64,000 nucleotides of DNA from the NCBI RefSeq assembly GCF_013282215.1, contig NZ_CP048103.1:496001-560000 (forward strand), read 5' to 3'. Below are positions 1-64,000 of this stretch, piece by piece; within the stretch, counting starts at the first letter, position 1, and every line of letters begins with the position of its first letter. The stretch is from Kroppenstedtia eburnea. GTDB lineage: Bacteria > Bacillota > Bacilli > Thermoactinomycetales > DSM-45169. The notes below the pieces were generated by a model. It was not told the DNA's origin and did no database searches. It saw only the letters and a program-made list of their open reading frames with translations. The translations under genes were made by a program, and so were the position numbers.

Positions 1-2
1 CC

Positions 3-830
3 TCTCTCCCTTACGGGCACCATCTGTTTACAGAGTCTTTTGATCATGACAACATTCGGATGGGGAGCACAGCTTTTCCCCGCATCGAACCCATTTTGCG
101 GTCGGTTGCCGTCACGACTGCGGACCGGGATGTGCTGAAGGAAGTGGCTGTCTCTTCCGTGGATGCTGACTCCGGGGGTTCGGAGCAGGTGGTTCGTGGA
201 GACTCCCTCCCCGCCGGCACCCCGGTGGAAGAAAAGGTGGCCGTGGAATCAGGGGTCGGGGAGGCGATCTTCAATCTGATGACCGGCGACCCATCCGTTG
301 AGGTCAGCCTGATCTCCCCCTCCGGCAAGGTATACGACCACCGGAGTGCTCCCTACTACCGCACCGGGGGAGATGCGGAAATTTTCCGGGGGGCTGCCGT
401 CCAAGGATATCGGATCTCCGACCCGGAGGCGGGGCTTTGGAAGGTTCGTCTCGCCTCTGAAAAGGAGGACGCCTATCTGTTGACGGCCACTTGGATGGAC
501 AGTGCCGGGATCAAAGTGGATGTCCCAGCTTCCGGAAAATCCGGGCAGGATGTTCCCGTTCGCGTGAATCTGCCCCGGGGTTGGAAAGCGAAACCGGAGG
601 ATGTGAAAGTTCGCCTGGTTCCGCCGAAGGCCCGCAGCATCCACAGAATGAAAGCAGATGGTTTTCATGGGAAACTGGATCCCACAGGCAAAGAGAGATC
701 TTCCTTCGCCGGGCATCTCCCGAAATTGACGCAATCCGGTGTTTACAATGTGACGGTGGATGTTCAGGGAGTCAACGATAAGGGAGAAAACTTCCAGCGC
801 ACCGTGATCCGTTCCTTCCATCTCCCGTGA
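3..830 (+). CDS. C-terminal part of a secreted protein, possibly a lipase/esterase (5' end outside window)
   Basis: The reading frame is already open at the left edge, so the N-terminus lies outside the window. The first visible residues, SLPYGHHLFTESFDHDNIRM, resemble the region around the catalytic histidine of some extracellular alpha/beta hydrolases, but this is weak inference. The remaining ~250 residues look like extracellular beta-sandwich domains: a segment reading as 'DPSVEVSLISPSGKVYDH...GLWKVRL', then a C-terminal domain ending in VIRSFHLP, a layout seen in secreted proteins of Gram-positive bacteria. A clear intrinsic terminator follows 24 bases after the stop. The ATG at 60 should not be taken as the true start because the frame continues upstream without a stop. 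Confidence 0.6.
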   Translation, partial: SLPYGHHLFTESFDHDNIRMGSTAFPRIEPILRSVAVTTADRDVLKEVAVSSVDADSGGSEQVVRGDSLPAGTPVEEKVAVESGVGEAIFNLMTGDPSVEVSLISPSGKVYDHRSAPYYRTGGDAEIFRGAAVQGYRISDPEAGLWKVRLASEKEDAYLLTATWMDSAGIKVDVPASGKSGQDVPVRVNLPRGWKAKPEDVKVRLVPPKARSIHRMKADGFHGKLDPTGKERSSFAGHLPKLTQSGVYNVTVDVQGVNDKGENFQRTVIRSFHLP

Positions 831-853
831 TCCCCAGCGGAAACAGATTCAGG

Positions 854-876
854 CCCGCCTTTCCGGCGGGTTTTTT
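854..876 (+). terminator. intrinsic terminator
   Basis: CCCGCC and GGCGGG arms around a 5-base loop, followed by six T. It ends the transcript of the upstream secreted-protein gene. Confidence 0.85.
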
Positions 877-941
877 GAAAAAAGAGGTGTATTCCGCAGG
901 ACCCCGGTGGGTCATACTGGTTAGAGATTGGAGGGATACAC

Positions 942-1202
942 ATGGAGGATTGGTCGTTTTTTTTCTTGTGGGAATGGCAGGCGATGAGTGTCATCCTGGT
1001 CATGTCTTCCAGTCTTGCCCTGGTTACGAAAAGGCGTCTGTTCCGGGCTGTCGCCTGGGGGAGCGTCGCTTCGCTGGTGCTGGCCTTCGCCATTCTCGAC
1101 TCTTCTGGCCCCGTGCTCACCGTTGCCGGGATCATCCTGGGGGCGATCTGTCTGCTGTTGATGTCCAGGCAAATTTTGGAACCTGAGGGAGTCGACCTCT
1201 GA
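942..1202 (+). CDS. small two-helix membrane protein, function unknown
   Basis: An 86-residue protein with a good SD (GGAGGG, about 7 bases before the ATG). It has two probable membrane segments, residues ~15-28 (AMSVILVMSSSLALV) and ~38-75, separated by a short basic stretch (TKRRLFR), and an acidic tail. I do not recognise a family. It stands alone, between the terminator at 854-876 and its own terminator at 1236-1256, so it appears to be a single-gene unit. Confidence 0.7.
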   Translation: MEDWSFFFLWEWQAMSVILVMSSSLALVTKRRLFRAVAWGSVASLVLAFAILDSSGPVLTVAGIILGAICLLLMSRQILEPEGVDL

Positions 1203-1235
1203 AGAGAAATAAACAATCCATATGGATGGCTGCAG

Positions 1236-1256
1236 CGACCCGCCGGGTCGTTTTTT
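1236..1256 (+). terminator. intrinsic terminator
   Basis: CGACCC and GGGTCG arms, 3-base loop, then six T. It ends the small membrane-protein gene. Confidence 0.85.
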
Positions 1257-1287
1257 GGTTTTGCTGATCCGACAGGCACTCCGATCA

Positions 1288-1474
1288 AGAAGCATTGTGA
1301 AAAGCCGTCATACCCATAGGGCACAAGTCGTGCCAGGGTCGTTTCGCTCTCCGGTCTCGCTATGCAGGGAGGGTTGGGTTTCACATGGAGTGACTTTGGC
1401 TCGTAAGAACAACCGGAACGGAATGTGAAACCCAATCCCGACCGTCCAAGAATGCACTAAATCACAACGCTTCA
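1288..1474 (+). mobile_element. MITE-like repeat, type 1 ends, copy 1
   Basis: About 187 bp. The left end AGAAGCATTGTGAAAA is matched in inverted form by the right end ATCACAACGCTTC. It contains one copy of a ~52-bp module (GGCACAAGTCGTGCC...GGTCTCGCTATGC) and the core inverted repeat, with arms GGGTTGGGTTTCACAT and ATGTGAAACCCAATCCC. Similar copies occur at 24.6, 28.3, 44.5 and 46.3 kb. There is no transposase gene, so it would have to be a non-autonomous element. Confidence 0.8.
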
Positions 1475-1556
1475 AGGAGGGAAGCTGGATCCGGGTGGGG
1501 ATCGACGAGGTGAATTTCCCTTGGTCTCCGCGTTTTTTCGAAGAGGGGTGAGCGAC

Positions 1557-1590
1557 GGAAAAACCACTGCTTGTATATGCGCAGTGGTTT
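1557..1590 (-). terminator. intrinsic terminator on the minus strand
   Basis: Stem AACCACTGC/GCAGTGGTT with a run of T after the hairpin when read on the minus strand. It is well placed to end the small minus-strand gene at 1667-1840. Confidence 0.65.
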
Positions 1591-1666
1591 GTAACAAAAC
1601 GGAGATTCTGCAACAAACTTTATCCCGGTTACGTTATAATGAGAGGGTATTTATTTCATACAGGCT

Positions 1667-1840
1667 TTATCCTTTCCCACCTGTCCTTTGAAAGTACAGG
1701 CCCAGTCCAAACCAGAAAATCGAACCGGCCAGTCCGAGGGACAGACCGGTGAGACCGTACGTTTTCCAGAAGAGGAGGGATGCGAGGATGCCGATGAACC
1801 CGGTAAACCGGCAGGCAAACACCGCTGCTTGGGTGTTCAT
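1667..1840 (-). CDS. 57-residue membrane protein, function unknown
   Basis: A short minus-strand frame starting MNTQAAVFACRFTGFIGILA and ending ...YFQRTGGKG. It has a good SD (GAGGTGATTCC before the ATG), two probable membrane helices (residues ~11-25 and ~31-50), and a minus-strand terminator downstream at 1557-1590. A longer plus-strand frame over the same bases has no SD and non-protein-like composition. Family unknown. Confidence 0.7.
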   Translation of the reverse strand: MNTQAAVFACRFTGFIGILASLLFWKTYGLTGLSLGLAGSIFWFGLGLYFQRTGGKG

Positions 1841-2044
1841 GGAATCACCTCGTTCCCACTATACCATAACGGAAAGAAGCGGAGAAAGAGGTCGATACCG
1901 AGTTTGCAAGGGGTGAGATCCCCAGGAACAAATCGGATTTTGAAAATTGACGATTCCGTGTTATTCTCAGTACTCATAAGATCCTTTTAATCGGAAATAC
2001 AGACAAAACCGGGAAATGAATGGGATGCAGGGGGTTTGAAGTTG

Positions 2045-4630
2045 ATGGATAATTATCAGACGATGTCAGGGGGCATACCGCCGCGGTCGCGCAGTACCGG
2101 CCGCAAAGCGAAGCGTCGTTCCCTCACGGGCCGTTCCTCCCGGGGCGGTCGGGGAGGCGGCAACGGGAAGCGTTTCCGTTTCTTTAACAAAAAATGGTTT
2201 TTGTTGGTGTTCATCACCACCATTCTGCTGGCGGTGGGCGGTTGCTCCGCAGTGATGATGAGTGCAAAAACCTACAACATGGATGAAGTCAAAAAGAGTA
2301 TGGAATCCTCTTCCACGGTGTATGATCGCAACGGAAAAAAAGTGATGCAGCTCGGATCCACCAACCGGGAGTATGTAGAACTGAAGGATGTGAAGTCCCC
2401 GGAATTGTACCAGGCCTTTGTCGCGGTGGAGGATGAGCGTTTTTACAGTCACCACGGGGTGGACTACTGGAGCCTGGGCCGGGCGGTGGTGAAGAATATC
2501 ATCGCTTTGGGCAAAGCCGAGGGCGGCGGGACGATCACCATGCAGGTGGCCCGGAACGCGGTGATCAAAGACCGGAAGAAGACCTATTCCAGGAAATTGG
2601 ATGAGATGATGGCCGCCTTGAGCCTGGAGAAGGAAGTAAAGAAATCTAAGATTTTGGAGACCTATCTCAACTATATCGATTTCGGAAACAACGTGCAGGG
2701 AATCAAGATGGCGGCCAAGATCTATTTTGACAAAGATATCACCAAGGAGAAGTTGGAGCCTCATGAGATCGCCCTGTTGGCGGGGTTGCCCAAGGCGCCT
2801 TACGGATACGATCCCTTCCGCTTCCCGGAAAAAGCCAAGTTCCGCCGCAATGTGGTGCTCAACAAGATGGCGGAAGAGACGGAAGCTCCTTTCGGTGCTT
2901 TGATCACCCAGGAGGAAGCGGAAAAGTATAAAAAGATGGATCTGGGTGTCAAGCAGGAAGCAATCCAAAAACATCTGAAAACCAGCGAATTCTACGCTTA
3001 CAAAAGTCTGATTCTCAATGAAATTGAGGAGCGTTATCCCGGGATCGATTCAAAAGAGCTGATCAACGGGGGTTATAAGATTTACACCGCCCTCGATCCC
3101 AAGGTTCAGAAGGCGACGGAAGAGGCCTTGGAGAAGGACGAATATTTCATCGACAAGGATAGCGGCCGGAAACTGAAGCCGGAGGAACTGAACGCCGCCA
3201 TGACGGTCCTCGATGCCAAAAGCGGGGAGATCGTGGCTGTGGGCGGCGGCCGCGATTACAAACCGGGCTTCTACAACTGGTCGATCACCAACCGGCAGCC
3301 GGGGTCAGCGATCAAGCCGATCTCTGTGTACGGTCCGGCGATCAAGGATCATAACTTCAATGAATACACGATGGTGAAGGACGAACCGATCAAGATCGGT
3401 GACTGGGAACCGAAGAACATGAGTCGCAAGGTTTATGGAGACATCCCGATGCAGGAAATGGTGAACAACTCCCTGAACCTCTCCACCATCCGGATCCTGC
3501 GGGATCAGGTGAAACTGCCTGCGGCGGCGGAATATGCGGAAAAAGCAGGGATTCATCTGGATGAAAAGGATAAAGGCAGTTATGCCGCCCTGGCTCTGGG
3601 CGGGATGACCCAAGGGACGACCACGGTCAAGATCGCCCAGTCCTATGCATCCTTCGCCAATATGACAGGGACAACCAAGGATGCACATGCTGTGGTCAAG
3701 ATTGTGGCTCCCCAGGAGAACAACCGGGTTCTCCAGCCTGCGAAACCGATTAAAAAACACCAGGTGTTTGATCCCAAAACCGCCTGGTACATGACACGGA
3801 TGCTGCTGAACAACGTGGAGGAAGGGACCGGGACCAACGCCCAGGTACCAGGTCATCAAGTGGCCGGAAAAACCGGGACCACCCAGAGCAGTAAAGAGGC
3901 CTGGTTTGTGGGTTACACATCGAAGTATGTGAGCGCGGTCACGGTGTTCAACCAATACGATAAAAACAAGGAGAACGACGTGGAGCTCTCCGGTGGCGGT
4001 TATGCGGCTCCCATCTTCCAGGATGTGATGAGCAAAGCCTTGGAAGGATTGCCGCCCCAGACGTTTCAAAAACCGTCAGGTGTGCCGGATCCCCAGCCGC
4101 CCTTTGAGCTGAAACCGATCACGGACCTCAGAGGCGGGTTTGACGGCAGTTCCCAGGTGAATCTGCAGTGGTCCGATCCCTCCGACCGGTTGAAATATCG
4201 GGTGGAGCGCTCCGAAGACGGTTCCAACTGGAGCGCCATCGGCGAGACATCGGATGGGGCCTTTACCGACAGCAACATCGAAGTGCCCGGTGGCGGCCTG
4301 CTCGGTGGCGGGTCGAAGACCTACCATTACCGAGTGATCGCCATCGACACCCAGGCGGAGGATTCCGACAACAAGGAGTCCGGGCCGTCCAATGTGATGA
4401 CGATCCGGATCACTGCTGAGCGGGAAGAGCCGCCTGAAGATGATGATGAAGAGGAGGACGAACAACCGCAGGATCAGGGACAGGACCAGAACCCCAACGG
4501 CGGTGACACACCATTCCCTCCGGGACAACAACAACAGGGGGATCGCCCCCCCGGTCGAGACCGGGGTGACAACGGTAACGGAAACGACAGGGATAACGGT
4601 GATAACTCCGGTTGGCGTCCACCTTGGTGA
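2045..4630 (+). CDS. class A penicillin-binding protein (peptidoglycan glycosyltransferase/transpeptidase)
   Basis: Bifunctional cell-wall synthase of 861 residues that polymerises lipid II and cross-links the stem peptides outside the membrane. A basic cytoplasmic tail precedes one membrane helix at ~51-72. The GT51 domain carries the catalytic Glu in VAVEDERF (~129) and GGGTITMQVARN. The transpeptidase domain carries SAIK (nucleophile Ser ~421), SLN (~476) and KTGT (~609). A fibronectin type III-like domain follows (~692-792), then a Pro/Gly/Asp/Asn-rich tail. ATG 2045 sits 10 bases after GGGGG; the in-frame TTG at 2036 is too close to that SD. A paralogue lies directly downstream. Related to PBP1/PBP1A of bacilli. 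Confidence 0.95.
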   Translation: MDNYQTMSGGIPPRSRSTGRKAKRRSLTGRSSRGGRGGGNGKRFRFFNKKWFLLVFITTILLAVGGCSAVMMSAKTYNMDEVKKSMESSSTVYDRNGKKVMQLGSTNREYVELKDVKSPELYQAFVAVEDERFYSHHGVDYWSLGRAVVKNIIALGKAEGGGTITMQVARNAVIKDRKKTYSRKLDEMMAALSLEKEVKKSKILETYLNYIDFGNNVQGIKMAAKIYFDKDITKEKLEPHEIALLAGLPKAPYGYDPFRFPEKAKFRRNVVLNKMAEETEAPFGALITQEEAEKYKKMDLGVKQEAIQKHLKTSEFYAYKSLILNEIEERYPGIDSKELINGGYKIYTALDPKVQKATEEALEKDEYFIDKDSGRKLKPEELNAAMTVLDAKSGEIVAVGGGRDYKPGFYNWSITNRQPGSAIKPISVYGPAIKDHNFNEYTMVKDEPIKIGDWEPKNMSRKVYGDIPMQEMVNNSLNLSTIRILRDQVKLPAAAEYAEKAGIHLDEKDKGSYAALALGGMTQGTTTVKIAQSYASFANMTGTTKDAHAVVKIVAPQENNRVLQPAKPIKKHQVFDPKTAWYMTRMLLNNVEEGTGTNAQVPGHQVAGKTGTTQSSKEAWFVGYTSKYVSAVTVFNQYDKNKENDVELSGGGYAAPIFQDVMSKALEGLPPQTFQKPSGVPDPQPPFELKPITDLRGGFDGSSQVNLQWSDPSDRLKYRVERSEDGSNWSAIGETSDGAFTDSNIEVPGGGLLGGGSKTYHYRVIAIDTQAEDSDNKESGPSNVMTIRITAEREEPPEDDDEEEDEQPQDQGQDQNPNGGDTPFPPGQQQQGDRPPGRDRGDNGNGNDRDNGDNSGWRPPW

Positions 4631-4648
4631 GGTTAATCTGATAAGGAA

Positions 4649-4677
4649 GACCGGTCCGAATGGACCGGTCTTTTTTT
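4649..4677 (+). terminator. intrinsic terminator
   Basis: GACCGGTCC/GGACCGGTC stem, 4-base loop, seven T. It separates the two tandem penicillin-binding protein genes, which are therefore probably transcribed separately. Confidence 0.9.
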
Positions 4678-4809
4678 GTGTAATTGGATGTTGTGATTGG
4701 AAAAGGAAATCTATTGGATCTGAAGGAAGAATTGGAGTAACATAGATACAGGTATGATCATCGGATGGATACAGATGGAGAAGCCCAGGGGAAAGGGAGG
4801 TTGAGAAGC

Positions 4810-7233
4810 ATGGAGGAAAAACGGGCCGATTCCAGGAAACGAAGAAAGGGTTCCCGACGGCTGTTCAACCGGAAATGGATTCTGCTTGTGCTGATCACGA
4901 CCGCCTTGTTGGTGGCAGGAGGCTGTTCTGTGATCATGGTGTCGGCCAAGTCGATGCCTCTCGACCGCTTGAACCGCATTGATGTGGCTTCCACCATCTA
5001 TGATGTGAACAACCGTCCGGTGGCCAAATTGGGATCCACCAACAAGGAGTATGTTCACATGGAGGATGTCCCATCCCGAAAACTGATCGAAAGGGCCTTT
5101 GTTGCCGTGGAAGACCGCCGGTTTTATGAACACCACGGGGTCGACTTCAGGGGTCTTCTGCGGGCGGTGGTCCATAATGTACTGCAAGGCAGAAAGGCAG
5201 AGGGTGGCGGTACGATCACGATGCAGGTGGCCCGGAATGTCATCCTGGAAAACAAGACGAAAACCTACACGCGAAAATTGAAAGAAGTGGCGGTCGCGTG
5301 GAATTTGGAACGAAAATACCGCAAGGAAGACATCTTGGAAGCCTATCTCAATTTCATCTACTTCGGGAATGATGTGCAGGGAATCCAGATGGCATCCAAA
5401 ATCTACTTTGGAAAAGATTTGACCAAGGAGAAACTGGAGCCCCAGGAGGCCGCCCTGCTGGCGGCCCTTCCCAAGGCCCCGTCCACATACAATCCCTATC
5501 TGAACCGGGAGAAAGCACTGGAGCGACGGAACCTGGTTCTCGACCTGATGGCGAGAGAAGGAGTGATCTCCCGGGAGGAACGGGAACGTCTCCACCAGAC
5601 AGATCTGGGAGTGGATCGAAAATACCTGAAGAGATATCTGAAATCGGATCAGTATGTAGCTTATAAACACCTGGTGGTGGAAGAGGCGAAGGAACGCTTT
5701 GGCATCTCCGAGACGGAGCTGGCCACCGGGGGATATAAAATACAGACCCATCTGGTGCCCACAGCCCAGTCGGCGATGGAGAAAGCTTTCAACGATGATA
5801 CCCTCTTCCGAAACCAGGATGAACTGGACGGCGGGGCGACGATGATCCATTCCAAAACCGGAGGGATCGCCGCCATTGCAGGTGGACGTGAGTATAAGGG
5901 GCAGGGGTATATCCTCCGCTCCAAAGCGGAATTGAAGCAGCCCGGGTCAGCCATCAAGCCGATCACAGTATATGCACCGGCAGTGCAGGAAAAGGGGTAC
6001 GATGAGTATTCCATGGTCCCCGACCCGCCGGGTTTTCGCATCGGTAACTGGCAGCCGAAAAACTTTCAACAACGTTATTTTGGAAAGCTGCCACTGAAAC
6101 AGGTATTGGGCAAATCTCTCAACGTGGCCACGGCCTGGTTGTTGGAAAATGAAGTGGGACGGGAGACTGCGGTGGAATACGCCACCCGGATGGGTCTGAC
6201 ACTGAACCGGAAGGATCGGTCCTCTGATGCCGCACTGGCTCTCGGAGGATTGACCGAAGGGGTGAACACGATCCAGATGGCCCAGGCATACTCCCCCTTT
6301 GCCAATAACGGCCGGATGACCGAAGCCCATGCCATTCGGAAGATCACCCTGGAGGAGCGGGAATGGGACGCCGAGAAAAAGATGGAGAAAGATCGGCAGG
6401 TCTTGACCCCGAAAACCGCCTACTATCTGACCCGGATGATGCACTACAACGTTCTTCAGGGGACGGGAACCAATGCCCGACTCCCCGATGGACGGGATGT
6501 GGCCGGAAAGACGGGGACGACGCAGAACAGCCGGGAGGCTTGGTTTGTGGGTTACACCCGGGAGTATGTGATGTCCGCCATGGTTTTCAACCAGGAGAAC
6601 GGCAAAGTGGAACTTTCCGGCGGTGGCTATCCGGCCAAGATTTTCCGGAGGGTGATGTCGGAAACATTGCAGGGAACACCGATCAGCCGCTTCCAAAACC
6701 CCGGTGTGCCGGAGCCCCGTCCCCCCTTCCAATTGAAGCCGGTGCAACTGTCCGCATCCTTCGATTCCGAGCAACAGGTGGTCCGGCTGAAGTGGAACGA
6801 TTACTCCGACCGTCTGAAATACCGGGTGGAACGTTCCGAGGAAGGTGGCAACTGGCAGGCGATCGGGGAGACCACCTCCGGTTCCTATACGGATGGAAGC
6901 ATCGTCCTGCCCAAGTCGGCTGACGATCCCCTGGGTCAAATCTTCGGCGGGAAAAAGACTTATCAATACCGGGTGATCGCAGTGGATACAGTGGAAAACA
7001 AAGAGGCGGGTCCATCCAACACGGCGAAGATCCAATTGGTTTCGGAACAGCGCCCCCCTGAGAATCCGGGAGATGAGGAAGGGGATGACTCACCCGGGGA
7101 TGAGCCGGGGGATCACCCGGGAGAGCCGGAAGAGCCGCCTGAGACTCCACCCGGCAATGATGAAGGAGAACCATTCCCCCTTCCCGACAGGGGAGATCGG
7201 GGACCCTGGAGACCGCCGGTTTGGGGCAGGTGA
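4810..7233 (+). CDS. second class A penicillin-binding protein, tandem paralogue
   Basis: 807 residues with the same architecture as the preceding gene: short basic N-terminus, membrane helix ~23-45, GT51 domain with catalytic Glu ~101 (AVEDRRF) and GGGTITMQVARN, transpeptidase with SAIK (Ser ~380), SLN (~436) and KTGT (~567), a fibronectin-like domain containing SDRLKYRVERSEEGGNW, and a Pro/Asp/Glu/Gly tail. ATG 4810 follows GGGAGG at good spacing and gives the expected short basic tail; the ATG at 4765 has no SD. Both proteins share a distinctive YRVERSE motif in the C-terminal domain, so the pair arose by duplication. Confidence 0.95.
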   Translation: MEEKRADSRKRRKGSRRLFNRKWILLVLITTALLVAGGCSVIMVSAKSMPLDRLNRIDVASTIYDVNNRPVAKLGSTNKEYVHMEDVPSRKLIERAFVAVEDRRFYEHHGVDFRGLLRAVVHNVLQGRKAEGGGTITMQVARNVILENKTKTYTRKLKEVAVAWNLERKYRKEDILEAYLNFIYFGNDVQGIQMASKIYFGKDLTKEKLEPQEAALLAALPKAPSTYNPYLNREKALERRNLVLDLMAREGVISREERERLHQTDLGVDRKYLKRYLKSDQYVAYKHLVVEEAKERFGISETELATGGYKIQTHLVPTAQSAMEKAFNDDTLFRNQDELDGGATMIHSKTGGIAAIAGGREYKGQGYILRSKAELKQPGSAIKPITVYAPAVQEKGYDEYSMVPDPPGFRIGNWQPKNFQQRYFGKLPLKQVLGKSLNVATAWLLENEVGRETAVEYATRMGLTLNRKDRSSDAALALGGLTEGVNTIQMAQAYSPFANNGRMTEAHAIRKITLEEREWDAEKKMEKDRQVLTPKTAYYLTRMMHYNVLQGTGTNARLPDGRDVAGKTGTTQNSREAWFVGYTREYVMSAMVFNQENGKVELSGGGYPAKIFRRVMSETLQGTPISRFQNPGVPEPRPPFQLKPVQLSASFDSEQQVVRLKWNDYSDRLKYRVERSEEGGNWQAIGETTSGSYTDGSIVLPKSADDPLGQIFGGKKTYQYRVIAVDTVENKEAGPSNTAKIQLVSEQRPPENPGDEEGDDSPGDEPGDHPGEPEEPPETPPGNDEGEPFPLPDRGDRGPWRPPVWGR

Positions 7234-7317
7234 AGAAATCCCAACTGTATGGGGATGACGGGTCAGGTCATACTAGGGGTAAAGCCGGAACCTGACGGTA
7301 AAGGAGAAGCACATCCC

Positions 7318-7449
7318 ATGAAGAAACGGGAGAATTTCAGCCCCGAGCAAAAACGGAAGGAAAAAGAGAACAGAGAAGTGCGTGACCGGGAATCACGCCC
7401 CGGATTTGGAAACAGAAAGTTGGAAGGCCCGGATCGTCCGGGCACCTGA
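7318..7449 (+). CDS. small hydrophilic protein (43 residues), possibly spore-related
   Basis: Starts MKKRENFSPEQKRKEKENRE and ends KLEGPDRPGT. It is very rich in Lys, Arg and Glu. AAAGGAG lies 12 bases before the ATG, a little far but acceptable. The strong terminator two bases after the stop supports a real transcript end. The tail resembles those of some small Bacillales spore proteins, but that resemblance is only from memory and the function is unknown. It may be co-transcribed with the upstream penicillin-binding protein gene, since no terminator is visible between them. Confidence 0.55.
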   Translation: MKKRENFSPEQKRKEKENREVRDRESRPGFGNRKLEGPDRPGT

Positions 7450-7450
7450 A

Positions 7451-7489
7451 CAACCGCCCCCCTCCCCTGCGGAGGGGGGCGGTTGTTTT
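7451..7489 (+). terminator. strong intrinsic terminator
   Basis: A 15-bp stem (CAACCGCCCCCCTCC paired with GGAGGGGGGCGGTTG) with a 5-base loop and four T. Confidence 0.9.
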
Positions 7490-7576
7490 CCGCGGGCAAA
7501 CGGACAGGTTCTAAACCGGGTGTTGTCCCAATAGACTGATTCTACGGGGACGAGTTCAGCCGGGGAGGGGTTGTCT

Positions 7577-8629
7577 GTGGTGTTGCATGAACGGTGGTTT
7601 ACCGCTTCCCGTGTCGGTTTCACCTATATTGGCACGGTGGTGGGAGCGGGCTTCGCCTCCGGACAGGAAATTATGCAATTTTTTACGGTCAGCGGCTTCA
7701 AGAGCGTGTGGGCCATCCTGCTGGTGACTGTGCTGTTTTCTTGGTTGGGAATCCGAATGATGGTGATTGGAGCACGTCTGAAGGCCCGTTCCTACGAAGA
7801 GTTTAATAATTATTTGTTCGGTCCCGGCGCCGGCCGTTGGATGAACTGGTTTGTGGGAGTGATACTCTTCGGGGTGACTACAGCGATGATGTCCGGAACC
7901 GGGGCCTTGTTCAAGGAGCAGTTGGGATTGTCCTTTCACTTCGGGGTGATCGTCACTTCCCTGATTGCCTTTATGGTGATCATCAAAGGGATGGAAGGGA
8001 TTTTGAATGTGAACGCGCTGGTGGTTCCCTGTATGTTTGCCTTCACCCTGGTGGTGGGAATCCAGGGTTTGTCGGGACCGGGCCTCGGTGGATTTTTGGT
8101 GATGGAACCGATGGAAGGAACCCGGAACTGGATCGTCTCCGCCATCACTTACGCCGCATTCAATCTGGCGATGGCTCAGTCGGTGCTGATTCCCATGGGA
8201 GGGGAGATCCAGGATGAAAAGACACTCCGGTTGGGAGGGATCCTGGGGGGTGTCGGCCTCGGGGTCATGTTGTTGGCCAGCAATTTCGCCCTGGCACTCA
8301 AAATTCCTGAGATCTTTCATCTGGAGATTCCGATCGCGCTGGTGATCTCCTCCTTGGGCGAAGGAATGAAGTACTTCTTTTTGGCAGTGATGTGGGGGGA
8401 AATATTCACCACACTGATCGGGAATGTCTACGGGTTGGCCGCCAATCTGGAAAATTGGATCCCGATTCGGATCAATACGCTGATGGCCCTGATCTTTATC
8501 CTGGGATATGTCTGCTCCCTGATCGGGTTTCCGGTCTTCGTAGGGTATATCTACCCCTTCTTCGGCTATTGCGGACTGTTGATGTTGCTCCTGCTCATGA
8601 TTCGCAAATATCCGGGCAATCAGGGATGA
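7577..8629 (+). CDS. ykvI: YkvI-family membrane transporter
   Basis: About 350 residues with ~10 membrane segments. The N-terminal signature FTYIGTVVGAGFASGQEIMQFF is typical of the YkvI group, a branch of the amino acid permease-like superfamily (LeuT fold); the substrate is not known. The GGGGAGGGG SD at 7562-7570 abuts a TTG at 7571, so GTG 7577 or GTG 7580 is the likelier start. It stands alone between the terminator at 7451-7489 and the nitroreductase gene 77 bases downstream, with which it could form an operon. Confidence 0.85.
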   Translation: MVLHERWFTASRVGFTYIGTVVGAGFASGQEIMQFFTVSGFKSVWAILLVTVLFSWLGIRMMVIGARLKARSYEEFNNYLFGPGAGRWMNWFVGVILFGVTTAMMSGTGALFKEQLGLSFHFGVIVTSLIAFMVIIKGMEGILNVNALVVPCMFAFTLVVGIQGLSGPGLGGFLVMEPMEGTRNWIVSAITYAAFNLAMAQSVLIPMGGEIQDEKTLRLGGILGGVGLGVMLLASNFALALKIPEIFHLEIPIALVISSLGEGMKYFFLAVMWGEIFTTLIGNVYGLAANLENWIPIRINTLMALIFILGYVCSLIGFPVFVGYIYPFFGYCGLLMLLLLMIRKYPGNQG

Positions 8630-8706
8630 GTCGCTTCCGGAGTTTCCCCGGACGGGGGTGAATCGGATAGAATAGAACGGGAAGCCAATGAAAGGGGAGA
8701 GTTGAC

Positions 8707-9279
8707 TTGGAAGTGAAGGATGCCATTCGGTCCCGGAGAAGTATTGGCAAAGTGAGTGAAACCATGCCGGACCCACAGCTGATCGAAAAAGTGTTGGAAG
8801 CGGCCCGCTGGGCTCCCAACCATCATATGACCCAGCCCTGGAAATTCTTTGTATTGACCGGGGATGCCCGGGTGCGGCTGGGGAGGGTGCTGAGAGAGAT
8901 CAAGGCGGAAGGTTGGACGGAAGAGGAAAGACAGGCGCAAGCCGAAAGCCTGGAACGGGAAGAACGGAAGCCCTTGCGGGCACCGGTGGTGATCGCTGTA
9001 GCAGTCACTCCTTCCGATGATCCGAAGGTGGAAGAAATCGAAGAGATCTGTGCAGTGGCCGCCGGAGTTCAAAATGGGTTATTGACTGCCCATGCTCTGG
9101 GATTGGGGGCGATCTGGCGCACGGGCAAGCCCACATATCATCCCCGGATGAAGGAGTTTTTCCAACTGGGGGAAAGGCAAACCTTGCTCGGGTTTTTATA
9201 CATCGGTTATCCCTCCGTCCTTCCCAAGGAACGCCCCCGGGCTCCCATGGAGGAGAAAGTGGAATGGTGGGATCATTGA
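8707..9279 (+). CDS. nitroreductase-family flavoprotein (YfhC/YdjA-like)
   Basis: A 190-residue FMN-dependent NAD(P)H oxidoreductase. The N-terminal RSRRSIGKV matches the phosphate-binding 'RRS' of nitroreductases, followed by AARWAPNHHMTQPWKF, the usual flavin-contact segment, and a C-terminal GAIWRTG...LLGFLYIGYP. The TTG start at 8707 has AAAGGGGAG about 7 bases upstream. The physiological substrate cannot be told from sequence. The gene lies between the YkvI-like permease and a PlsY-like gene on the same strand. Confidence 0.85.
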   Translation: MEVKDAIRSRRSIGKVSETMPDPQLIEKVLEAARWAPNHHMTQPWKFFVLTGDARVRLGRVLREIKAEGWTEEERQAQAESLEREERKPLRAPVVIAVAVTPSDDPKVEEIEEICAVAAGVQNGLLTAHALGLGAIWRTGKPTYHPRMKEFFQLGERQTLLGFLYIGYPSVLPKERPRAPMEEKVEWWDH

Positions 9280-9366
9280 TCCCCCTTTCTTTGTAGAGAA
9301 AACATCCCGTCACCGGCTCCAAAAGTTCCCGGTTGCTTGACCTGCCTGGAAAGGGGGAGGGAGACC

Positions 9367-9951
9367 ATGATACTGATCCTGATTGCCGTAACAGGATACC
9401 TGATCGGTTCACTCCCTGTCTTCGCTCTGTTTCACAGCCGGGGAGCCCCCAGGGTGAGTCATCTCTCCCCCGGTGGGATCCGTCCGGGAAGAGGCTTGCG
9501 GGAAGGCATGATCTTTGCCGGGTTGCAGATGGGGAAAGGGGCGTTGGCCGCCCTGACGGGCTTGTTGCTGGCAGGGTGGACGGGAGGTGCACTGGTGGCC
9601 GCGACAGCTGTGCTGGGGGACCTGTTTTCTCTGTTCCGGCCCGTTCACGGCGGGGGAGGGGTGGCAGTCGCCGCGGGGGGCTTGTTGATCCTGAGTCCGC
9701 TGTTGCTTGCTGTGGGCATGGGCATCTATTTGCTGACTCTTTTTCTCACCCGCTACTTTTCCGTCTCCGTACTTTTTGCGTCCATCGGGGTCATCGTCTT
9801 TTCCCTGGTTTTGTTTCCGGGGTTGTACGTGGTGCTGGTGGTGTTGTTTGCAGGGGGCCTGATCCTGTTACGGAACAGGGGACGTCCCGACCGCTGGCGT
9901 AAAGGAATGGAACCGCCGGTATGGAAGCGGGGTTTTCGCCGCTGGCGATGA
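9367..9951 (+). CDS. PlsY-like membrane protein, probably degenerate
   Basis: 194 residues, about five membrane segments. The overall layout (N-terminal GYLIGSLPVFALF, a lysine-containing QMGKGALAAL, then GDLFSLFRPVHGGGGVAVAAGG) parallels glycerol-3-phosphate acyltransferase PlsY, where the corresponding segments are GSIP..., the Asp-Lys-Gly motif and FKGGKGVAT. The normally conserved GSGNxGATN segment is replaced by SHLSPGGIRPGRG, and the lysine of GGKG is missing. It may therefore be a paralogue with an altered or lost activity. ATG 9367 has GGGGAGGGAG upstream. Confidence 0.55.
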   Translation: MILILIAVTGYLIGSLPVFALFHSRGAPRVSHLSPGGIRPGRGLREGMIFAGLQMGKGALAALTGLLLAGWTGGALVAATAVLGDLFSLFRPVHGGGGVAVAAGGLLILSPLLLAVGMGIYLLTLFLTRYFSVSVLFASIGVIVFSLVLFPGLYVVLVVLFAGGLILLRNRGRPDRWRKGMEPPVWKRGFRRWR

Positions 9952-9968
9952 GGAATCTTCACCAAGTC

Positions 9969-10013
9969 GAAGCCGCTGACGATGAGCAAGCACGTCAGCG
10001 GCTTCCGGTTTTT
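9969..10013 (+). terminator. intrinsic terminator
   Basis: A 13-bp stem (GAAGCCGCTGACG with its complement) and a run of five T after CGG. It ends the plus-strand unit, facing the convergent DUF2797 gene. Confidence 0.8.
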
Positions 10014-10030
10014 GCTGCGCTGTTCTTATT

Positions 10031-10822
10031 TCAAACTGCCACTTCCACTTTATATCCGCTGAACTTGCGGATGTTGATCACCCCGTTGTCCAGAATCAGA
10101 TACTGGGCCTTGGCTCCGAGCAGTTTGCCCCGGATCCGGTCCAGCTTGTCCAGGTTCAGGGGCTTGATCTTTTCCGGAACTTCCAGACAGGGATAGTGAA
10201 AGGTGAGCGGTTCCCGGTCCCCTTGATAGTATCCCCGATACTTTTCGGGGATTTTTTCTTCGATATCGGCACGTACCTCCAGCAGATCCCGGTCGGCGAT
10301 CTCATTTTTGAGCATCCGGCGCCAGTTGGTCTTATCCTTGATAAATTGTGCCAGGTGCACCTCGATCTCCCCTGCGGTTTTGCGGTCCGGGACCTCGGCG
10401 ATGGGAAGCGCCGTCACTGCCCCCTGGTCGATCCATCGCTTCGGCATGTTGGTTTTCCGGGTGATTCCCACTTTGACGTCATCACTGATCGCCAGATATA
10501 CGATATGGGGTTGCATGCAGTGGCGTTCACCAAAGGCGGCATCACGGCAGGTGCCCAGGTGAAAGTGGCATTGATGGGGCTTCACAATGCATAAGTCATT
10601 CTCTGCCCGATCCCGGAAACAAGGATAGCAGGAACCGTTGTTAAAAGTCTTTTTGATCTTCCGTCCACAGTATATACAAGCTATTTCTCCCAAAAAATTG
10701 ATCTCCAGCTCTTCTCCCAGCAACTCGTTGATCGGAAGCTCCCGGTCGGGAAATGGCCAGAAGTAGGTGACCGGATCTGTATGCTGATGTGTCAACGGCT
10801 GGACATAGCCGGTCAGCTGCAT
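10031..10822 (-). CDS. DUF2797-family protein
   Basis: 263 residues. The family is recognised from conserved blocks: IACIYCGRKIKKTFNNGSCYPCF, a zinc-ribbon-like Cys cluster near residue 50, HLGTCRDAAFGERHC, and DVKVGITRKTNMPKRWIDQGA, a GIY-YIG-like stretch. The function of this family is not established; the cysteine pairs suggest metal binding. The chosen ATG (10822) has AAAGGAG 8 bases upstream. A further N-terminal extension is open but has no SD. It stands alone, convergent with the PlsY-like gene. Confidence 0.8.
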   Translation of the reverse strand: MQLTGYVQPLTHQHTDPVTYFWPFPDRELPINELLGEELEINFLGEIACIYCGRKIKKTFNNGSCYPCFRDRAENDLCIVKPHQCHFHLGTCRDAAFGERHCMQPHIVYLAISDDVKVGITRKTNMPKRWIDQGAVTALPIAEVPDRKTAGEIEVHLAQFIKDKTNWRRMLKNEIADRDLLEVRADIEEKIPEKYRGYYQGDREPLTFHYPCLEVPEKIKPLNLDKLDRIRGKLLGAKAQYLILDNGVINIRKFSGYKVEVAV

Positions 10823-11006
10823 GATGAACACTCCTTTTTTGGAACCGTCGCAGGCGGGGCCGAATCTATCAAAATCGGTTCCCATTCATTATGACACAGG
10901 AGCTTCTTTCACGAAAGGCGGGACAGGGTTTCACTCTCAAACCCGGATCATCCACATGTCGGTCTTATATAAATCTTTCAGTCTATATTGTATTGCTTCT
11001 CATTGA

Positions 11007-11036
11007 TTTACAATGAAGACGGCAATGGATTATACA
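11007..11036 (+). promoter_or_regulatory. possible SigA-type promoter for the VWA lipoprotein
   Basis: TTTACA, 18 bases, TATACA, ending 37 bases before the lipoprotein start. The match to consensus is only partial. Confidence 0.35.
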
Positions 11037-11073
11037 CCATATGGAAATCGGGCTTTTGATTGGAAGGGGTTAT

Positions 11074-12405
11074 ATGAACAAACATTTTTTTCGCTGTCCA
11101 TGGATTGTTGTCCTGTGTCTGATGTTATGGTTGACGGCTTGCTCGTCAGAAGCCGTGGATGAAAAGCCGAAGAAGAAATCCTTTCAGGCGGCCACTGAGA
11201 TCGAGGGGATGTTGAGAGAAGGTCCGGGAAAGTTTGCAGGTGATCGTTACGACGAGGAAAAAGTAAACAAAGCACTCCGGAAACTGCCCGATGATCTGAC
11301 GGCGGACCAGGCTTACACCCGACTGATCCAACTGTTGGCGGAAGATTACGGACCTGCTCTCCGGGAGATCGAGGAATTTGATCCTTCGCTTCAAATCGGC
11401 GAGTTGAAGTTTACGGACAAGGAGGATGAGGATCAGAAGCAGGGGAAAGAACAAGCCAAACAGGTCCATGTGGAGATCCTGTTGGATGCCAGCGGAAGCA
11501 TGGCAGGCCGGATCCGCGACGGAGTGAAGATGGATCTGGCCAAAGAGGCGATTGAAAATTTTGTCTCCGACATGCCGGAGAATGCCAAAATCTCCTTGCG
11601 GGTTTATGGCCATAAAGGGAGCAACCGCAAGCAGGATCAAAAGGAATCCTGCGCCTCCACCGAAGTGGTGTATCCCCATGGATCTTATGTAAAGGGCAAA
11701 TTCGGGAAAGCGCTGAACTCTTTTGAGCCCACCGGGTGGACCCCCTTGGCCGCGGCGATGGAAGAAGCGCGACAAGATTTGAAACCCTATGCCGGGGAGG
11801 ATGCGGAAAACATCATCTACGTGGTGAGTGACGGAATCGAGACCTGTGGCGGTGATCCGGTGAAAGCGGCAAAATCTCTGTACAACTCCGATATCCAAGC
11901 CGTGGTCAATATCATAGGATTTGATGTGGATGATGCGGGTCAACAGGCGTTAAAGAAAGTGGCCGAGGCCGGGGGCGGAGAATACAAAACCGCCAATACC
12001 CGGGAGGAATTGAATCAATCCTTCGGGATCGATTGGGATGAAATCGAGAAAGAAGTCTCCAAGGTTTGGTACAACGTGGATACCAGCCTGGCGATCAACA
12101 AACACCAACAGGAGATGATCTGGGAAGTGGAGAAAATCGCCGGGGATATCAGCTACTTCAATCAATTTGAAGGTGGAACCCTGTATCAAATTTACGATCG
12201 GGAAGTTGCCCGCCTGGAAGCCGCTGTCGAGGAGTTGGATCAACAGGGGAAGCTCTCCGATTCCACTGCGTTGACAAAAAAAATTGAGCACAGATATGAG
12301 TTGATGAAAAAATACCGCATGGAGCAATATGAGCACCTGGAGAGCCGGGTGGAAAAGGTTTTGGAGAATGCTGAAAAGAAAAGGGATGAAAATCTGGAGA
12401 AGTAG
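11074..12405 (+). CDS. VWA-domain lipoprotein
   Basis: 443 residues. A lipoprotein signal (MNKHFFRCPWIVVLCLMLWL then TAC, lipobox LTAC) predicts anchoring to the outer face of the membrane. The von Willebrand A domain begins ~residue 130 with VEILLDASGSMAG, the metal-ion-dependent adhesion site (DxSxS), with the matching Thr in EPTGWTPLAAAM and Asp in YVVSDGIETCGG. A C-terminal ~130 residues rich in Glu and Lys looks helical, probably coiled coil. Similar proteins in Bacillus are YwmC/YwmD. The ligand is unknown. SD GGAAGGGG precedes the ATG. Confidence 0.85.
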   Translation: MNKHFFRCPWIVVLCLMLWLTACSSEAVDEKPKKKSFQAATEIEGMLREGPGKFAGDRYDEEKVNKALRKLPDDLTADQAYTRLIQLLAEDYGPALREIEEFDPSLQIGELKFTDKEDEDQKQGKEQAKQVHVEILLDASGSMAGRIRDGVKMDLAKEAIENFVSDMPENAKISLRVYGHKGSNRKQDQKESCASTEVVYPHGSYVKGKFGKALNSFEPTGWTPLAAAMEEARQDLKPYAGEDAENIIYVVSDGIETCGGDPVKAAKSLYNSDIQAVVNIIGFDVDDAGQQALKKVAEAGGGEYKTANTREELNQSFGIDWDEIEKEVSKVWYNVDTSLAINKHQQEMIWEVEKIAGDISYFNQFEGGTLYQIYDREVARLEAAVEELDQQGKLSDSTALTKKIEHRYELMKKYRMEQYEHLESRVEKVLENAEKKRDENLEK

Positions 12406-12534
12406 GACCGGATCGGGGAAAGCCGAAACCTCTGTCGCAGGAACTTCGTTGTAATAATTGAAAGCAGCAAAGTCTTAAAGGATAATGTTTCTGATCCTGC
12501 AATAGGAGTTTGGCCATTCACCTTTTTTCACTGA

Positions 12535-12563
12535 TTGACATATATTTTTACATGAGTTATAGT
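12535..12563 (+). promoter_or_regulatory. strong SigA-type promoter of a probable small RNA
   Basis: TTGACA, 17-base spacer, TATAGT: a perfect -35 and a near-perfect -10 with ideal spacing. No protein gene begins downstream before the terminator at 12662-12703. Confidence 0.75.
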
Positions 12564-12569
12564 TTGAAT

Positions 12570-12699
12570 AGATGATTTCGAAGGTTGGGAACTATATCTG
12601 CAGTACTGCAATCCATCGCAATTCTCTTTTAAATTGATAAAAATGAGTTTGACCCCCTTGAGACGAAAAGGCCGGCCAATTTTGGCCGGCCTTTTCGTC
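12570..12699 (+). ncRNA. candidate small regulatory RNA
   Basis: The stretch between a near-consensus promoter (12535-12563) and a strong intrinsic terminator (12662-12703) is about 130 bases long and carries no frame with an SD. The longest ATG frame encodes 21 residues (MISKVGNYICSTAIHRNSLL...) and lacks an SD. I infer a small RNA or a leader-type transcript. It lies between the VWA lipoprotein and the convergent hydrolase. The family is not recognised. Confidence 0.5.
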
Positions 12700-12703
12700 C
12701 TGA
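12662..12703. terminator. bidirectional intrinsic terminator
   Basis: A 16-17-bp stem built on GACGAAAAGGCCGGCCA and its complement, with T-runs in both directions. It serves the candidate small RNA (plus) and the hydrolase gene (minus). Confidence 0.85.
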
Positions 12704-12709
12704 AAAAAT

Positions 12710-13552
12710 TCAGCTGAAAACTTCCCGCAGGAAACGGGTGGTCACCTCGATGGCTTCATTCAGCTGTGGAGTGGGCCCTTGAAAAGGGTGAACGGCGTTA
12801 AAGGTGTGTCCCGCGCCGTGAATGAGGTGGAGAACGCCACGGGGAGCGGCTGTTTGGAGGTCCCGGGCCGCTTGGACCGGAACCGCGGCATCTTCGTCCC
12901 CCTGCAGGATCAGCATCGGCTTCGCGAAGCCGGGCAAGCGGCCGAGAAGGTTGAACCGTTTCCGGTGGAGCTCGATATCGTCCAATACCTCCCGGTCGAT
13001 AGGCATCTCCTGACCGGTCCGGGCGTTGAGAATGGTGGCCCGCCCTTTGTTGCGGATCTCCTGTTTCAGTTCATCGGAGAAGAAGTCCACGCGGGAAACA
13101 CTGTTCCAAAGGACCACCCCACGGACGGCGTCTGGGTGGTCCAGGGCAAACAGCAGGCTGTTGGCCCCGCCCCGGCTGTGACCGAGGAGCGCCACCCGCT
13201 GGGTGTCGAGGGATTCGGCACCGGGCAAGGCTCCATGGGTCAATTGCTGAAAGAGAAACCGCAGATCCTCCTGCTCCCGGCTGAAGGTGTTGTGGGCAAA
13301 CTTCTCCAGCTCTGCAAAGGTTTCAGGGTTCTCCCCCACCCCGTTCATGGAGAAGTTGAAGGTGATTGCGGCAAAGCCCGACCCGGCCAGACTGCGGGCG
13401 GTATGGGGGAAGAATCCCCACTCTTTGAAGCCTTTGAAACCATGACAAATGATGACGACAGGGTGGGGGCCAGTGCCTTCGGGCAGGTGCAGCTCTCCCC
13501 GGATCTTCCGGTCTTCCTTGTTCAAGTTCAAAATAAAAGTTTTGCTGTCCAT
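12710..13552 (-). CDS. alpha/beta hydrolase (dienelactone hydrolase/esterase-like)
   Basis: 280 residues with a classic catalytic triad: oxyanion region ICHGFKGFKEWG near residue 36, nucleophile elbow GHSRGG (~124), acid in LQGDEDAAVP (~218) and His in GAGHTFNAVHPF (~247). Probably a cytoplasmic esterase; substrate unknown. The first in-frame ATG directly follows an in-frame TGA, so the start is fixed, yet no SD is at the normal distance. The nearest SD (AGGGAGGAAAGG) is ~35 bases upstream, beyond a 9-bp hairpin GGTGCGGAC/GTCCGCACC. Translation may be coupled to an 18-codon frame starting at the GTG after that SD. Confidence 0.88.
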   Translation of the reverse strand: MDSKTFILNLNKEDRKIRGELHLPEGTGPHPVVIICHGFKGFKEWGFFPHTARSLAGSGFAAITFNFSMNGVGENPETFAELEKFAHNTFSREQEDLRFLFQQLTHGALPGAESLDTQRVALLGHSRGGANSLLFALDHPDAVRGVVLWNSVSRVDFFSDELKQEIRNKGRATILNARTGQEMPIDREVLDDIELHRKRFNLLGRLPGFAKPMLILQGDEDAAVPVQAARDLQTAAPRGVLHLIHGAGHTFNAVHPFQGPTPQLNEAIEVTTRFLREVFS

Positions 13553-13616
13553 TTTTCAGGCGGTGCGGACGAAGCGGTCCGCACCTTTCCTCCCTTCGCT
13601 GGTCTGTTACCATGAT

Positions 13617-13974
13617 CCCAGGGCTGTTGATTAACCCGAAAATGGGCGGTGGAAGGGAGTCGTGTGCTGCCAAAGCGACCTTTGCACCACAGGCACTACA
13701 GTCCAGATGGGCTGAAGCCCTGGGATGAAGGTTGCCATCCTACCCAGCGGAGAATCTGGAGAGAGGGCGTTTAGGGGCAACATTCTTCCTTGTGTTGCTT
13801 CCGTAAGGCTTTGCCCCTGCCCGAAGGTCAGATTTGGAGCGGCCAGTCATTACTTCCTTGCCGGATGGCATAGCGCGACCGGGGAGGAACGACCCCAGGC
13901 GCGACTTGTGCCCTATGGGTGCAACGGTCGCGTGGTAGAACACGACCTCCTCACTCAAAATATAGTTAATCGAC
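13617..13974 (+). mobile_element. structured repeat element, copy A (HEARO/omega-RNA-like or MITE)
   Basis: About 358 bp, nearly identical to the reverse complement of 57716-58022. The ends form an imperfect inverted repeat (GTTGATTAACCC... against a complement of ...ATATAGTTAATCGAC). Inside, CCCAGGGCT (13617-13625) is the exact complement of AGCCCTGGG (13715-13723), and GGGGCAA pairs with TTGCCCC around 13774-13816, which points to a folded RNA. This copy carries an extra ~55 bp (13869-13929) not present in copy B. A 108-residue open frame through it is not a protein gene. Confidence 0.7.
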
Positions 13975-14022
13975 ACGCTTGCCATAATCCCTTCTTTGCG
14001 GGTCCTTGGCATCCCTTTTTAA

Positions 14023-14052
14023 TTGAACCGGTTCAGGGTTTCAGTATATAAT
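14023..14052 (+). promoter_or_regulatory. SigA-type promoter of the cobalamin operon
   Basis: TTGAAC, 18-base spacer, TATAAT, placed just before the riboswitch so that transcription would start near 14059. Confidence 0.7.
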
Positions 14053-14059
14053 AGGGTCA

Positions 14060-14245
14060 CAAGTCGATAGGATGAAAAGGTCTCCCCGTCCCCTGACGGG
14101 CGGGGAGTGAAAAGGGAAGCCGGTGAGATTCCGGCGCGGTCCCGCCACTGTGTTTGGGGAGCGAAGCCGCAGGGTGCCACTGTTCTTTACAGAACGGGAA
14201 GGCGCGGCCGAGTGAGGATCCATAAGCCAGGAGACCTGCCTTTTC
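14060..14245 (+). promoter_or_regulatory. cobalamin (adenosylcobalamin) riboswitch
   Basis: Contains the B12 box AGCCAGGAGACCTGCC at 14225-14240 and the upstream conserved core GCCGGTGAGATTCCGG...GGTCCCGCCACTGT with GAAGCCGCAGGGTGCCACTG. It controls the B12 uptake operon that follows; ligand binding should favour the terminator at 14326-14364. Confidence 0.93.
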
Positions 14246-14325
14246 ATCTGGGAAACTTGCGATCTCCTTCGAGGCTGAGGAGAGCAACCACCGGATCCCT
14301 GGGTCGCTTTTTTGATTCGGTCAGG

Positions 14326-14364
14326 AACCCCTGTTGCCTCGTGGCAAGCGGGGTTTTTCTTTTT
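14326..14364 (+). terminator. riboswitch-controlled attenuator
   Basis: Hairpin AACCCC..TTGCC/GGCAA..GGGGTT followed by TTTTTCTTTTT, between the B12 aptamer and btuF. This is the expression platform of the riboswitch. Confidence 0.8.
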
Positions 14365-14400
14365 GCCTCGGAAAAAACGGTGAATGGGAGCGGAGAAAAG

Positions 14401-15360
14401 ATGAAGAGATGGACACGAATTTCTGCCATCTGGTTGTCCTTGTTGCTGGTGTTTGCGGTGGTCGGCTGTGCGTCCACTCCAAATGCGGGTGACAGCACCC
14501 CGGCGGTTGGGGATTCCGGAAAGCAGGAAGCCGGTTTTCCGGTCACCTTGACAGACGGCACCCACACCAAGGTGACGGTGAAAAAGGAACCGAAACGGAT
14601 CATTTCCTTGATTCCCAGCATGACGGAGACAGCTTACGCCTTGGGATTGGGGGAGCGGATGGTCGGAGTGACGACCAATGATGACTATCCCGCCGAAGTG
14701 AAGAAAGTGGAAAAAGTGGGCGACATGAACATCGATACGGAAAAGGTGCTCTCCCTGAAACCGGATCTGGTGCTGGCATCGGAGGGTCTGAACGGCAAGG
14801 AGACGGTTGACAAGCTCCGCAAGCTGGGATTGACCGTCATCGCCTATGAACCTGAGGATCTGAACGGAGTGTTCCAACAGATTCAGGATGTGGGGAAAGC
14901 CACAGGTGCCGGGAAAGAGGCGGATCGGCTGATTGGAAAGATGAAGAAAGAGAAACAGCTGGCGGAAAAGATCGCTGCCAAAGTGCCGGCGGACAAACAG
15001 GCCAAGGTATGGATCGAAGTCTCCTCCGACCTGTACACCGCCGGGGATGAAACTTTTATGAACGAACTGATCACCCTGGCCGGCGGGAAAAACGTGGCGA
15101 CCGGAGAGAAAGGCTGGTTCCAGGCCTCCTCGGAAAATGTGGTCAAATGGAATCCCGATGTGATCCTTTACACCCATCCGGATAAAAAGGAAAAAATCAC
15201 ATCCCGGGGCGGCTGGAAAAGTATCCGGGCTGTGAAGGAAGGCCGGGTGGAACAGCTGGAGACCAATATCGTCAGCCGTCCGGGACCGAGGATTACCGAA
15301 GGTCTGCTCCTGATTTCCAAGGCGATCTACCCTGAAATCTATGCTGAAACAGCCAAATGA
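14401..15360 (+). CDS. btuF: vitamin B12 ABC transporter, substrate-binding lipoprotein
   Basis: 319 residues. Signal peptide with lipobox VVGC at residues ~20-23 and a PBP2-type periplasmic-binding fold: RIISLIPSMTETAYALGLG..., VGDMNIDTEKVLSLKPDLVLAS, EVSSDLYTAGDETFMNELITLAGG and NIVSRPGPRITEGL. It would capture cobalamin/corrinoids outside the cell and deliver them to BtuCD. ATG 14401 is the correct start; earlier in-frame codons run through the riboswitch. First gene of btuF-btuC-btuD-pduO, overlapping btuC by ATGA. Bacillus subtilis has the same order (yvrC-yvrB-yvrA-yvqK). Confidence 0.93.
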   Translation: MKRWTRISAIWLSLLLVFAVVGCASTPNAGDSTPAVGDSGKQEAGFPVTLTDGTHTKVTVKKEPKRIISLIPSMTETAYALGLGERMVGVTTNDDYPAEVKKVEKVGDMNIDTEKVLSLKPDLVLASEGLNGKETVDKLRKLGLTVIAYEPEDLNGVFQQIQDVGKATGAGKEADRLIGKMKKEKQLAEKIAAKVPADKQAKVWIEVSSDLYTAGDETFMNELITLAGGKNVATGEKGWFQASSENVVKWNPDVILYTHPDKKEKITSRGGWKSIRAVKEGRVEQLETNIVSRPGPRITEGLLLISKAIYPEIYAETAK

Positions 15361-16385
15361 AGCGATGGGGTTGGCTCCCCCGGTTCGTGGTCTGGTTCCT
15401 CTCTTTGACCCTCCTCCTGGTGCTGGTGATGGGAGCGGCGGTCTCCTGGGGGAGTGCGGAGCTGGGATGGGGAGATGTATGGCGGACAGCGGGCACCAAG
15501 TTGACGGGGTCGGAACCGGTTGATCCGGCCACAGAGGCGATCATCTGGCAGATTCGTTTCCCCCGGGTGATTCTTGCCGCCGTGGTCGGTATGGCCTTGG
15601 CGGGTGCCGGGGTGGTGTTTCAGGGACTGTTGCGAAACCCTCTCGCCGATCCCTATATCCTCGGGGTATCCTCCGGTGCCGCTCTGGGGGCTGCCATCGC
15701 CATCTTCACCGGCGCCGGGGCGGCCTGGTTGGGGGGATGGACGGTGCCGGTCTGGGCTTTTCTCCTCGCCGCTGTCGCCCTCTTCCTGGTACTGGGACTG
15801 GCGGGACGGGGGTTGAACCGATCGACCCTGATCCTGTCCGGTGTGGTGATCCAGGCCTTTTTCGGTGCGATGTTGACCTTTTTGATCGGGATTTCTTCAG
15901 CGGAAGAGTTGCAACGGATCCAGTTCTGGATCATGGGGAGCGTGGCTGCCCGGGAGTGGCACCATATCTATGTCGTGCTCCCTTTTATGATTCCCGGACT
16001 GACCTTGATCTGGTTGATGGCACGCCAATTAAACCTGTTTTCCCTGGGGGAGCGGTCTGCCGCTCACTTGGGTGTCCCCGTCCGCCGGATCCGGATGGTG
16101 CTGTTGCTTTCCGCCACGCTGATGACGGCAGCGGCTGTGGCCGTCTCCGGCACGATCGGATTTGTGGGGTTGATCATTCCCCATATCATGCGCCGGATCG
16201 TGGGGCCGGATCATCGGGTGCTGATCCCCGCCGCCGTGTTGGCCGGAGGCCTCTTTCTGGTGGGGGCCGATACGGTGGCCCGGACGGTGATGGAACCCCG
16301 GGAACTGCCGATCGGGGTGGTGACCGCCTTGGTCGGGGCACCGTTTTTCGCTTGGCAACTGAAGCGCAGACATGAATATCAATGA
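15357..16385 (+). CDS. btuC: vitamin B12 ABC transporter, permease
   Basis: 342 residues, FecCD/BtuC family, about ten membrane helices. Typical sequences are present: LAAVVGMALAGAGVVFQGLLRNPLADPYILGVSSGAALG, where the permease contacts the substrate-binding protein and lines the channel, and GTIGFVGLIIPHIMRRIVGPDHR, the coupling region that meets the ATPase. The start overlaps the btuF stop (ATGA), indicating translational coupling. It acts as a dimer in the membrane with two BtuD subunits. Confidence 0.93.
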   Translation: MKRWGWLPRFVVWFLSLTLLLVLVMGAAVSWGSAELGWGDVWRTAGTKLTGSEPVDPATEAIIWQIRFPRVILAAVVGMALAGAGVVFQGLLRNPLADPYILGVSSGAALGAAIAIFTGAGAAWLGGWTVPVWAFLLAAVALFLVLGLAGRGLNRSTLILSGVVIQAFFGAMLTFLIGISSAEELQRIQFWIMGSVAAREWHHIYVVLPFMIPGLTLIWLMARQLNLFSLGERSAAHLGVPVRRIRMVLLLSATLMTAAAVAVSGTIGFVGLIIPHIMRRIVGPDHRVLIPAAVLAGGLFLVGADTVARTVMEPRELPIGVVTALVGAPFFAWQLKRRHEYQ

Positions 16386-16421
16386 GTGACCGGAAGCGAG
16401 CGGGTACAAGGGGGGATGGAG

Positions 16422-17240
16422 ATGCTGGTTGCAGATGGTTTGCATAAATCTTATCCAAACCGGAGGGTCTTGCGCGGGGTGAGCCTTTCGGTCTCCCCCG
16501 GGGAGATGTTGGGCGTGGTCGGTCCCAACGGCAGTGGAAAGACCACTCTGGTCCGGCTGTTGACCGGGGAGGAGTCCCCCGACGCAGGGGAAGTTCGGCT
16601 GGATGGGCGTCCCTTGTCCGATTGGTCCCAGCGGGAGAGGGCCAGACGCTTGGCCGTCCTTCCCCAGGAGGGGTTGCCTTCGGTTCCTTTCAGCGTCAGA
16701 GAGGTGGTGGAGATGGGACGCCATCCCCATCAGGGTTTTTGGCCCTGGGCGGGCGTGAGGGATCGGCAGGTGGTGGAGAGGGTCTTGCAGCAAACCGGCC
16801 TGCAGGCGGATCGCGACCGACAGGTGAATCAGTTGAGCGGCGGGGAACGGCAGCGGGTGGCGATTGCCAAGGCGATGGCTCAAGGTCCCCGGGTGTTGAT
16901 CCTGGATGAACCGACCACCTTTCTCGATATCGCCCATCAGTTGGGGATGCTGGACTGGATCCGGTCCTGGGGGCAGAAGGAGGGCGTCGCTGTCCTGATC
17001 GTCCTCCATGATCTCAACCTGGCGGCACTTTACTGCGACCGGATCCTGATGTTGAAAGAGGGAACCTGCTTTGCACAGGGAACGCCCTCCGACACATTGA
17101 CCCCGGATCGGATCCGGGAAGTCTACGGGGTAGAGCCGGTCCTCACCCAACACCCGGTCACCCATGCACCCCAGGTCCTGCTCCAACCGGGAGGAGGAGA
17201 TGCTAACCTCCCGAAACCGGCGGTATTGTTTCCGTCGTGA
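16422..17240 (+). CDS. btuD: vitamin B12 ABC transporter, ATP-binding protein
   Basis: 272 residues. Walker A GPNGSGKTT (~35), Q-loop in VLPQEG, signature LSGGERQRVAIAKAM and Walker B VLILDEPTTFLD, then the switch His in VLHDLNLAA. This is the FecE/BtuD class of importer ATPases. ATG 16422 is six bases after AAGGGGGG; the GTG at 16386 lacks an SD. The last ~30 residues extend beyond the ATPase core. It energises uptake through BtuC. Confidence 0.92.
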   Translation: MLVADGLHKSYPNRRVLRGVSLSVSPGEMLGVVGPNGSGKTTLVRLLTGEESPDAGEVRLDGRPLSDWSQRERARRLAVLPQEGLPSVPFSVREVVEMGRHPHQGFWPWAGVRDRQVVERVLQQTGLQADRDRQVNQLSGGERQRVAIAKAMAQGPRVLILDEPTTFLDIAHQLGMLDWIRSWGQKEGVAVLIVLHDLNLAALYCDRILMLKEGTCFAQGTPSDTLTPDRIREVYGVEPVLTQHPVTHAPQVLLQPGGGDANLPKPAVLFPS

Positions 17241-17272
17241 TCACGGTATACTCAAACCGAGGGGGAATGGAA

Positions 17273-17830
17273 ATGAAACTGTATACCCGGACCGGGGATG
17301 AAGGGAAAACCGGTGTGATCGGAGGCAGGGTGGATAAGGACGATATCCGGGTGGAGGCTTACGGCACCACCGATGAGGTGAATGCCTTTGTCGGGGAAGC
17401 GATCGCCCGGCTGGATCCGGAAGTGGACGCTGATCTGATCGCCGATCTGACAGAAATCCAGCATGAGCTGTTTGATGCGGGGGGAGACCTGGCCCAGGCG
17501 GGCAAAAAGCGCAATTACAAAGTGACTGCGGAGATGGTGACCCGTCTCGAAGAGTGGATTGACCGGTATGATCAGGAAGCGCCGGAAATCCGCCGGTTCA
17601 TTCTGCCCGGGGGAAGCCCGGCATCGGCGGTGTTGCACATCTGCCGGGTGCTCACCCGGAGAGCGGAACGGCGGGTGGTCACCCTCGCCCGGGAACAGGA
17701 GACCAATGAAGAGGTTCGCCGCTATCTGAATCGCCTGTCCGACTACTTCTTCGCCATTGCCCGGGTGGCCAATGTCCGGAAAGGGATCGGCGACGTGGAA
17801 TACAAGCGGGGAGGCCAGGTCTTCCGGTGA
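17273..17830 (+). CDS. yvqK: PduO-type ATP:cob(I)alamin adenosyltransferase
   Basis: 185 residues. It converts cob(I)alamin to adenosylcobalamin with ATP. The N-terminal KLYTRTGDEGKTG is the ATP-binding motif of the PduO family, and the C-terminal RAERRVVTLA and LNRLSDYFFAIARVAN are also diagnostic. ATG 17273 has GAGGGGG about 8 bases before it; earlier in-frame codons are less well placed. It closes the B12 operon: uptake by BtuFCD, then activation. A MITE-like repeat begins three bases after its stop. Confidence 0.93.
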   Translation: MKLYTRTGDEGKTGVIGGRVDKDDIRVEAYGTTDEVNAFVGEAIARLDPEVDADLIADLTEIQHELFDAGGDLAQAGKKRNYKVTAEMVTRLEEWIDRYDQEAPEIRRFILPGGSPASAVLHICRVLTRRAERRVVTLAREQETNEEVRRYLNRLSDYFFAIARVANVRKGIGDVEYKRGGQVFR

Positions 17831-17832
17831 TC

Positions 17833-17998
17833 GGGCGTGTCTGGTCATTCAATTTTTCTTGGAATGTGAGACGTTGTGAGAGTAACAGAGGGAGGGTTGG
17901 GTTTCACATGGAGTGACTTTGGCTCGTCAGAACAACGGAAGGACATGTGAAACCCCATCCCGACCGGCCCGGCCCCAGAGATTTATCAGACACACCCT
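17833..17998 (+). mobile_element. MITE-like repeat, type 2 ends, copy 1
   Basis: 166 bp with ends GGGCGTGTCTGGT... and ...TTTATCAGACACACCCT (inverted). It has the same core inverted repeat as the type 1 copies (GGGTTGGGTTTCACAT / ATGTGAAACCCCATCCC) but no 52-bp module. It begins three bases after the adenosyltransferase stop, and its right end sits at the -35 position of the next gene. Confidence 0.75.
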
Positions 17999-18047
17999 AG
18001 CTCCGATCGGGTATACTGGGGAGGACAAACCCTTGGAGGGATCCGAA

Positions 18048-18407
18048 ATGAGTTTGACGGTGTACCAGTATCCGCGCTGCGGGACGTGTCGCAAGGCGCT
18101 CAAATATTTGGATGAGAAGGGAATCCCCCACGAGGATCGTCATATCGTCGAAAACCCGCCCTCCCGCTCCGAGTTGGAGAGCCTGGTAAACAAGAGCGGA
18201 CTGCCGCTGACCAAGTTTTTCAACACCAGCGGGAAGAAGTACCGGGAACTGGGGCTCAAGGATCGCCTGAAAGAGATGGACGAGGGGGAAATGTTGGATC
18301 TGCTCGCCTCCGACGGGATGCTGATCAAACGCCCCATCGTCACGGACGGAAAACAAGTGACAGTCGGCTTCAAGGAAGAGACCTTTGACGAGGTTTGGGC
18401 CCGCTGA
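18048..18407 (+). CDS. ArsC/Spx-family protein (YusI-like)
   Basis: 119 residues of the thioredoxin-fold ArsC/Spx family. The redox pair is CGTC at residues ~11-14 (YQYPRCGTCRKAL), and the C-terminal ...LIKRPIVTDGKQVTVGFKEETFDEVW is the family signature. YusI of B. subtilis has the same size and CGTC motif; function as reductase or regulator is not established. ATG 18048 follows GGAGGG. TATACT at 18012-18017 may be its -10. It is flanked on both sides by type 2 repeats in direct orientation. Confidence 0.88.
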   Translation: MSLTVYQYPRCGTCRKALKYLDEKGIPHEDRHIVENPPSRSELESLVNKSGLPLTKFFNTSGKKYRELGLKDRLKEMDEGEMLDLLASDGMLIKRPIVTDGKQVTVGFKEETFDEVWAR

Positions 18408-18411
18408 GGTT

Positions 18412-18438
18412 GCACCGGATCGATCCGGTGCTTTTTTT
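18412..18438 (+). terminator. intrinsic terminator
   Basis: The perfect palindrome GCACCGGATCGATCCGGTGC followed by seven T. Confidence 0.9.
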
Positions 18439-18484
18439 TATGGCTGCAGCTTGGCAGTATGTCCATCGGAATACGATGCAGACT

Positions 18485-18649
18485 AGGGTGTGGCAGGTCA
18501 ATTCAAGTTTCCGTGGAATGTGAGACGTTTAGAGAAACAGAGGGAGGCTTGCGTTTCACATGGAGTGACTTTGGCTCGTCAGAACAACGGAACGCAATGT
18601 GAAACCCCATCCCGACCGGCCCGGCCTATAGACTTATCAGACACGCCCT
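18485..18649 (+). mobile_element. MITE-like repeat, type 2 ends, copy 2
   Basis: 165 bp, start AGGGTGTGGCAGGTCAATTC, end CTTATCAGACACGCCCT, with the same core as the copy at 17833-17998 and in the same orientation. It lies between the YusI-like gene and the TPP enzyme, ending 24 bases before the latter's start, so it is part of that gene's leader. Confidence 0.75.
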
Positions 18650-18672
18650 GAGATCAAAAGGAGGAATGTTCC

Positions 18673-20304
18673 ATGGCAATCAATCAAAAGATATCGGCTC
18701 CGTCGCGAACCGCCGCCGGTTATCTGGTGGAACAATTGGCGGCCTGGGGATGCGAACGGATCTATGGGGTGGCAGGGGATGCCACCCTGCATCTCATGGA
18801 TGCGATCGCCGCACAGGATCAGATCCGCTACATCAATTGCCGTCTGGAGACCACAGCTGCTCTGATGGCCTCCGCCGAAGCGAAGCTGACCGGCCGGATG
18901 GCAGTCTGCACCGCCACCAGCGGCCCCGGAATCGTCCACATGCTCAACGGTCTGGCGGATGCCGCCCGGGATCGGGCCCCGGTGCTGGCGATCACGGGAC
19001 AGGTGGAACGAAAAAAGCTGGGGACGGGCAGCAAACAGGACCTCAATCAACAGGTGATGATGGAGCCGCTGGCGGTATACTCGGCGCTGACCGCCGATGC
19101 GAGAGCGCTCCCCGTTCAACTGAACCTGGCCATGAAGAAAGCCATGTCCATGGGCGGAGTCGCCCATCTGTCGATCCCGAAGGATGTCTGGATGGACGGC
19201 GTACACGGAGAACTTTATCCGCCGCCGCTTTCCCGGACGGCCCCGCCGCCACCGGAGCATGAGCTGCAGAGGGCCATCGGGATTTTGCAGAGCTGGGCCC
19301 GGCCGATAATCCTGGCCGGCCACGGGGTGAAAGGATGCGAAAGGGAGTTGCTCCAGCTGGCCGAGAAATGGGGAGCCCCCATCATGACCACGCTGCCGGC
19401 CAAATCCTGTGTGCCCCATGATCACCGGCTCTATGTCGGCGGTTTGGGCCAAGGGGGCAGTGACATCGCCACGGAGCTGCTCCGGGAAGCGGAGGGATGT
19501 CTGATCCTGGGTGCCACCTGGTGGCCGCAGGAAGTTGTTCCTGCCTCCATCCCGGTGATCCAGGTGGATGCCCGGCCGGAAAACATCGGGGAGCGGATGC
19601 CGGTCACTGCGGCAGTGGCGGGGGAGATGGCCTCTGTTCTGCCGCAAATGATCCGGGGGATCGGGGAGGGGGATCGGTTCGCCTGGTTGCAGCGGGTTCA
19701 GGAACTGAAGGGGAGTTGGAAATCCCGGCTGGAACGGGAGGCCCGGCTGGATACGGAACCGATCGCCCCGCAACGGGTGGTGGCCTCCCTCAACCGGGTG
19801 GTGGAATCCAATGCCGTCATCGCTCTGGATGTGGGGGATCACCTGCTCTGGTTCAACCGGATTTTCCAGGCGGAAGAGCAGGATATTCTCATCTCGGGGC
19901 GCTGGCGCACCCTGGGCTTCGGACTGCCGGCGGCCATGGCGGCCAAGCTGGCTGAACCGGAGCGTCAGGTGGTGGTCCTGGCGGGAGACGGGGGATTCGG
20001 AACGACATTGGCGGATCTGATCACGGCGGTGGCATATGAGCTTTCGATTACCATCATCCTGATGAATAACGGGGTCTACGCCATGGAGCGAAACCGGATG
20101 ATCAAAGGGGGACTGGAGACACTGGGCAGCGGGGTCAACAGTCCGGATTGGGTCCGGATGGCAGAAGCATTCGGAGCCGAGGGGTACCGGGTGGAACAGA
20201 CGAAAGAGCTGGAACCCGCCCTGACTGCGGCCCTCGCCTCCCACCGGGTTTCCCTGGTGGATGTCCGCTGTGATGACACCATCGTCCCTCACACCAAACT
20301 GTGA
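18673..20304 (+). CDS. thiamine-diphosphate enzyme, pyruvate oxidase/acetolactate synthase family
   Basis: 543 residues. Three-domain TPP enzyme: N-terminal Pyr domain with the catalytic Glu in CRLETTAALMASAEAKLTG (~59), a central nucleotide-fold domain (AGHGVKG..., VIQVDARPENIG), and the C-terminal PP domain with GDGGFGTTLADL...LMNNGVYAM (~437-467) binding Mg-TPP. It most resembles the YdaP/pyruvate oxidase group, which decarboxylates pyruvate to acetate or acetyl phosphate, but acetolactate synthase-like chemistry cannot be excluded. No small regulatory subunit or other branched-chain gene is nearby, which argues against IlvB. AAGGAGG precedes the ATG. Confidence 0.85.
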   Translation: MAINQKISAPSRTAAGYLVEQLAAWGCERIYGVAGDATLHLMDAIAAQDQIRYINCRLETTAALMASAEAKLTGRMAVCTATSGPGIVHMLNGLADAARDRAPVLAITGQVERKKLGTGSKQDLNQQVMMEPLAVYSALTADARALPVQLNLAMKKAMSMGGVAHLSIPKDVWMDGVHGELYPPPLSRTAPPPPEHELQRAIGILQSWARPIILAGHGVKGCERELLQLAEKWGAPIMTTLPAKSCVPHDHRLYVGGLGQGGSDIATELLREAEGCLILGATWWPQEVVPASIPVIQVDARPENIGERMPVTAAVAGEMASVLPQMIRGIGEGDRFAWLQRVQELKGSWKSRLEREARLDTEPIAPQRVVASLNRVVESNAVIALDVGDHLLWFNRIFQAEEQDILISGRWRTLGFGLPAAMAAKLAEPERQVVVLAGDGGFGTTLADLITAVAYELSITIILMNNGVYAMERNRMIKGGLETLGSGVNSPDWVRMAEAFGAEGYRVEQTKELEPALTAALASHRVSLVDVRCDDTIVPHTKL

Positions 20305-20380
20305 AAAAGGAAAACCAGAGGATCCGGTGAAATAGGATGTAGAGAGATGGGCTGAGACACTGAAAACGGGGGATGAGGGC

Positions 20381-21058
20381 ATGTGCGGACGGTTTACCTT
20401 GACTGTGGGACTGGGTGAAATCAAGCGGTATTTTCAAGCCGAGGAGCTGACACAGATGGACCATGCGCCCCGCTACAATATTGCACCGACTCAGTCGGTG
20501 CCGATTGTGGTCTGCCGGGAAAACACCCGGAGATTGGTGCCGATGCGCTGGGGGTTGATCCCGCGCTGGGCCAAGGATGTCTCCATCGGAAACCGTCTGA
20601 TCAACGCCCGAAGTGAAGGTTTGTCGGAAAAGCCGGCCTTTCGCCACTCCTTCCGCCGCAAACGCTGTCTGGTGCCGGCGGACAGTTTCTACGAGTGGAG
20701 GAAAGACGCATCCGGCAAAAAGCAGCCGATGCGGATCCTGTTTGCGGGGGGCGGCCTCTTCGCCTTTGCCGGACTGTGGGACCAGTGGACCGATCCCGGA
20801 GGGGGTCACACCATACACTCCTTCACCATCATCACCACACATGCCAATGACAAGGTTCGCCCGATTCACCACCGGATGCCCGTCATCCTGGATCGGTCGG
20901 AGGAGGATCTGTGGCTTGACCCCGGGATGGAGGATCCGGCTTTGCTGAAGCCATTGCTGGAACCCTGCGACCCGGATCCCATGCGGATTCACCCGGTCTC
21001 CCCCATCGTCAACTCCCCCAAAAACGACCAACCCGAATGTATCCTCCCCTTGGATTGA
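20381..21058 (+). CDS. SRAP-family abasic-site processing protein (YedK/HMCES-like)
   Basis: 225 residues. Starts MCGRFTL, so the catalytic Cys is residue 2 after methionine removal. Other conserved elements are PRYNIAPTQ, the Asn that helps form the thiazolidine link, NARSEG, DSFYEWRK (catalytic Glu) and HHRMPVIL (catalytic His). Family members cross-link to abasic sites in single-stranded DNA and protect them. The gene starts 76 bases after the TPP enzyme with no terminator between, so they may be co-transcribed. Confidence 0.93.
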   Translation: MCGRFTLTVGLGEIKRYFQAEELTQMDHAPRYNIAPTQSVPIVVCRENTRRLVPMRWGLIPRWAKDVSIGNRLINARSEGLSEKPAFRHSFRRKRCLVPADSFYEWRKDASGKKQPMRILFAGGGLFAFAGLWDQWTDPGGGHTIHSFTIITTHANDKVRPIHHRMPVILDRSEEDLWLDPGMEDPALLKPLLEPCDPDPMRIHPVSPIVNSPKNDQPECILPLD

Positions 21059-21062
21059 AATA

Positions 21063-21097
21063 AAAAGAGACGCCCGCGATCGGACGTCTCTTTTCTG
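21063..21097. terminator. bidirectional intrinsic terminator
   Basis: AAAAGAGACG/CGTCTCTTTT stem between two convergent genes, with T-runs on both sides. Confidence 0.8.
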
Positions 21098-21106
21098 TAA
21101 CCGTGG

Positions 21107-22708
21107 TCAGTTTGCTTTTTGAATGCGGCCTTCGATGGTGGCTGAGAAAGGTTGGGGAAGCTGTTCCACATAATCGACCAGGGCATCCAGATCGACAGGG
21201 CCGACCACCTGATCCTTCGCTTCGGTGAAGACGGTGAAGTTATCCCCGCCGGCGGCGATGAAGCTGTTGGCTGTCACCGTGTAGGAGGCTTGGGGATCGA
21301 TCGGGGTGCCGTCTGCCTTCTGCAGAGAGAGTACCCGATCTCCTGCCGGACGGGAGTCATCCCAGGTGTAGGTGAAACCGGAGATCTGCAGGAACCGGGG
21401 GCGGTCCTGCTGCCACTGTTGCTCCAGCACCCGTTTGAGCTGATCGCCGGTGAGAGTCATGGTGACCAGGTCGTTCCCGAAGGGTTGCACCGCAAAGAGA
21501 TCGCCCCAAGTGACGGCCCCGGCCTCCAGATCTGCCCGGATCCCTCCGGGATTCATCAAGGCGAACTCCGTCCCCGTTTTCCACCGTTGGGAATCGGCGA
21601 TCAGGTTGCCCATCGCCGATTCTCCGGCGGGAGAGGCATCCCGGGTGAGGCGCTGTGCGGCTTTGCCCACCTCCCGGTTGATGAGGGGGGCCACTTTCTC
21701 CTCATATTTTTCAACCAACCGCCCAATTTCCGGATCCGGCTGGATTCCTTCATGGTAGGTGGTGACCACTTCCGCCTTCTTTTTGACAATATCCTTGGAT
21801 TGATGGTCCAAAGTGAGATCGATATCGGCGAAGGCACTGCCGTAGCTGTAGGCTTGGACGACCAGTTTCCCGTCCACCATCCCGTTCAGGTGGGTGTGGC
21901 TGTGACCGGCGATGACGACATCCACCTCATTATCCAGCTTTTTCGTGATGTCGACGATGGGCCCTTCCATCTTGCCGGAGGCGGAATCCTGGAACCCGCC
22001 CTCATGGGCCAGGACGATGATGGCTTTCACCTTTTTTTTCTTCAGTTGTTTCACTTCCCGGTTGATCGCTTCAGCCTCATCGGTGAACTTCACCCCTTTG
22101 ACGCCGGTGGGGGTGACAATCGTGGGGGTTTCCTTTGTCACCACCCCGATGAAACCGACGGGAATTCCCTTCACTCTTTTAATCACATGGGGCGGCAGGA
22201 TCGGCTTGCCTGTTTTTTCCCACACCACATTGGCGGCGGTGTAGGGAAAGTCAGCTCCCGAAAAATACCCTGTCTTCTCATGTTCCCCGCCGTGGATCAG
22301 GCGCATCATCTCCTGCACGCCTTCATCAAACTCATGGTTGCCCAGGGTTCCGACGTCAAAGCCCAGCTTGTTCAGGATCTCCACCGTGGGTTCATCCTGC
22401 AGCAGGGCGGAGACCGGCGGGCTGGCTCCGACCACATCTCCGGCATGAACGAGCCAGGTGTTGGGGTGCTTCCTTTGTCGTTCCTTCAGGTAGGCGGCGA
22501 GATAATCTGCCCGGCCGGCAGGTTTTCCGCCGATAGTTTGGGTGGTGTTCAGTTGCCCGTGAAAGTCGTTGATTGAGAGCAGGTGAAGCTCCACCTGTTT
22601 GCCCTTCGCTTTCCCCTGGGCGTGGATCTCCGGGGTGATGACCGGAAATACGGCCAGGGCCACGGCCAACAGGATGGCAATCGATGCCCTCTTCCAGCGG
22701 TTTCTCAT
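21107..22708 (-). CDS. secreted 5'-nucleotidase/2',3'-cyclic phosphodiesterase family enzyme
   Basis: 533 residues. A Sec signal peptide (MRNRWKRASIAILLAVALAV... cleaved near IHAQG) precedes a metallophosphatase domain with metal ligands in LLSINDFHGQL, HAGDVVGASP, LGNHEFDEG and IAGHSHTHLNG. The C-terminal nucleotidase domain carries NPGGIRADLEAG and the substrate-binding FIAAGGDNFTVF. It would release phosphate and nucleosides from extracellular nucleotides (UshA/YfkN group). ATG 22708 has GGGGAGACAAAC before it; the ATG at 22735 is less well placed. No cell-wall anchor is visible. Confidence 0.92.
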   Translation of the reverse strand: MRNRWKRASIAILLAVALAVFPVITPEIHAQGKAKGKQVELHLLSINDFHGQLNTTQTIGGKPAGRADYLAAYLKERQRKHPNTWLVHAGDVVGASPPVSALLQDEPTVEILNKLGFDVGTLGNHEFDEGVQEMMRLIHGGEHEKTGYFSGADFPYTAANVVWEKTGKPILPPHVIKRVKGIPVGFIGVVTKETPTIVTPTGVKGVKFTDEAEAINREVKQLKKKKVKAIIVLAHEGGFQDSASGKMEGPIVDITKKLDNEVDVVIAGHSHTHLNGMVDGKLVVQAYSYGSAFADIDLTLDHQSKDIVKKKAEVVTTYHEGIQPDPEIGRLVEKYEEKVAPLINREVGKAAQRLTRDASPAGESAMGNLIADSQRWKTGTEFALMNPGGIRADLEAGAVTWGDLFAVQPFGNDLVTMTLTGDQLKRVLEQQWQQDRPRFLQISGFTYTWDDSRPAGDRVLSLQKADGTPIDPQASYTVTANSFIAAGGDNFTVFTEAKDQVVGPVDLDALVDYVEQLPQPFSATIEGRIQKAN

Positions 22709-22866
22709 GTTTGTCTCCCCTTTTTTTCTTTTCACACATTAGAAAACTCTCATGTGAAGATCAGATCGCCGATATTCTTTTTTGGACAATGGGTGACGAT
22801 TTTCCTGCAAAAATGTTAACTTTACAATGAAAACGATTCCCAGGTTATATCGAATTTCACGTAGTA

Positions 22867-22896
22867 TTGACTTCTATAATACAAATGCTATTGTAT
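22867..22896 (+). promoter_or_regulatory. possible promoter and operator of the peroxiredoxin gene
   Basis: TTGACT with TATTGT 16 bases downstream. The inverted repeat ATACAA-N6-TTGTAT (22879-22896) overlaps this -10. The geometry is not that of a standard PerR box, so the regulator is unknown. Confidence 0.35.
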
Positions 22897-22988
22897 ACAT
22901 GGAGCCCGGCAACGGACGGTTTATCGTATCGATTGCATGGGTAAACTAGAAATAAAGATCACCCCAACGACGAAGGAGGACACATAAC

Positions 22989-23528
22989 ATGCCTGCGCGT
23001 TTGGTAGGACTGCCAGCACCCGATTTTGAAATGAACAGCACAAAGAATCTCGAAACCTTGGAAGAAAAAGTGAAGCTCTCCGACTATGAAGGGGAGTGGC
23101 TGGTGTTGTTCTTCTATCCCAAAGACTTCACCTTTGTCTGCCCGACCGAGATTACCGCTCTCTCCGACCGTTATGAGGAGTTCCGGGATGAAAACTGTGA
23201 CATCCTCGGGGTCAGCACCGACACGGAGTTCGTACACCGTGCTTGGATCCATACTTCCCGGGATGACAACGGTCTGGGTGAGATTAAATACCCTCTCGGC
23301 GCCGATCCGACCCATCGCGTGAGCCGTGCCTACGGAGTGTTGAACGAAGAGGAAGGCGTCGCCCAACGTGGTCTGTTTATCATCGATCCTGAGGGGATCG
23401 TCCGTTATCAAGTGGTGACCGATGACAACGTGGGTCGCAGTGTGGATGAAACCCTGCGGGTGCTGAAGGCCTTGCAAAGTGGCGGTCTCTGTCCTTCCGA
23501 CTGGAAACCGGGTGAAAAAACTCTCTGA
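22989..23528 (+). CDS. ykuU: 2-Cys peroxiredoxin (YkuU-like)
   Basis: 179 residues. The peroxidatic Cys is ~51 in KDFTFVCPTE and the resolving Cys is ~168 in SGGLCPSDW, i.e. a typical 2-Cys AhpC/Prx1-type enzyme that reduces hydrogen peroxide and organic peroxides in the cytoplasm. AAGGAGG precedes the ATG. The next gene encodes the thiol-disulfide oxidoreductase YkuV, the same pairing as in B. subtilis, suggesting the two act together, though a terminator lies between them. Confidence 0.92.
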   Translation: MPARLVGLPAPDFEMNSTKNLETLEEKVKLSDYEGEWLVLFFYPKDFTFVCPTEITALSDRYEEFRDENCDILGVSTDTEFVHRAWIHTSRDDNGLGEIKYPLGADPTHRVSRAYGVLNEEEGVAQRGLFIIDPEGIVRYQVVTDDNVGRSVDETLRVLKALQSGGLCPSDWKPGEKTL

Positions 23529-23540
23529 GGTGCGATCCAA

Positions 23541-23569
23541 GGGCCTAACGGCGGCGTTAGGCCCTTTTT
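23541..23569 (+). terminator. intrinsic terminator
   Basis: GGGCCTAACG/CGTTAGGCCC with a 4-base loop and five T. Confidence 0.9.
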
Positions 23570-23622
23570 CACCAGGATATGAACCCGATCGGCAAGGAAC
23601 GATGAAGGAGGAGGTCTGAGAC

Positions 23623-24075
23623 ATGGCACTACGATTGCGCACGGAAATGCCGGAACTGAAAGATGTCACCGAATGGGTGAACGGAGAAGTGACCAAGGAG
23701 GAGTTGAAAGGAAAACCGGTCCTTTTTCACTTCTGGTCGATCAGTTGCGGCTTGTGTAAAAAGAGCATGCCGGAGGTCCTGAAAATCCGGGACGACTACA
23801 AGGATACGGGCCTGCAGGTGGTGGGGATCCACATGCCCCGCTCCGAAAAGGACACCGACAGAGAAGCGGTCAAGGAAACGATTGAAAAACATGAACTGAC
23901 ACATCCCCAGGCCATCGATAACCGACACAGTGTCGTGGATGCTTTTGAAAACGAGTTTGTACCTGCCTTTTACCTTTTTGATGCAGAAGGGCTGTTACGT
24001 CATCGCTCCGCCGGTGAAAAGGCCTTGAAAATGTTGGAACGCCCGCTGGAGCGGCTCCTGGGGAATCAAGAGTAA
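23623..24075 (+). CDS. ykuV: thioredoxin-like thiol-disulfide oxidoreductase (YkuV-like)
   Basis: 150 residues, thioredoxin fold. The active site is CGLC in FHFWSISCGLCKKSMPEV (residues ~42-45), and the cis-proline is in NEFVPAFYLFD. The block VGIHMPRSEKD...AFENEFVPAFYLF matches B. subtilis YkuV, which has CHLC in place of CGLC. No signal peptide, so cytoplasmic. It probably reduces disulfides, perhaps serving the neighbouring peroxiredoxin. AGGAGG precedes the ATG. Confidence 0.9.
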   Translation: MALRLRTEMPELKDVTEWVNGEVTKEELKGKPVLFHFWSISCGLCKKSMPEVLKIRDDYKDTGLQVVGIHMPRSEKDTDREAVKETIEKHELTHPQAIDNRHSVVDAFENEFVPAFYLFDAEGLLRHRSAGEKALKMLERPLERLLGNQE

Positions 24076-24090
24076 TAGGAGGGGATTGGG

Positions 24091-24474
24091 ATGAATCTGC
24101 CCAAAGAACTGAAGTACAGCGAAGAACACGAGTGGGTGAAACAGGAAGGGAACAACCGGGTACGCATCGGGATCACCGATTTTGCCCAAGACGAATTGGG
24201 GGATATCGTCTTCGTCGAACTGCCGGAAGCCGGCGATGAAGTGGAAGCCAACTCCCCCTTTGGCAGCGTCGAATCGGTCAAAACGGTTTCCGAACTGTAC
24301 TCTCCGGTCACCGGAAAAGTGGTGGAAGTCAACGGTGACCTGGATGATTCCCCGGAAAAGGTGAACGAATCCCCCTATGGTGACGGGTGGATGGTTGTCG
24401 TGGAGGTCAGCGACGCTTCCGACCTGGACAAGTTGATGGATGCCGACAAATATGAAGCCCTGGTTTCTGAATGA
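24091..24474 (+). CDS. gcvH: glycine cleavage system H protein
   Basis: 127 residues. Lipoyl-carrier protein that shuttles the aminomethyl group between the P, T and L proteins. The lipoylated lysine is ~64 in [15 protein letters not shown]. The start is 16 bases after ykuV with AGGAGGGG before the ATG. No gcvP or gcvT is in the window. In Firmicutes, GcvH can also act in lipoate relay to other complexes such as pyruvate dehydrogenase, whose operon lies 10 kb away. Confidence 0.95.
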
Positions 24475-24481
24475 AGAAAGT

Positions 24482-24512
24482 TCCCGGTGCCCCGCAGGCA
24501 CCGGGATTTCTG
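24482..24512 (+). terminator. intrinsic terminator
   Basis: TCCCGGTGCC/GGCACCGGGA stem, 5-base loop, T-rich tail (TTTCTG). Ends gcvH transcription. Confidence 0.75.
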
Positions 24513-24513
24513 T

Positions 24514-24543
24514 TTGATTCACTCTTTGCTCCTGGGGTACAAT
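24514..24543 (+). promoter_or_regulatory. possible promoter of panE
   Basis: TTGATT, 18-base spacer, TACAAT. It lies upstream of the repeat at 24594-24831, so the repeat would be part of the panE leader transcript. Confidence 0.45.
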
Positions 24544-24593
24544 ATCCCCATCTGTTGTGTGAACTGTTTGAATCGGGGGAATAAGATTGGGGT

Positions 24594-24831
24594 GTGGAAG
24601 GTCAATTCTAGAAGCATTGTGAAAAAGTCATTCATACCCATAGGGCACAAGTCGTGCCTAGGGTCGCTTCGCTCCCGGGTCACGCTATGCACTCACCAGC
24701 ACAAGTCTCGCCAGGGGGCTTCCGCCCCTGGTCTCGCTATGCAGGGAGGGTTGGGTTTCACATGGAGTGACTTTGGCTCGTAAGAACAACCGGAACGGAA
24801 TGTGAAACCCAATCCCGACCGGCCCGGCCCC
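24594..24831 (+). mobile_element. MITE-like repeat, mosaic of type 1 and type 2
   Basis: Starts with a type 2 left end (GGTGTGGAAGGTCAATTC) directly joined to a type 1 left end (TAGAAGCATTGTGAAAAA), carries two copies of the 52-bp module and the core inverted repeat, and finishes with the type 2 interior CCGACCGGCCCGGCCCC but no complete right end. It sits in the leader of panE. Confidence 0.75.
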
Positions 24832-24885
24832 AGCTATGAATTTGCCGGATTCACCCCAGCAGGGGAGATATGGGAGGTGCTTTTG

Positions 24886-25818
24886 TTGCGTTTTCTGGTG
24901 GTTGGAGCAGGTGCTGTCGGCGGTTACTTTGGCGGCCGGTTGATGGAGAACGGTCAGGATGTCACGTTTTTGGTACGTCCTCACCGTCAGAAGCAATTGG
25001 CGAAAAGTGGTCTGGTGATTCACAGTTCTCATGGGGATTTCCGTTCCCCGGTCCAAACCCTGACTCCGGGTCAGCAAGGGGGCCCCTTTGATGTGGTGCT
25101 GTTGGCTGTGAAGGCATATCATCTGGAACAGGCCATCCAAGATCTGATTCCATATATGGGGGATGACACTGTCATTCTGCCCCTGTTGAACGGAATGGTC
25201 CACTTGGATCGGTTGGAGGAGGCTTTCTCCCCCGGACAGGTGCTGGGGGGGCTTTGCTTGATCGAAGCCACCCTGAATGGTGCAGGTGAGGTGAAGCACT
25301 TCGGTGAGCGGCATCATCTCTTTTTCGGGGAGAGGGACGGGTCTGAATCGGTACGGGTCAGGAGAGTGGAACAGGCGATGGAAGGAGCCCGTTTTGAAGG
25401 GATCAAAAGCGGAGAGATTCTGCGCAGGATGTGGGAAAAATATTTGTTTCTCGCCACTTTCAGCGGGGTTACATCCTTGATGAACAGTTCCATCGGACCC
25501 ATACTGGAGACAGGGGAGGGATCCTCCCTCACGCGGAGACTGCTCGATGAGATCGCCTGTGCGGCCCGCCATCGGGAGCCATCCCTGGATGATGCCCTGG
25601 TGAAAAAGGTGTATGAAATGATCCGGTTCCTCGAACCGTCGATGAAATCCTCCATGTTGCGGGATATGGAAAAAGGGGCTCCAGTGGAAGGGGAACACCT
25701 GCAAGGGGTGCTTCTGAGGATGGCGGGGAAAGAGGCGGACCTTCCCTTGCTGAGCACGGTGTACAACCGTCTGCAAATCTATGAGGCCAATCGCCAGCAG
25801 GAAGTGACTCATTCTTAA
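24886..25818 (+). CDS. panE: 2-dehydropantoate 2-reductase (ketopantoate reductase)
   Basis: 310 residues. It reduces ketopantoate to pantoate with NADPH in pantothenate/CoA synthesis. The N-terminal dinucleotide-binding motif is RFLVVGAGAVGGYFGGRL; the central VLLAVKAYHLEQAI contains the conserved catalytic-site Lys (~72), and NGMVHLDRLEEAF follows. The all-helical C-terminal domain ends ...LLSTVYNRLQIYEAN. TTG 24886 is seven bases after GGAGGT and places the Rossmann motif at the N-terminus; longer in-frame extensions run into the repeat. A paralogue of PanE with another substrate is possible. Confidence 0.88.
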   Translation: MRFLVVGAGAVGGYFGGRLMENGQDVTFLVRPHRQKQLAKSGLVIHSSHGDFRSPVQTLTPGQQGGPFDVVLLAVKAYHLEQAIQDLIPYMGDDTVILPLLNGMVHLDRLEEAFSPGQVLGGLCLIEATLNGAGEVKHFGERHHLFFGERDGSESVRVRRVEQAMEGARFEGIKSGEILRRMWEKYLFLATFSGVTSLMNSSIGPILETGEGSSLTRRLLDEIACAARHREPSLDDALVKKVYEMIRFLEPSMKSSMLRDMEKGAPVEGEHLQGVLLRMAGKEADLPLLSTVYNRLQIYEANRQQEVTHS

Positions 25819-25823
25819 TTGAC

Positions 25824-25861
25824 AAAGAGGGAACCACCGGCCACAGGGGGTTCCCTCTTTC
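25824..25861. terminator. bidirectional intrinsic terminator
   Basis: AAAGAGGGAACC/GGTTCCCTCTTT stem between convergent genes. Confidence 0.8.
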
Positions 25862-25873
25862 GCTGGGAGCACC

Positions 25874-26413
25874 TTACCCCCGCATGCGAAGTTGATGGTT
25901 GAGTTGTTCAGCTTTGGACAGGGCGTTCAGATCCCGCAGGACATCTCCGGGATTGTTTCCGTTGCCGATGATGTAGTTGGTAAATTCGATGCCCATAAAT
26001 TCGAAAATCCAGTAGAATTGCTGGATGAGGGGAAATCCTTTGATGTGGGGATCATCCCCTCCGGTCACCACGACAATCGCTTCCTTTTCGCTCATGCGAT
26101 CTTTAAAGGTCATATCGCTGTAATATGTAGACCAGCGGTCGATGAAGTTTTTCAGAATCCCGGGCATGCCGTACCAATAAATCGGTGTTGCAAAGAGGAA
26201 CATATCATGATTCAGTATCTCCCGAATCAACTTGGCATGATCGTCATGGACCGGTTTGAACCCTTCGGGGTCGTGGCGGAAGTCCCGGATCGGCTCGATA
26301 TGATGATCTTTCAGATGAATTTTGGTGCAGTCCAAACCTTCCACCACAATATCTGCCAACAATTCAGAGTTTCCCTGCCTGCGGGTGCTGCAGTACAAAG
26401 CCAGAATGCTCAT
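25874..26413 (-). CDS. NADPH-dependent FMN reductase-type flavoprotein (YwqN-like)
   Basis: 179 residues, flavodoxin-like fold. FMN-phosphate loop at the N-terminus (LYCSTRRQGNSELLA), FATPIYWYGMPGILKNFIDRW in the middle (isoalloxazine-binding loop), and VVTGGDDPHIKGFPLIQQF. Close in layout to B. subtilis YwqN. Probably a cytoplasmic NAD(P)H:quinone/azo-type reductase; substrate unknown. ATG 26413 fits the family start; a GTG start 51 bases upstream would put the SD directly against the codon. Confidence 0.85.
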   Translation of the reverse strand: MSILALYCSTRRQGNSELLADIVVEGLDCTKIHLKDHHIEPIRDFRHDPEGFKPVHDDHAKLIREILNHDMFLFATPIYWYGMPGILKNFIDRWSTYYSDMTFKDRMSEKEAIVVVTGGDDPHIKGFPLIQQFYWIFEFMGIEFTNYIIGNGNNPGDVLRDLNALSKAEQLNHQLRMRG

Positions 26414-26568
26414 GGATCCCCAACCAACCTTTCTCTCAAACTCACTTCCGTCCGGGATAACCACTCCTCATATCATAGCCGAAGAAAGGTGGATTGGCGA
26501 GAGGATGGATGGAATTTCCCATTTCAGGAGGTATAGATTGGGAACTCGCAGCTGGCGAATCATCGGCA

Positions 26569-27459
26569 TCAATGAATATCCTGTTTTTTGAAATGACCGC
26601 CCTTCACATCATGGATATCTCCAAAGGCCAAAAAGGCCTCCGGATCGATTTCATCCACAATGGACTTCAATTTGGCTTCTTCCAGTCGGGTGACGATACA
26701 GAAGATCACCTTCTTTTCGTCCCCACTGTAACCCCCTTCCCCGTGAAGGTAGGTGACACCCCGTCCCAGGCGGCGGAGAAGGGCATTTCCGATCTCCCGG
26801 TGTTGGTCACTGATGATCCAGACGGACTTGGTCGACTCAAAACCATCGATGGTCAGGTCCATCATTTTAAAGGCGATAAAGTAAGCCATCAATGAGTACA
26901 TCGCGTGATCCCATCCGAACACAAACCCGGCGCTTCCCAGAATGAACAGGTTCATCACCATCACGGTTTCCCCGACGGAGAAGGGCAGTTTTTTATTGAA
27001 GAGGATGGCCAGAATCTCTGTGCCGTCCAGGGAGCCGCCGTAGCGGATGACCAATCCGACACCGATTCCCAGGATGACACCGCCGAAGACAGCCGCCAGC
27101 AGCGGGTCATCGGTCAGGGGTTCCACCGGGTGGAGCAGGGCGGTTCCCACCGAGAGAACAGCGACTCCAAACAGTGTGGATAAGGCGAAGGTTTTCCCGA
27201 TTTGTTTGTAGCCGAGGAAGAAGAAGGGGAGATTGAGGAGGAACAGAAAAATACCCAATTTGGCTCCACTCAGGTAAGAAAAGATCATGGAGATTCCGGT
27301 GATTCCCCCGTCAATCACCTGATTGGGGGCCAGGAATATTTCCAGGCCGACGGCCACCAGGGTGGCACCGACCAGGATCATGACCACCCGTTTCAATAAA
27401 TTGCTGCCGCTCATCTTCCTGTGTTCACTTTTACCTGTGACAGACTCCGTACTTCCCAA
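26569..27459 (-). CDS. YitT-family membrane protein (DUF161/DUF2179)
   Basis: 296 residues. Five to six membrane helices (first at ~23-45, starting VVMILVGATLVAVGLEIFLAP; the motif NQVIDGGITGISMI is characteristic) followed by a cytoplasmic DUF2179 domain of ~85 residues (SVWIISDQHREIGNALLRRLGRGVTYLHGEGGYSG). The family has no settled function, although membrane transport is suspected. The TTG start has AGAAGGGGTG at good spacing. Confidence 0.9.
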   Translation of the reverse strand: MGSTESVTGKSEHRKMSGSNLLKRVVMILVGATLVAVGLEIFLAPNQVIDGGITGISMIFSYLSGAKLGIFLFLLNLPFFFLGYKQIGKTFALSTLFGVAVLSVGTALLHPVEPLTDDPLLAAVFGGVILGIGVGLVIRYGGSLDGTEILAILFNKKLPFSVGETVMVMNLFILGSAGFVFGWDHAMYSLMAYFIAFKMMDLTIDGFESTKSVWIISDQHREIGNALLRRLGRGVTYLHGEGGYSGDEKKVIFCIVTRLEEAKLKSIVDEIDPEAFLAFGDIHDVKGGHFKKQDIH

Positions 27460-27551
27460 ACGAACACCCCTTCTCTGAACATTGTTTTCCTTTTACAGGC
27501 TGAACTTTCCTGCTCAATAGTATAATTGCAAACGGACCGGATCATTGCAAG

Positions 27552-27579
27552 AAAAAACCTCCGACAAACTGCTCGGAGG
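27552..27579 (-). terminator. intrinsic terminator of udk
   Basis: On the minus strand, CCTCCGA and TCGGAGG arms, then six T. Confidence 0.85.
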
Positions 27580-27585
27580 GAGTCT

Positions 27586-28206
27586 TCAGCTTTCGGCCAG
27601 GATGGTCTGGATCTGGTTGATCAACAGGCCGACCGCCACCTGGTTATAGCCCCCTTCGGGGATAATCAGATCGGCGTAGCGTTTGCCGGGTTCAATAAAT
27701 TGCAGGTGCATCGGACGGACGACGGTGAGATACTGCTGAATCACCGAATCCAGTGTCCGGCCGCGATTCTTCACATCCCGTTCCAAGCGGCGCAGGATCC
27801 GCACATCGGCATCGGTATCCACAAACACCTTGATGTCCATCAGCTCACGGAGGCGTTCATCCTCCAGAATCAAGATCCCTTCCAGAATGATCACATCTTT
27901 GGGCTCCACCGGAATCCTTCGATCTGCCCGGGTGTGAAGGGTATAATCGTAGACGGGCTTTTGGATGGGGATTCGCTTCAGCAGTTGCTGCAAATGAGAG
28001 ATGAGCAACTCCGTGTCAAAGGCGAAGGGATGATCATAATTGGTGTGAATCCGCTCTTCCAAGGGCAGGTGAGACTGGTCTTTGTAATAGGCATCTTGTT
28101 CAATCAGTGCGACAGAATCGGAAAACCGCTCGCAGATATTGCGGGCGACAGTGGTCTTGCCGGAACCGCTCCCCCCGGCAACCCCGATGATGATCGGTCT
28201 CTTCAT
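27586..28206 (-). CDS. udk: uridine/cytidine kinase
   Basis: 206 residues. Phosphorylates uridine and cytidine in pyrimidine salvage. P-loop [17 protein letters not shown] (~8-24), acceptor region [27 protein letters not shown], substrate-binding [11 protein letters not shown], lid [13 protein letters not shown], and the C-terminal [17 protein letters not shown] 28206 has AGAAAGGGATT before it. The upstream region is occupied by a MITE-like repeat. Confidence 0.95.
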
Positions 28207-28285
28207 GGATAATCCCTTTCTGATCCTTCGGTCTGTGGAAATCACTTTGCTGATCATAGCAATTTCGGGAGTTTTTTTCAAGAAC

Positions 28286-28530
28286 GCGGTCACGCTATGC
28301 ACTCACCAGTACAAGTCTCGCCTAGGTCACTCCGTTCCCGGTCTCGCTATGCAGGGAGGGTTGGGTTTCACGGAGTGATTTTGGATCGTCAGAACAACGA
28401 AAACGACATGTGAAACCCAATCCCGACCGACCCGGCCAGCACTCATTCACAACGCTTCTAATGGGAGCGAAGCGACCCTGGGCACGACTTGTGCCCTCTG
28501 GGTATGACGGTTTTTCCACAATGCCTTTGG
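28286..28530. mobile_element. MITE-like repeat, mosaic type 1 with inverted outer module
   Basis: Reads as a partial 52-bp module, a full module, the core inverted repeat, then the type 1 right end CACAACGCTTCTA (ending 28462), and after it an inverted copy of the outer module (GGGAGCGAAGCGACCCTGGG...GGTATGACGG) with another type 1 end in reverse (...CACAATGCCTTTG). It fills the gap between pckA and udk. Confidence 0.7.
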
Positions 28531-28537
28531 GAAAAAG

Positions 28538-28563
28538 AGAAAATCCCCCTTCGGATGGGGGAT
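28538..28563 (-). terminator. intrinsic terminator of pckA
   Basis: ATCCCCC/GGGGGAT stem with a T-rich tail (TTTTCTC) on the minus strand. Confidence 0.7.
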
Positions 28564-28582
28564 CCTTCAATAACCGATTGAT

Positions 28583-30160
28583 TTAGTCCGTTGGTCCCGC
28601 CTGGCGGATGATATCGCTTACATCAGGGAAACGCTCAAAGTTCTCCCGGAATCGGCGAGCCAGCTCCCGGGCTTTGACATCGTAAGCGCGGGGATCGGAC
28701 CAGGTGTTTCGCGGAAACAGGACCTCAGAGGGAACACCGGGACACCGATCGGGAATCTGTACACCAAACACGGGATCGGGAGTGAAGGAAGCTTTCTCCA
28801 GGGAACCGTCCAGAGCGGCCCGGACCATGGACCGCGTATAAGCGAGTTTCATCCGTTCTCCTTCCCCGTAGGGGCCGCCGGACCAGCCGGTGTTCACCAA
28901 GTAGACGCGAACCTGGTGGCGGTCGATTTTTTCGCCCAGCATCTCCGCATAGACACTGGCGGGACGGGGGAGAAAGGGAGCGCCGAAACAGGTGGAGAAG
29001 GTGGCTTCCGGTTGGGTGATTCCCCGTTCCGTTCCGGCCAGCTTACTGGTGTAACCCGACAGAAAGTGGTACATGGCCTGCTCGGGGGTCAGCTTGGCGA
29101 TGGGGGGGAGCACACCGAAGGCATCTGCTGTCAGGAAAATAATCACATCGGGATGACCACCCACACCGGGAATCCTGGCCGACGGGATATGTTCGATCGG
29201 GTAAGCGGCCCGGGTGTTTTCCGTCAAGGAACTGTCGTCATAATGGGCGTGACGGTCATCGTCAACCACAACGTTTTCCAATACGGCCCCGAACCGGATC
29301 GCATCCCAGATCTGAGGCTCTTTCTCTTTGGAGAGGTGGATGCATTTGGCATAGCACCCGCCCTCAATGTTGAAGATGCCTCCATCGGACCAGCCGTGTT
29401 CGTCGTCCCCGATCAGGCTCCGCTTGGGATCGGCGGACAAGGTGGTCTTTCCGGTTCCGGAAAGTCCGAAGAAGAGGGCGCTGTTTCCATCGCTGTCCAT
29501 GTTGGCGGAACAATGCATGGGAAGTACATTCTGTTCCGGCAACAAATAATTCATCACACTGAAGATGGATTTCTTCATTTCACCGGCATACTCCGTGCCA
29601 CCGATGAGAATCACCCGACGTTCCAGGCTGACAGCGATAAACGTTTCCGAACGGGTACCATCCTTTTGCGGGTTCGCCTGAAATCCGGGGGCACTGATGA
29701 CGGTGAACCGGGGTTGATGTTCTTTCAGCTCTTCCTCCGTGGGACGGACAAAGAGTTGTCTGGCAAACAGGTTGTGCCATGCATACTCATTGATCACCCG
29801 GATGGGAAGGCGGTACCGGGAATCAGCACCGGCAAAACCGTCAAAAATAAATACATCCCGTTCCCTGAGATAATCTTGCACCCGTTGGAACAGGTGTTCA
29901 AATGTTCCGGGATCCATGGGGCGGTTGATGTCTCCCCAATCGATCTGATCCCGGATGTCCGGATCCTCGACCAGATATTTATCCTTGGGGGAGCGTCCCG
30001 TGAATTTTCCCGTGACGGCTCGAAAAGCACCGGTGGTGGTCAGGATTCCCTCCCTTCGTTCCAATGCTTTTTCCACCAGCTGGGGGGTGGTCAAGTTTAA
30101 GTGTACGTTTCCGTCCAACTGGAGTTCCACGGAATGGTTGGCATTCGTATGTGTCTTCAT
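28583..30160 (-). CDS. pckA: phosphoenolpyruvate carboxykinase (ATP)
   Basis: 525 residues. Converts oxaloacetate + ATP to PEP + CO2 + ADP, the first committed step of gluconeogenesis. Diagnostic segments: [14 protein letters not shown] (oxaloacetate-binding Arg), [21 protein letters not shown], kinase-1a P-loop [22 protein letters not shown] (metal-binding Asp), and [19 protein letters not shown] near the C-terminus. SD AAAGGATGG precedes the ATG. Single-gene unit with its own promoter and terminator. Confidence 0.97.
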
Positions 30161-30227
30161 CAGTCCATCCTTTCCTTTGCATCACGTAACTGATTAAGGG
30201 GTCATATCTCCTGTCGCTGACGGAAAA

Positions 30228-30256
30228 AGTATAACACATTTCCCTTCTGGATTAAA
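30228..30256 (-). promoter_or_regulatory. possible extended -10 promoter of pckA
   Basis: Minus strand: TTTAAT, 17 bases, TATACT, with TG one base before the -10 (TGTTATACT). Confidence 0.45.
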
Positions 30257-30305
30257 TCGTATGGAACATAACCAAAAGAGGTGAAAGGATTGGGCGGCCT
30301 GCCCA

Positions 30306-30334
30306 TTGACTTCCTCCTGATTAAGTGTTATCTT
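30306..30334 (+). promoter_or_regulatory. SigA-type promoter of the S1-domain gene
   Basis: TTGACT, 17-base spacer, TATCTT, ending 34 bases before the start codon. Confidence 0.65.
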
Positions 30335-30368
30335 CATACAGAATGAATATGATTGCGGGAGTGTTTGA

Positions 30369-30743
30369 ATGAGTCAGCTAGCGGAAGGATCCGTCGTGAC
30401 TGGCGAAGTGGTGGCCATCAAACCCTTTGGCGCCTTCGTCAAACTGGAAACCGGAGAGACGGGTCTGGTTCATATCTCTCAAATCTCCAGCAAGTTCGTT
30501 GAGAAAGTGGAGGACGAATTGACTGTTGGAGATTCAGTCAAAGCAAAAGTACTTTCCATCGATTCATCCGGGAAAATTTCACTGTCGATCAAAGCTCTCA
30601 CCGACGACCGTCCCCGGGGGGGACGCCGCGGCGGACGGAGCCGGGGTGGTGCCCAGGACTTTGAAGACATGATGAAAAAGTGGATGAAGAGCAGTGAAGA
30701 GCGCCTGAGCGCGTTGGCGGCCAAGCAGAAAAAAGGCCGTTGA
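30369..30743 (+). CDS. S1 RNA-binding domain protein (YabR/YugI-like)
   Basis: 124 residues. One S1 (OB-fold) domain at ~5-75: VVTGEVVAIKPFGAFVKLETGETGLVHISQI...VGDSVKAKVLSID, then an Arg/Gly-rich linker (RPRGGRRGGRSRGG) and a helical tail SSEERLSALAAKQKKGR. YabR of B. subtilis has the same layout, including the DRLSSL-type tail. Such proteins bind RNA and associate with ribosomes; the precise role is not settled. Followed by an intrinsic terminator. Confidence 0.88.
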   Translation: MSQLAEGSVVTGEVVAIKPFGAFVKLETGETGLVHISQISSKFVEKVEDELTVGDSVKAKVLSIDSSGKISLSIKALTDDRPRGGRRGGRSRGGAQDFEDMMKKWMKSSEERLSALAAKQKKGR

Positions 30744-30771
30744 GACCATAGATCCGTCACCCGAGGTTGAC

Positions 30772-30806
30772 ACATCTTCCGGCAAATCTATTCGGAAGGT
30801 GTTTTT
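30772..30806 (+). terminator. intrinsic terminator
   Basis: ACATCTTCCG/CGGAAGGTGT stem with one G-U pair, then six T. Confidence 0.8.
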
Positions 30807-30817
30807 TGTGTCCATCT

Positions 30818-30852
30818 CCAAAAGGACAAAGGCACGCCCTCGGCGTGCCTTT
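30818..30852 (-). terminator. intrinsic terminator of the kinase gene
   Basis: Minus strand: AAAGGCACGCC/GGCGTGCCTTT stem, then GTCCTTTT. Confidence 0.75.
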
Positions 30853-30857
30853 GCACA

Positions 30858-32426
30858 TTATGGAAGTTTATCCAGGACTCTGTATGCTTTGTATCCGTCT
30901 TCCCCGTACAAACGGATTTTCACCAGTCCTTCACTGGGGACATCGGGAACATCCACCTCAAACTCAGTGGTCCCATATTCGTTGCCGTTACCTTGGGTGC
31001 TCACAGTGACCCGTGTGATCACCTGTCTTTCTCCTTTGCTGTCATAGACGATCACATCATAGTAAAATTGGGGATGGAGATCGGTTTCCAATGTCACATG
31101 GTAGTTGCCTTCCGACCCGCTGATGGAGATATTTCGGAAATGAGGATGACCCTTCTCCCAATCCACTCTCCGCCAGTCATAACCGCTCTCTTCTTCCCGG
31201 GAATCCCCCTTGTCAGTTTTTGGGGAGGAAGGGCGTTGGGAGGTGTCAGGCCGGGTGTCTTCCCCGTCTTCGTCATCCCTCGGGGAATCGACCGCCTTTA
31301 AATCCTCCTTTGCTTGATGATCCCCATCCTGCTCCGGTGGATCCGTCTGTTCTTCAGCGTCGGCTTGGCCGCCGGATGTGTCAAACAGCCCGGAAGAGAT
31401 GATTCCATATGATAAGGAAAATAAGAGTGCGATTGCCACGGCCAGGCCGACCCATTTCTTCTTTTTCCCCTTTTTGCGGGTGTGGCGGGTCTTGGACATC
31501 CGGGTGTTTCGGGTCCCCTGGTTCTGCAGCCTTTCGGAACCGGTTATGGACCGGGGCTCTTCCCCTTGGATCCAGGCTTGCGGATCCACCTGCGGCGGGG
31601 CATCAACTCCCGTCGGGGCAAGTTGCCGGAGGGCATCGGACATCTCCTGGGCCGATTGGAAGCGGTGTTCCGGGTCTTTCTCCATGGCCCTGAAGATCAC
31701 TGCACAGAGGGACTCCGGCAGATCGGGTACGATTGAACGGGGGTCGGGCACCGGCTCTTGCAAATGTTTCAGGGCGATGGCGACGGCCTCCTCCCCTTCA
31801 AAGGGAAGCCGGCCGGTGACCATCTCATATAACATCACCCCGAGGGAGTACAGATCTGACCGGACACTCACCTGGTTGCCCCGGGCCTGCTCCGGTGAGA
31901 AGTAGTGAACCGATCCCATCACAAATCCGGTCTTGGTGATCGTGGATGAACCGGTGGTGCGGGAGATGCCGAAATCGGCCAATTTATACTGACCATCCAG
32001 GGTGTACATCACGTTGTGGGGCTTCAGGTCCCGGTGAACAATGCCCTTTCCGTGGGCATGGGCCAGTCCGTCGCACACCTGGGCGGCGATCCGGGCCGCT
32101 TCCTCTGCCGGGATCCTTCCTCTTTTCTCAATCAGATCCATCAGGGAAGCGCCTTCGATGTATTCCATGACAATATAGTGGGTATGACCTTCCCTGCCCA
32201 CATCGAACACATGGACCACATTGGGATGGGATAAACTTCCGGCTGCCCGGGCTTCCCGGTCAAAACGGCGAATAAAATCCTCGTCGTGGCTGAGGGAGTC
32301 ATTCATCACTTTTATGGCAACATGACGGCCCAGAGCCGAGTCCACCGCCTTGTAGACGACAGCCATTCCGCCGCCGCCCACACGCTCAAGGATCTGATAC
32401 CGGCCGCCCAACCACTTTCCTTCCAC
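30858..32426 (-). CDS. Hanks-type Ser/Thr protein kinase with a non-PASTA extracellular domain
   Basis: 522 residues. Kinase domain ~8-270: Gly-rich loop GGGGMAVVYKA, catalytic Lys in HVAIKVMN, catalytic loop HRDLKPHN, DFG in KLADFGISR, activation segment MGSVHYFSPEQARG. A basic juxtamembrane stretch (KTRHTRKKGKKKKW) leads into one membrane helix ~330-348. Outside there is an acidic linker (~350-430) and a ~100-residue beta-rich domain ending RVLDKLP. PrkC of B. subtilis has PASTA repeats there; this protein has none. GTG 32426 is eight bases after GAAAGG and gives the usual short N-terminus. No PrpC-type phosphatase is adjacent. Confidence 0.92.
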   Translation of the reverse strand: MEGKWLGGRYQILERVGGGGMAVVYKAVDSALGRHVAIKVMNDSLSHDEDFIRRFDREARAAGSLSHPNVVHVFDVGREGHTHYIVMEYIEGASLMDLIEKRGRIPAEEAARIAAQVCDGLAHAHGKGIVHRDLKPHNVMYTLDGQYKLADFGISRTTGSSTITKTGFVMGSVHYFSPEQARGNQVSVRSDLYSLGVMLYEMVTGRLPFEGEEAVAIALKHLQEPVPDPRSIVPDLPESLCAVIFRAMEKDPEHRFQSAQEMSDALRQLAPTGVDAPPQVDPQAWIQGEEPRSITGSERLQNQGTRNTRMSKTRHTRKKGKKKKWVGLAVAIALLFSLSYGIISSGLFDTSGGQADAEEQTDPPEQDGDHQAKEDLKAVDSPRDDEDGEDTRPDTSQRPSSPKTDKGDSREEESGYDWRRVDWEKGHPHFRNISISGSEGNYHVTLETDLHPQFYYDVIVYDSKGERQVITRVTVSTQGNGNEYGTTEFEVDVPDVPSEGLVKIRLYGEDGYKAYRVLDKLP

Positions 32427-32540
32427 CTGCATCACCTTTCTTTGGATAAAGCGGCCATGGCCGGCCGTGGGGCGGCCACTGGCTCGATACCAATTCTATC
32501 ATGATCCGCCGGGTTGAAAAATAATATTTGCCAAGAAAGT

Positions 32541-33143
32541 TCAAGTCTGAACAGAGAGGATTTCGGCAGGCTTTCCTGATTTGGCAACGGCTGTGAGCAG
32601 GGGGGCTTGCTGCCGGTTCAAGGTTTGACAACATACCGTCCGGAACCTGCGGGCGTCCAACCTTTTCAGAAGATTCATCACCTGCTCCGCTTCCTCTTTG
32701 CCTCCGGGATGGCCGGTGTAGAGCATCACCGTCAAAATTCCACCGGGGGCCAGCCACTCCAAGGATTGTTCCAAAGCCGGCAGGGTGGTGCCGGCATGGG
32801 TGATGACCGTCGGATTTCCCCGGGGAAGATAGCCGAGGTTAAACATGACAGCCCGGACCTTGCCTCTCCAGTCGGGAGGCAGGGTTTCCGCCATCTGCTC
32901 ATGGCCCGCCCGGTGAAGGGTGACCCTCCCGGCCAGGCCTGCTTCGCGAAGACGTTCTCCGGTCCGATCCAGTGCTTCCTGCTGGATATCGAATCCGTGG
33001 ACCTGTCCGGAGACTCCCACTGCCCGGGCGAGGAAGAGAGTGTCGTTTCCATTGCCCACCGTGGCGTCGACGGCGAAGGAGCCGGGATTCAACACTCCCT
33101 TCACCCACTGATGGGCCTGGGTGAGAGTGGAGGGCAGACTCAT
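32541..33143 (-). CDS. mnmM: class I SAM-dependent methyltransferase (MnmM/YtqB-like)
   Basis: 200 residues. SAM-binding motif I DATVGNGNDTLFLARAVG (~26-43), then HGFDIQQEALDRT (acidic residue binding the ribose) and VMFNLGYLPRGNPTVIT. YtqB/MnmM methylates the wobble uridine derivative of some tRNAs. The start ATG overlaps the stop of the upstream radical SAM gene (ATGA), with AGGGAG as SD, so the two are translationally coupled. The same ytqA-ytqB pair is found in B. subtilis. Confidence 0.88.
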   Translation of the reverse strand: MSLPSTLTQAHQWVKGVLNPGSFAVDATVGNGNDTLFLARAVGVSGQVHGFDIQQEALDRTGERLREAGLAGRVTLHRAGHEQMAETLPPDWRGKVRAVMFNLGYLPRGNPTVITHAGTTLPALEQSLEWLAPGGILTVMLYTGHPGGKEEAEQVMNLLKRLDARRFRTVCCQTLNRQQAPLLTAVAKSGKPAEILSVQT

Positions 33144-34138
33144 GGACGGCTCCCTTGGCTTCGCTGCGGGAGTCGGGAGGTGATCCCCGGAGACCACTTT
33201 TTTCCCTGCCATGAACCGCGCCTTTTTAATTCATCATCGATCCCGTTCAATGTTTCCCATTTTTTCGAGCTCCACATGGGGCCGATCAACAGGTCGGGAG
33301 GGCCGTCCCCTGTCACGCGATGGACCACCATCTCCGGCGGCAGCATCTCCAGCGTGTCGGCGACCAACTTGATATAGGTGTCCCGGTCCAAAAGTTGCAG
33401 CAGGCCTTCCCTGTACTGTCGCACCATGGGCGTTTTGCGCAGCAGGTGGAGGGAGTGAATTTTGATCCCCTGGATATCCATGGCGGCACATGCTTGGGCC
33501 GTCTCCAGCATCATCTCGACGGATTCCTGGGGGAGGCCGTGGATAATGTGGACACAGGTGCGGATTCCGTGCCGGCGAAGTTTGGCGACGCCATCGAGAA
33601 AACAGGCGTAGTCATGACCCCGGTTAATCAGCTCGGAGGTGGAATCATGAATGGTTTGCAACCCCAGTTCCACCCAGAGGTATGTGCGTTGGTTCAGCTC
33701 GGCGAGCAACTCCACCACATCGTCGGGAAGACAGTCGGGCCGGGTGGCGATGGACAGGCCCACCACATCGGGTTGCTCCAAGATCGCTTCATACATCGGA
33801 CGAAGGACATCCACAGGGGCATAGGTATTGCTGAAGGCCTGAAAATAGCCGATATACTTGGCTTTGGGCCATTTTTGATGCATCCGGTCCCGGACGGTGT
33901 TAAACTGCTTCACCAAATCCTGACGGCGATCGCCGGCGAAGTCTCCCGACCCGCGGGGGCTGCAAAAGGTGCACCCTCCGGTGGCCACGCTTCCGTCCCG
34001 GTTGGGACAGGTGAATCCGCCATCCAAAGGGACTTTGAACACTTTCTGCCCAAAATGGCTCCGTAAATGGTGATTCCATGTATGGTACCTTTTATCCCCC
34101 CACAACAGAGGGATCGGTTCCGGTGATGAGGCATTCAT
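33140..34138 (-). CDS. ytqA: radical SAM protein (YtqA/YhcC family)
   Basis: 332 residues. After FKVPLDGGFTCPNRDG comes the cluster-binding GGCTFCS; the 4Fe-4S ligands form the CPNRDG...C..C arrangement typical of YhcC/YtqA rather than the plain CX3CX2C. Further blocks are KYIGYFQAFSNTYAPVDVLRPMYE, GLSIATRPDCLPDDV and VELGLQTIHDST. Elp3-like TIM-barrel; substrate not established, but pairing with the tRNA methyltransferase gene suggests a role in tRNA modification. ATG 34138 is nine bases after AAAGGAAGG. Confidence 0.9.
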   Translation of the reverse strand: MNASSPEPIPLLWGDKRYHTWNHHLRSHFGQKVFKVPLDGGFTCPNRDGSVATGGCTFCSPRGSGDFAGDRRQDLVKQFNTVRDRMHQKWPKAKYIGYFQAFSNTYAPVDVLRPMYEAILEQPDVVGLSIATRPDCLPDDVVELLAELNQRTYLWVELGLQTIHDSTSELINRGHDYACFLDGVAKLRRHGIRTCVHIIHGLPQESVEMMLETAQACAAMDIQGIKIHSLHLLRKTPMVRQYREGLLQLLDRDTYIKLVADTLEMLPPEMVVHRVTGDGPPDLLIGPMWSSKKWETLNGIDDELKRRGSWQGKKWSPGITSRLPQRSQGSRP

Positions 34139-34280
34139 CGGATACATCCTTCCTTTGAACAATATCATCCCAAGTATAACAAAACTGCCAATCAAAGTTT
34201 GATATTCGCGACGGAGGGAAAATATATGGCGAAGCAGGAGTTTGATTAACCATAAAATGGACGTCGAAGGGGGTCCCCCT

Positions 34281-34349
34281 GTGATCGTGGCGAACCGGGA
34301 ACGGCCAACAGAAGAGTTGCAACGCCTTTTGAAGAACCACCGGTTGTAA
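34281..34349 (+). CDS. possible 22-residue peptide in a short transcription unit
   Basis: GTG start seven bases after GAAGGGGG; sequence MIVANRERPTEELQRLLKNHRL. A strong terminator follows 10 bases later. A separate 7-codon frame (MAKQEFD) with a good SD begins at 34226. It could be a genuine micro-protein, a remnant of a decayed gene or part of a small RNA. The rest of 34139-34864 holds no convincing gene. Confidence 0.3.
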   Translation: MIVANRERPTEELQRLLKNHRL

Positions 34350-34358
34350 GGAAGGGGG

Positions 34359-34386
34359 AACCGCAGCCTGCAGGTTGCGGTTTTTT
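34359..34386 (+). terminator. intrinsic terminator
   Basis: AACCGCAGCCTG/CAGGTTGCGGTT nearly perfect 12-bp stem, then Ts. Confidence 0.85.
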
Positions 34387-34496
34387 GGCATGCTGTCCCA
34401 TCGCTGTACCACTAGCTGTCTTTATAAACTGTACCCATCTGTTATAGTGCCTTGAACCCTTGTATATAAGCGTTATTGGAGTCCATCGGGGAGGTG

Positions 34497-34525
34497 TTGA
34501 CTGTATTAAGGGTGAGGTGTATCAT
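34497..34525 (+). promoter_or_regulatory. candidate promoter of the pdh operon
   Basis: TTGACT, 17-base spacer, TATCAT. It would give a leader of about 330 bases before pdhA. A weaker candidate (TTTATA-N16-TATAGT) lies just upstream near 34415-34442. Confidence 0.45.
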
Positions 34526-34617
34526 GCAATTGAAACGGTTTTCAGACTGATGTGCAGGGGATCTCGGAAACTTCAGTTGTACAGGGAGAGGATGATCCGG
34601 CTTTGGGGGAGACTTCG

Positions 34618-34668
34618 CCGGTACAAGTCTCGCCAGGGTCGCTTCCGCTCCCGGCTTCACCATGCATT
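34618..34668 (+). repeat. fragment of the 52-bp module of the MITE-like family
   Basis: GGTACAAGTCTCGCCAGGG, then CGCTTCCGCTCCCGGCTTC and ACCATGC match the module seen in the type 1 elements, without core or ends. It lies in the pdh leader region. Confidence 0.6.
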
Positions 34669-34864
34669 CAGGGGGATCCCCGGCCGTGAGTTGCCCTCAT
34701 GAGTCGTATCAGTCCGGAGGGACGCGGTATGCCTTCGGGATTCCCGGAAGCTTTCTGGCTGGTTTCAGAATGCTTCAGGCGCCACTTAGGCAATCTATGG
34801 TATGAACTGTTTGCCGAGCTGCCCAAGTTATGGGCGAACCTTTAAAAAGTGAGGTGGATCCATC

Positions 34865-35950
34865 GTGCCCAAAGTGATGGAGTTAAAGCAGGATCCGGAG
34901 ATCTTCCAAATACTGGACAATGAGGGCAGAATCATCGAAGGTCAACAAGCACCGGACTTGTCCGATGATGAACTGAAAAAGATTTACCGCTGGATGCTCA
35001 GGGTTCGGGCCTATGACGGTCGTGCCATCAAGCTGAACCGTCAGGGCCGCCTCGGTTTCTACGCACCGATGGCTGGTCAGGAGGCTTGTCAGATCGCTTC
35101 CATGGCCGCCTTGAAAAGATCGGACTGGTTGTTCCCCAGCTACCGGGATGTGGGCGCTTCCATGTTTCACGGAATGTCGATGGAGATGGCATTCCTGTAT
35201 TCCCGGGGCCAGATCGACGGGATGAAAATTCCGGAGGATGTCAATATGTTCCCGCCCCAGATCATCATCGCGGCCCAGGTTCTGCATGCCGCCGGAGCCG
35301 GATGGGCTTACCGTCTGCGGGATGAGAACCGGGTGGCGATCGCCTTCTTCGGTGACGGGGCCACCTCTGAAGGGGACTTCCACGAAGGTCTCAACTTCGC
35401 CGGTGTCTACGATTCCAACTCGATTTTCTTCTGCCAGAACAATCAATACGCCATCAGTGTGCCTTTTTCCAAGCAGACCAAGGCGGAAACCATCGCCCAG
35501 AAGGCAGTGGCATATGGGATCACCGGCGTCCGGGTGGACGGCAACGATGCCCTCGCTGTCTACCAAGTGACCAAAGAAGCGGCAGACCGGGCCCGCAAGG
35601 GTGAAGGGCCGACCCTGATCGAGGCGGTCACCTACCGGGTGGGACCCCACACCATGGCCGGGGATGATCCGGGACGTTACCGGACCAAGGAAGAGGAAGA
35701 GTCCTGGACTTCCAAACGGGATCCGCTCAATCGTTTCCGGAAGTACCTGGAATCGAAGGGCTTGTGGTCCGATGAAGAGGAAGAAAAGACTGTGGAAGAA
35801 CTGATGGATGAGATGGGCGAGATGATCAAGAAAGTTGAAAAGATGCCGAAGGGGACGGTTGCCGATCTGATCGATGATCTCTACACCGAAACCCCGGCCA
35901 TCCTGAAAAAGCAAAAAGACGAATACCTCTCCTGGAAGGAGGGCAAATAA
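34865..35950 (+). CDS. pdhA: pyruvate dehydrogenase E1 component, alpha subunit
   Basis: 361 residues. With PdhB it forms the TPP-dependent E1 that decarboxylates pyruvate and acetylates lipoyl-E2. TPP/Mg motif GDGATSEGDFHEGLNFAGVYDSNSIFFCQNN (~163-193); phosphorylation-loop-like segment YRVGPHTMAGDDPGRYR; N-terminal GRLGFYAPMAGQEACQIAS. GTG 34865 has GTGAGGTGGATC before it. First gene of pdhABCD, two bases before pdhB. Confidence 0.96.
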   Translation: MPKVMELKQDPEIFQILDNEGRIIEGQQAPDLSDDELKKIYRWMLRVRAYDGRAIKLNRQGRLGFYAPMAGQEACQIASMAALKRSDWLFPSYRDVGASMFHGMSMEMAFLYSRGQIDGMKIPEDVNMFPPQIIIAAQVLHAAGAGWAYRLRDENRVAIAFFGDGATSEGDFHEGLNFAGVYDSNSIFFCQNNQYAISVPFSKQTKAETIAQKAVAYGITGVRVDGNDALAVYQVTKEAADRARKGEGPTLIEAVTYRVGPHTMAGDDPGRYRTKEEEESWTSKRDPLNRFRKYLESKGLWSDEEEEKTVEELMDEMGEMIKKVEKMPKGTVADLIDDLYTETPAILKKQKDEYLSWKEGK

Positions 35951-35952
35951 TC

Positions 35953-36933
35953 ATGGCCACCATGACCCTGATCAAAGCGATCAACGATGCGATGCGAGTG
36001 GAGATGGAGCGGGACGAAAACGTGGTTGTACTGGGGGAAGATGTGGGGGTGAACGGCGGGGTCTTCCGTGCCACCGCCGATCTGTATCAGACCTTCGGTG
36101 AAAAACGATCCTTTGACACCCCGCTGGCGGAGTCGGCCATCATCGGAACAGCGATCGGCCTGGCATCCCAAGGTTTCCGCCCGGTGCCGGAAATTCAGTT
36201 TGCCGGCTTTGTCTATGAATGCATGGATCAGATTTCCACCCAGGCGGCCCGTCTCCGCATGCGTTCCGGCGGCCGGTTCAATGTACCGATCACGATCCGG
36301 GTTCCTTACGGCGGCGGGGTGAAGACACCGGAGATGCACTCGGACAGTCTGGAAGCCCTCTTCCTGCACAGCCCCGGTGTCAAAGTGGTGGTGCCCAGCA
36401 ACCCCTATGATGCGAAAGGGCTTCTCATTTCGGCCATCCGCGATGATGATCCGGTCATCTTCTACGAGCCGATGAAGCTGTACCGTTCCGTCAAAGCCGA
36501 GGTGCCGGAGGAAGCCTATACGGTGCCCCTGGGTAAGGCCCATGTGGTGAAAGAAGGGACCGATGTCACCCTGATCGCCTACGGCGCCATGGTGCCCCTG
36601 TGCGAAAAAGCGGCGGAGCAGGCGGAGAAAGAGCGGGGAATCCAGGTGGAAGTGATCGACCTGCGCACGATCTCTCCTTTCGATTTGGATACGATCATCC
36701 AATCGGTCCAAAAGACCCACCGTGCCGTTGTCGTTCACGAAGCGGCCCAGACCGGTGGCGTTGGAGCCGAACTGTCCGCCCGGATCCATGAAGAGGCGAT
36801 CCTTTCCCTGGAGGCTCCGGTGGTACGGGTGACCGGGTTTGACACCCCCTACCCGCTGACCGCGATCGAGGACGAATGGTTGCCCACAGTGGAACGGGTT
36901 TGTGCCGGCATTTACAAAACGCTGGACTTCTGA
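35953..36933 (+). CDS. pdhB: pyruvate dehydrogenase E1 component, beta subunit
   Basis: 326 residues. Transketolase-like fold; VVLGEDVGVNGGVFRATADL contains the Glu that activates TPP, followed by ESAIIGTAIGLASQGFRPVPEIQF and RVPYGGGVKTPEMHSDSLEALF. The C-terminal domain has VIDLRTISPFD and VHEAAQTGGVGAEL. It starts two bases after the pdhA stop, with GGAGG inside the pdhA end as SD. Confidence 0.96.
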   Translation: MATMTLIKAINDAMRVEMERDENVVVLGEDVGVNGGVFRATADLYQTFGEKRSFDTPLAESAIIGTAIGLASQGFRPVPEIQFAGFVYECMDQISTQAARLRMRSGGRFNVPITIRVPYGGGVKTPEMHSDSLEALFLHSPGVKVVVPSNPYDAKGLLISAIRDDDPVIFYEPMKLYRSVKAEVPEEAYTVPLGKAHVVKEGTDVTLIAYGAMVPLCEKAAEQAEKERGIQVEVIDLRTISPFDLDTIIQSVQKTHRAVVVHEAAQTGGVGAELSARIHEEAILSLEAPVVRVTGFDTPYPLTAIEDEWLPTVERVCAGIYKTLDF

Positions 36934-36954
36934 TTCAGAAAGGGGGTTTCAAGA

Positions 36955-38229
36955 TTGGCCTACGAATTTAAACTGCCTGATGTGGGAGAAGGAATCCACG
37001 AAGGCGAGATCGTCAAATTTCACGTCCAAGAGGGCGACACCGTCAAGGAAGACGATGTCCTTGCAGAAGTGCAGACGGACAAAGCGGTGGTGGAAATTCC
37101 CGTGCCTGTGAACGGCACGGTCACCAAGCTGAACGCCAAGGAAGGGGAAATCCTGGAGGTCGGCTCCGTCCTGGCTGTCTTTGACACCGGGGATGGAGTG
37201 GCCGCCGAACAGCCGGAAAGCCAACCGGAAGAAAAAGCGGCACCTCCGGCAGAAAGTGCAACCACGGCAGCAAAACCCGCCCGTTCCGGTGACGGCAAGT
37301 CCGGCAAACAAGTGTTGGCCATGCCTTCCGTCCGCAAAAAAGCCCGGGAATTGGGGATCGACATCACCCAGGTGGAGGGGACAGGCAAAAACGGCCGCGT
37401 CACCTTTGCCGATCTGGAAGCTTTCCAAAGCGGCGGAGCCAAGCCGACGGAAGAGCCGGCTGCCGTCGCCGCACCCCAAGCGGAACAGGCGGAGGAGAAA
37501 AAAGCGGCCCCGGTCTCCCGTGAGGGGGATGAGGAGCGGATCCCGCTCCGGGGTATGCGTCGCACCATCGCCAAGCGCATGGCCCAGAGCATGTATACGG
37601 CTCCCCATGTGACTGTGATGGATGAAGTGGACGCCTCTGAACTGATCGAAATGCGCAAATGGGCGAAACCGATGGCCGAGCAACGGGAGATCAAACTGAC
37701 CTACCTGCCTTTCATCATCAAGGCCCTGACCGCGGCGCTGCGGGAGTTCCCCTATCTGAATGCTTCCCTTGACGAGGAAAATGAACAGATTATCATTAAG
37801 AAGTATTACCATATGGGAATCGCCACCGCCACCGAAGACGGTCTGGTGGTTCCGGTCATCCGGGATGTGGACCGCAAGTCCATCTTCCAGCTGGCCGGGG
37901 AGATCAAGGATGTGACGACACGGACCCGCGACCGGAAAGCGGGAGTGGAAGAGCTGAAGGGCAGCACCTTCACCATCACCAATATCGGCTCCTTCGGCGG
38001 GCAATTCTTCACCCCGATCATCAATTATCCGGAAGTGGCCATCTTCGGCATGGGCAAGATGGCTGACCGTCCGGTGGCAGTGGATGGTGAAGTCGTGGTC
38101 CGCCCGATCATGAACGTCTCCTTGTCCATCGATCACCGGCTGATCGACGGCGATGTGGCCGCCCGATTCCTGAATCGTGTCAAAGAGTTGCTGGAGAACC
38201 CGAAACTCTTGATGATGGAGATGAATTAA
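36955..38229 (+). CDS. pdhC: pyruvate dehydrogenase E2, dihydrolipoamide acetyltransferase
   Basis: 424 residues. One lipoyl domain (~1-76) with the lipoyl-Lys in [12 protein letters not shown] (~43), an Ala/Pro/Glu-rich linker, a peripheral-subunit-binding domain (~123-160: [33 protein letters not shown]), a second flexible linker, and the catalytic domain (~185-424) with the active-site motif in [19 protein letters not shown] (His, DG). Start TTG 36955 with AAAGGGGG upstream. Core of the complex; E1 and E3 dock on it. Confidence 0.96.
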
Positions 38230-38231
38230 CC

Positions 38232-39647
38232 ATGGTAGTTGGAGATTTTGCGACGGAAGTCGACGTCCTGGTCGTCGGTGGTGGACCCGGTGGATATGTG
38301 GCTGCCATCCGGGCCGCCCAGCTGGGTAAAAAAGTGGTCCTCGTCGATAAGGCCGAACTGGGTGGAGTCTGCCTCAACCGCGGCTGCATTCCTTCCAAGG
38401 CTTTGATCCACGCCGCCGATGAAGTCCACAAGATGAAGCATTCACAGCATATGGGGATCGAAGTGGACGGAGTGAAGATCAACTTCGCCGATATGATCAA
38501 GTGGAAAGACAGTGTGGTGAAAAAGCTGACCGGCGGTGTCGGTTCCCTGCTGAAAGGAAACAAGGTGGAAGTGGTGCAGGGGGAAGTCTATTTCTCCGGT
38601 GAGGATACGGTCAAGGTGGCCACCGAAAGCAACAGCACCACCTATCAGTTCAACCACTGCATCATCGCCACCGGTTCCCGTCCCTTTGAGATTCCGTCTC
38701 TGAAGTTTGACGGGAAAAAGATCATCTCTTCCACCGAAGCTCTGTCTCTCGAGGAAATCCCCGAGAAACTGATCGTCGTCGGCGGCGGTTACATCGGTCT
38801 GGAACTGGGAACCGCCTACAGCAAACTGGGCACCCAAGTGACTGTGCTGGAAGGGATGGACAGCATCCTGCCCGGAGTGGATCCGTCCATGGTCCGCATG
38901 GTGAACCGCAGTCTCAAAAAGCTGGGTGTGGAAGTGGTTACCGGTGCCATGGTCCAATCCGCTGACAAATCCGGTGAGGGTGTCACCGTCACTGCCGAGG
39001 TGAAGGGGGAAGAGAAAACTTTTTCCGCGGATAAAGTGCTGGTGGCTGTCGGGCGCAAACCCAATACCGATGAAATCGGACTGGATCTGGCGGGCATTGA
39101 GACCGATGACAAAGGGATCATCCCGGTGGATCGGCAGATGCGCACCAAAAACAGCAAGGTTTTCGCCATCGGTGATGTGGCCGGGCAACCGATGTTGGCC
39201 CACAAGGCCAGCTATGAAGGGAAGGTGGCTGCGGAAGCCATCGCCGGCCAGCCCAGTGAAGTGGATTACCGGGCGATGCCCTATGTCATCTTCACCGATC
39301 CGGAACTGGCCTACACCGGCCTGACCGAAAAAGAGGCGAAGGAACAGGGCTATGACGTCAAAGTCAGCCGCTTCTCCTTCGCCGCCAACGGCCGCGCTCT
39401 CTCCCTGGACGCCGCCGAAGGTTTCTTCCAGATCGTTGCCGACAAGGAGACGAAACAGGTCCTGGGTGCACAGATCGTCGGACCGGAAGCATCCAGCCTG
39501 ATTTCCGAGGTGGTATTGGCCATGGAAATGGGTGCCAACGTCGAAGATGTCGCCCTTACCATCCACGCCCACCCCACCCTCCCGGAAACCTTCATGGAAG
39601 CCGCCGAAGGAATCATGGGCAACGCGATTCACATGGTGAATAAGTAA
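38232..39647 (+). CDS. pdhD: dihydrolipoamide dehydrogenase (E3)
   Basis: 471 residues. FAD-binding VLVVGGGPGGYVAAIRAAQLG, redox-active disulfide GGVCLNRGCIPSKAL (CX4C), NAD-binding IVVGGGYIGLELGTAYSKLG, second FAD site AIGDVAGQPMLAHKASYEG and the catalytic HAHPTLPE at the C-terminus. It reoxidises dihydrolipoyl-E2 and makes NADH. It starts two bases after the pdhC stop and is followed by a strong terminator. Confidence 0.97.
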   Translation: MVVGDFATEVDVLVVGGGPGGYVAAIRAAQLGKKVVLVDKAELGGVCLNRGCIPSKALIHAADEVHKMKHSQHMGIEVDGVKINFADMIKWKDSVVKKLTGGVGSLLKGNKVEVVQGEVYFSGEDTVKVATESNSTTYQFNHCIIATGSRPFEIPSLKFDGKKIISSTEALSLEEIPEKLIVVGGGYIGLELGTAYSKLGTQVTVLEGMDSILPGVDPSMVRMVNRSLKKLGVEVVTGAMVQSADKSGEGVTVTAEVKGEEKTFSADKVLVAVGRKPNTDEIGLDLAGIETDDKGIIPVDRQMRTKNSKVFAIGDVAGQPMLAHKASYEGKVAAEAIAGQPSEVDYRAMPYVIFTDPELAYTGLTEKEAKEQGYDVKVSRFSFAANGRALSLDAAEGFFQIVADKETKQVLGAQIVGPEASSLISEVVLAMEMGANVEDVALTIHAHPTLPETFMEAAEGIMGNAIHMVNK

Positions 39648-39657
39648 ACTGAGAAGC

Positions 39658-39690
39658 AGTTCCCGGGCAATCGCCCGGGAACTTTTTTTG
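39658..39690 (+). terminator. intrinsic terminator of the pdh operon
   Basis: AGTTCCCGGGC/GCCCGGGAACT perfect stem, 4-base loop, seven T. Confidence 0.93.
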
Positions 39691-39711
39691 ATATGAATTT
39701 ACTGAGATCTT

Positions 39712-39749
39712 CAAGTATCACCTTACCCATAGTAGTGAATCGATACTTG
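39712..39749. promoter_or_regulatory. inverted repeat upstream of the bacteriocin gene
   Basis: CAAGTATC (39712-39719) and GATACTTG (39742-39749), perfect 8-bp arms 22 bases apart, about 45 bases upstream of the candidate -35. Possible operator; regulator unknown. Confidence 0.3.
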
Positions 39750-39791
39750 TTATTGGGATGATAGGAGGTTAAATTATTTAGTGAAAAAATG

Positions 39792-39821
39792 TTGATAAAT
39801 ATAAACAATATAAATTAAAAT
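39792..39821 (+). promoter_or_regulatory. candidate promoter of the bacteriocin operon
   Basis: TTGATA, 18-base spacer, TAAAAT, in an AT-rich stretch 87 bases before the bacteriocin start. Confidence 0.5.
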
Positions 39822-39907
39822 GAAAATCGAATAGAAAGAGATGGAGTTTTTGGTAACAAATGATTTCAACTGGAATCAAAACTAAAATGTACAAGGAGTG
39901 GTATTTG

Positions 39908-40342
39908 ATGAGAGCAATGATCACAAAAGGAGCCCTGAGCCTGGCAGCTGCAGGATTACTCACATTCCCGTTTGCGTCGGCGGTGAATGCAGCGGGGGAT
40001 CCTGCAGTTGACGGAGACGGAGGAATGGAAGTTATTACTGAATCTCATGGCTTAGTTGAAAGTGAAGTGAGTGATCGCGACGGTAAAGATGGTGGTGTTA
40101 GTCCTGCTATTGAGAGCGGAAAAAAAGCTGGTGGCTATTGGATCCGTGGGAAGAAGCGGATCAACTTAGTTGCACATGTTTATTCAAGCTATAAGCATTA
40201 CACGAAGCAAGGGCATGCTTCTGTTGTTAATGGGAATGGAGATTATAAATCGGGAGGATGGAAGCCAAAGTATACATTCAGTACAGCTAAATTAGTGTGG
40301 ACTACCTGGGGAACAAACAAAGCCTACTATAACTATAAATAA
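39908..40342 (+). CDS. lactococcin 972-family bacteriocin precursor
   Basis: 144 residues. A Sec signal peptide (MRAMITKGALSLAAAGLLTF...) is probably cut near AVNA-A (~28). Residues ~30-72 are acidic (DPAVDGDGGMEVITESHG...). The C-terminal ~70 residues match lactococcin 972: GGYWIRGKKR, HVYSSYKHYTKQGHASVVNG, GGWKPKY, and a final NKAYYNYK, compared with the YSNYHH, HSATVVN and FYYNFW of that peptide. Lactococcin 972 binds lipid II and blocks septum formation. ATG 39908 has AAGGAG upstream. The acidic spacer is absent from lactococcin 972 itself. The two following genes are the usual partners. Confidence 0.85.
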   Translation: MRAMITKGALSLAAAGLLTFPFASAVNAAGDPAVDGDGGMEVITESHGLVESEVSDRDGKDGGVSPAIESGKKAGGYWIRGKKRINLVAHVYSSYKHYTKQGHASVVNGNGDYKSGGWKPKYTFSTAKLVWTTWGTNKAYYNYK

Positions 40343-40419
40343 TCCAGCTAAAGGAGTGTGGACTGTTATAGAATAAACGAAGTCTACATAATACGGAATC
40401 TGATAAGTGAATACCGTTT

Positions 40420-40446
40420 GCGGGAATGATGTCATTCCCGCATTTT
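40420..40446 (+). terminator. hairpin between bacteriocin and transporter genes (attenuator)
   Basis: GCGGGAATGA/TCATTCCCGC perfect arms with a TTTT-containing tail. It probably lets most transcripts stop after the bacteriocin gene. Confidence 0.6.
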
Positions 40447-40472
40447 CGCTTGAAAAGGAGCTTGGGAGCGAT

Positions 40473-42647
40473 ATGAAAAATGTATTTGCCGCCTTGACGA
40501 CGCTGTTATTTGTGTTCATTCTTTTTTTGTCTGCGCAAGTGGTTGAACAATATAAATTTCATCAACTTTTGTATGACGGACGTACCGGGGTGATGTTGAG
40601 TTTTGGGGAGTTTAAACGAAAAGAAAATCCCAACCATTTTATCGAGGAAGTTGCAAAAGATTACGAGGTGGGCATTGCAAAGTATTCGTACAAGGATTCC
40701 ACGCACATCCAGGTATTTACCACCGATCCGAGGTTGGACGGTCGGATTCGCTTGATCGAAGGAACCTGGCCCGCTGCCGGTTCAGGTGAATTTATTTCCA
40801 CCAAGATGACAGACAGCCCCGCCCAAGTGGGCAGGTTTACATCAGGGGAATCCCAAATCAAGATCAATCTGTTTTTACTGGATCATCAAAAGCAGGCATC
40901 CTCCGATGGGGTTTATTACTTGGATACAGAAGATCAGGATAAGATCCAAAAAATATTGGATCGATTTTCTGAAGAACAGGTTACTACCGAGATCATGGAT
41001 GTGACCTCTCAACCATGGATGGCACCGGAAACTCTGATCAAGACATCTGCGATTGTCACGCTGACAATGCTTGCTTTATTTATCAGTATTATAGGTGCGA
41101 TCACATTTGAGCTCGTTCATCGCAAGCGTGACATCCTGGTCATGAAATTGAACGGATATACATGGGGAGCGACCGTATTGGCGCAATGGCGCAAATGGGT
41201 GCCTGCTTTAGTGACAGCGGTGATGGTTTCTTATCTCTCGTTTTTTGGCTACACGATGTTTACAGGATCCCCCTTCAATGGGGTTGAAATGACGGTCTTG
41301 TTTTTAGTGGCTGTAAGTTTGTCTGTTTTATTTTTTGCCGGTTACAGTGCAATTTTGATTCGATCGATGTACGCCAGCCGGGATGAGTATGAGGGGTTGA
41401 AAGGGAAAAAGCCCTATACACTGTTGATGGGTGCCAGCCTCATCTTATATATTCTCTTTCTCGCCTTTTCTGTGGGTGCACTTTCCTTTTTGCAAGATAC
41501 GAATACAGAACTGGCCCGCTTTGAAGAAAATCTGTCTGTGTGGGAGAAAACAGAGAATCTTTATCAGACGGTGACGACATATATCGGCCAAGATCAGGTG
41601 AGTGAACATGTACAAGATGAACAAAACCAGGCCGTCAAAAAAGCATACCAAGATTTGAATAAGAAAGTGGACGGTTTCCTCATGGACGCGTCTAATTACT
41701 CCGAGGTCGATGAAGGTGTGTATACATATGATCTGAATACAAAAGAAGGGGAAGATGTCCGGACGAACCCTGGTGGGAAAACGATTACGATCAATCTGAA
41801 TTACTTAGTGCACAACCCCATTGAGAGCGAGCAGGGCTCGATTCGTGAACAGTTGATCGATGACGAAAACGTATTAAATCTATTGGTACCGGTTTCGTTG
41901 CGGGAAAAAGAATCCGAGATCAAAGAGAAGTTCATTTCACATTTTTATTTTCAGAAGGTTGAAGTTGAAAATATTTATCGTGAAGGAAAAGGCGAACCTT
42001 TGAACAAGATGAAGAAAGAGGATCTCGATGTCCATATTATTTATGTAAAAGACAATCAATCGTATTTTACGTTTAATCCGAATGAAAAGGGTGAGGGTGA
42101 TTATTTCATCCATGACCCGATTGCGATCATCGACAATGCCAGTTTTGACGCTTCTTTCTATATGAGTTATCTCGGCAGTTCCTATTATTTTTATTCCGAT
42201 GAAGATGATCCGATGCAGAGGATCAGCCCGATTGCCGCGGCCCATGATGCTTCCACATTACAACGCGTGGAGTCTGTCTATGATGCCTATGGGAAAATGA
42301 TTCAGGAACTGTCTGTCACGAGGGTGTTCCTGCTTCTGGTGATTGCGGCGTTAGGGATCGCCGCCCTCAGCGTCAGTCTTTATTACACCCTTTGTTATTT
42401 CCACAAAAACAAATTGAAGCTGTTTGTACAGCATCTTCATGGACAAGGTTTTTATCCATTGACCAAAGGGCTGCTGGTCATGCATGGATGTATCTTCATC
42501 CTGTTGCTGGGCCTGTCATTCCTCCTGCAATTGGGGATGCTGACGTGGATCACACTGGCCATGCTCGTGCTGAACATCGGGGCCAGTGTCGCCTTGGTGA
42601 AGTACCTGACGAACCGTATCCATCAGAACTTGAAGAAGGAGCTGTAA
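40473..42647 (+). CDS. bacteriocin-associated integral membrane protein (lactococcin 972 group)
   Basis: 724 residues. One N-terminal membrane helix (~5-22), a ~160-residue external domain, then a central FtsX-like block of three to four helices (~190-320, starting near IVTLTMLALFISIIGAITFELVHRKR), another helix (~328-348), a second large external domain (~360-600) and three C-terminal helices. This matches the large membrane protein that accompanies lactococcin 972 genes and is thought to give immunity and/or export together with the ABC ATPase. ATG 40473 starts directly in the first helix. Three bases separate it from the ATPase gene. Composition is clearly more AT-rich than the flanking genes. 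Confidence 0.85.
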   Translation: MKNVFAALTTLLFVFILFLSAQVVEQYKFHQLLYDGRTGVMLSFGEFKRKENPNHFIEEVAKDYEVGIAKYSYKDSTHIQVFTTDPRLDGRIRLIEGTWPAAGSGEFISTKMTDSPAQVGRFTSGESQIKINLFLLDHQKQASSDGVYYLDTEDQDKIQKILDRFSEEQVTTEIMDVTSQPWMAPETLIKTSAIVTLTMLALFISIIGAITFELVHRKRDILVMKLNGYTWGATVLAQWRKWVPALVTAVMVSYLSFFGYTMFTGSPFNGVEMTVLFLVAVSLSVLFFAGYSAILIRSMYASRDEYEGLKGKKPYTLLMGASLILYILFLAFSVGALSFLQDTNTELARFEENLSVWEKTENLYQTVTTYIGQDQVSEHVQDEQNQAVKKAYQDLNKKVDGFLMDASNYSEVDEGVYTYDLNTKEGEDVRTNPGGKTITINLNYLVHNPIESEQGSIREQLIDDENVLNLLVPVSLREKESEIKEKFISHFYFQKVEVENIYREGKGEPLNKMKKEDLDVHIIYVKDNQSYFTFNPNEKGEGDYFIHDPIAIIDNASFDASFYMSYLGSSYYFYSDEDDPMQRISPIAAAHDASTLQRVESVYDAYGKMIQELSVTRVFLLLVIAALGIAALSVSLYYTLCYFHKNKLKLFVQHLHGQGFYPLTKGLLVMHGCIFILLLGLSFLLQLGMLTWITLAMLVLNIGASVALVKYLTNRIHQNLKKEL

Positions 42648-42650
42648 GGG

Positions 42651-43268
42651 ATGATTGAAGCCAAAGGGATTACAAAAACACTGGGTGGACGTACCTTGTT
42701 TGCTGATTACCATTTACGCGTGGAAGAGGGTTCCTTTTTAGCCATCACCGGAGAGAGCGGAGCGGGCAAAACGACCCTTTTAAATATGCTCAGCTTGCTG
42801 GAAAAACCGGATGCCGGTGAAATCACCATTGCGGGTAAAAGGAACCCGGGCAAACGGGAGAAAATGATGTTGCGCCGGCACACGATCGGCTATCTCTTTC
42901 AAAACTATGCGCTCATCCCCAATGAAACGGTGGAAGAGAATCTCCAATTGGCTTTGCGCTATCAAAAGGGGGACGATCGGGGCCGGATCATTGCCGAATC
43001 ATTGGAGCGCGTCGGTTTAAAAGGGGTTGAGAAGAAGAAGGTGTATGCATTGAGCGGGGGTGAGCAGCAACGCGTGGCCTTTGCACGGATGATTGCCAAA
43101 GACAGCCGCTATATTTTTGCTGATGAACCCACGGGAAATCTGGACACGAAAAATGCGGATCATATTTTTTCGCTGCTGGAGGAGTTACATACCCAAGGGA
43201 AAACGGTGCTGCTGGTGACCCATGATTTGGAGCTTGCCCGCCGGGCACCGGAGCGGTTGGCCTTGTAG
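42651..43268 (+). CDS. ABC transporter ATP-binding protein (lactococcin 972 group)
   Basis: 205 residues. Walker A GESGAGKTT (~35), Q-loop LFQNYALIPN, signature LSGGEQQRVAFARM, Walker B YIFADEPTGNLD and switch His in LLVTHDLELA. It belongs to the MacB/LolD-like ATPases that work with FtsX-type permeases, here the preceding membrane protein. AAGGAGCTGTAAGGG lies just before the ATG. Last gene of the three-gene bacteriocin operon; no terminator is evident before the thioesterase gene. Confidence 0.9.
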   Translation: MIEAKGITKTLGGRTLFADYHLRVEEGSFLAITGESGAGKTTLLNMLSLLEKPDAGEITIAGKRNPGKREKMMLRRHTIGYLFQNYALIPNETVEENLQLALRYQKGDDRGRIIAESLERVGLKGVEKKKVYALSGGEQQRVAFARMIAKDSRYIFADEPTGNLDTKNADHIFSLLEELHTQGKTVLLVTHDLELARRAPERLAL

Positions 43269-43332
43269 ATCATGTGACGGAAGAATGGTAGAATAACCGC
43301 AAATCCCGTTCATGGGGAAAGGGGAGGACGGA

Positions 43333-43728
43333 GTGGAGACAGTGATAGAGATTGAGGTGCGCCCGACGGAGATTGATGTCATGGGCCATGTGAACAATGC
43401 AAAATATCTGGAGTATATGGAGTGGGGACGGGAAGACTGGTATAACCAGGCGGAACTTCCCTTTGACCGGTTCACGGAGATGAATGTGGGCACCGTGACC
43501 GTCAATATCAATATCAACTATCGCAAAGAAGCCTTGCTGGGCCAACACCTGACCATCAAAACCCGGCCTCTGAAAGTGGGTCGCACCAGCTATGTGCTGG
43601 AGCATATCATTGAGAACGAACAGGGGGAGCGGGTGGCCGATGCGGAAGTGGTCAGCGTCACCATCGATTTGAAGACCCGGAAGAGTGTGCCCGTTCCGGA
43701 GGAGCTGGCCCGACATTTTTCTGTGTGA
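43333..43728 (+). CDS. acyl-CoA thioesterase (hot-dog fold, YbgC/4HBT family)
   Basis: 131 residues. The N-terminal EVRPTEIDVMGHVNNAKYLEYMEWGREDW contains the catalytic Asp and HVNN motif of the 4-hydroxybenzoyl-CoA thioesterase family. The remainder (VNININYRKEALLGQHLTIKTRPLKVG...VADAEVVSVTID) is the hot-dog sheet. The acyl-CoA substrate is unknown. GTG 43333 follows GGGGAGG at normal spacing; the ATG at 43312 has no SD. Confidence 0.88.
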   Translation: METVIEIEVRPTEIDVMGHVNNAKYLEYMEWGREDWYNQAELPFDRFTEMNVGTVTVNININYRKEALLGQHLTIKTRPLKVGRTSYVLEHIIENEQGERVADAEVVSVTIDLKTRKSVPVPEELARHFSV

Positions 43729-43757
43729 AAAAAACCGCCCTGTCCGGCGGTTTTTCC
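43728..43757. terminator. bidirectional intrinsic terminator
   Basis: AAAAACCGCC/GGCGGTTTTT stem between convergent genes, with long A and T runs on its two sides. Confidence 0.85.
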
Positions 43758-43761
43758 GTAA

Positions 43762-43992
43762 TCAGCTGTTTTTTCTCAGATCGCCGAGCTCTTCCAGAAT
43801 GCCTTCCAGCTCCATCATGGTGAACTTGCCTTTCTTCTTCTCCGTCATCTCAAACAAGTCCCGGATTTCATCATAATCTTCCAGGCTGTAATCATCCGGG
43901 CGGATCACGGAGGCGTTGACCAGGTTCAGGTGATTTTTGATTGACTCGATCATCCGGTTCAGATTTTCCCGGGTCGCTTCATCCCGACTCAT
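43762..43992 (-). CDS. yfkK: DUF1128 protein (YfkK-like, UPF0435)
   Basis: 76 residues. Reads NLNRMIESIKNHLNLVNASVIRPDDYSLEDYDEIRDLFEMTEKKKGKFTMMELEGILEELGDLRKN, matching the YfkK family of small cytoplasmic bacillar proteins. Function unknown. AGAGGAG precedes the ATG at 43992. Confidence 0.88.
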   Translation of the reverse strand: MSRDEATRENLNRMIESIKNHLNLVNASVIRPDDYSLEDYDEIRDLFEMTEKKKGKFTMMELEGILEELGDLRKNS

Positions 43993-44092
43993 CCCATCGC
44001 TCCTCTCAGCTCATCACTGTTCTTATTCTATAGGATTGAACCGGAAAATTCACCCGGCATCGGTTGCGGGGAAAAAACAGGGAGGGATCCGG

Positions 44093-44548
44093 TTGCATTC
44101 CGTCGGCGACAGCCGCTACTCACCGCTCTTTGTCAAGTTTATTCACCATTTCAATGGAGATCGGGACTATTATGAATGCCATGAGGTTCTGGAAGAGCTG
44201 TGGATGGAAGAGGGGAGGGGTCCGCTCTATCAGGGGCTGCTGCAGGTGGCGGTGGCGTTGTATCATCATCGAAACGGCAATGTGAACGGGGCCAGGAAAC
44301 TGTTTCGGGGGGCCCTGGGTAAATTGGAGTACCAGCCGGAGGATGCCCTGGGGATCGATCTGGCGGCTTTCCGCCGGGATGCACAAGCCCGCCTTGACGT
44401 TTTGGAACAGTCCACGGAGGCCCCCTTCCCCGAACGTCACCTGAACATCCGGGTGTTGGATCCGCTGCTGCGGGAGCAGGTGGAGGCCATGGGACGGGAA
44501 AGCGGGATCGAACCCAGGGGAACAACCGGGGAGAAAGAAGTGTTGTGA
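44093..44548 (+). CDS. DUF309 protein (YpuF-like)
   Basis: 151 residues. Core motif FNGDRDYYECHEVLEELWMEEGRGPLYQGLLQVAVALYHHRNGNVNGARKLFRGAL, the hallmark of DUF309, a helical, putatively metal-binding fold with a His/Glu cluster (CHEVLEELW, YHHR). Function unknown. TTG 44093 is preceded by GGAGGG. The last codons and the stop (GAA GTG TTG TGA) lie within the end of the repeat that begins at 44533, so the natural C-terminus has probably been altered by the insertion. Confidence 0.85.
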   Translation: MHSVGDSRYSPLFVKFIHHFNGDRDYYECHEVLEELWMEEGRGPLYQGLLQVAVALYHHRNGNVNGARKLFRGALGKLEYQPEDALGIDLAAFRRDAQARLDVLEQSTEAPFPERHLNIRVLDPLLREQVEAMGRESGIEPRGTTGEKEVL

Positions 44549-44829
44549 AAAAGTCATCATACCCATAGGGCACAAGTCGTGCCTAGGGTCGCTTCGCTCC
44601 CTGGTCACGCTATGCACTCACCAGTACAAGTCTCGCCAAGGTCGCTTCGCTCCCGGTCACGCTATGCACTCACCAGTACAAGTCTCGCCAAGGTCGCTTC
44701 GCTCCCGGTCTCGCTATGCAGGGAGGGTTGGGTTTCATATGGAGTGATTTTGGATCGTAAGAACAACGAAAACGACATGTGAAACCCAATCCCGACCGTC
44801 GAAGAACGCACTAAATCACAATGCTTCTA
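44533..44829 (+). mobile_element. MITE-like repeat, type 1, with tandem modules
   Basis: About 297 bp. Left end AGAAGTGTTGTGAAAAAG, right end ATCACAATGCTTCTA. The outer module is present three times in tandem with a 52-bp period (units begin near 44562, 44614 and 44666), followed by the core inverted repeat. The left end overlaps the end of the DUF309 gene. Confidence 0.8.
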
Positions 44830-44862
44830 AAAATCACATTGCTGAAAGGGGAGTGAACCCGA

Positions 44863-45660
44863 ATGCAACCCATGGGATTGGTGGATACCCATCTTCACGG
44901 GGACCGGATATCCCTGGAGGAATGGCCGGGCCTTCGCGACCGTGCGCACCGGGCGGGAGTGGTCCGGGCGGTGGGAGTGGGAAGCGATGCAAAATCAGGG
45001 GAGAAGCTGTTGCGGTTGAAGCAGAAACACCCGGATTTTATAGAAGTCGCTTTCGGTTATCACCCGGAGCAACCGGTGGAGTGGGAACAAGTGGAGATCA
45101 TTCTCCGCCAGATCCGTGAGCATCGTGATTCGCTGTGTGGAGTGGGGGAGGTGGGACTTCCCTGGTACTCCCTGTCTCCGGAAGAACGGGAAAGAGCGCC
45201 GGATCCGGAGCACCTCAGCGTGTTGGAGCGCTTTTTACAGACGGCGGTGGAGCTGGATCTGCCGGTTCTTCTGCATGCGGTTCATGACAGAGCGGAGACG
45301 GTTTTCCGCATGCTTCAGGCCCAAGGTGTGCGAAAGGCGGTGTTCCATTGGCTGAAAGCGCCTGCAGCGGTGGTGGACGCCATCGTCGGGGCGGGTTACT
45401 ATGTATCTGTCACTCCTGAGGTGTGCTACCGGCAACGGGATCGGGAGTTGGTACAGCGCATCCCGGCTCCTTCCCTGTTGCTGGAGACCGATGCCCCCTG
45501 GAAATACGGCGGCCCCTTCCGGAGCCGTCCCGCCGAGCCGGCCTGGGTGCGGCGGACGGCGGAGGCAGTGTCCCAAGTCAAAGGGATCTCCCTCCCGCAA
45601 CTGGCCCGTCAGACCACGGCCAACGCTTCCCGGCTCTTTGGCTGGGACCTCGGAAAATGA
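44863..45660 (+). CDS. TatD-family metal-dependent hydrolase
   Basis: 265 residues. TIM-barrel with metal ligands in VDTHLHGD (HxH, ~9-11), GVGEVGLPW (Glu ~91), LHAVHD (His ~126), AVFHWLK (His ~152) and ETDAPW (Asp ~208). Family members are 3'-5' DNA exonucleases or related hydrolases; this one belongs to a divergent branch, since the usual GLDYY is replaced by GLPWYS. AGGGGAG precedes the ATG. Convergent with the YdcF-like gene 32 bases downstream. Confidence 0.88.
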   Translation: MQPMGLVDTHLHGDRISLEEWPGLRDRAHRAGVVRAVGVGSDAKSGEKLLRLKQKHPDFIEVAFGYHPEQPVEWEQVEIILRQIREHRDSLCGVGEVGLPWYSLSPEERERAPDPEHLSVLERFLQTAVELDLPVLLHAVHDRAETVFRMLQAQGVRKAVFHWLKAPAAVVDAIVGAGYYVSVTPEVCYRQRDRELVQRIPAPSLLLETDAPWKYGGPFRSRPAEPAWVRRTAEAVSQVKGISLPQLARQTTANASRLFGWDLGK

Positions 45661-45692
45661 ATCGGGCGGTCGCCGACCCGATCCGAGATCTC

Positions 45693-46241
45693 TCAATTTG
45701 TAACATAATCTTTGACAAGTGCCAAACATTCCCGCGCCTTGTGATAAGGGATCCAGAGGGAGCGGGTGGCAACAGGGGCGGGGGTGACGGAGAGTTGCGC
45801 CCGGTACATATGGAAATCATGGGTCACCAGATAGACGTCCCGGATGCCATGGCTCAGAAGCAATTCTCCGGAACGGACCAAGTTCTCCGCGGTATTCGTG
45901 GAACGATCCTCCAATATCAGGTCCCGTTTCCGGACGCCCCGTTCCACGAGATATTCCTTCATCACCCGAGCTTCGGGGGTGGTGCCCCGGGGAGAGCCAC
46001 CGGACAGGATCAGGATGGGAGCCAGGCCGCGTTGATACAGCTTCAAGGCTTGATCCATTCTTTCCTGCAATGCGGGACTGGGCCGGTGGTCTTCCAGAGC
46101 GGCGCCCAGTACGATCGCCCCTTGTCTGGGGATGGGCAGTAACCTTTTTCCATCAAAGGAGGAGACCCGGATCCACAAGAGGCATCCGAAGGATCCGGCG
46201 ATTCCCGCACCCATCGCGATTGCGATCAACCATGGGATCAT
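45693..46241 (-). CDS. YdcF/SanA-like membrane protein (DUF218)
   Basis: 182 residues. An N-terminal membrane helix (IAIAMGAGIAGSFGCLLWI) is followed by the DUF218 domain: AIVLGAALEDHRPSPALQERMDQALKLY, ILSGGSPRG, EDRSTNTAENL and LVTHDFHMYRA. Members (SanA, ElyC, YdcF) influence envelope integrity; the reaction is unknown. ATG 46241 has a long purine SD (GGGGAGGGGGGG). A MITE-like repeat begins 18 bases upstream of the start. Confidence 0.85.
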   Translation of the reverse strand: MIPWLIAIAMGAGIAGSFGCLLWIRVSSFDGKRLLPIPRQGAIVLGAALEDHRPSPALQERMDQALKLYQRGLAPILILSGGSPRGTTPEARVMKEYLVERGVRKRDLILEDRSTNTAENLVRSGELLLSHGIRDVYLVTHDFHMYRAQLSVTPAPVATRSLWIPYHKARECLALVKDYVTN

Positions 46242-46258
46242 TCTATCCCCCCCTCCCC

Positions 46259-46448
46259 TAGAAGCATTGTGAAAAAGCCATTCATACCCATAGGGCACAA
46301 GTCTCGCCAGGGTCACTCCGTTCCCGGTCTCGCTATGTAGGGAGGGTTGGGTTTCACATGGAGTGATTTTGGATCGTAAGAACAACGAAAACGACATGTG
46401 AAACCCAATCCCGACCGCCTTCAAACGCACTAAATCACAACGCTTCTA
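46259..46448. mobile_element. MITE-like repeat, type 1
   Basis: 190 bp; ends TAGAAGCATTGTGAAAAAG and ATCACAACGCTTCTA, a perfect 7-bp terminal inverted repeat TAGAAGC with further matches. One module plus the core. A TA at each outer edge would fit a TA target duplication. Its right end supplies the TAG stop of the HesB-like gene. Confidence 0.85.
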
Positions 46449-46772
46449 GCCAGGGTTTTGTCCAGGAAGACAGCAGTTCCCGTCGAAGGGAGGATGGGGA
46501 TGATGGATGGAAAAGCGGCCGGTTTCCCGGTTCCAATCCATCTCGATCCCGTTCAGCCACGCTTGGTCCGACTCCGGACAGGTAAACGGGACCCCTTCCA
46601 CCCAGATGACGTGATCGTCGGGTCTCACCTCGGTCAATTCCAGGGCGAAGGAAGGGGTGCCGCACCCGGAAGTGAGGGGAACCAATCGGACGGCCAGATT
46701 TTCACCATCCTCTTCCCAATGGAGAAGAACTTTCAGACGGGCGGCAGCCAACGGGCTGATCCGGATGTTCAC
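46446..46772 (-). CDS. HesB/IscA-like protein
   Basis: 108 residues. N-terminal IRISPLAAARLKVLLHWEEDGENLAVRLVPLTSGCGTPSFALELTE is the start of the HesB/IscA fold; Cys at SGC, TC and NCC are available for metal or cluster binding but do not form the standard C-X(n)-CxC. Possibly a minor iron-sulfur-related protein such as YqkB/YneR. GTG 46772 is six bases after AAGAGGGG. The stop codon TAG is the first three bases of the adjacent repeat, so the original C-terminus may have been lost. Confidence 0.75.
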   Translation of the reverse strand: MNIRISPLAAARLKVLLHWEEDGENLAVRLVPLTSGCGTPSFALELTEVRPDDHVIWVEGVPFTCPESDQAWLNGIEMDWNRETGRFSIHHPHPPFDGNCCLPGQNPG

Positions 46773-46851
46773 AGAAATCCCCTCTTGCATTCATGTTGTG
46801 GAACATGCCCACTATATCAAATGATTCAATCCTGCAAAAGAGGTGAACAGA

Positions 46852-47037
46852 GTGAACCGACGTCGATGGGCGTTGCTATTGATCATCGGCTTGATTATAT
46901 CGGCGTATGGGGTGCCTTATACCCTTTTAAGCCAAAGCTATGCGTGGACGGGCGCCTTCCTGTTCTGGATCGGGTTTGCCGTGGCCGCCATTTTGGTGAA
47001 CATCTGGATCTCGTCCCAGTGGAGGGATCCGCGATGA
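46852..47037 (+). CDS. small membrane partner of the sodium:solute symporter (YhjC-like)
   Basis: 61 residues, two membrane helices (LLLIIGLIISAYGVPYTLL and TGAFLFWIGFAVAAILVNIWI) and a basic N-terminus (MNRRRW). GTG 46852 is six bases after AAGAGGTGA. Its stop overlaps the start of the symporter gene (ATGA). B. subtilis yhjC-yhjB has the same arrangement, so it is probably a subunit or assembly partner. Confidence 0.85.
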   Translation: MNRRRWALLLIIGLIISAYGVPYTLLSQSYAWTGAFLFWIGFAVAAILVNIWISSQWRDPR

Positions 47038-48509
47038 GTACGCTTTATGTTTGGTGGGGGATTGCTCTCTTCGTCCTCCTTTCCCTTCTGATCGCCTATA
47101 TGGCCCGCAGCGGCAAAGCCACCTCCCTGTCCGACTACTTTCTGGCCAACCGCTCTTTGGGGGGCGGCGTGTCCGCCCTGAGCTACAGTGCCACCACCTT
47201 CAGCGCCTTTATGCTGGTGGGGCTGGCCGGCCTGACTTACCAGGGAGGGGTGGGGGCACTCGGTTTTGAACTGATTTACCTGTCGGGCATGGTTCTGTTC
47301 GCCTTTTTCGGCCCCCGGTTCTGGTTGGTCGGGAAGCGATTCGGCTATGTGACTCCCTCGGAGTTGTTGGGGGATCGCTATGGCAGTCAGGCGGTTGCTG
47401 CTGTGACCGCACTTGCCAGTTGTCTGTTCCTGATCCCTTACAGCGCGGTTCAATTGGCGGGAGTGGGTTATTTGTTGGAAGGGATGACCGGAGGAGGGAT
47501 CTCCTTTACCACCGGAGCAGTCTTGGCGACAGTGTTGGCGGTGCTCTTATCCTGGATCGCCGGGATGCGTTCTGTGGCTTGGACCGACGCTTTTCAGGCG
47601 TTGGTGATGATCATCACCGCCACATGGGTGGTGTTGATCGTCATTGACGGTCTGGGTGGATTCAGCGCCTTTTTCGGCACGCTGGAAGCGAGGAAACCGG
47701 AGTTGCTGGCGGTGCCGGGCAATGGTTTTTTCAGCATCAGTACTTTTATCGGGCTTACCCTGCCCTGGTTTTTTTTCAGCATTTCCAATCCCCAGGTGAG
47801 CCAGCGGATGTTTATGCCGAAAAATCTGGGAGAGATGCGTCGGATGCTGATCATTTTTCTCATATTCGGCTTCCTGTACACCCTGGTGGCGGTGTTGTGG
47901 GGATTTTCGGCGGCGGTCCATTTCCCGTCTCTTTCATCCCCCGATCTGGCCACCCCCCGGTTGCTCGCATCGGATTTGGTCCCTCCGGTCTTGGCTGTGG
48001 TGGTGATGGTGGGCATCATGGCGGCGGCCATCTCCACTGTGGACTCGATCCTGTTGACCCTCTCCTCTTTGTTCGCCAGGGATCTCTACGGTGTGATGCA
48101 GAAAAAAACCGATGTGGATAAACAGTTGATGGTGGGAAAAGTCGTGATTCCTGTGATCGCGGTCTTGGCCTACGCCTTTGCCAGTCTGAAGCTGAATCTG
48201 ATTGCGGTGCTGGCTGTCTCCTCCTCGGCAGGATTGCTTGTGTTGGTTCCGGCCATCCTGGGGGCGTTTCTGTGGAAAGGGGGAACAGCCTCCGGGGTGT
48301 TGGCCAGTGTGATCGGGGGCGGCCTGTTGGTGATCGGCCTGGAGTGGACTCAGACCCGGTGGCTGGGACAGGCTTCCGGTGTTTGGGGGCTGATCATCTC
48401 CCTGGTTCTGTTTATCGGGGTGAGCCTGGTCACCCGTCCTCCCCGGGACGCGGCGGACCGTTTCCTCGGGTATTTGCACCGGGCCTTGAAGGAACGAAAT
48501 GTTTGGTGA
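47034..48509 (+). CDS. sodium:solute symporter (YhjB-like)
   Basis: 491 residues, SSS/LeuT-fold transporter with about 13 membrane helices. Typical sequences: SDYFLANRSLGGGVSALSYSATTFSAFMLVGLAG (first core helix region, sodium site), GYVTPSELLGDRYG, FQALVMIITATWVVL, and AAAISTVDSILLTLSSLFARDLY (helix 8 region carrying the Na2-site Ser/Thr). Substrate unknown; related proteins carry organic acids, proline or pantothenate. GGAGGGATCC precedes the ATG. Translationally coupled to the preceding small membrane protein. Confidence 0.9.
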   Translation: MSTLYVWWGIALFVLLSLLIAYMARSGKATSLSDYFLANRSLGGGVSALSYSATTFSAFMLVGLAGLTYQGGVGALGFELIYLSGMVLFAFFGPRFWLVGKRFGYVTPSELLGDRYGSQAVAAVTALASCLFLIPYSAVQLAGVGYLLEGMTGGGISFTTGAVLATVLAVLLSWIAGMRSVAWTDAFQALVMIITATWVVLIVIDGLGGFSAFFGTLEARKPELLAVPGNGFFSISTFIGLTLPWFFFSISNPQVSQRMFMPKNLGEMRRMLIIFLIFGFLYTLVAVLWGFSAAVHFPSLSSPDLATPRLLASDLVPPVLAVVVMVGIMAAAISTVDSILLTLSSLFARDLYGVMQKKTDVDKQLMVGKVVIPVIAVLAYAFASLKLNLIAVLAVSSSAGLLVLVPAILGAFLWKGGTASGVLASVIGGGLLVIGLEWTQTRWLGQASGVWGLIISLVLFIGVSLVTRPPRDAADRFLGYLHRALKERNVW

Positions 48510-48608
48510 CTGTGGCGAAGAGTCCGATGCTTTTTCAGGCGGGTGATCGAGGCTTCCCCTCGGAAAATGGTAAGATGGATTTGAATGATTATTTTAGGAG
48601 GGGTATCC

Positions 48609-49607
48609 GTGACTGACCGGTTTCGCGCATTGGTTGTGGATAAGTCTGACGCATCCTTTTCCGTCGAAATTAAAGAGATGACCCTGGATGAGCTTCCCCC
48701 GGGGGAGGTGACGATCCGTGTCGCCTGGTCCGGAGTCAACTACAAGGACGGCCTCGCCGGGATCCCTGACGGCCGCATCCTGGAAACCTACCCCCTGATC
48801 CCGGGAATCGATCTGGCTGGCACTGTCATCCACTCCAGTGATTCCCGGTTCAAGGAAGGGGAAGAAGTGATCGTCGCCAGTGCCGAGCTGGGTGTCTCCC
48901 ACAACGGCGGCTTCAGCGAAATGGCCCGGGTCCCGGGGGATTGGGTCATCCCCCTCCCGGAGGGGCTTACCCTGAAGGAAGCGATGGTATTAGGCACCGC
49001 CGGCTTCACTGCCGCTATGTCCATCCAGCGCATGGAAGAGAACGGTTTGAAACCGGAGAAGGGTCCCGTGCTGGTCGCCGGGGCCACAGGCGGGGTGGGC
49101 AGCACCGCGGTTGCCATGTTGGCCAAACGGGGCTACACCGTCGCTGCCGGGACGGGAAAAGCTGACGTCCAGGATTACCTCCGCCGACTGGGGGCCGCTG
49201 AGATTTTACCCCGGGAGGAACTGACCAACCCCAAACAACGCCCCCTGCTCAAAAGTCGCTGGGCCGGAGCGGTGGACCCTGTCGGAGGGGAGACCCTTTC
49301 CTACCTTCTCAGTACGATGAAGTTCGGCGGCTCCGTCGCCCTCAGTGGATTGGCGGGGGGAGGGAAGTTTGCATCGACGGTGTATCCGTTCATCCTGCGG
49401 GGAGTCAACCTGCTCGGGATCGACTCCGCCCACGTATCCAATGCATACCGGCGCAAAGTGTGGCACCGGTTGGCCACCGACCTGAAGCCGGAAGGGCTGC
49501 TGGATTGGATCGGAGCGGAGGAGATCACCCTGGACGACCTGCCCGCAGCGATGTCCACCATCCTCCAGGGTGGGGTTCGCGGACGGAAACTGGTGAAGCT
49601 CTCCTGA
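48609..49607 (+). CDS. zinc-free quinone oxidoreductase/acrylyl-CoA reductase (YhfP/AcuI family)
   Basis: 332 residues. MDR-superfamily enzyme of the YhdH/YhfP type: RVAWSGVNYKDGLAG, PLIPGIDLAGTV, then the NADPH-binding VLVAGATGGVGSTAVAMLAKRGYTVAAGTGK. The zinc ligands of alcohol dehydrogenases are missing. DPVGGETLSYLLSTMKFGGSVALSGLAGG and ILRGVNLLGIDS follow. AcuI homologues reduce acryloyl-CoA. GTG 48609 has AGGAGGGG upstream. Confidence 0.92.
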   Translation: MTDRFRALVVDKSDASFSVEIKEMTLDELPPGEVTIRVAWSGVNYKDGLAGIPDGRILETYPLIPGIDLAGTVIHSSDSRFKEGEEVIVASAELGVSHNGGFSEMARVPGDWVIPLPEGLTLKEAMVLGTAGFTAAMSIQRMEENGLKPEKGPVLVAGATGGVGSTAVAMLAKRGYTVAAGTGKADVQDYLRRLGAAEILPREELTNPKQRPLLKSRWAGAVDPVGGETLSYLLSTMKFGGSVALSGLAGGGKFASTVYPFILRGVNLLGIDSAHVSNAYRRKVWHRLATDLKPEGLLDWIGAEEITLDDLPAAMSTILQGGVRGRKLVKLS

Positions 49608-49623
49608 ATGTACGATCTTTTGT

Positions 49624-49650
49624 CCTCCCCGACGGGGAGGCTTTTTTTAC
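49624..49650 (+). terminator. intrinsic terminator
   Basis: CCTCCCC/GGGGAGG stem with a 3-base loop, then seven T. Confidence 0.9.
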
Positions 49651-49729
49651 TTTGATCTCAGGTGTGGTAATATAAAACCTGACATTGTGGGAAAAGGAAG
49701 ATTCAGAGAAAAAATCGGGAGGGAGAAGC

Positions 49730-50488
49730 GTGGCAGTTTACAGATGGAGCCGGGCAGGTCTGGGTCTGCTGATGGCCTTGTCCGTGATCGCGACGGGCTG
49801 TTCCACCGAAGGGGGATCAGCCGGAAAAGATGAAAAACCGGTAAAGTCGATCCGGAAGGAGAAAGATCCCCAAGAGCACAAAATCAAAAACAACACCGTT
49901 TCGAAGGTATGGAAGACGTCGGACGGGAAAGTGATGGCCCATGGGGCCGCCGAGATCAAAAACACCGGAAAAAAGCCCGTTCAACTGGATTCCGCCCGGT
50001 TAAGATTTTTGGGTAAAGATGATCGCCAGCTGGTTGAAAAAGAAGTCCTGACCATTGTACCCAAGGTGATTCAGCCGGGAGAGTCAGCCTATGTAGGTGC
50101 AACCGTTCACCTCCGCCGGGCCAAATCCACCGGGGAGCTTAAAGATATGGCTTTGGACGCGGACTACACCCCGAGTTATATCCCTGCGGTCAAAATGGAA
50201 ACAGAATCCCTTTCCCGGGATGCAAACGACGGGGGATTCACCACGGTGACGGGAACCGTGAAAAACCCAAACGATCAACAGGTGGAGAGCATCTTGGTCA
50301 CCGCCGCTCTCAAAAACAAACAAGGGAACCTGATCGCCGTGGTCACCGATTATCTGGACCCCGGAATCCCTGCCGGCGGGCAGGCCCGATTCCGGGCTTA
50401 TGACGACAAACTTCCCGCCGCAGTCACCAAACCGGCCACAGATTTGGAAGTGAGTGCCTACCCTGTGTTTGAAGGGGAACAAAAATAG
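49730..50488 (+). CDS. FxLYD-domain lipoprotein
   Basis: 252 residues. Lipoprotein signal with ATGC lipobox at ~21-24, a charged linker (GKDEKPVKSIRKEKDPQEHK), then two ~95-residue beta-sandwich repeats: first HGAAEIKNTGKKPVQLDSARLRFLGKDDR...VIQPGESAYVGATV, second VTGTVKNPNDQQVESILVTAALKNKQGNLIAVVTDYLDPGIPAGGQARF. The second fits the FxLYD pattern (xVTGxVxNxs...v.v.a.lyd..G). Outer face of the membrane; function unknown. GTG 49730 follows GGGAGGGAG. Confidence 0.82.
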   Translation: MAVYRWSRAGLGLLMALSVIATGCSTEGGSAGKDEKPVKSIRKEKDPQEHKIKNNTVSKVWKTSDGKVMAHGAAEIKNTGKKPVQLDSARLRFLGKDDRQLVEKEVLTIVPKVIQPGESAYVGATVHLRRAKSTGELKDMALDADYTPSYIPAVKMETESLSRDANDGGFTTVTGTVKNPNDQQVESILVTAALKNKQGNLIAVVTDYLDPGIPAGGQARFRAYDDKLPAAVTKPATDLEVSAYPVFEGEQK

Positions 50489-50531
50489 AATGGTGTAGAT
50501 CCTCCCCTTTGGCGGGGTGCCATTTCCGATT

Positions 50532-50561
50532 GACAAGTACTTCCGGAAAAGGGTATAATTT
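50532..50561 (+). promoter_or_regulatory. strong SigA-type promoter of a probable small RNA
   Basis: TTGACA, 18-base spacer, TATAAT: both hexamers perfect. No protein gene follows on this strand before the terminator at 50689-50720. Confidence 0.8.
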
Positions 50562-50567
50562 CGGAGA

Positions 50568-50719
50568 GTATAAAATATTGGGGATTTGGGAAGTAGCTAA
50601 AGGGTGGCAAGTATCGGGATCCGGCGAAATCTCCGGAAAAAATGAATGGATCACCCGGTGACGTGTCTTCCGGACTCCAAAGGAGTGAAAAGGCGAAGCG
50701 CACATGACGCTTCGCTTTT
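50568..50719 (+). ncRNA. candidate small structured RNA
   Basis: About 150 bases from the predicted start after a consensus promoter to a GC-rich intrinsic terminator. Internal hairpins are visible (CCGG-N8-CCGG near 50616-50631, and CACCCGGTG). The only ATG frame encodes 21 residues (MNGSPGDVSSGLQRSEKAKR...) with a poor SD. The next gene lies on the opposite strand, so this is not a leader. The family is not recognised. Confidence 0.5.
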
Positions 50720-50720
50720 C
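50689..50720. terminator. bidirectional intrinsic terminator
   Basis: GCGAAGCG/CGCTTCGC stem with A and T runs on both sides; serves the candidate small RNA and rraA. Confidence 0.8.
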
Positions 50721-50725
50721 TTGCC

Positions 50726-51202
50726 TTAAAGGGTCAATTTTCCGGGGGAGATTACGACTCCGTCTTCATCAGCATATACATAATGGCCCGGTTCCCAGTG
50801 GACTCCCCCGAACTTCACCGTGACGTTTTGCTCGCCCTTCCCCTCTTTCTTGCTTTTCAGAGGCATCGGCGCCAGGGCCAGCACCCCGAGATCCATTTTC
50901 GCAAGTTCCGCCGAATCCCGGATACATCCGTTGATGATCACCCCTGACAGATTGCGGGAAACGGCAATTTCCCCCAGTCGATCCCCCATCAGGGCGCATT
51001 TTTTTGAACCGCCGCCGTCCACCACCAGGACCGAACCCTCCGGGACGGTCTCCAGGGCTTTCCGGACCAGCACGTTATCTTCCAGGACTTTCACGGTGCG
51101 GATCGGTCCGGAGAATTGTTTTTTGCCGCCGAAGGAAGTCAGGATCGGTTCACAGATCTGCAACTCCCGCTGATGAATATCGCATAAATCCGCTGTCTTC
51201 AT
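50726..51202 (-). CDS. rraA: RraA-family protein
   Basis: 158 residues. Recognised from TADLCDIH at the N-terminus, FGGKKQFSGPIRTVKV, GSVLVVDGGGSKKCALMGDRLGEIAVSRNLSGVIINGCIRDSAEL (substrate/metal site) and VHWEPGHYVYADEDGVVIS. In proteobacteria RraA inhibits RNase E; close relatives are 4-hydroxy-4-methyl-2-oxoglutarate or oxaloacetate aldolases. Which activity applies in a Firmicute is uncertain, but the G-x20-R-D aldolase residues are present (GDRL...RDSAE). Confidence 0.9.
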   Translation of the reverse strand: MKTADLCDIHQRELQICEPILTSFGGKKQFSGPIRTVKVLEDNVLVRKALETVPEGSVLVVDGGGSKKCALMGDRLGEIAVSRNLSGVIINGCIRDSAELAKMDLGVLALAPMPLKSKKEGKGEQNVTVKFGGVHWEPGHYVYADEDGVVISPGKLTL

Positions 51203-51344
51203 TCAACTCATCCTTTCTGTTATATAACATGATCTTAAACGATATACATCCACGAAAACAATGGATGACGCAGAAACCGGGATGACGGCCGTCATATCCG
51301 GGGCCCGGCATCCAATATATTGACAATCAAAGGGAGGATCCGGA

Positions 51345-51695
51345 ATGAAACGCACCACAGAGTTTGTACTGGGATTGCTGGGAGGAATACTTGGATTGGG
51401 AGCGGCGTTTTTGGCTCTTTTTATCGGAGAGGTGGATGAGGCGATCTCCAAAGTCTCCTCAGAAATCACGGGACTGGGGTATGCGGCATTTATATTCTCT
51501 GTCTTGGGCGTCCTCGGTTCCATACTCGTCAGAGCGAAAGCCAAGACCGGAGGTTGGTTGATGATTCTCTCCGCGATCGGCGGTATTGTCAGTGTCTCGC
51601 TCTTTTATGTGTTACCGGGACTCCTGCTCCTGATCGCCGGTGGGATGGGCGCCTTCCGCAGGGAAAAACGGGATACGGCGGTTGCGGGAGAATAG
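51345..51695 (+). CDS. DUF4064-type membrane protein
   Basis: 116 residues with four probable membrane segments (FVLGLLGGILGLGAAFLALFIG; YAAFIFSVLGVLGSILV; GGWLMILSAIGGIVSVSLF; VLPGLLLLIAGGMGAF), beginning MKRTTEFVLGLLGGILG, as in the DUF4064 family of Firmicutes. Function unknown. AAGGGAGGATCC precedes the ATG. Confidence 0.75.
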   Translation: MKRTTEFVLGLLGGILGLGAAFLALFIGEVDEAISKVSSEITGLGYAAFIFSVLGVLGSILVRAKAKTGGWLMILSAIGGIVSVSLFYVLPGLLLLIAGGMGAFRREKRDTAVAGE

Positions 51696-51812
51696 GCATC
51701 GCCGGGGCTGTTCAAAAAGCTGTTAAGTGATCTATTCAAAGAATGCGAGAGGAAATCGGCATCTCCATCCCGAAGATATGGAGAATTCTGATTCGATGTG
51801 GGAGGGATCCGC

Positions 51813-52433
51813 ATGAAAAATCATCTGAAGGTTTTTTTCAGTCATTTTGATATTGCCTGCACCAGTCTCCTTTGGGTGATCGCAGTCTCTCTTTTGATTC
51901 CGGATTTGGACCGTCCGGAAATCTGGTTGGCCATTGTGGTCGGGATGGCTTCCTATTCTGCCAGCGAATACCTGATCCACCGGTTCTTTTTTCATTTAAA
52001 GCCTCCACGCAATCCTCTTTTTCTGAAAATGCTAAAACGACTTCATTATGACCATCATATGGATCCCAACAATCTGAAACTGTTGTTTTTACCGATTTGG
52101 TACAGCCTTCCGTTGATCGGGATCGCCGGAGGGATCGCTTATGGTCTCACCGCTTCATTTTCTTTGACCCTGGCTTTTGTCAGCGGTGTGATCACTTTTC
52201 TGCTGTATTATGAATGGACCCATTTTGTGGCCCACCGCCCCATCAAACCGAGGACTCCATGGGGAAAATGGATGAAGAAGGTCCATCTCTGGCATCATTT
52301 TAAAAACGAGCATTTCTGGTTTGGAGTGACACAGCCTCTCTACGATGTCTTGCTCGGTACGTTTAAGAAGGAGAATGAGGTGGAAAAGAGCGAAACCGTC
52401 CGCAACCTGGAACGGCGGGAAGGCACCGGTTGA
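51813..52433 (+). CDS. fatty acid hydroxylase/sterol desaturase superfamily membrane enzyme
   Basis: 206 residues, about four membrane helices. The di-iron ligands are eight His in clusters: HRFFFH (~60-65), HYDHH (~83-87), HFVAH (~136-140) and HLWHH (~160-164). Members hydroxylate lipids or carotenoids with O2; the substrate here is unknown. ATG 51813 has GGGAGGGATCC before it. Single gene, no clear terminator, 113 bases before the DUF420 gene. Confidence 0.87.
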   Translation: MKNHLKVFFSHFDIACTSLLWVIAVSLLIPDLDRPEIWLAIVVGMASYSASEYLIHRFFFHLKPPRNPLFLKMLKRLHYDHHMDPNNLKLLFLPIWYSLPLIGIAGGIAYGLTASFSLTLAFVSGVITFLLYYEWTHFVAHRPIKPRTPWGKWMKKVHLWHHFKNEHFWFGVTQPLYDVLLGTFKKENEVEKSETVRNLERREGTG

Positions 52434-52546
52434 TATGAAGATTCCAGGTGGATTCATGTCACCAAATTGTGACGGGCCCAAGTTTTTCCGAATTGCAACC
52501 GTGCTATACTAAGAGCAATCATGATGGATAAGTCAGGTGATTCTTT

Positions 52547-53101
52547 ATGGCCAATCAGCAGCAACCGGAGTACGGAATGGAAAAAAACATGAACTACACC
52601 CCGTGGGTGGTGACATTGTCCGTTGCTGTCATCGTCATCGTGGCAGTGCTGTATGTCATGCCGAAGGATCAGACGGTGAACCACGACAACCTGGTTTTTC
52701 TGCCGCGGCTCAATGCGGTCTTCAACTCCTTTACAACACTTTTTCTGTTGTTGGCATGGTTTTTTATCAGCAAAAAGAATATTAAGATGCACCGCAGGTT
52801 CATCTATGGGGCTTTTGTGTCGACATTTCTCTTTTTGATCACGTATCTGTACTACCACTCCATCGCCCCTTCCACCAGTTACGGTGGAGAGGGTGTGTTG
52901 GCGTATCTCTATTATTTCATCCTCATCACCCATATTGTGCTGGCTGCAGTGATCGTGCCGCTGGCGCTGGTCACCTTTTTCCGGGGGATGAACATGAAAG
53001 TGGAGAAACACCGCAAGATTGCCCGCTGGACGATGCCGCTGTGGCTCTATGTAAGTGTTACGGGTGTCCTGGTCTACCTCATGATTTCTCCCTATTATTG
53101 A
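52547..53101 (+). CDS. DUF420 membrane protein (YozB/CtaM-like)
   Basis: 184 residues, five membrane helices. The conserved pattern is present: LPRLNAVFNSFTTLFLLLAWFFI, KMHRRFIYGAFVSTFLFLITYLYYH (His pair), ILITHIVLAAVIVPLALVTFFRG and KHRKIARWTMPLWLYVSVTGVLVYLM. The staphylococcal homologue CtaM is needed to assemble a haem-copper oxidase, so a role in respiratory oxidase maturation is likely; an Sco-like gene is 7 kb away. AGGTGAT precedes the ATG. Confidence 0.88.
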   Translation: MANQQQPEYGMEKNMNYTPWVVTLSVAVIVIVAVLYVMPKDQTVNHDNLVFLPRLNAVFNSFTTLFLLLAWFFISKKNIKMHRRFIYGAFVSTFLFLITYLYYHSIAPSTSYGGEGVLAYLYYFILITHIVLAAVIVPLALVTFFRGMNMKVEKHRKIARWTMPLWLYVSVTGVLVYLMISPYY

Positions 53102-53130
53102 AAAAAACCGGTTCCGAACCGGTTTTTTTC
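53102..53130. terminator. bidirectional intrinsic terminator
   Basis: AAAAAAACCGGTTC/GAACCGGTTTTTTT stem. Confidence 0.88.
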
Positions 53131-53195
53131 AATGCCATCCCAAAGAGATGATCGCCCAGGGCATGGAATTGGGGTTTCAGATTGTTGAACAGATG

Positions 53196-53435
53196 TCAGA
53201 GATGATCTTGTTCGGGGGTCCAGTTTCCGTGACTCCCCCTGGACGGGGATGACTTTTCCCGTTGATCCGGGCTGAAGTTTTTTCCGTTTCCCTTCGCTCC
53301 GGCGGATGGGTTCCGCCGCCGACGACTTCGGATCTTTTCCACCCGCTTTTCAATCCACAAGGCCCCGGAGACGGAAAACAGTATTCCCAGGGCAAAGAAC
53401 AGGGTGACCACCCACTGAGGCTCCCATTCGCTCAT
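53196..53435 (-). CDS. small membrane protein, function unknown
   Basis: 79 residues. One N-terminal membrane helix (WVVTLFFALGILFSVSGALWI), then a basic, hydrophilic tail (EKRVEKIRSRRRRNPSAG...). GAGGG lies 10 bases before the ATG. No family recognised. It is the only protein-like frame between 53131 and 53700. Confidence 0.5.
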   Translation of the reverse strand: MSEWEPQWVVTLFFALGILFSVSGALWIEKRVEKIRSRRRRNPSAGAKGNGKNFSPDQREKSSPSRGSHGNWTPEQDHL

Positions 53436-53705
53436 CCTTGTCCGACCCTCTTTCTTTTCTGTATATTGAAAATTACGACAGGGGCAGGAAGTCCTCCTGC
53501 TGGGTTGGAAAGTAACATGGGATTCAATTTGTGCATGTACTGACAGGGAAGAGTGAATGACCGAAACTCAAGTCGGGGTGCAGGGAGTCGATGGATGGAT
53601 CGCTTCAACCTAAATAACCGTCCTCGCCCGGAACGGGAAAGAGCACAGGGTGGGCTCCCGAATTTTGGTTACAGGCAACGGGGGCACGGGAAAGGGGAGA
53701 CCGGA

Positions 53706-54584
53706 TTGAACAGGGAGTGGGATAAGGTGTTTGTATACGGAACCTGGAGACGGGGGGAGAAACATCATCACCTGATGAAGGGCGCCAAGTTGATGGCACT
53801 GCAGGCTTGGACAGATGGGAAGCTGTTGGATCCGGGCCGGGGGGAACCGGAGCTTTTGGTTCCCGGTGAACAGCGGGTTTACGGGGAGCTTTACCGGGTG
53901 GACAGGGAGACCTTGGCCCGGCTGGATGAACTGCAAGCGGATCATCGGCGGGAATGGGAATCTTCGGGTGAATATCGACGGATTCGCCGCCGGATCCAGA
54001 CCGACCGGGGACCGGTGGAAGCCGATGTCTATATTTATGCCCGGGTGCCGGCATCAGGGGGAGCGGCAGTCCCCTATGGAGATTGGAAGGCACATCATTT
54101 GGACGGACAACGGGAGTGGCTCTATTTTGCGTATGGTTCCTGTATGGATGATGAGCGGTTTTACGACCAGGGAGTGGGCGAGCATTTCCGTGACGTGGTC
54201 GGTCGGGGAATCCTGAAGGGGCATGCGATGCGTTATACGCTTCCCCGTCCCGACGGGGGCCGGGCTGATTTGGTGGAACGACCGAAGAGTGTGGTGGAAG
54301 GAAAGGTTTACAGAGTGGGTGGCCAGGCATTGAAGTATCTTTTTTGGCGGGAAGGGGTGGATGAGGGGACCTATCGTCCGGCCTGGATTCCTGTGGAGAT
54401 CGAAGGGAAGACGGTGGAGAATGTGCTTACCTTCATCGTGATCCATAAAGGAAAAGAGACCCCTCCGCCGGAGCATTATGCCCGGGAGATCCTGCGTGGG
54501 AGCAAAGACATCGTGAGTGAAAGATATCATCGCCACCTGCGGAGGCGTCTGAAAAAGAGGTTTGGGATGACGGTCAAAGTTTGA
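53706..54584 (+). CDS. double gamma-glutamylcyclotransferase-like protein (YkqA-like)
   Basis: 292 residues made of two related domains. Domain 1 (~5-130) starts DKVFVYGTWRRGEKHHHLM and contains GELYRVDRETLARLDELQ, the AIG2/GGCT-like pattern. Domain 2 (~145-290) starts EWLYFAYGSCMDDERF, the YGSxM substrate loop, with ...VVEGKVYRVGGQALKYLFWREGVDEGTYRP. YkqA of B. subtilis has the same two-domain layout. Enzymes of this fold release 5-oxoproline from gamma-glutamyl compounds. TTG 53706 is seven bases after AAGGGGAG; a GTG at 53553 would add a 51-residue low-complexity N-terminus. Confidence 0.85.
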   Translation: MNREWDKVFVYGTWRRGEKHHHLMKGAKLMALQAWTDGKLLDPGRGEPELLVPGEQRVYGELYRVDRETLARLDELQADHRREWESSGEYRRIRRRIQTDRGPVEADVYIYARVPASGGAAVPYGDWKAHHLDGQREWLYFAYGSCMDDERFYDQGVGEHFRDVVGRGILKGHAMRYTLPRPDGGRADLVERPKSVVEGKVYRVGGQALKYLFWREGVDEGTYRPAWIPVEIEGKTVENVLTFIVIHKGKETPPPEHYAREILRGSKDIVSERYHRHLRRRLKKRFGMTVKV

Positions 54585-54588
54585 TCTG

Positions 54589-54608
54589 TCCGCCGCGGGC
54601 GTTTTTTC
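54589..54608 (+). terminator. weak intrinsic terminator
   Basis: CGCC/GGCG short stem followed by six T. Confidence 0.4.
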
Positions 54609-54644
54609 CAAAGGACAGAATGGGCGGCACTTTTGTGGGAAAGA

Positions 54645-55361
54645 TCATCTGCGTTGATACAGATTGGTGAGGAATTGTTGGTCTTCCGGGGACCAGTTGC
54701 CGGTTTTCAAGGTATCCAGGGCATCGGGAGAGAGGGGGGTTTGGATGATGAAGGGGATTTTCCGCTTCAGTGCGAGGGTGTCGATCACCTTCAGGTCACT
54801 TACTCCCATGCCTCCACCACTCCAGATTTCCAGATCGGAACCGTCCGAGAACTGGAGAATGTAAGAGCCGGCAAACAAATCGCTGTATTCATCCCCCAGG
54901 GTGTATCCCACAGTGATCTTCTCCACATCGTTCCATGTATGGGTGGTCTCACGCCCCAGACTCAGGAAGTCAGAGTGGACGATGGCCCGGTCATTCACCA
55001 TGATGTAGGAATCCAGGATCAGTGCAAACAGCAGAATGGCTACCACAAGAGGGGGCCAGTTGCGGGACAGGATGCGACGCCATTGGCGAAAACCGTTTTT
55101 CAGCAGTTGATATTGAAAAAAGACGAGCAATAGAATCAACAGCACATAGGCGGACCGGGTATCCCCATCCCGGTAGGCGTGAAAATAGAGAGCTCCTTGC
55201 CGTTGAACAAAAATCTCCTGCAAGAAGTGGACGGATTGGATCAGCAGTGCCACCGGCAGGAAGAGCACGATCAGGTTCCAGAGTGCAGAACCGGCTCCCC
55301 GGATCCAGCGGCGAATGTGATTTGGAGAGACGGGTTGCAGGACTTTTTGCCGGGTTTCCAT
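54645..55361 (-). CDS. membrane protein with a PH-like C-terminal domain, function unknown
   Basis: 238 residues. Three probable membrane helices (~28-46, ~70-87, ~103-117), then a ~115-residue soluble domain beginning DRAIVHSDFLSLGRETTHTWNDVEKITVGYTLG and reading SYILQFSDGSDLEIWSGGGMG, which looks like the bacterial PH (YdbT/DUF304-type) fold. GAAGGAG precedes the ATG. It lies downstream of the YhgE gene on the same strand but 169 bases away. Confidence 0.7.
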   Translation of the reverse strand: METRQKVLQPVSPNHIRRWIRGAGSALWNLIVLFLPVALLIQSVHFLQEIFVQRQGALYFHAYRDGDTRSAYVLLILLLVFFQYQLLKNGFRQWRRILSRNWPPLVVAILLFALILDSYIMVNDRAIVHSDFLSLGRETTHTWNDVEKITVGYTLGDEYSDLFAGSYILQFSDGSDLEIWSGGGMGVSDLKVIDTLALKRKIPFIIQTPLSPDALDTLKTGNWSPEDQQFLTNLYQRR

Positions 55362-55529
55362 TTTTACACTCCTTCTCTGTTCAATGACGGATCATTCAAC
55401 TTCATGATACGTAAATCGGGGGATGGATACCATTACAGGGAGATTACAGATGGTTTGCCAGATAGGTTGATACGCCCCCTTCGGGAGGAGTGCATAAATT
55501 GGAAAGCAAGTGGAGGACCTGCATGAACT

Positions 55530-57680
55530 TCAGTGGATTAATTGACTGGCTTTGGCACTTTCCATCAGCTTGGAAGTCTTTCGGTTGATCGGTTCTTTCA
55601 AAGCGAGTCCGATCAGAAGGGCCAGAGCAGCGAATACACCCAATATCGACAGGTCTTTCCATACAATCTCCCAGATGGCTCCCCCGACTGCTTCCCGCAT
55701 CATGCTGATGGCATAAGTGAAAGGAAGGAACGGGTGGATGGCCTGAAAGAAGAGTGGCATGACCTGCACGGGGAAAGTTCCGCCGGAAGCTGAAAGTTGC
55801 AGGACAAGCAACACAATGCTGAGCGCTTTTCCGACGTTCCCGAACACAGAGACCAGTGTGTAGACGATCAACATAGAAACGGCACTGATCAGCAGACCGA
55901 ACAGGACAAACCACAGTGGATCCGAGCAATAGGTGTGTAAAACAAAGAGGTTGCCCACTGTGACGATGACCGATTGCATAAGTGCAATCGTCAAGAAGGT
56001 CAAATACCGTCCAAAATAGACCTGGTAACTTTTATAAACTCCGTGGGGATCATGAACTTCCGTTGTCAGCAGAGACACCAGCAGGAGCGTGCCGACCCAT
56101 AATGAAAGTACCGTATAGAAGGGGGACATGGCTGAACCGTAATTGGGAATCGGATACAGCTTGACTTCTCTCAGTAACACCGGTTGTGCAAAAAAATCGC
56201 TCTCCTTGTGAAAATCATTCTTTAACAGATCGATCACTTCACCCAAGTCCGTTTCCGCTTCCGCTTTTCGGATCTCATCGGCCAGGTGATGCACCTTTGC
56301 CTCGATCTGAGGCAAGTGTTCCTTTATGGTCCGGAGTTCTTTCTTGCCGACGGCGATTCCTTTGGTGGCGTCACGGATGATTTTGTTCACATCGGGGAGG
56401 GTGCGGTCTGTTTCATCCAAAATGGACTGGACGCGGTCGAGGGAAGAGTCGGCTTGATCCAGGCCCTTTCGTATTTTGGGTTGAAATTCCCCCTCCAAGC
56501 GATTCATCACATCTTGGGTCCGTTGCTGTGTGATCCGGGAAGCATCGTTCCAGCGTCGGAATAAATCTTTCCCCGGTGCTTCGCCGTTGCTGACAGTGCT
56601 CTCGATCCGGTCCAGGAGCATCAGTTGCTGTTGAAAGCCCTCTCTGATCCTCTGCAACCGTTTAATTTCCGGGTCAAGGATGGGTTGATCCGCCAGTCGG
56701 TTCACCCTCTCCAACAGTTGGATGATGTGGTCCGTTGCAGTCAGACCCGCAGTCAGACGGCCGGTGGCCTCTGACACCGCACTTTTCACATCAGTCGGGT
56801 CCATGTCGGTTTTTTGCAGTCGGGAAGTCAACTGCTGCATGGACACAGCAGTTTGGTGAACCGTTTCGATCCGATCCTTCACCCGGGGCAGAAGGGTTTC
56901 GGTGGATCCTCGGAGATGGTCCAAAAACCGATGCAGACGGTGGGTAAACTCCTTGCCGTCTCGGGTGATTCTGGCCGCCCGGGCGAGGCCTCTTTGAGCT
57001 TTTCCCGTGATCTCAGCCGCTTTGTTCACATCTTCAAGGGCGATCCGGACGGCCCGGTTCACAGTGGGAAAGCTCTTCTCCAGTCTGAAAACCAATTCTT
57101 CCAACGCTTTGACAGTGGGCCATTCTCTTTCAAGCTCAATCCCCAGTTCGTTAAAGGTTTTAAACATCGCACCGGTCGCTGTTTTTACAAAGTTGTCACT
57201 CACTTGTTGCACGATCCCGGTGGCCCCTTTTTCAGTCATCTTGGGGGTGATCGCATTGATCTTTTCATTCACATAATAGACGATTTCCGGCTTTACCGGT
57301 TCCCCTGTGATCACAGTCGCTATCTTTTTCGAAAAATCTTCGGGTATCGTGATGCTGGCATAAACATCTCCCCGCCGGACCCCTTCATAGGCCTTTTTTT
57401 GGTTGATGAAGATCCATCCCAGTTTTTTGTTCTTCTTTAATGAGCGGACCACTTCGTCCCCGAGCCGGATTTCGTGTCCGCGCACTGTGGTTCCCTTGTC
57501 CAGGTTGGTGACGGCGACGGGGACACCCTGTGTGTTTCCATAGGGATCCCACGAGGCCTTGATGTTAAACCATGCATACAAGGAAGGTAACAGGATCAAT
57601 CCTCCGATAATGACAGCTGCCACCCAATGTCTCGTTATATTTTTCAGGTCCCGGGCATAGATCGACAGTATGTTTTTCAT
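55530..57680 (-). CDS. yhgE: YhgE/Pip-family membrane protein
   Basis: 716 residues. N-terminal membrane helix (WVAAVIIGGLILLPSLYAWFN) and the YhgE signature IKASWDPYGNTQGVPVAVTNLDKGT; a long extracellular helical region (~150-480) rich in coiled-coil heptads; and a C-terminal ABC-2-like block of five to six helices (~520-700, e.g. VGTLLLVSLLTTEVH, FLTIALMQSVIVTVGNLFVLH). The lactococcal homologue Pip is a phage receptor, and other relatives form part of type VII secretion-like systems. CAGGAG precedes ATG 57680. No regulator adjacent. Confidence 0.9.
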   Translation of the reverse strand: MKNILSIYARDLKNITRHWVAAVIIGGLILLPSLYAWFNIKASWDPYGNTQGVPVAVTNLDKGTTVRGHEIRLGDEVVRSLKKNKKLGWIFINQKKAYEGVRRGDVYASITIPEDFSKKIATVITGEPVKPEIVYYVNEKINAITPKMTEKGATGIVQQVSDNFVKTATGAMFKTFNELGIELEREWPTVKALEELVFRLEKSFPTVNRAVRIALEDVNKAAEITGKAQRGLARAARITRDGKEFTHRLHRFLDHLRGSTETLLPRVKDRIETVHQTAVSMQQLTSRLQKTDMDPTDVKSAVSEATGRLTAGLTATDHIIQLLERVNRLADQPILDPEIKRLQRIREGFQQQLMLLDRIESTVSNGEAPGKDLFRRWNDASRITQQRTQDVMNRLEGEFQPKIRKGLDQADSSLDRVQSILDETDRTLPDVNKIIRDATKGIAVGKKELRTIKEHLPQIEAKVHHLADEIRKAEAETDLGEVIDLLKNDFHKESDFFAQPVLLREVKLYPIPNYGSAMSPFYTVLSLWVGTLLLVSLLTTEVHDPHGVYKSYQVYFGRYLTFLTIALMQSVIVTVGNLFVLHTYCSDPLWFVLFGLLISAVSMLIVYTLVSVFGNVGKALSIVLLVLQLSASGGTFPVQVMPLFFQAIHPFLPFTYAISMMREAVGGAIWEIVWKDLSILGVFAALALLIGLALKEPINRKTSKLMESAKASQLIH

Positions 57681-57715
57681 ATGTATCTCCTGATCCAATG
57701 GTCAAAGGCAGGAGT

Positions 57716-58022
57716 GTTGATCAGCCATATTTTGGGTGGGGAGATCGTGTTCTACCACGCTCCGGTTGCCATCCAGCAAGGAAGTAATGGCTGGCCGCTC
57801 CGAATCTTCCGATCGGGCTGGGGCAAAGCCTTACGGAAGCAACACAGGGAAGAATGTTGCCCCTAAACGCCCTCTCTCCAGATTCTCCGCTGGGTAGGAT
57901 GGCAACCTTCATCCCAGGGCTTCAGCCCATCTGGACTGTAGTGCCTGTGGTGCAAAGGTCGCTTTGGCAGCACACGACTCCCTTCCACCGCCCATTTTCG
58001 GGTTAATCAACAGCCCTGGGTG
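57716..58022 (-). mobile_element. structured repeat element, copy B (HEARO/omega-RNA-like or MITE)
   Basis: About 307 bp, the reverse complement of copy A at 13617-13974 with only scattered differences. On the minus strand it starts CCCAGGGCTGTTGATTAACC and ends ATATGGCTGATCAAC. The 9-base complement CCCAGGGCT/AGCCCTGGG and the GGGGCAA/TTGCCCC helix are retained. It lies between the divergent yhgE and tpx genes, reading towards yhgE, and lacks the ~55-bp insert of copy A. Confidence 0.7.
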
Positions 58023-58157
58023 TCAAAGGTTATTATCCTGGGTTTTTCGGAAAAACATACAGGTGGGAGAGGGAAGAATGGATGACCTCTATTTTTGGAA
58101 AAAGTATGATAAGATAACTGTGGGAACACCACTACATAACCGGGGAGGAAACTTGCG

Positions 58158-58676
58158 ATGGCAGAAGAACGGCAAGGTGCAATCACCTTCAAAGGAAACC
58201 CTGTGACACTCCTGGGGCCGGAATTGAAACCGGGGATGACCGCTCCCGATTTCTCCGCGCTGGCCAATGACCTGAGTCCGGTCACCCTTGGAGACAGCAA
58301 CGGATTTGTTCGCATCTTCAGCGTGGTTCCGTCCTTGGACACCGGGGTGTGCGATGCCCAGACCCGTCGCTTCAACGAAGAGGCTGTCAATCTGGGAGAC
58401 CGGGTGAAAGTGATCACAGTCAGTGTCGATCTGCCTTTTGCCCAGCAGCGTTGGTGTGGAGCGGCCGGGATCGACCGGGTGCAAACCGTTTCCGATCACC
58501 GGGATCTCTCCTTTGGTACCGCCTACGGTGTGGCGATCAAAGAACTCCGTCTGTTGGCCCGGGCGGTGTTTGTCGTTGACGCGTCTGACAAAGTGGTTCA
58601 TGTGGAGTATGTATCCGAAGCCACCCAGCATCCGGATTACGAAGCTGCGGTGGAAGCAGCCAAGAAAGCTCTTTGA
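58158..58676 (+). CDS. tpx: thiol peroxidase
   Basis: 172 residues. Atypical 2-Cys peroxiredoxin: peroxidatic Cys ~65 in VVPSLDTGVCDAQTRRF and resolving Cys ~100 in LPFAQQRWCGAAG, with the catalytic Thr and Arg of the Tpx family present. It reduces organic peroxides using thioredoxin in the cytoplasm. GGGGAGGAAACTTGCG precedes the ATG. Single-gene unit with its own terminator. Confidence 0.95.
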   Translation: MAEERQGAITFKGNPVTLLGPELKPGMTAPDFSALANDLSPVTLGDSNGFVRIFSVVPSLDTGVCDAQTRRFNEEAVNLGDRVKVITVSVDLPFAQQRWCGAAGIDRVQTVSDHRDLSFGTAYGVAIKELRLLARAVFVVDASDKVVHVEYVSEATQHPDYEAAVEAAKKAL

Positions 58677-58695
58677 GCGAATGAAGCTCAGACGG

Positions 58696-58720
58696 CCCGG
58701 GATTTTTCCCGGGTTTTGTT
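58696..58720 (+). terminator. intrinsic terminator
   Basis: CCCGGG/CCCGGG arms around six bases, then TTTTGTTT. Confidence 0.75.
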
Positions 58721-58806
58721 TCTTTCACCCTGCCGGGTGAACAACTTGATCTTCCATTACCCGGGGCGGGAGTGACTCCGCCGATCGGGAAAGGCAGGTG
58801 CAACTG

Positions 58807-59382
58807 ATGGGATCCAACCCGGTTCACCGGCTTTTTATCGCCATTCCGTTGCCTGATGCGCAGAAAGAGATGCTCGCCCGCCAATGTGAGTCATGGGCGA
58901 CACAGTGGAGTTTTAAGAAGTGGGTCCATCCCTCCGATTATCATCTCACCGTCCAGTTCCTCGGTGCCTGTACTTTTTGCCAGGCCCGGGATGTGCAGCA
59001 AACCTTGAAGAAACTCTCCCCTCATCTCCGGCCTTTTCGCCTCGCACTGGACGGAATCGGTCAGTTCGGGGTTCCCACCCGCCCGCGCATCCTGTGGGCG
59101 GGAGTGGAAGGGGACCTGGAGCAACTTCATCTGTTGTATTCCCAAGTGATACAGGCGGTGGAGCCTCTGGGCTTTCCACGGGAAAAGCGTCCCTATCGCC
59201 CTCATATCACCTTGGCCAAAAAATACCGGCTCAATGACTTTCCCCATCAAAGCATGGGCCGGCATTTCCAACCCCACCCCGATCGCTCCCAATGGACCGT
59301 GGAAGAGTTGGTTCTGTATGAAACCCACATTTATCGTTCCCCGATGTACCAACCCCGGGCGGTGTTCCGGCTGGGCGAATGA
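58807..59382 (+). CDS. thpR: RNA 2',3'-cyclic phosphodiesterase (LigT/ThpR family)
   Basis: 191 residues. Two catalytic HxTx motifs: HLTV in SDYHLTVQFLG (~45) and HITL in YRPHITLAKK (~138), the defining pair of 2H phosphoesterases, plus the N-terminal HRLFIAIPLPDAQKE. It hydrolyses 2',3'-cyclic phosphate ends. ATG 58807 has AGGTG upstream; a GTG three codons earlier overlaps that SD. Confidence 0.92.
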   Translation: MGSNPVHRLFIAIPLPDAQKEMLARQCESWATQWSFKKWVHPSDYHLTVQFLGACTFCQARDVQQTLKKLSPHLRPFRLALDGIGQFGVPTRPRILWAGVEGDLEQLHLLYSQVIQAVEPLGFPREKRPYRPHITLAKKYRLNDFPHQSMGRHFQPHPDRSQWTVEELVLYETHIYRSPMYQPRAVFRLGE

Positions 59383-59450
59383 AGTGTCTCGCCGCTCACC
59401 CCGTTCCCACCGCCTGAAGGGAAGAGATCAGAGGGCAGACAGGGTTTGTA

Positions 59451-59479
59451 AAAAGACCGGTGGAAACCGGTCTCTTTTA
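59451..59479. terminator. bidirectional intrinsic terminator
   Basis: AGACCGGT/ACCGGTCT stem, GGAA loop, with T-runs in both directions, between convergent genes. Confidence 0.85.
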
Positions 59480-59953
59480 ATCCAGCTCTTTTACAAACAG
59501 GACCCGGTCTCTGCCGGGACCGTCGTAATCCTTGTGAACGGGGACCCCTTCCCGGAGGGTTTCACTGGGAATCAGCTGAAAACCGAGCCGGGTATGGAAC
59601 CGGATGGACCGCCTGTTGGAAGGGGAAGTGAGACAGCGGACTCTTCGACAGCCCTCTTTGGAGACGGCATCGAAAAAGCGTTGGTACAGCTGTCCGGCCA
59701 GGCCTTGTCTCCGATAATCGGGATGGACCCCCACAAAATGGACATACGCCTCCCCGGAACGGGCGGGGGAGACGAATCCCACGAGGAAAGCCACCGGCTG
59801 CCCCTCTTTTTCCATGATCAGACTGGTGTTGTGGAAATGGTGGAAAAAGAGTTTGGGAAGCATGTCGGTCATGTGACGGCCACCCCACCACAGGTTGAGA
59901 ACGGAGATGACCGCCGGGTAGTCGGAGGGGAGAAGTTGGCGAAGTTGAAACAT
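59477..59953 (-). CDS. GNAT-family N-acetyltransferase
   Basis: 158 residues. Acetyl-CoA-binding segment VHFVGVHPDYRRQGLAGQLYQRFFDAV (Q/RxxGxG/A motif in RRQGLAG), N-terminal FQLRQLLPSDYPAVISVL, and C-terminal SIRFHTRLGFQLI. Substrate unknown. The start is 38 bases downstream of the small frame at 59991-60149 on the same strand, so the two may be co-transcribed. Confidence 0.87.
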   Translation of the reverse strand: MFQLRQLLPSDYPAVISVLNLWWGGRHMTDMLPKLFFHHFHNTSLIMEKEGQPVAFLVGFVSPARSGEAYVHFVGVHPDYRRQGLAGQLYQRFFDAVSKEGCRRVRCLTSPSNRRSIRFHTRLGFQLIPSETLREGVPVHKDYDGPGRDRVLFVKELD

Positions 59954-59990
59954 GGCGGGTGAATTCCCCCCTTTATTTTATTCCGGAAAC

Positions 59991-60149
59991 CTATTTTTCC
60001 GACCGGGGGGTTTGCCATGGAGCCGTCTCCGGGAAGGGTTCTTTGGCGGTTTTACGCCGGGGGTCGACAGGATCATCCGTGTCGGCCCGCTTTTTTCCGG
60101 CGGCAGGTTCCACCATCGGGCTGCGGTGTCGCTCATCGTTGGTCGGCAA
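59991..60149 (-). CDS. 52-residue hydrophilic protein, function unknown
   Basis: TTG start seven bases after a near-perfect SD (AAAGGAGGGAGATCC). Sequence starts MPTNDERHRSPMVEPAAGKK and ends AKEPFPETAPWQTPRSEK. It is rich in Pro, Lys, Arg and acidic residues, without a membrane segment. Plus-strand frames over the same bases have no SD. No family recognised. Likely first gene of a two-gene unit with the GNAT acetyltransferase. Confidence 0.6.
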   Translation of the reverse strand: MPTNDERHRSPMVEPAAGKKRADTDDPVDPRRKTAKEPFPETAPWQTPRSEK

Positions 60150-60298
60150 GGATCTCCCTCCTTTGCTTCTCTTCTTTCCTTTAGCTGTTCTTCCCGGAGT
60201 CGGGATTTATGCGATGAATAAACAGATGACATCCACCATATATCCCTATTGTAGGACAAGATGAAGGGCCGGGTAAGAAGCGGAGGGAGGAAGTCAGA

Positions 60299-60925
60299 TT
60301 GAAAAATCTCTGGGGAAGAAGAACGAAGATATTGGGGTTGGTGGCTTTGCTTTTGGCAGTGGTGGGGTGGATGAGATGGAATCCGGATCCTCCGTCCCAT
60401 CCTCCGGACCCCGTGGGGGTCCTCAGTTCCCCTGTACCCGAGTTCACCTTCACCGATCAGAAGGGAAAGGCTTTTGGATTTAAGGATCTGAAAGGAAAGG
60501 TGTGGATTGCGGATATGATCTACACCCGCTGTCCCGGGGTCGGTTCACCGATGACAGCCAATATGGTGCGGTTGCAGGAACGGTTGAAAAAAGAGGGGCT
60601 CGCTGTGCAATTGGTCTCATTCAGCATTGATCCGATGTATGACTCCCCTGCCGTTTTGGAAAGGTACGGAAAGAACCTGCGGGCCGATTTCGAAAACTGG
60701 AAATTCCTCACCACCCCAAGTGAACCGGTGATGCATCGCTTCCTGCAGACAGCCTTCGGCTCTCCGATTTCGCGAAAGACGGAGGTTGAAGAGGAGGAAG
60801 AACCCTTGATCAGTCATTCCTCCTGTTTTTATCTGGTGGATGGAAGAGGAAAGGTGATATCGGCGTATAACGGAATCCGGCCGGACTACGGGCAAATCAT
60901 CCGGGATGTGCGTTCCATACAGTGA
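60299..60925 (+). CDS. Sco1/SenC-like membrane-anchored protein lacking one copper-ligand Cys
   Basis: 208 residues. N-terminal membrane anchor (ILGLVALLLAVVGWM) then a thioredoxin-like domain. The Sco motif CxxxCP appears as YTRCPGVGSPMTANM: Cys 78 is present, but the second position is Gly 82 (GGT, one base from TGT). The conserved copper His is kept in ISHSSCFYLVDGRG (~173), with an extra Cys at ~176. Sco proteins load copper into the CuA site of cytochrome oxidase; this one may act differently or use Cys 176. TTG start with GGAGGGAGGAAG upstream. Confidence 0.85.
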   Translation: MKNLWGRRTKILGLVALLLAVVGWMRWNPDPPSHPPDPVGVLSSPVPEFTFTDQKGKAFGFKDLKGKVWIADMIYTRCPGVGSPMTANMVRLQERLKKEGLAVQLVSFSIDPMYDSPAVLERYGKNLRADFENWKFLTTPSEPVMHRFLQTAFGSPISRKTEVEEEEEPLISHSSCFYLVDGRGKVISAYNGIRPDYGQIIRDVRSIQ

Positions 60926-61019
60926 GGTGTCCGGTCAATTCATAGACAATCCGTTTTACATGTCATCGCAATTTTACATGGCAGATTTGTGAAACGCCCT
61001 TTTCCGCTGTGGAAATGGA

Positions 61020-61045
61020 TGCTCTCCCTGGGAGGGCTTTTTGTT
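61020..61045 (+). terminator. intrinsic terminator
   Basis: GCTCTCCC/GGGAGGGC compact hairpin followed by a T-run; ends the Sco-like gene. Confidence 0.65.
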
Positions 61046-61076
61046 TTTAATAAAAACGGGACAGGAACCGGGATGG

Positions 61077-61097
61077 AAATCGTAATAATTACGATTT
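61077..61097. promoter_or_regulatory. Zur box
   Basis: A perfect inverted repeat: arms AAATCGTAAT and ATTACGATTT around a single A. It equals the B. subtilis Zur consensus and overlaps the -35 of the znuA promoter, so zinc-loaded Zur should repress the gene. Confidence 0.92.
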
Positions 61098-61123
61098 ACA
61101 ACCGGGGTGATCCCCGTTATAAT
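61095..61123 (+). promoter_or_regulatory. SigA-type promoter of znuA
   Basis: TTTACA, 17-base spacer, TATAAT, with the Zur box covering the -35. Confidence 0.8.
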
Positions 61124-61168
61124 GGAAAAGCATCAGAAGAGCTGATCATTCATGGAGGTGAAAAGTAA

Positions 61169-62128
61169 ATGAACAGACGGATCGCCCGGATCGGAATCTT
61201 ATTTATTCTGTTTGCTTTGGTTGTCTCGGGCTGTGGCGAAAGTGGGGCAACATCCGGCCCGGAGGACGGAAAATTGAAGATATCCGCCAGTCTGTATCCG
61301 CTTGCTTTTTTTGCCGAAGAGATCGGGGGGGAGCATGTGACGGTCACCCATCTGGTTCCTCCGGGGGTCGATGCCCACGATTTTGAACCGACACCGAAAG
61401 ATGTGGTGAAGATGGCGGACTCCGACGTACTCCTTTATAACGGTATCGGGTTGGAAGGCTGGGTGGACCAGGTGAAAAGCAGCCTGGAAGGGAACACCCT
61501 GATCGTGAATGCATCCAAGGGAGTTCCTCTGATTAAAACAGACCCGCATGAGGAACACGGACATGATGAGCATGAAAAAGACCATGCCCATGAACATGGT
61601 AATCAAGATCCCCATGTGTGGCTGGATCCGGTCCGTGCCAAGCAACAAGCGGCCAACATCAAGAATGCATTGGTGGAGAAGGACCCGAAACAGCGGGGGG
61701 ATTATGAACGGAATTATGATCAGTTGGCCCAACGTCTGGACCATCTCCACCAGCAATTCAAAGAGACGGTGAACAAGGCGGAAGGCAAATCTTTTGTCGT
61801 CTCCCACGCGGCTTGCGGGTATCTGGCCGACCGTTACGGATTGAATCAGATCTCTGTTTCGGGTCTGTCCCCCTCGGAGGAACCCAGTCCCAAGAAATTG
61901 CGCGAAGTGGTGAAGACGGCACGGAAGCACCGGGTGAAATATATTCTGTTTGAAACCCTGGTCAGCAGCAAAGTGGCCAAAACCGTGCAGAAAGAAGTCG
62001 GCGCCCGCCCCCTGACCATCCACCCGCTGGAAGGGCTGACCCAACAGGAAAAATCCCGGGGAGAAAACTACTTCACCCTCATGGAAAAGAATGCGGACCA
62101 TTTGGGCAAAGCCCTGGAAACCAAATGA
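61169..62128 (+). CDS. znuA: zinc ABC transporter, substrate-binding lipoprotein
   Basis: 319 residues. Lipobox VSGC (~19-22). Cluster A-I fold: VPPGVDAHDFEPTPKDV (first zinc-ligand His), a His/Asp/Glu-rich loop (~124-145: HEEHGHDEHEKDHAHEHG), DPHVWLDP (second His), FVVSHAACGYLADRYGL (third His), and the final acidic ligand near ILFETLVSS. It captures zinc outside the cell. No znuB or znuC is next to it; they must be encoded elsewhere. The perfect Zur box upstream supports the zinc assignment. Confidence 0.94.
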   Translation: MNRRIARIGILFILFALVVSGCGESGATSGPEDGKLKISASLYPLAFFAEEIGGEHVTVTHLVPPGVDAHDFEPTPKDVVKMADSDVLLYNGIGLEGWVDQVKSSLEGNTLIVNASKGVPLIKTDPHEEHGHDEHEKDHAHEHGNQDPHVWLDPVRAKQQAANIKNALVEKDPKQRGDYERNYDQLAQRLDHLHQQFKETVNKAEGKSFVVSHAACGYLADRYGLNQISVSGLSPSEEPSPKKLREVVKTARKHRVKYILFETLVSSKVAKTVQKEVGARPLTIHPLEGLTQQEKSRGENYFTLMEKNADHLGKALETK

Positions 62129-62150
62129 GGATCCTTCCCCGCCGATTCCA

Positions 62151-63068
62151 TCATTCCTTCATATGGGCCAGTGCCGCCTCCAGAAACAGATCGGCACGTT
62201 CCACCATCACCCGGTCGGTGAGATGGTGAACACCGAAGGCGGGCCAGCCCGGGTAGACGACGGGCCGGTCGGGAAAGAATTCAGCAAAAGCGTTCAGGTC
62301 CCACCACGGGTCATATTTATGACCGGAAAACTGCTCATAGGCTTGTGAGAAGGATTCTGCCGCTTCCAGTCCCATCAACAGAGCCAGGTTGATGCGACAG
62401 TGGGCGACATCGGCTTCCGCCGGTCCCCTGCAGGCATTGACCCAATCCACCACACCGCTGACCCGGTCTTCCTCCCACAGGATGTTTGCCGGGTGGAAAT
62501 CCCGGTGAATGAAAGCAGTCCGTCCGGGTCGTCCCTCTGCAAGAAGCGTGAGCACCCGGTCCCATCTTTTCCGGTGGCGGGACCATTCCAGTGGTTTCAG
62601 GTCGGTGAGTTCATACCAAGGAGCGTATTCCCAGGGAAATTCTCCGACTTCACCTTCATGAATCGAAGACAGAGTCCAGGCCATTTTTTTCAACCAGTGG
62701 GAAAGGTGATCCGGTTGAAGGTTCACCGCACCAGGTACCTCCGTCATCAAGACAGCGGGTATTCCGCAAGCGGTTCCCGACCGATCAACGGCCACCGGTC
62801 GGGGAGCCGTCACAGCGATTTTCCGGGCTGCACCCAATGCGGAAACTTCATGGAGGGGCAGCTCCGGTTCTTCTTCCAACCACTCCCGGTTGGTGAAAAG
62901 TCGCAGAACCAAGGGTCTTTCACCGGATTGTCCCTCAGGTTTCACCCGGTACAGGACGGAGGAGGTGGCCCCGGGCAGTTCTTCAAAAGCGGCCTCCGGA
63001 GCCCATCCGCCGGTGATCCCGGTGATCCAGCGGGAGATCTCTTCCATGGAAAAATCGTCTCTGGTCAA
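62151..63068 (-). CDS. aminoglycoside phosphotransferase-like (APH) kinase
   Basis: 305 residues. Kinase-like fold with the catalytic loop IHRDFHPANILW (HxDxxxxN, ~205) and the metal-binding VVDWVNA, N-lobe SVLYRVKPEGQSGERPLVLRLF with the Lys/Arg of the nucleotide site, and QPDHLSHWLKKMAWTLSSIHE. Probably phosphorylates a small molecule such as a choline, homoserine or macrolide-type hydroxyl; nothing here shows drug resistance. TTG 63068 is eight bases after AAAAAGGGGG; longer in-frame versions have no SD. Confidence 0.85.
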   Translation of the reverse strand: MTRDDFSMEEISRWITGITGGWAPEAAFEELPGATSSVLYRVKPEGQSGERPLVLRLFTNREWLEEEPELPLHEVSALGAARKIAVTAPRPVAVDRSGTACGIPAVLMTEVPGAVNLQPDHLSHWLKKMAWTLSSIHEGEVGEFPWEYAPWYELTDLKPLEWSRHRKRWDRVLTLLAEGRPGRTAFIHRDFHPANILWEEDRVSGVVDWVNACRGPAEADVAHCRINLALLMGLEAAESFSQAYEQFSGHKYDPWWDLNAFAEFFPDRPVVYPGWPAFGVHHLTDRVMVERADLFLEAALAHMKE

Positions 63069-63225
63069 GTTCCACGCCCCCTTTTTCAGCATCTGCGGTT
63101 TCCGATCTTGTGAGAGTCTCGGCACAAGACCCGTTCGTTTGCAATTTGATGGGAATCGGGATGGTTTTGTCAATTGGACAGGTTCCGGGTCATACACTGT
63201 AAGACTGAACAAGGAGGGTTGGGGA

Positions 63226-63420
63226 GTGGATGGGATGAAAGTGGAGATGAACCTTTCCGGTGAGGAGTGGCGCGCTGCTCTTTCCTGTATTGAACGGAGG
63301 TACAATGAATTGAAACGAAAGCTGGCCGAAGGTGAGCGGATGGGACGGAGTATCCGGTATTATCGGGAAGAGTCACTGTTGTTGGAGCGGGTGTTGGATG
63401 AGCTGAAGAATCAGGAGTAA
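63226..63420 (+). CDS. small helical protein, function unknown
   Basis: 64 residues: MDGMKVEMNLSGEEWRAALS, then CIERRYNELKRKLAEGERMG and a helical tail ending LDELKNQE. Nearly all predicted helix, with heptad-like spacing in the second half. GTG 63226 is preceded by AAGGAGGG. No family recognised. Followed by the hairpin at 63462-63499. Confidence 0.7.
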   Translation: MDGMKVEMNLSGEEWRAALSCIERRYNELKRKLAEGERMGRSIRYYREESLLLERVLDELKNQE

Positions 63421-63461
63421 CCTTTGTCCGCCCCCGCCGCCGGTGGGAGTTCAACAAAGCT

Positions 63462-63499
63462 GAAACGGGGCCGTCTCCCCTCGGAGACGGCCCCGTTTC
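63462..63499. terminator. long GC-rich hairpin, terminator-like
   Basis: A 17-bp perfect stem (GAAACGGGGCCGTCTCC with its complement) and 4-base loop, but only a short T stretch. It could end the small gene on the plus strand and the tRNA-like transcript on the minus strand. Confidence 0.55.
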
Positions 63500-63501
63500 A
63501 T

Positions 63502-63571
63502 GGCGGACGACAGGAGTCGAACCTGTTCCACCGGCGAATCTGCCGGCATTCTGCCGTTAAACTACATCCAC
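63502..63571 (-). tRNA. tRNA-Gly-like sequence with abnormal anticodon loop (possible pseudo-tRNA)
   Basis: Minus strand: acceptor GTGGATG pairs with CGTCCGC (two G-U pairs), D-arm TAGTTTAACGGCAGAAT like tRNA-Gly, T-arm ACAGG-TTCGACT-CCTGT with the conserved TTCGA. The anticodon stem CCGGC/GCCGG encloses only six bases (AGATTC) instead of seven, and the variable loop has four. No CCA is encoded. I read it as a tRNA-Gly relative, possibly non-functional in translation. Confidence 0.55.
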
Positions 63572-63608
63572 CCGATGATCCGCGCCATGTTTGCCGGACG
63601 TGGGGGAA

Positions 63609-63701
63609 TCAGATCAGATGGCGCAGAAGGAAAACGATCCCGAACCAGCAGGGAATGCTGAGAAGAAAGGCGTTGAACAGGCCGACGGCTGCTTGGTTCA
63701 T
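63609..63701 (-). CDS. 30-residue single-helix membrane peptide
   Basis: MNQAAVGLFNAFLLSIPCWF followed by GIVFLLRHLI. One membrane helix spans nearly the whole peptide. GGGGGG lies eight bases before the ATG, and TATAAT on the same strand at 63733-63738 could be its -10. It precedes the tRNA-like sequence. Function unknown. Confidence 0.45.
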   Translation of the reverse strand: MNQAAVGLFNAFLLSIPCWFGIVFLLRHLI

Positions 63702-63738
63702 GATTCATGCCCCCCATTTGTTTTGGTAAGTCCATTAT

Positions 63739-64000
63739 AATCCCTCAGCAGGTGAAATAGTGAAAATGAAGGGATTTGTAAAGGACGCTTAATCTTTTGT
63801 AACACAAGCTTTGAAGGGGGCGAAATCCTTGTCAATCCCGGTTTTTGGCGGGGAGAGGAAGGTGGATCCCGTGAGATTCCTCTCATGGCCGGGAGCAAAC
63901 TGTTACAGGAACATGTCGGCGGAGGTGCCGGTTTTTTGCCCATCCCGCCGCTCCTGCCGATCATCGGTTATAATGGACAGGATGTGACCGGTACGGAAGG
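63739..64000. other. right-edge region without a supported gene
   Basis: No frame with an SD and protein-like composition is visible. A TATAAT near 63972 and an open frame running to the edge (starting around 63888, without SD) may belong to a gene beyond the window. Confidence 0.3.

Follow-up and report, generated by a model that had tools for sequence, protein, structure and literature searches.

Two nearly identical repeats that lie in opposite orientation about 44 kb apart in the window, that is, in the whole 64,000-nucleotide stretch of Kroppenstedtia eburnea DNA analyzed here (contig NZ_CP048103.1, positions 496,001 to 560,000), are firmly placed by their sequence features among the non-autonomous DNA transposons (MITEs), and comparison of related sequences firmly supports a fold in their core that is conserved across many genera of Bacilli. 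The joint best explanation, to which we give a probability of roughly 0.8, is a MITE that is mobilized by an IS4-family transposase and carries a core selected as RNA. A preliminary description of this DNA had proposed a structured RNA and had named a non-autonomous transposable element as the alternative; both ideas appear to be right, since the conserved covarying fold lies inside the transposable element, with its MITE ends and 9-bp target duplications, and the two are the same thing. That the core is an RNA and has a function is what we infer from the comparisons below.

Repeat family, modular build, and IS4-type ends

The two window copies and the parts of copy 1 are listed in Table 1. 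As stated in the preliminary description, they are near-identical inverted copies: they agree at 96% across the first 254 nt (BLAST), a match far beyond chance, and belong to a family that gave 85 BLAST pieces in the genome (3,564,999 bases in one contig) with copy 1 as the query, along with 31 covariance-model matches. The boundaries proposed at first were roughly right, and the terminal repeats now place the ends as in Table 1. Copy 2 is shorter because one 55-nt D unit near the right end is missing. Promoter-like sites were sought in 13500-14100; none lies inside copy 1, and the single site found, a sigma-70-like one at 14023-14052, lies between copy 1 and a cobalamin riboswitch (141 bits; 14061-14257, plus strand) that is located 3' of copy 1, so that the MITE is upstream of the promoter. 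Around copy 2, at least 2.46 kb (window positions 56267-58725) agrees with K. guangzhouensis (L057, L031) at 99.3% identity, compared with 89.4% in the next 620 bp beyond this tract; the surroundings of copy 2 are probably a recent transfer tract.

Table 1. Positions in the window of the two MITE copies and of the parts of copy 1
Feature	Coordinates	Strand	Remarks
MITE copy 1	13619..13981	+	363 bp; conserved fold on + strand; ends from 30-copy alignment and terminal-repeat pattern
Left target-site duplication, copy 1 (CCATGATCC)	13610..13618	.	9 bp, 1 mismatch to right duplication
Right target-site duplication, copy 1 (CCATAATCC)	13982..13990	.	
Left terminal inverted repeat CAGGGCTGTTGATTAACC	13619..13636	+	copy alignment and pattern search
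Outer stem P1, 5' arm (GGTGGAAGGGAGTCGTGT)	13648..13665	+	partner 13940-13954; consensus fold of 16 copies of this genome
Outer stem P1, 3' arm	13940..13954	+	same consensus fold
Optional module B, ~50 nt	13679..13731	+	in 11 of 30 copies of this genome; tandem array of three in L036
Conserved core (module C), with helices P2 to P5 and the three motifs below	13732..13868	+	
Conserved motif AGCGGAG	13746..13752	+	
Conserved motif GGAGCGG	13836..13842	+	
Conserved motif CTTCCTTGC	13853..13861	+	
Optional module D, 55 nt	13869..13923	+	tandem in relatives (L034, G009:C12)
MITE copy 2	57709..58018	-	310 bp; modules A-B-C-E, no D unit

When 30 copies from this genome were aligned with their flanks, sharp ends were evident, CAGGGCTGTTGATTAACC at the left and, read inward, CAGGCGTGTTGATTAGCC at the right. 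The terminal inverted repeats noted earlier are borne out by the pattern CAGGSNTGTTGATTARCC, which at up to two mismatches occurs at 89 sites in the genome versus 2 for the reversed control pattern. The 30 copies are modular in build, with end A, an optional module B (~50 nt), the core C (~140 nt), an optional module D (55 nt), and end E. Module D stands before E in L001, L002, and L011 and within A in L010 and L012, and two copies (L028 and L030) are of the form A-D-E, with the core absent. The tandem B modules of the relative L036 have a period near 53. Tandem D units that repeat every 55 bp are also seen in relatives, six at G009:C12:1-333 and four at L034:1641-1858, both at contig ends. 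Very short elements that keep both terminal repeats but hardly any core, or none, are found at L076:2448-2514 (67 bp), L067:5413-5506 (94 bp), and L077:2458-2557 (100 bp).

The modular build also bears on long-range pairing. The pairing proposed at first between CCCAGGGCT and AGCCCTGGG is not general, as AGCCCTGGG belongs to the optional module B; in relatives this stretch appears as a small local hairpin, weakly supported by a double change in one of four pairs. A long-range CAGGGCT/AGCCCTG helix was dropped because it is limited to copies with module B. No conserved protein frame was found across copies by clustering of ORFs of at least 90 aa, in line with the first reading of the window.

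By our own gene calls, 25 of the 30 copies do not overlap predicted genes; four (L009, L017, L021, and L029) overlap by 11-20 nt, and at L024 one predicted ORF, its start perhaps called too far upstream, runs ~70 nt into the element. The orientations of neighboring genes, tallied as simple counts for 29 of the 30 copies, were -- in nine, ++ in eight, -+ in seven, and +- in five. A cis-regulatory role was considered and set aside: there is no evident orientation preference, and no common neighbor was noticed, except for L015/L108 and generic or orthologous genes, in a search for recurring genes that clustered ORFs (≥90 aa) around 86 loci (not all of them distinct places) and viewed the 15 largest clusters.

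Direct repeats outside paired terminal repeats were scored against 60 controls with mismatched flanks, the highest of which reached 7.9. Target duplications scoring above all 60 controls flank 20 of the 30 copies, copy 1 among them; 17 are exactly 9 bp long, two are 8 bp, and one is 10 bp. The other 10 copies are without a duplication above the controls, and they include copy 2, where it is degenerate (11 bp with 3 mismatches) and under control level. In another genome of the genus (G001), the flanks of copy L013 are separated by 33 bp that contain no element, although the exact empty site has diverged.

In this genome, no intact insertion sequence (IS) bounded by such ends was detected by a pattern search, in 20 stretches around unpaired or short-paired ends, or by a remnant search; two truncated remnants have a similar terminal repeat (one mismatch in L064 and four in L059), after which an ORF begins. 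With the remnant sequence as a guide, we found a complete IS element of 1,234 bp (L081:1138-2371), with both terminal repeats, in a genome of another genus of the same family (G009). Its transposase is of the IS4 family (match to NF033592, E 4.4e-61; PF01609) and is 43-44% identical to IS5377-like transposases from Geobacillus plasmids; in the YREK signature of the IS4 family, L081 has a lysine where L085 has a glutamate. No target duplication was seen by eye at L081. The element and the window copies have 18-28 bp in common at their ends, and the interior gave only one 15-bp match, at chance level. The MITE is without a transposase and has only its ends in common with IS4/IS5377-like elements. 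The preliminary description had counted a transposase-encoding relative with the same ends among the findings that would speak against a structured RNA; such a relative exists as far as the ends go, but its interior is not shared. The IS remnant had no blastn match in plasmid records, and two versions of the core had none in collections of phages and plasmids.

Several hallmarks expected of MITEs appear in this family, namely, terminal repeats on many dispersed copies, duplications of fixed length, no transposase of their own, and ends in common with an IS; the terminal repeats, the duplications, and the ends common with L081 make MITEs of an IS4-type element the best reading of the window repeats. 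Elements of the ISLre2 type (UPF0236) generate 9-bp target duplications, and ISLre2 was considered as the mobilizer. Ten genomes of the family gave no match, but its absence is not demonstrated because control genomes gave none either; the IS4 element then settled the point.

Covariation and distribution of the core

To judge from Rfam scans and a literature search, the core of ~140 nt with its optional modules of 50-55 nt is an undescribed fold. With Rfam 15, nothing within the element was matched in the window (gathering thresholds), at 7 loci (E up to 1), or at 20 distant loci (E up to 3), and the matches listed were to the cobalamin riboswitch, tRNA, and, weakly and below cut-off, eukaryotic families; no description of the core was found in Rfam 15 or in a literature search that reached few subscription journals. 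These scans speak against the best guess of the preliminary description, HEARO/omega-RNA elements linked to IscB nucleases, taken here as an orphan omega-RNA that would act as the guide of a nuclease of the IscB or TnpB type. The element is compact, structured, of similar size, and present in many copies, and HEARO RNAs, as outlined for RF02033 (PMC9755519), are likewise structured RNAs tied to mobile DNA. RF02033 gave no match at any threshold tried, however, no nuclease gene was noticed beside copies, no recurring nuclease-like ORF was noticed on informal inspection of the 15 largest ORF clusters from the 86 loci, and the terminal repeats with 9-bp or hairpin duplications are traits of DDE transposons. 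We regard this reading as very improbable.

Covariation among homologs, which had been suggested as a check, was assessed in two separate alignments. In the earlier family-level consensus, 8 of 33 pairs showed double changes. For the wider comparison, 38 diverse cores were kept from 63 model matches (alignment A4), with same-place repeats and divergent rows such as L110, L111, L129, and L136 left out; they were aligned with MAFFT without structure, the 27-pair structure was drawn from the earlier family consensus, and the same 38 cores served to build the refined covariance model R2. An earlier alignment (A2) held 16 of the cores then at hand, and the module alignments A5 and A6 comprised 16 and 11 chosen rows. 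Both tested structures were derived from sequences in the alignments.

In the 38 cores, 79.6% of the cells were paired, compared with 60.5 ± 0.9% in shuffled alignments (0 of 500 as high) and 33-47% when the structure was slid; 207 cells had changed on both sides, versus 72 after shuffling, and the covariation score was 0.534 versus 0.211. Two measures were weaker: doubly changed pairs numbered 23 of 27, barely over the shuffled mean of 19.7 (23 was reached in 9 of 500), and 69 pair types were seen versus 62.8 (11 of 500). Helix P3 was 95% paired, with double changes in all six pairs. The helix GGGGCAA/TTGCCCC, which had been picked out from the window by eye, is real and corresponds to P5, with double changes in 4 of 8 pairs. 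The arms of the outer stem P1 are complementary, and they exceed the 95th percentile of mismatched arms at 17 of 36 loci; since it is only at these loci that they do so, we do not claim P1 as a covarying stem.

The distant set comprised 20 loci in 15 genomes (19 loci in family f145 and one in f148), for which RNAalifold yielded the same architecture, with 20 of 31 pairs doubly changed. Here 96.6% of the cells were paired versus 76.0% in shuffled alignments (0 of 500) and 41-50% in slid ones, a control that favors this structure because the structure was derived from the same alignment. There were 129 double-change cells versus 41 after shuffling, with a score of 0.573 versus 0.183; the number of pair types (38 versus 36.2; 149 of 500) was not above shuffled. 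The covarying helices thus exceed their controls in both alignments, with double changes far above the shuffled and slid expectations, even if some of the shuffle measures are weak. Three motifs, AGCGGAG, GGAGCGG, and CTTCCTTGC, are also largely conserved; they were picked by eye for their conservation, and in the copies of this genome their columns differ in 7 of 643 cells, compared with 225 of 3,366 in the other core cells.

With the narrow model R1, the core was present in 24 of 42 genomes of the order, namely, in 10 of 10 from the same family, in 3 of 3 and 11 of 23 from two other families, and in 0 of 6 from three more, a patchy distribution within which several genomes carry at least tens of copies, the counts being capped at 70. 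R2 detected the core in 66 of 398 genomes of the class Bacilli, representing 29 of 146 genera, with no more than 7 matches scored in any one genome. In phylum-wide samples, R2 matched 2 of 398 genomes (the K. eburnea genome and one weak partial match), and R1 matched 1 of 299, the K. eburnea genome only.

Deep motif conservation and compensatory changes would also be expected of a repeated host regulatory RNA or RNA gene family, riboswitch- or 6S-like. One position might be read in this way: L015 (G000:C1:1427610-1427869) and L108 (G016:C1:965468-965625), which belong to two families, have the same two genes as neighbors and are close to a terminator; the shared neighbors could hint at an old fixed position. 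L015 itself, however, has IS4-type ends and a perfect 9-bp duplication, and so we read L015 and L108 as separate insertions. The tens of copies with transposon ends, the patchy presence in the order, and the lack of an evident preference in gene orientation likewise speak against a host RNA, and we consider it improbable.

Core-bearing elements with other ends

At eight loci outside the genus, the core-bearing element is flanked by a direct repeat of 16-29 bp that contains a terminator-like hairpin (L103, L105, L162, L163, L164, L166, L167, and L176; hairpins recognized by eye). The ends of L163, L164, and L167, with duplications of 29, 27, and 26 bp, are 0-2 mismatches from CAGnCTGnnGACAAAGT, and those of the other five are less alike. 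Genome G518 holds IS1182-family transposase genes bounded by ends like CAGnCTGnnGACAAAGT (2 and 0 mismatches), and in two of the three IS1182 copies that were read (L194 and L205) the whole terminator hairpin is present on both sides, the repeat of the third (L182) being unclear; an IS1182 remnant (L187), with one mismatch at each end, is found in G550, the genome that holds L162 to L164. We therefore count L163, L164, and L167 as IS1182-type carriers, with ends and a hairpin duplication like those of L194 and L205. IS1272, a member of the IS1182 family, is described as inserting into terminator hairpins with partial deletion of the hairpin and no target duplication (PMC4923244); by comparison with that description, it is the whole hairpin that is duplicated at L194, L205, and the core carriers. 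No duplication above controls was found at 14 of the 20 distant loci, and a third kind of end occurs in two genomes of one genus (L093; L094 and L116). As the core is found in elements with IS4-type and with IS1182-type ends, a single structured module appears to accompany at least two families of transposase.

In G036 and G039, two types of core, distinguished by eye, occur in divergent pairs with type 1 on the minus and type 2 on the plus strand (L147, L148, L150, L151, L152, L153, and L155); the spacing is 130-315 bp in six of the seven and ~750 bp in L148. An eighth pair (L149) consists of two type-2 cores 1.1 kb apart, and all eight pairs, from the 8 of 12 stretches that were read, run minus-then-plus.

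RNA or DNA as the target of selection

The evidence that selection sees an RNA rather than DNA hairpins is mixed and is suggestive only. GU pairs outnumber AC mismatches in three alignments (40:18 and 32:12 in overlapping sets, and 56:34); among the copies of this genome the ratios were 33:25 and 135:122, and in the widest set 85:71, none of them significant. The cells counted are not independent. Given these mixed results, the strand test is not used as proof of selection on RNA. The better fold is that of the plus strand (z of -5.10, versus -3.84 for the minus strand), and the D hairpin keeps its wobble pairs, a U-G and a G-U, each in 15 of 16 sequences.

The same data can be turned toward a fold that matters only as DNA, in a single-stranded or cruciform form needed for transposition or replication, with no RNA function. 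The outer stem continues into the terminal repeats, making the whole element one long imperfect palindrome; the IS1182-like relatives are located at hairpins, as would suit the insertion habit outlined for IS1272 (PMC4923244); no promoter was found inside copy 1; the GU excess falls short of significance in three data sets; and the minus strand, too, folds well. A plain palindrome, on the other hand, needs neither conserved unpaired motifs nor asymmetric internal loops, and it would not lead one to expect more GU than AC in three alignments or wobble pairs kept in the D hairpin. We hold this DNA-only reading to be unlikely, though it is the one among the alternatives that deserves the most weight.

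How selection would act is suggested by the distribution of variants among the copies of this genome, in which the 23 motif columns were compared with 72 columns of the core outside the motifs and outside helices P2, P3, and P5 (L028 and L030, which lack the core, were excluded). The motifs show no depletion of singletons (7 in their 23 columns versus 29 in the other 72; P = 0.65), so that individual insertions may be drifting, whereas shared variants number 0 in the motif columns and 25 in the others. Because the difference lies in shared variants and not clearly in singletons, we read it as a constraint on spreading copies rather than on each insertion. Drift of the copies, undepleted singletons, and GU and AC counts that do not differ significantly within the genome are also what a neutral MITE would show, its fold being the fossil of an ancestral palindrome under no selection; the conserved motifs and the compensatory double changes far over shuffled and slid controls in two separate alignments make this hardly credible.

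A MITE with a core selected as RNA could work as follows. An IS4-family transposase, IS5377-like by similarity, would bind the terminal repeats in trans and insert the element at mostly intergenic sites, with a stagger of 9 bp. The core would be transcribed by read-through from neighboring genes or from another promoter, and its RNA might bind either the transposition machinery or a factor of the host and so improve the survival or the spread of the carrier, with selection acting mainly on copies that go on to spread. The most likely single role would then be that of an RNA that binds protein and renders insertions tolerable or assists mobilization. A broader proposal, which we advance tentatively and which is itself doubtful, is that the core functions as an RNA, either binding protein or acting as a catalyst, and is a parasite or helper of transposons; mini-elements belonging to two or more unrelated transposase families (IS4 and IS1182) would have taken it up, and selection would have kept it for making its carrier spread more or be better tolerated.

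Several structured mobile repeats offer parallels. BOX elements of Streptococcus pneumoniae are outlined as end modules with a variable number of boxB units, predicted RNA stem-loops, and terminal repeats like those of a resident IS (PMC3049150); by this description, and with no common origin claimed, boxA-boxB(n)-boxC resembles the A-[B]-C-[D]-E order of the MITE with its tandem B or D, whereas the present core, unlike the streptococcal BOX as there summarized, occurs in many genera of Bacilli, covaries, has conserved motifs, and is found with two kinds of ends. Among the repeats bcr1 to bcr18, described for the Bacillus cereus group, bcr1-3 are MITE-like and intergenic, bcr10 and bcr18 have conserved secondary structure, and about half of the copies are reported as transcribed (PMC3446304); the likeness to them is one of description, not of sequence or ends. 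The BrickBuilt MITE of Porphyromonas gingivalis, with tandem 23-nt units between leader and tail modules, is another MITE with a tandem repeat, for which the abstract describes promoters rather than RNA covariation (PMC4596501). By analogy, the family may be akin to small mobile repeats with structure, of the BOX or bcr kind, while the core itself is undescribed.

The recurrence of the fold in related bacteria, where it is apparently moved by two kinds of transposon, suggests that it may be useful to its carriers. The usual view of bacterial MITEs is that they are the decaying debris of insertion sequences. If elements with unlike ends have a deeply conserved, covarying, RNA-like core in common, a selected RNA would be present on some MITEs, and this would offer a direct way to ask what an RNA does for a transposon without coding. 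The core is also a candidate RNA family that comes with a seed alignment and is unmatched in Rfam 15.
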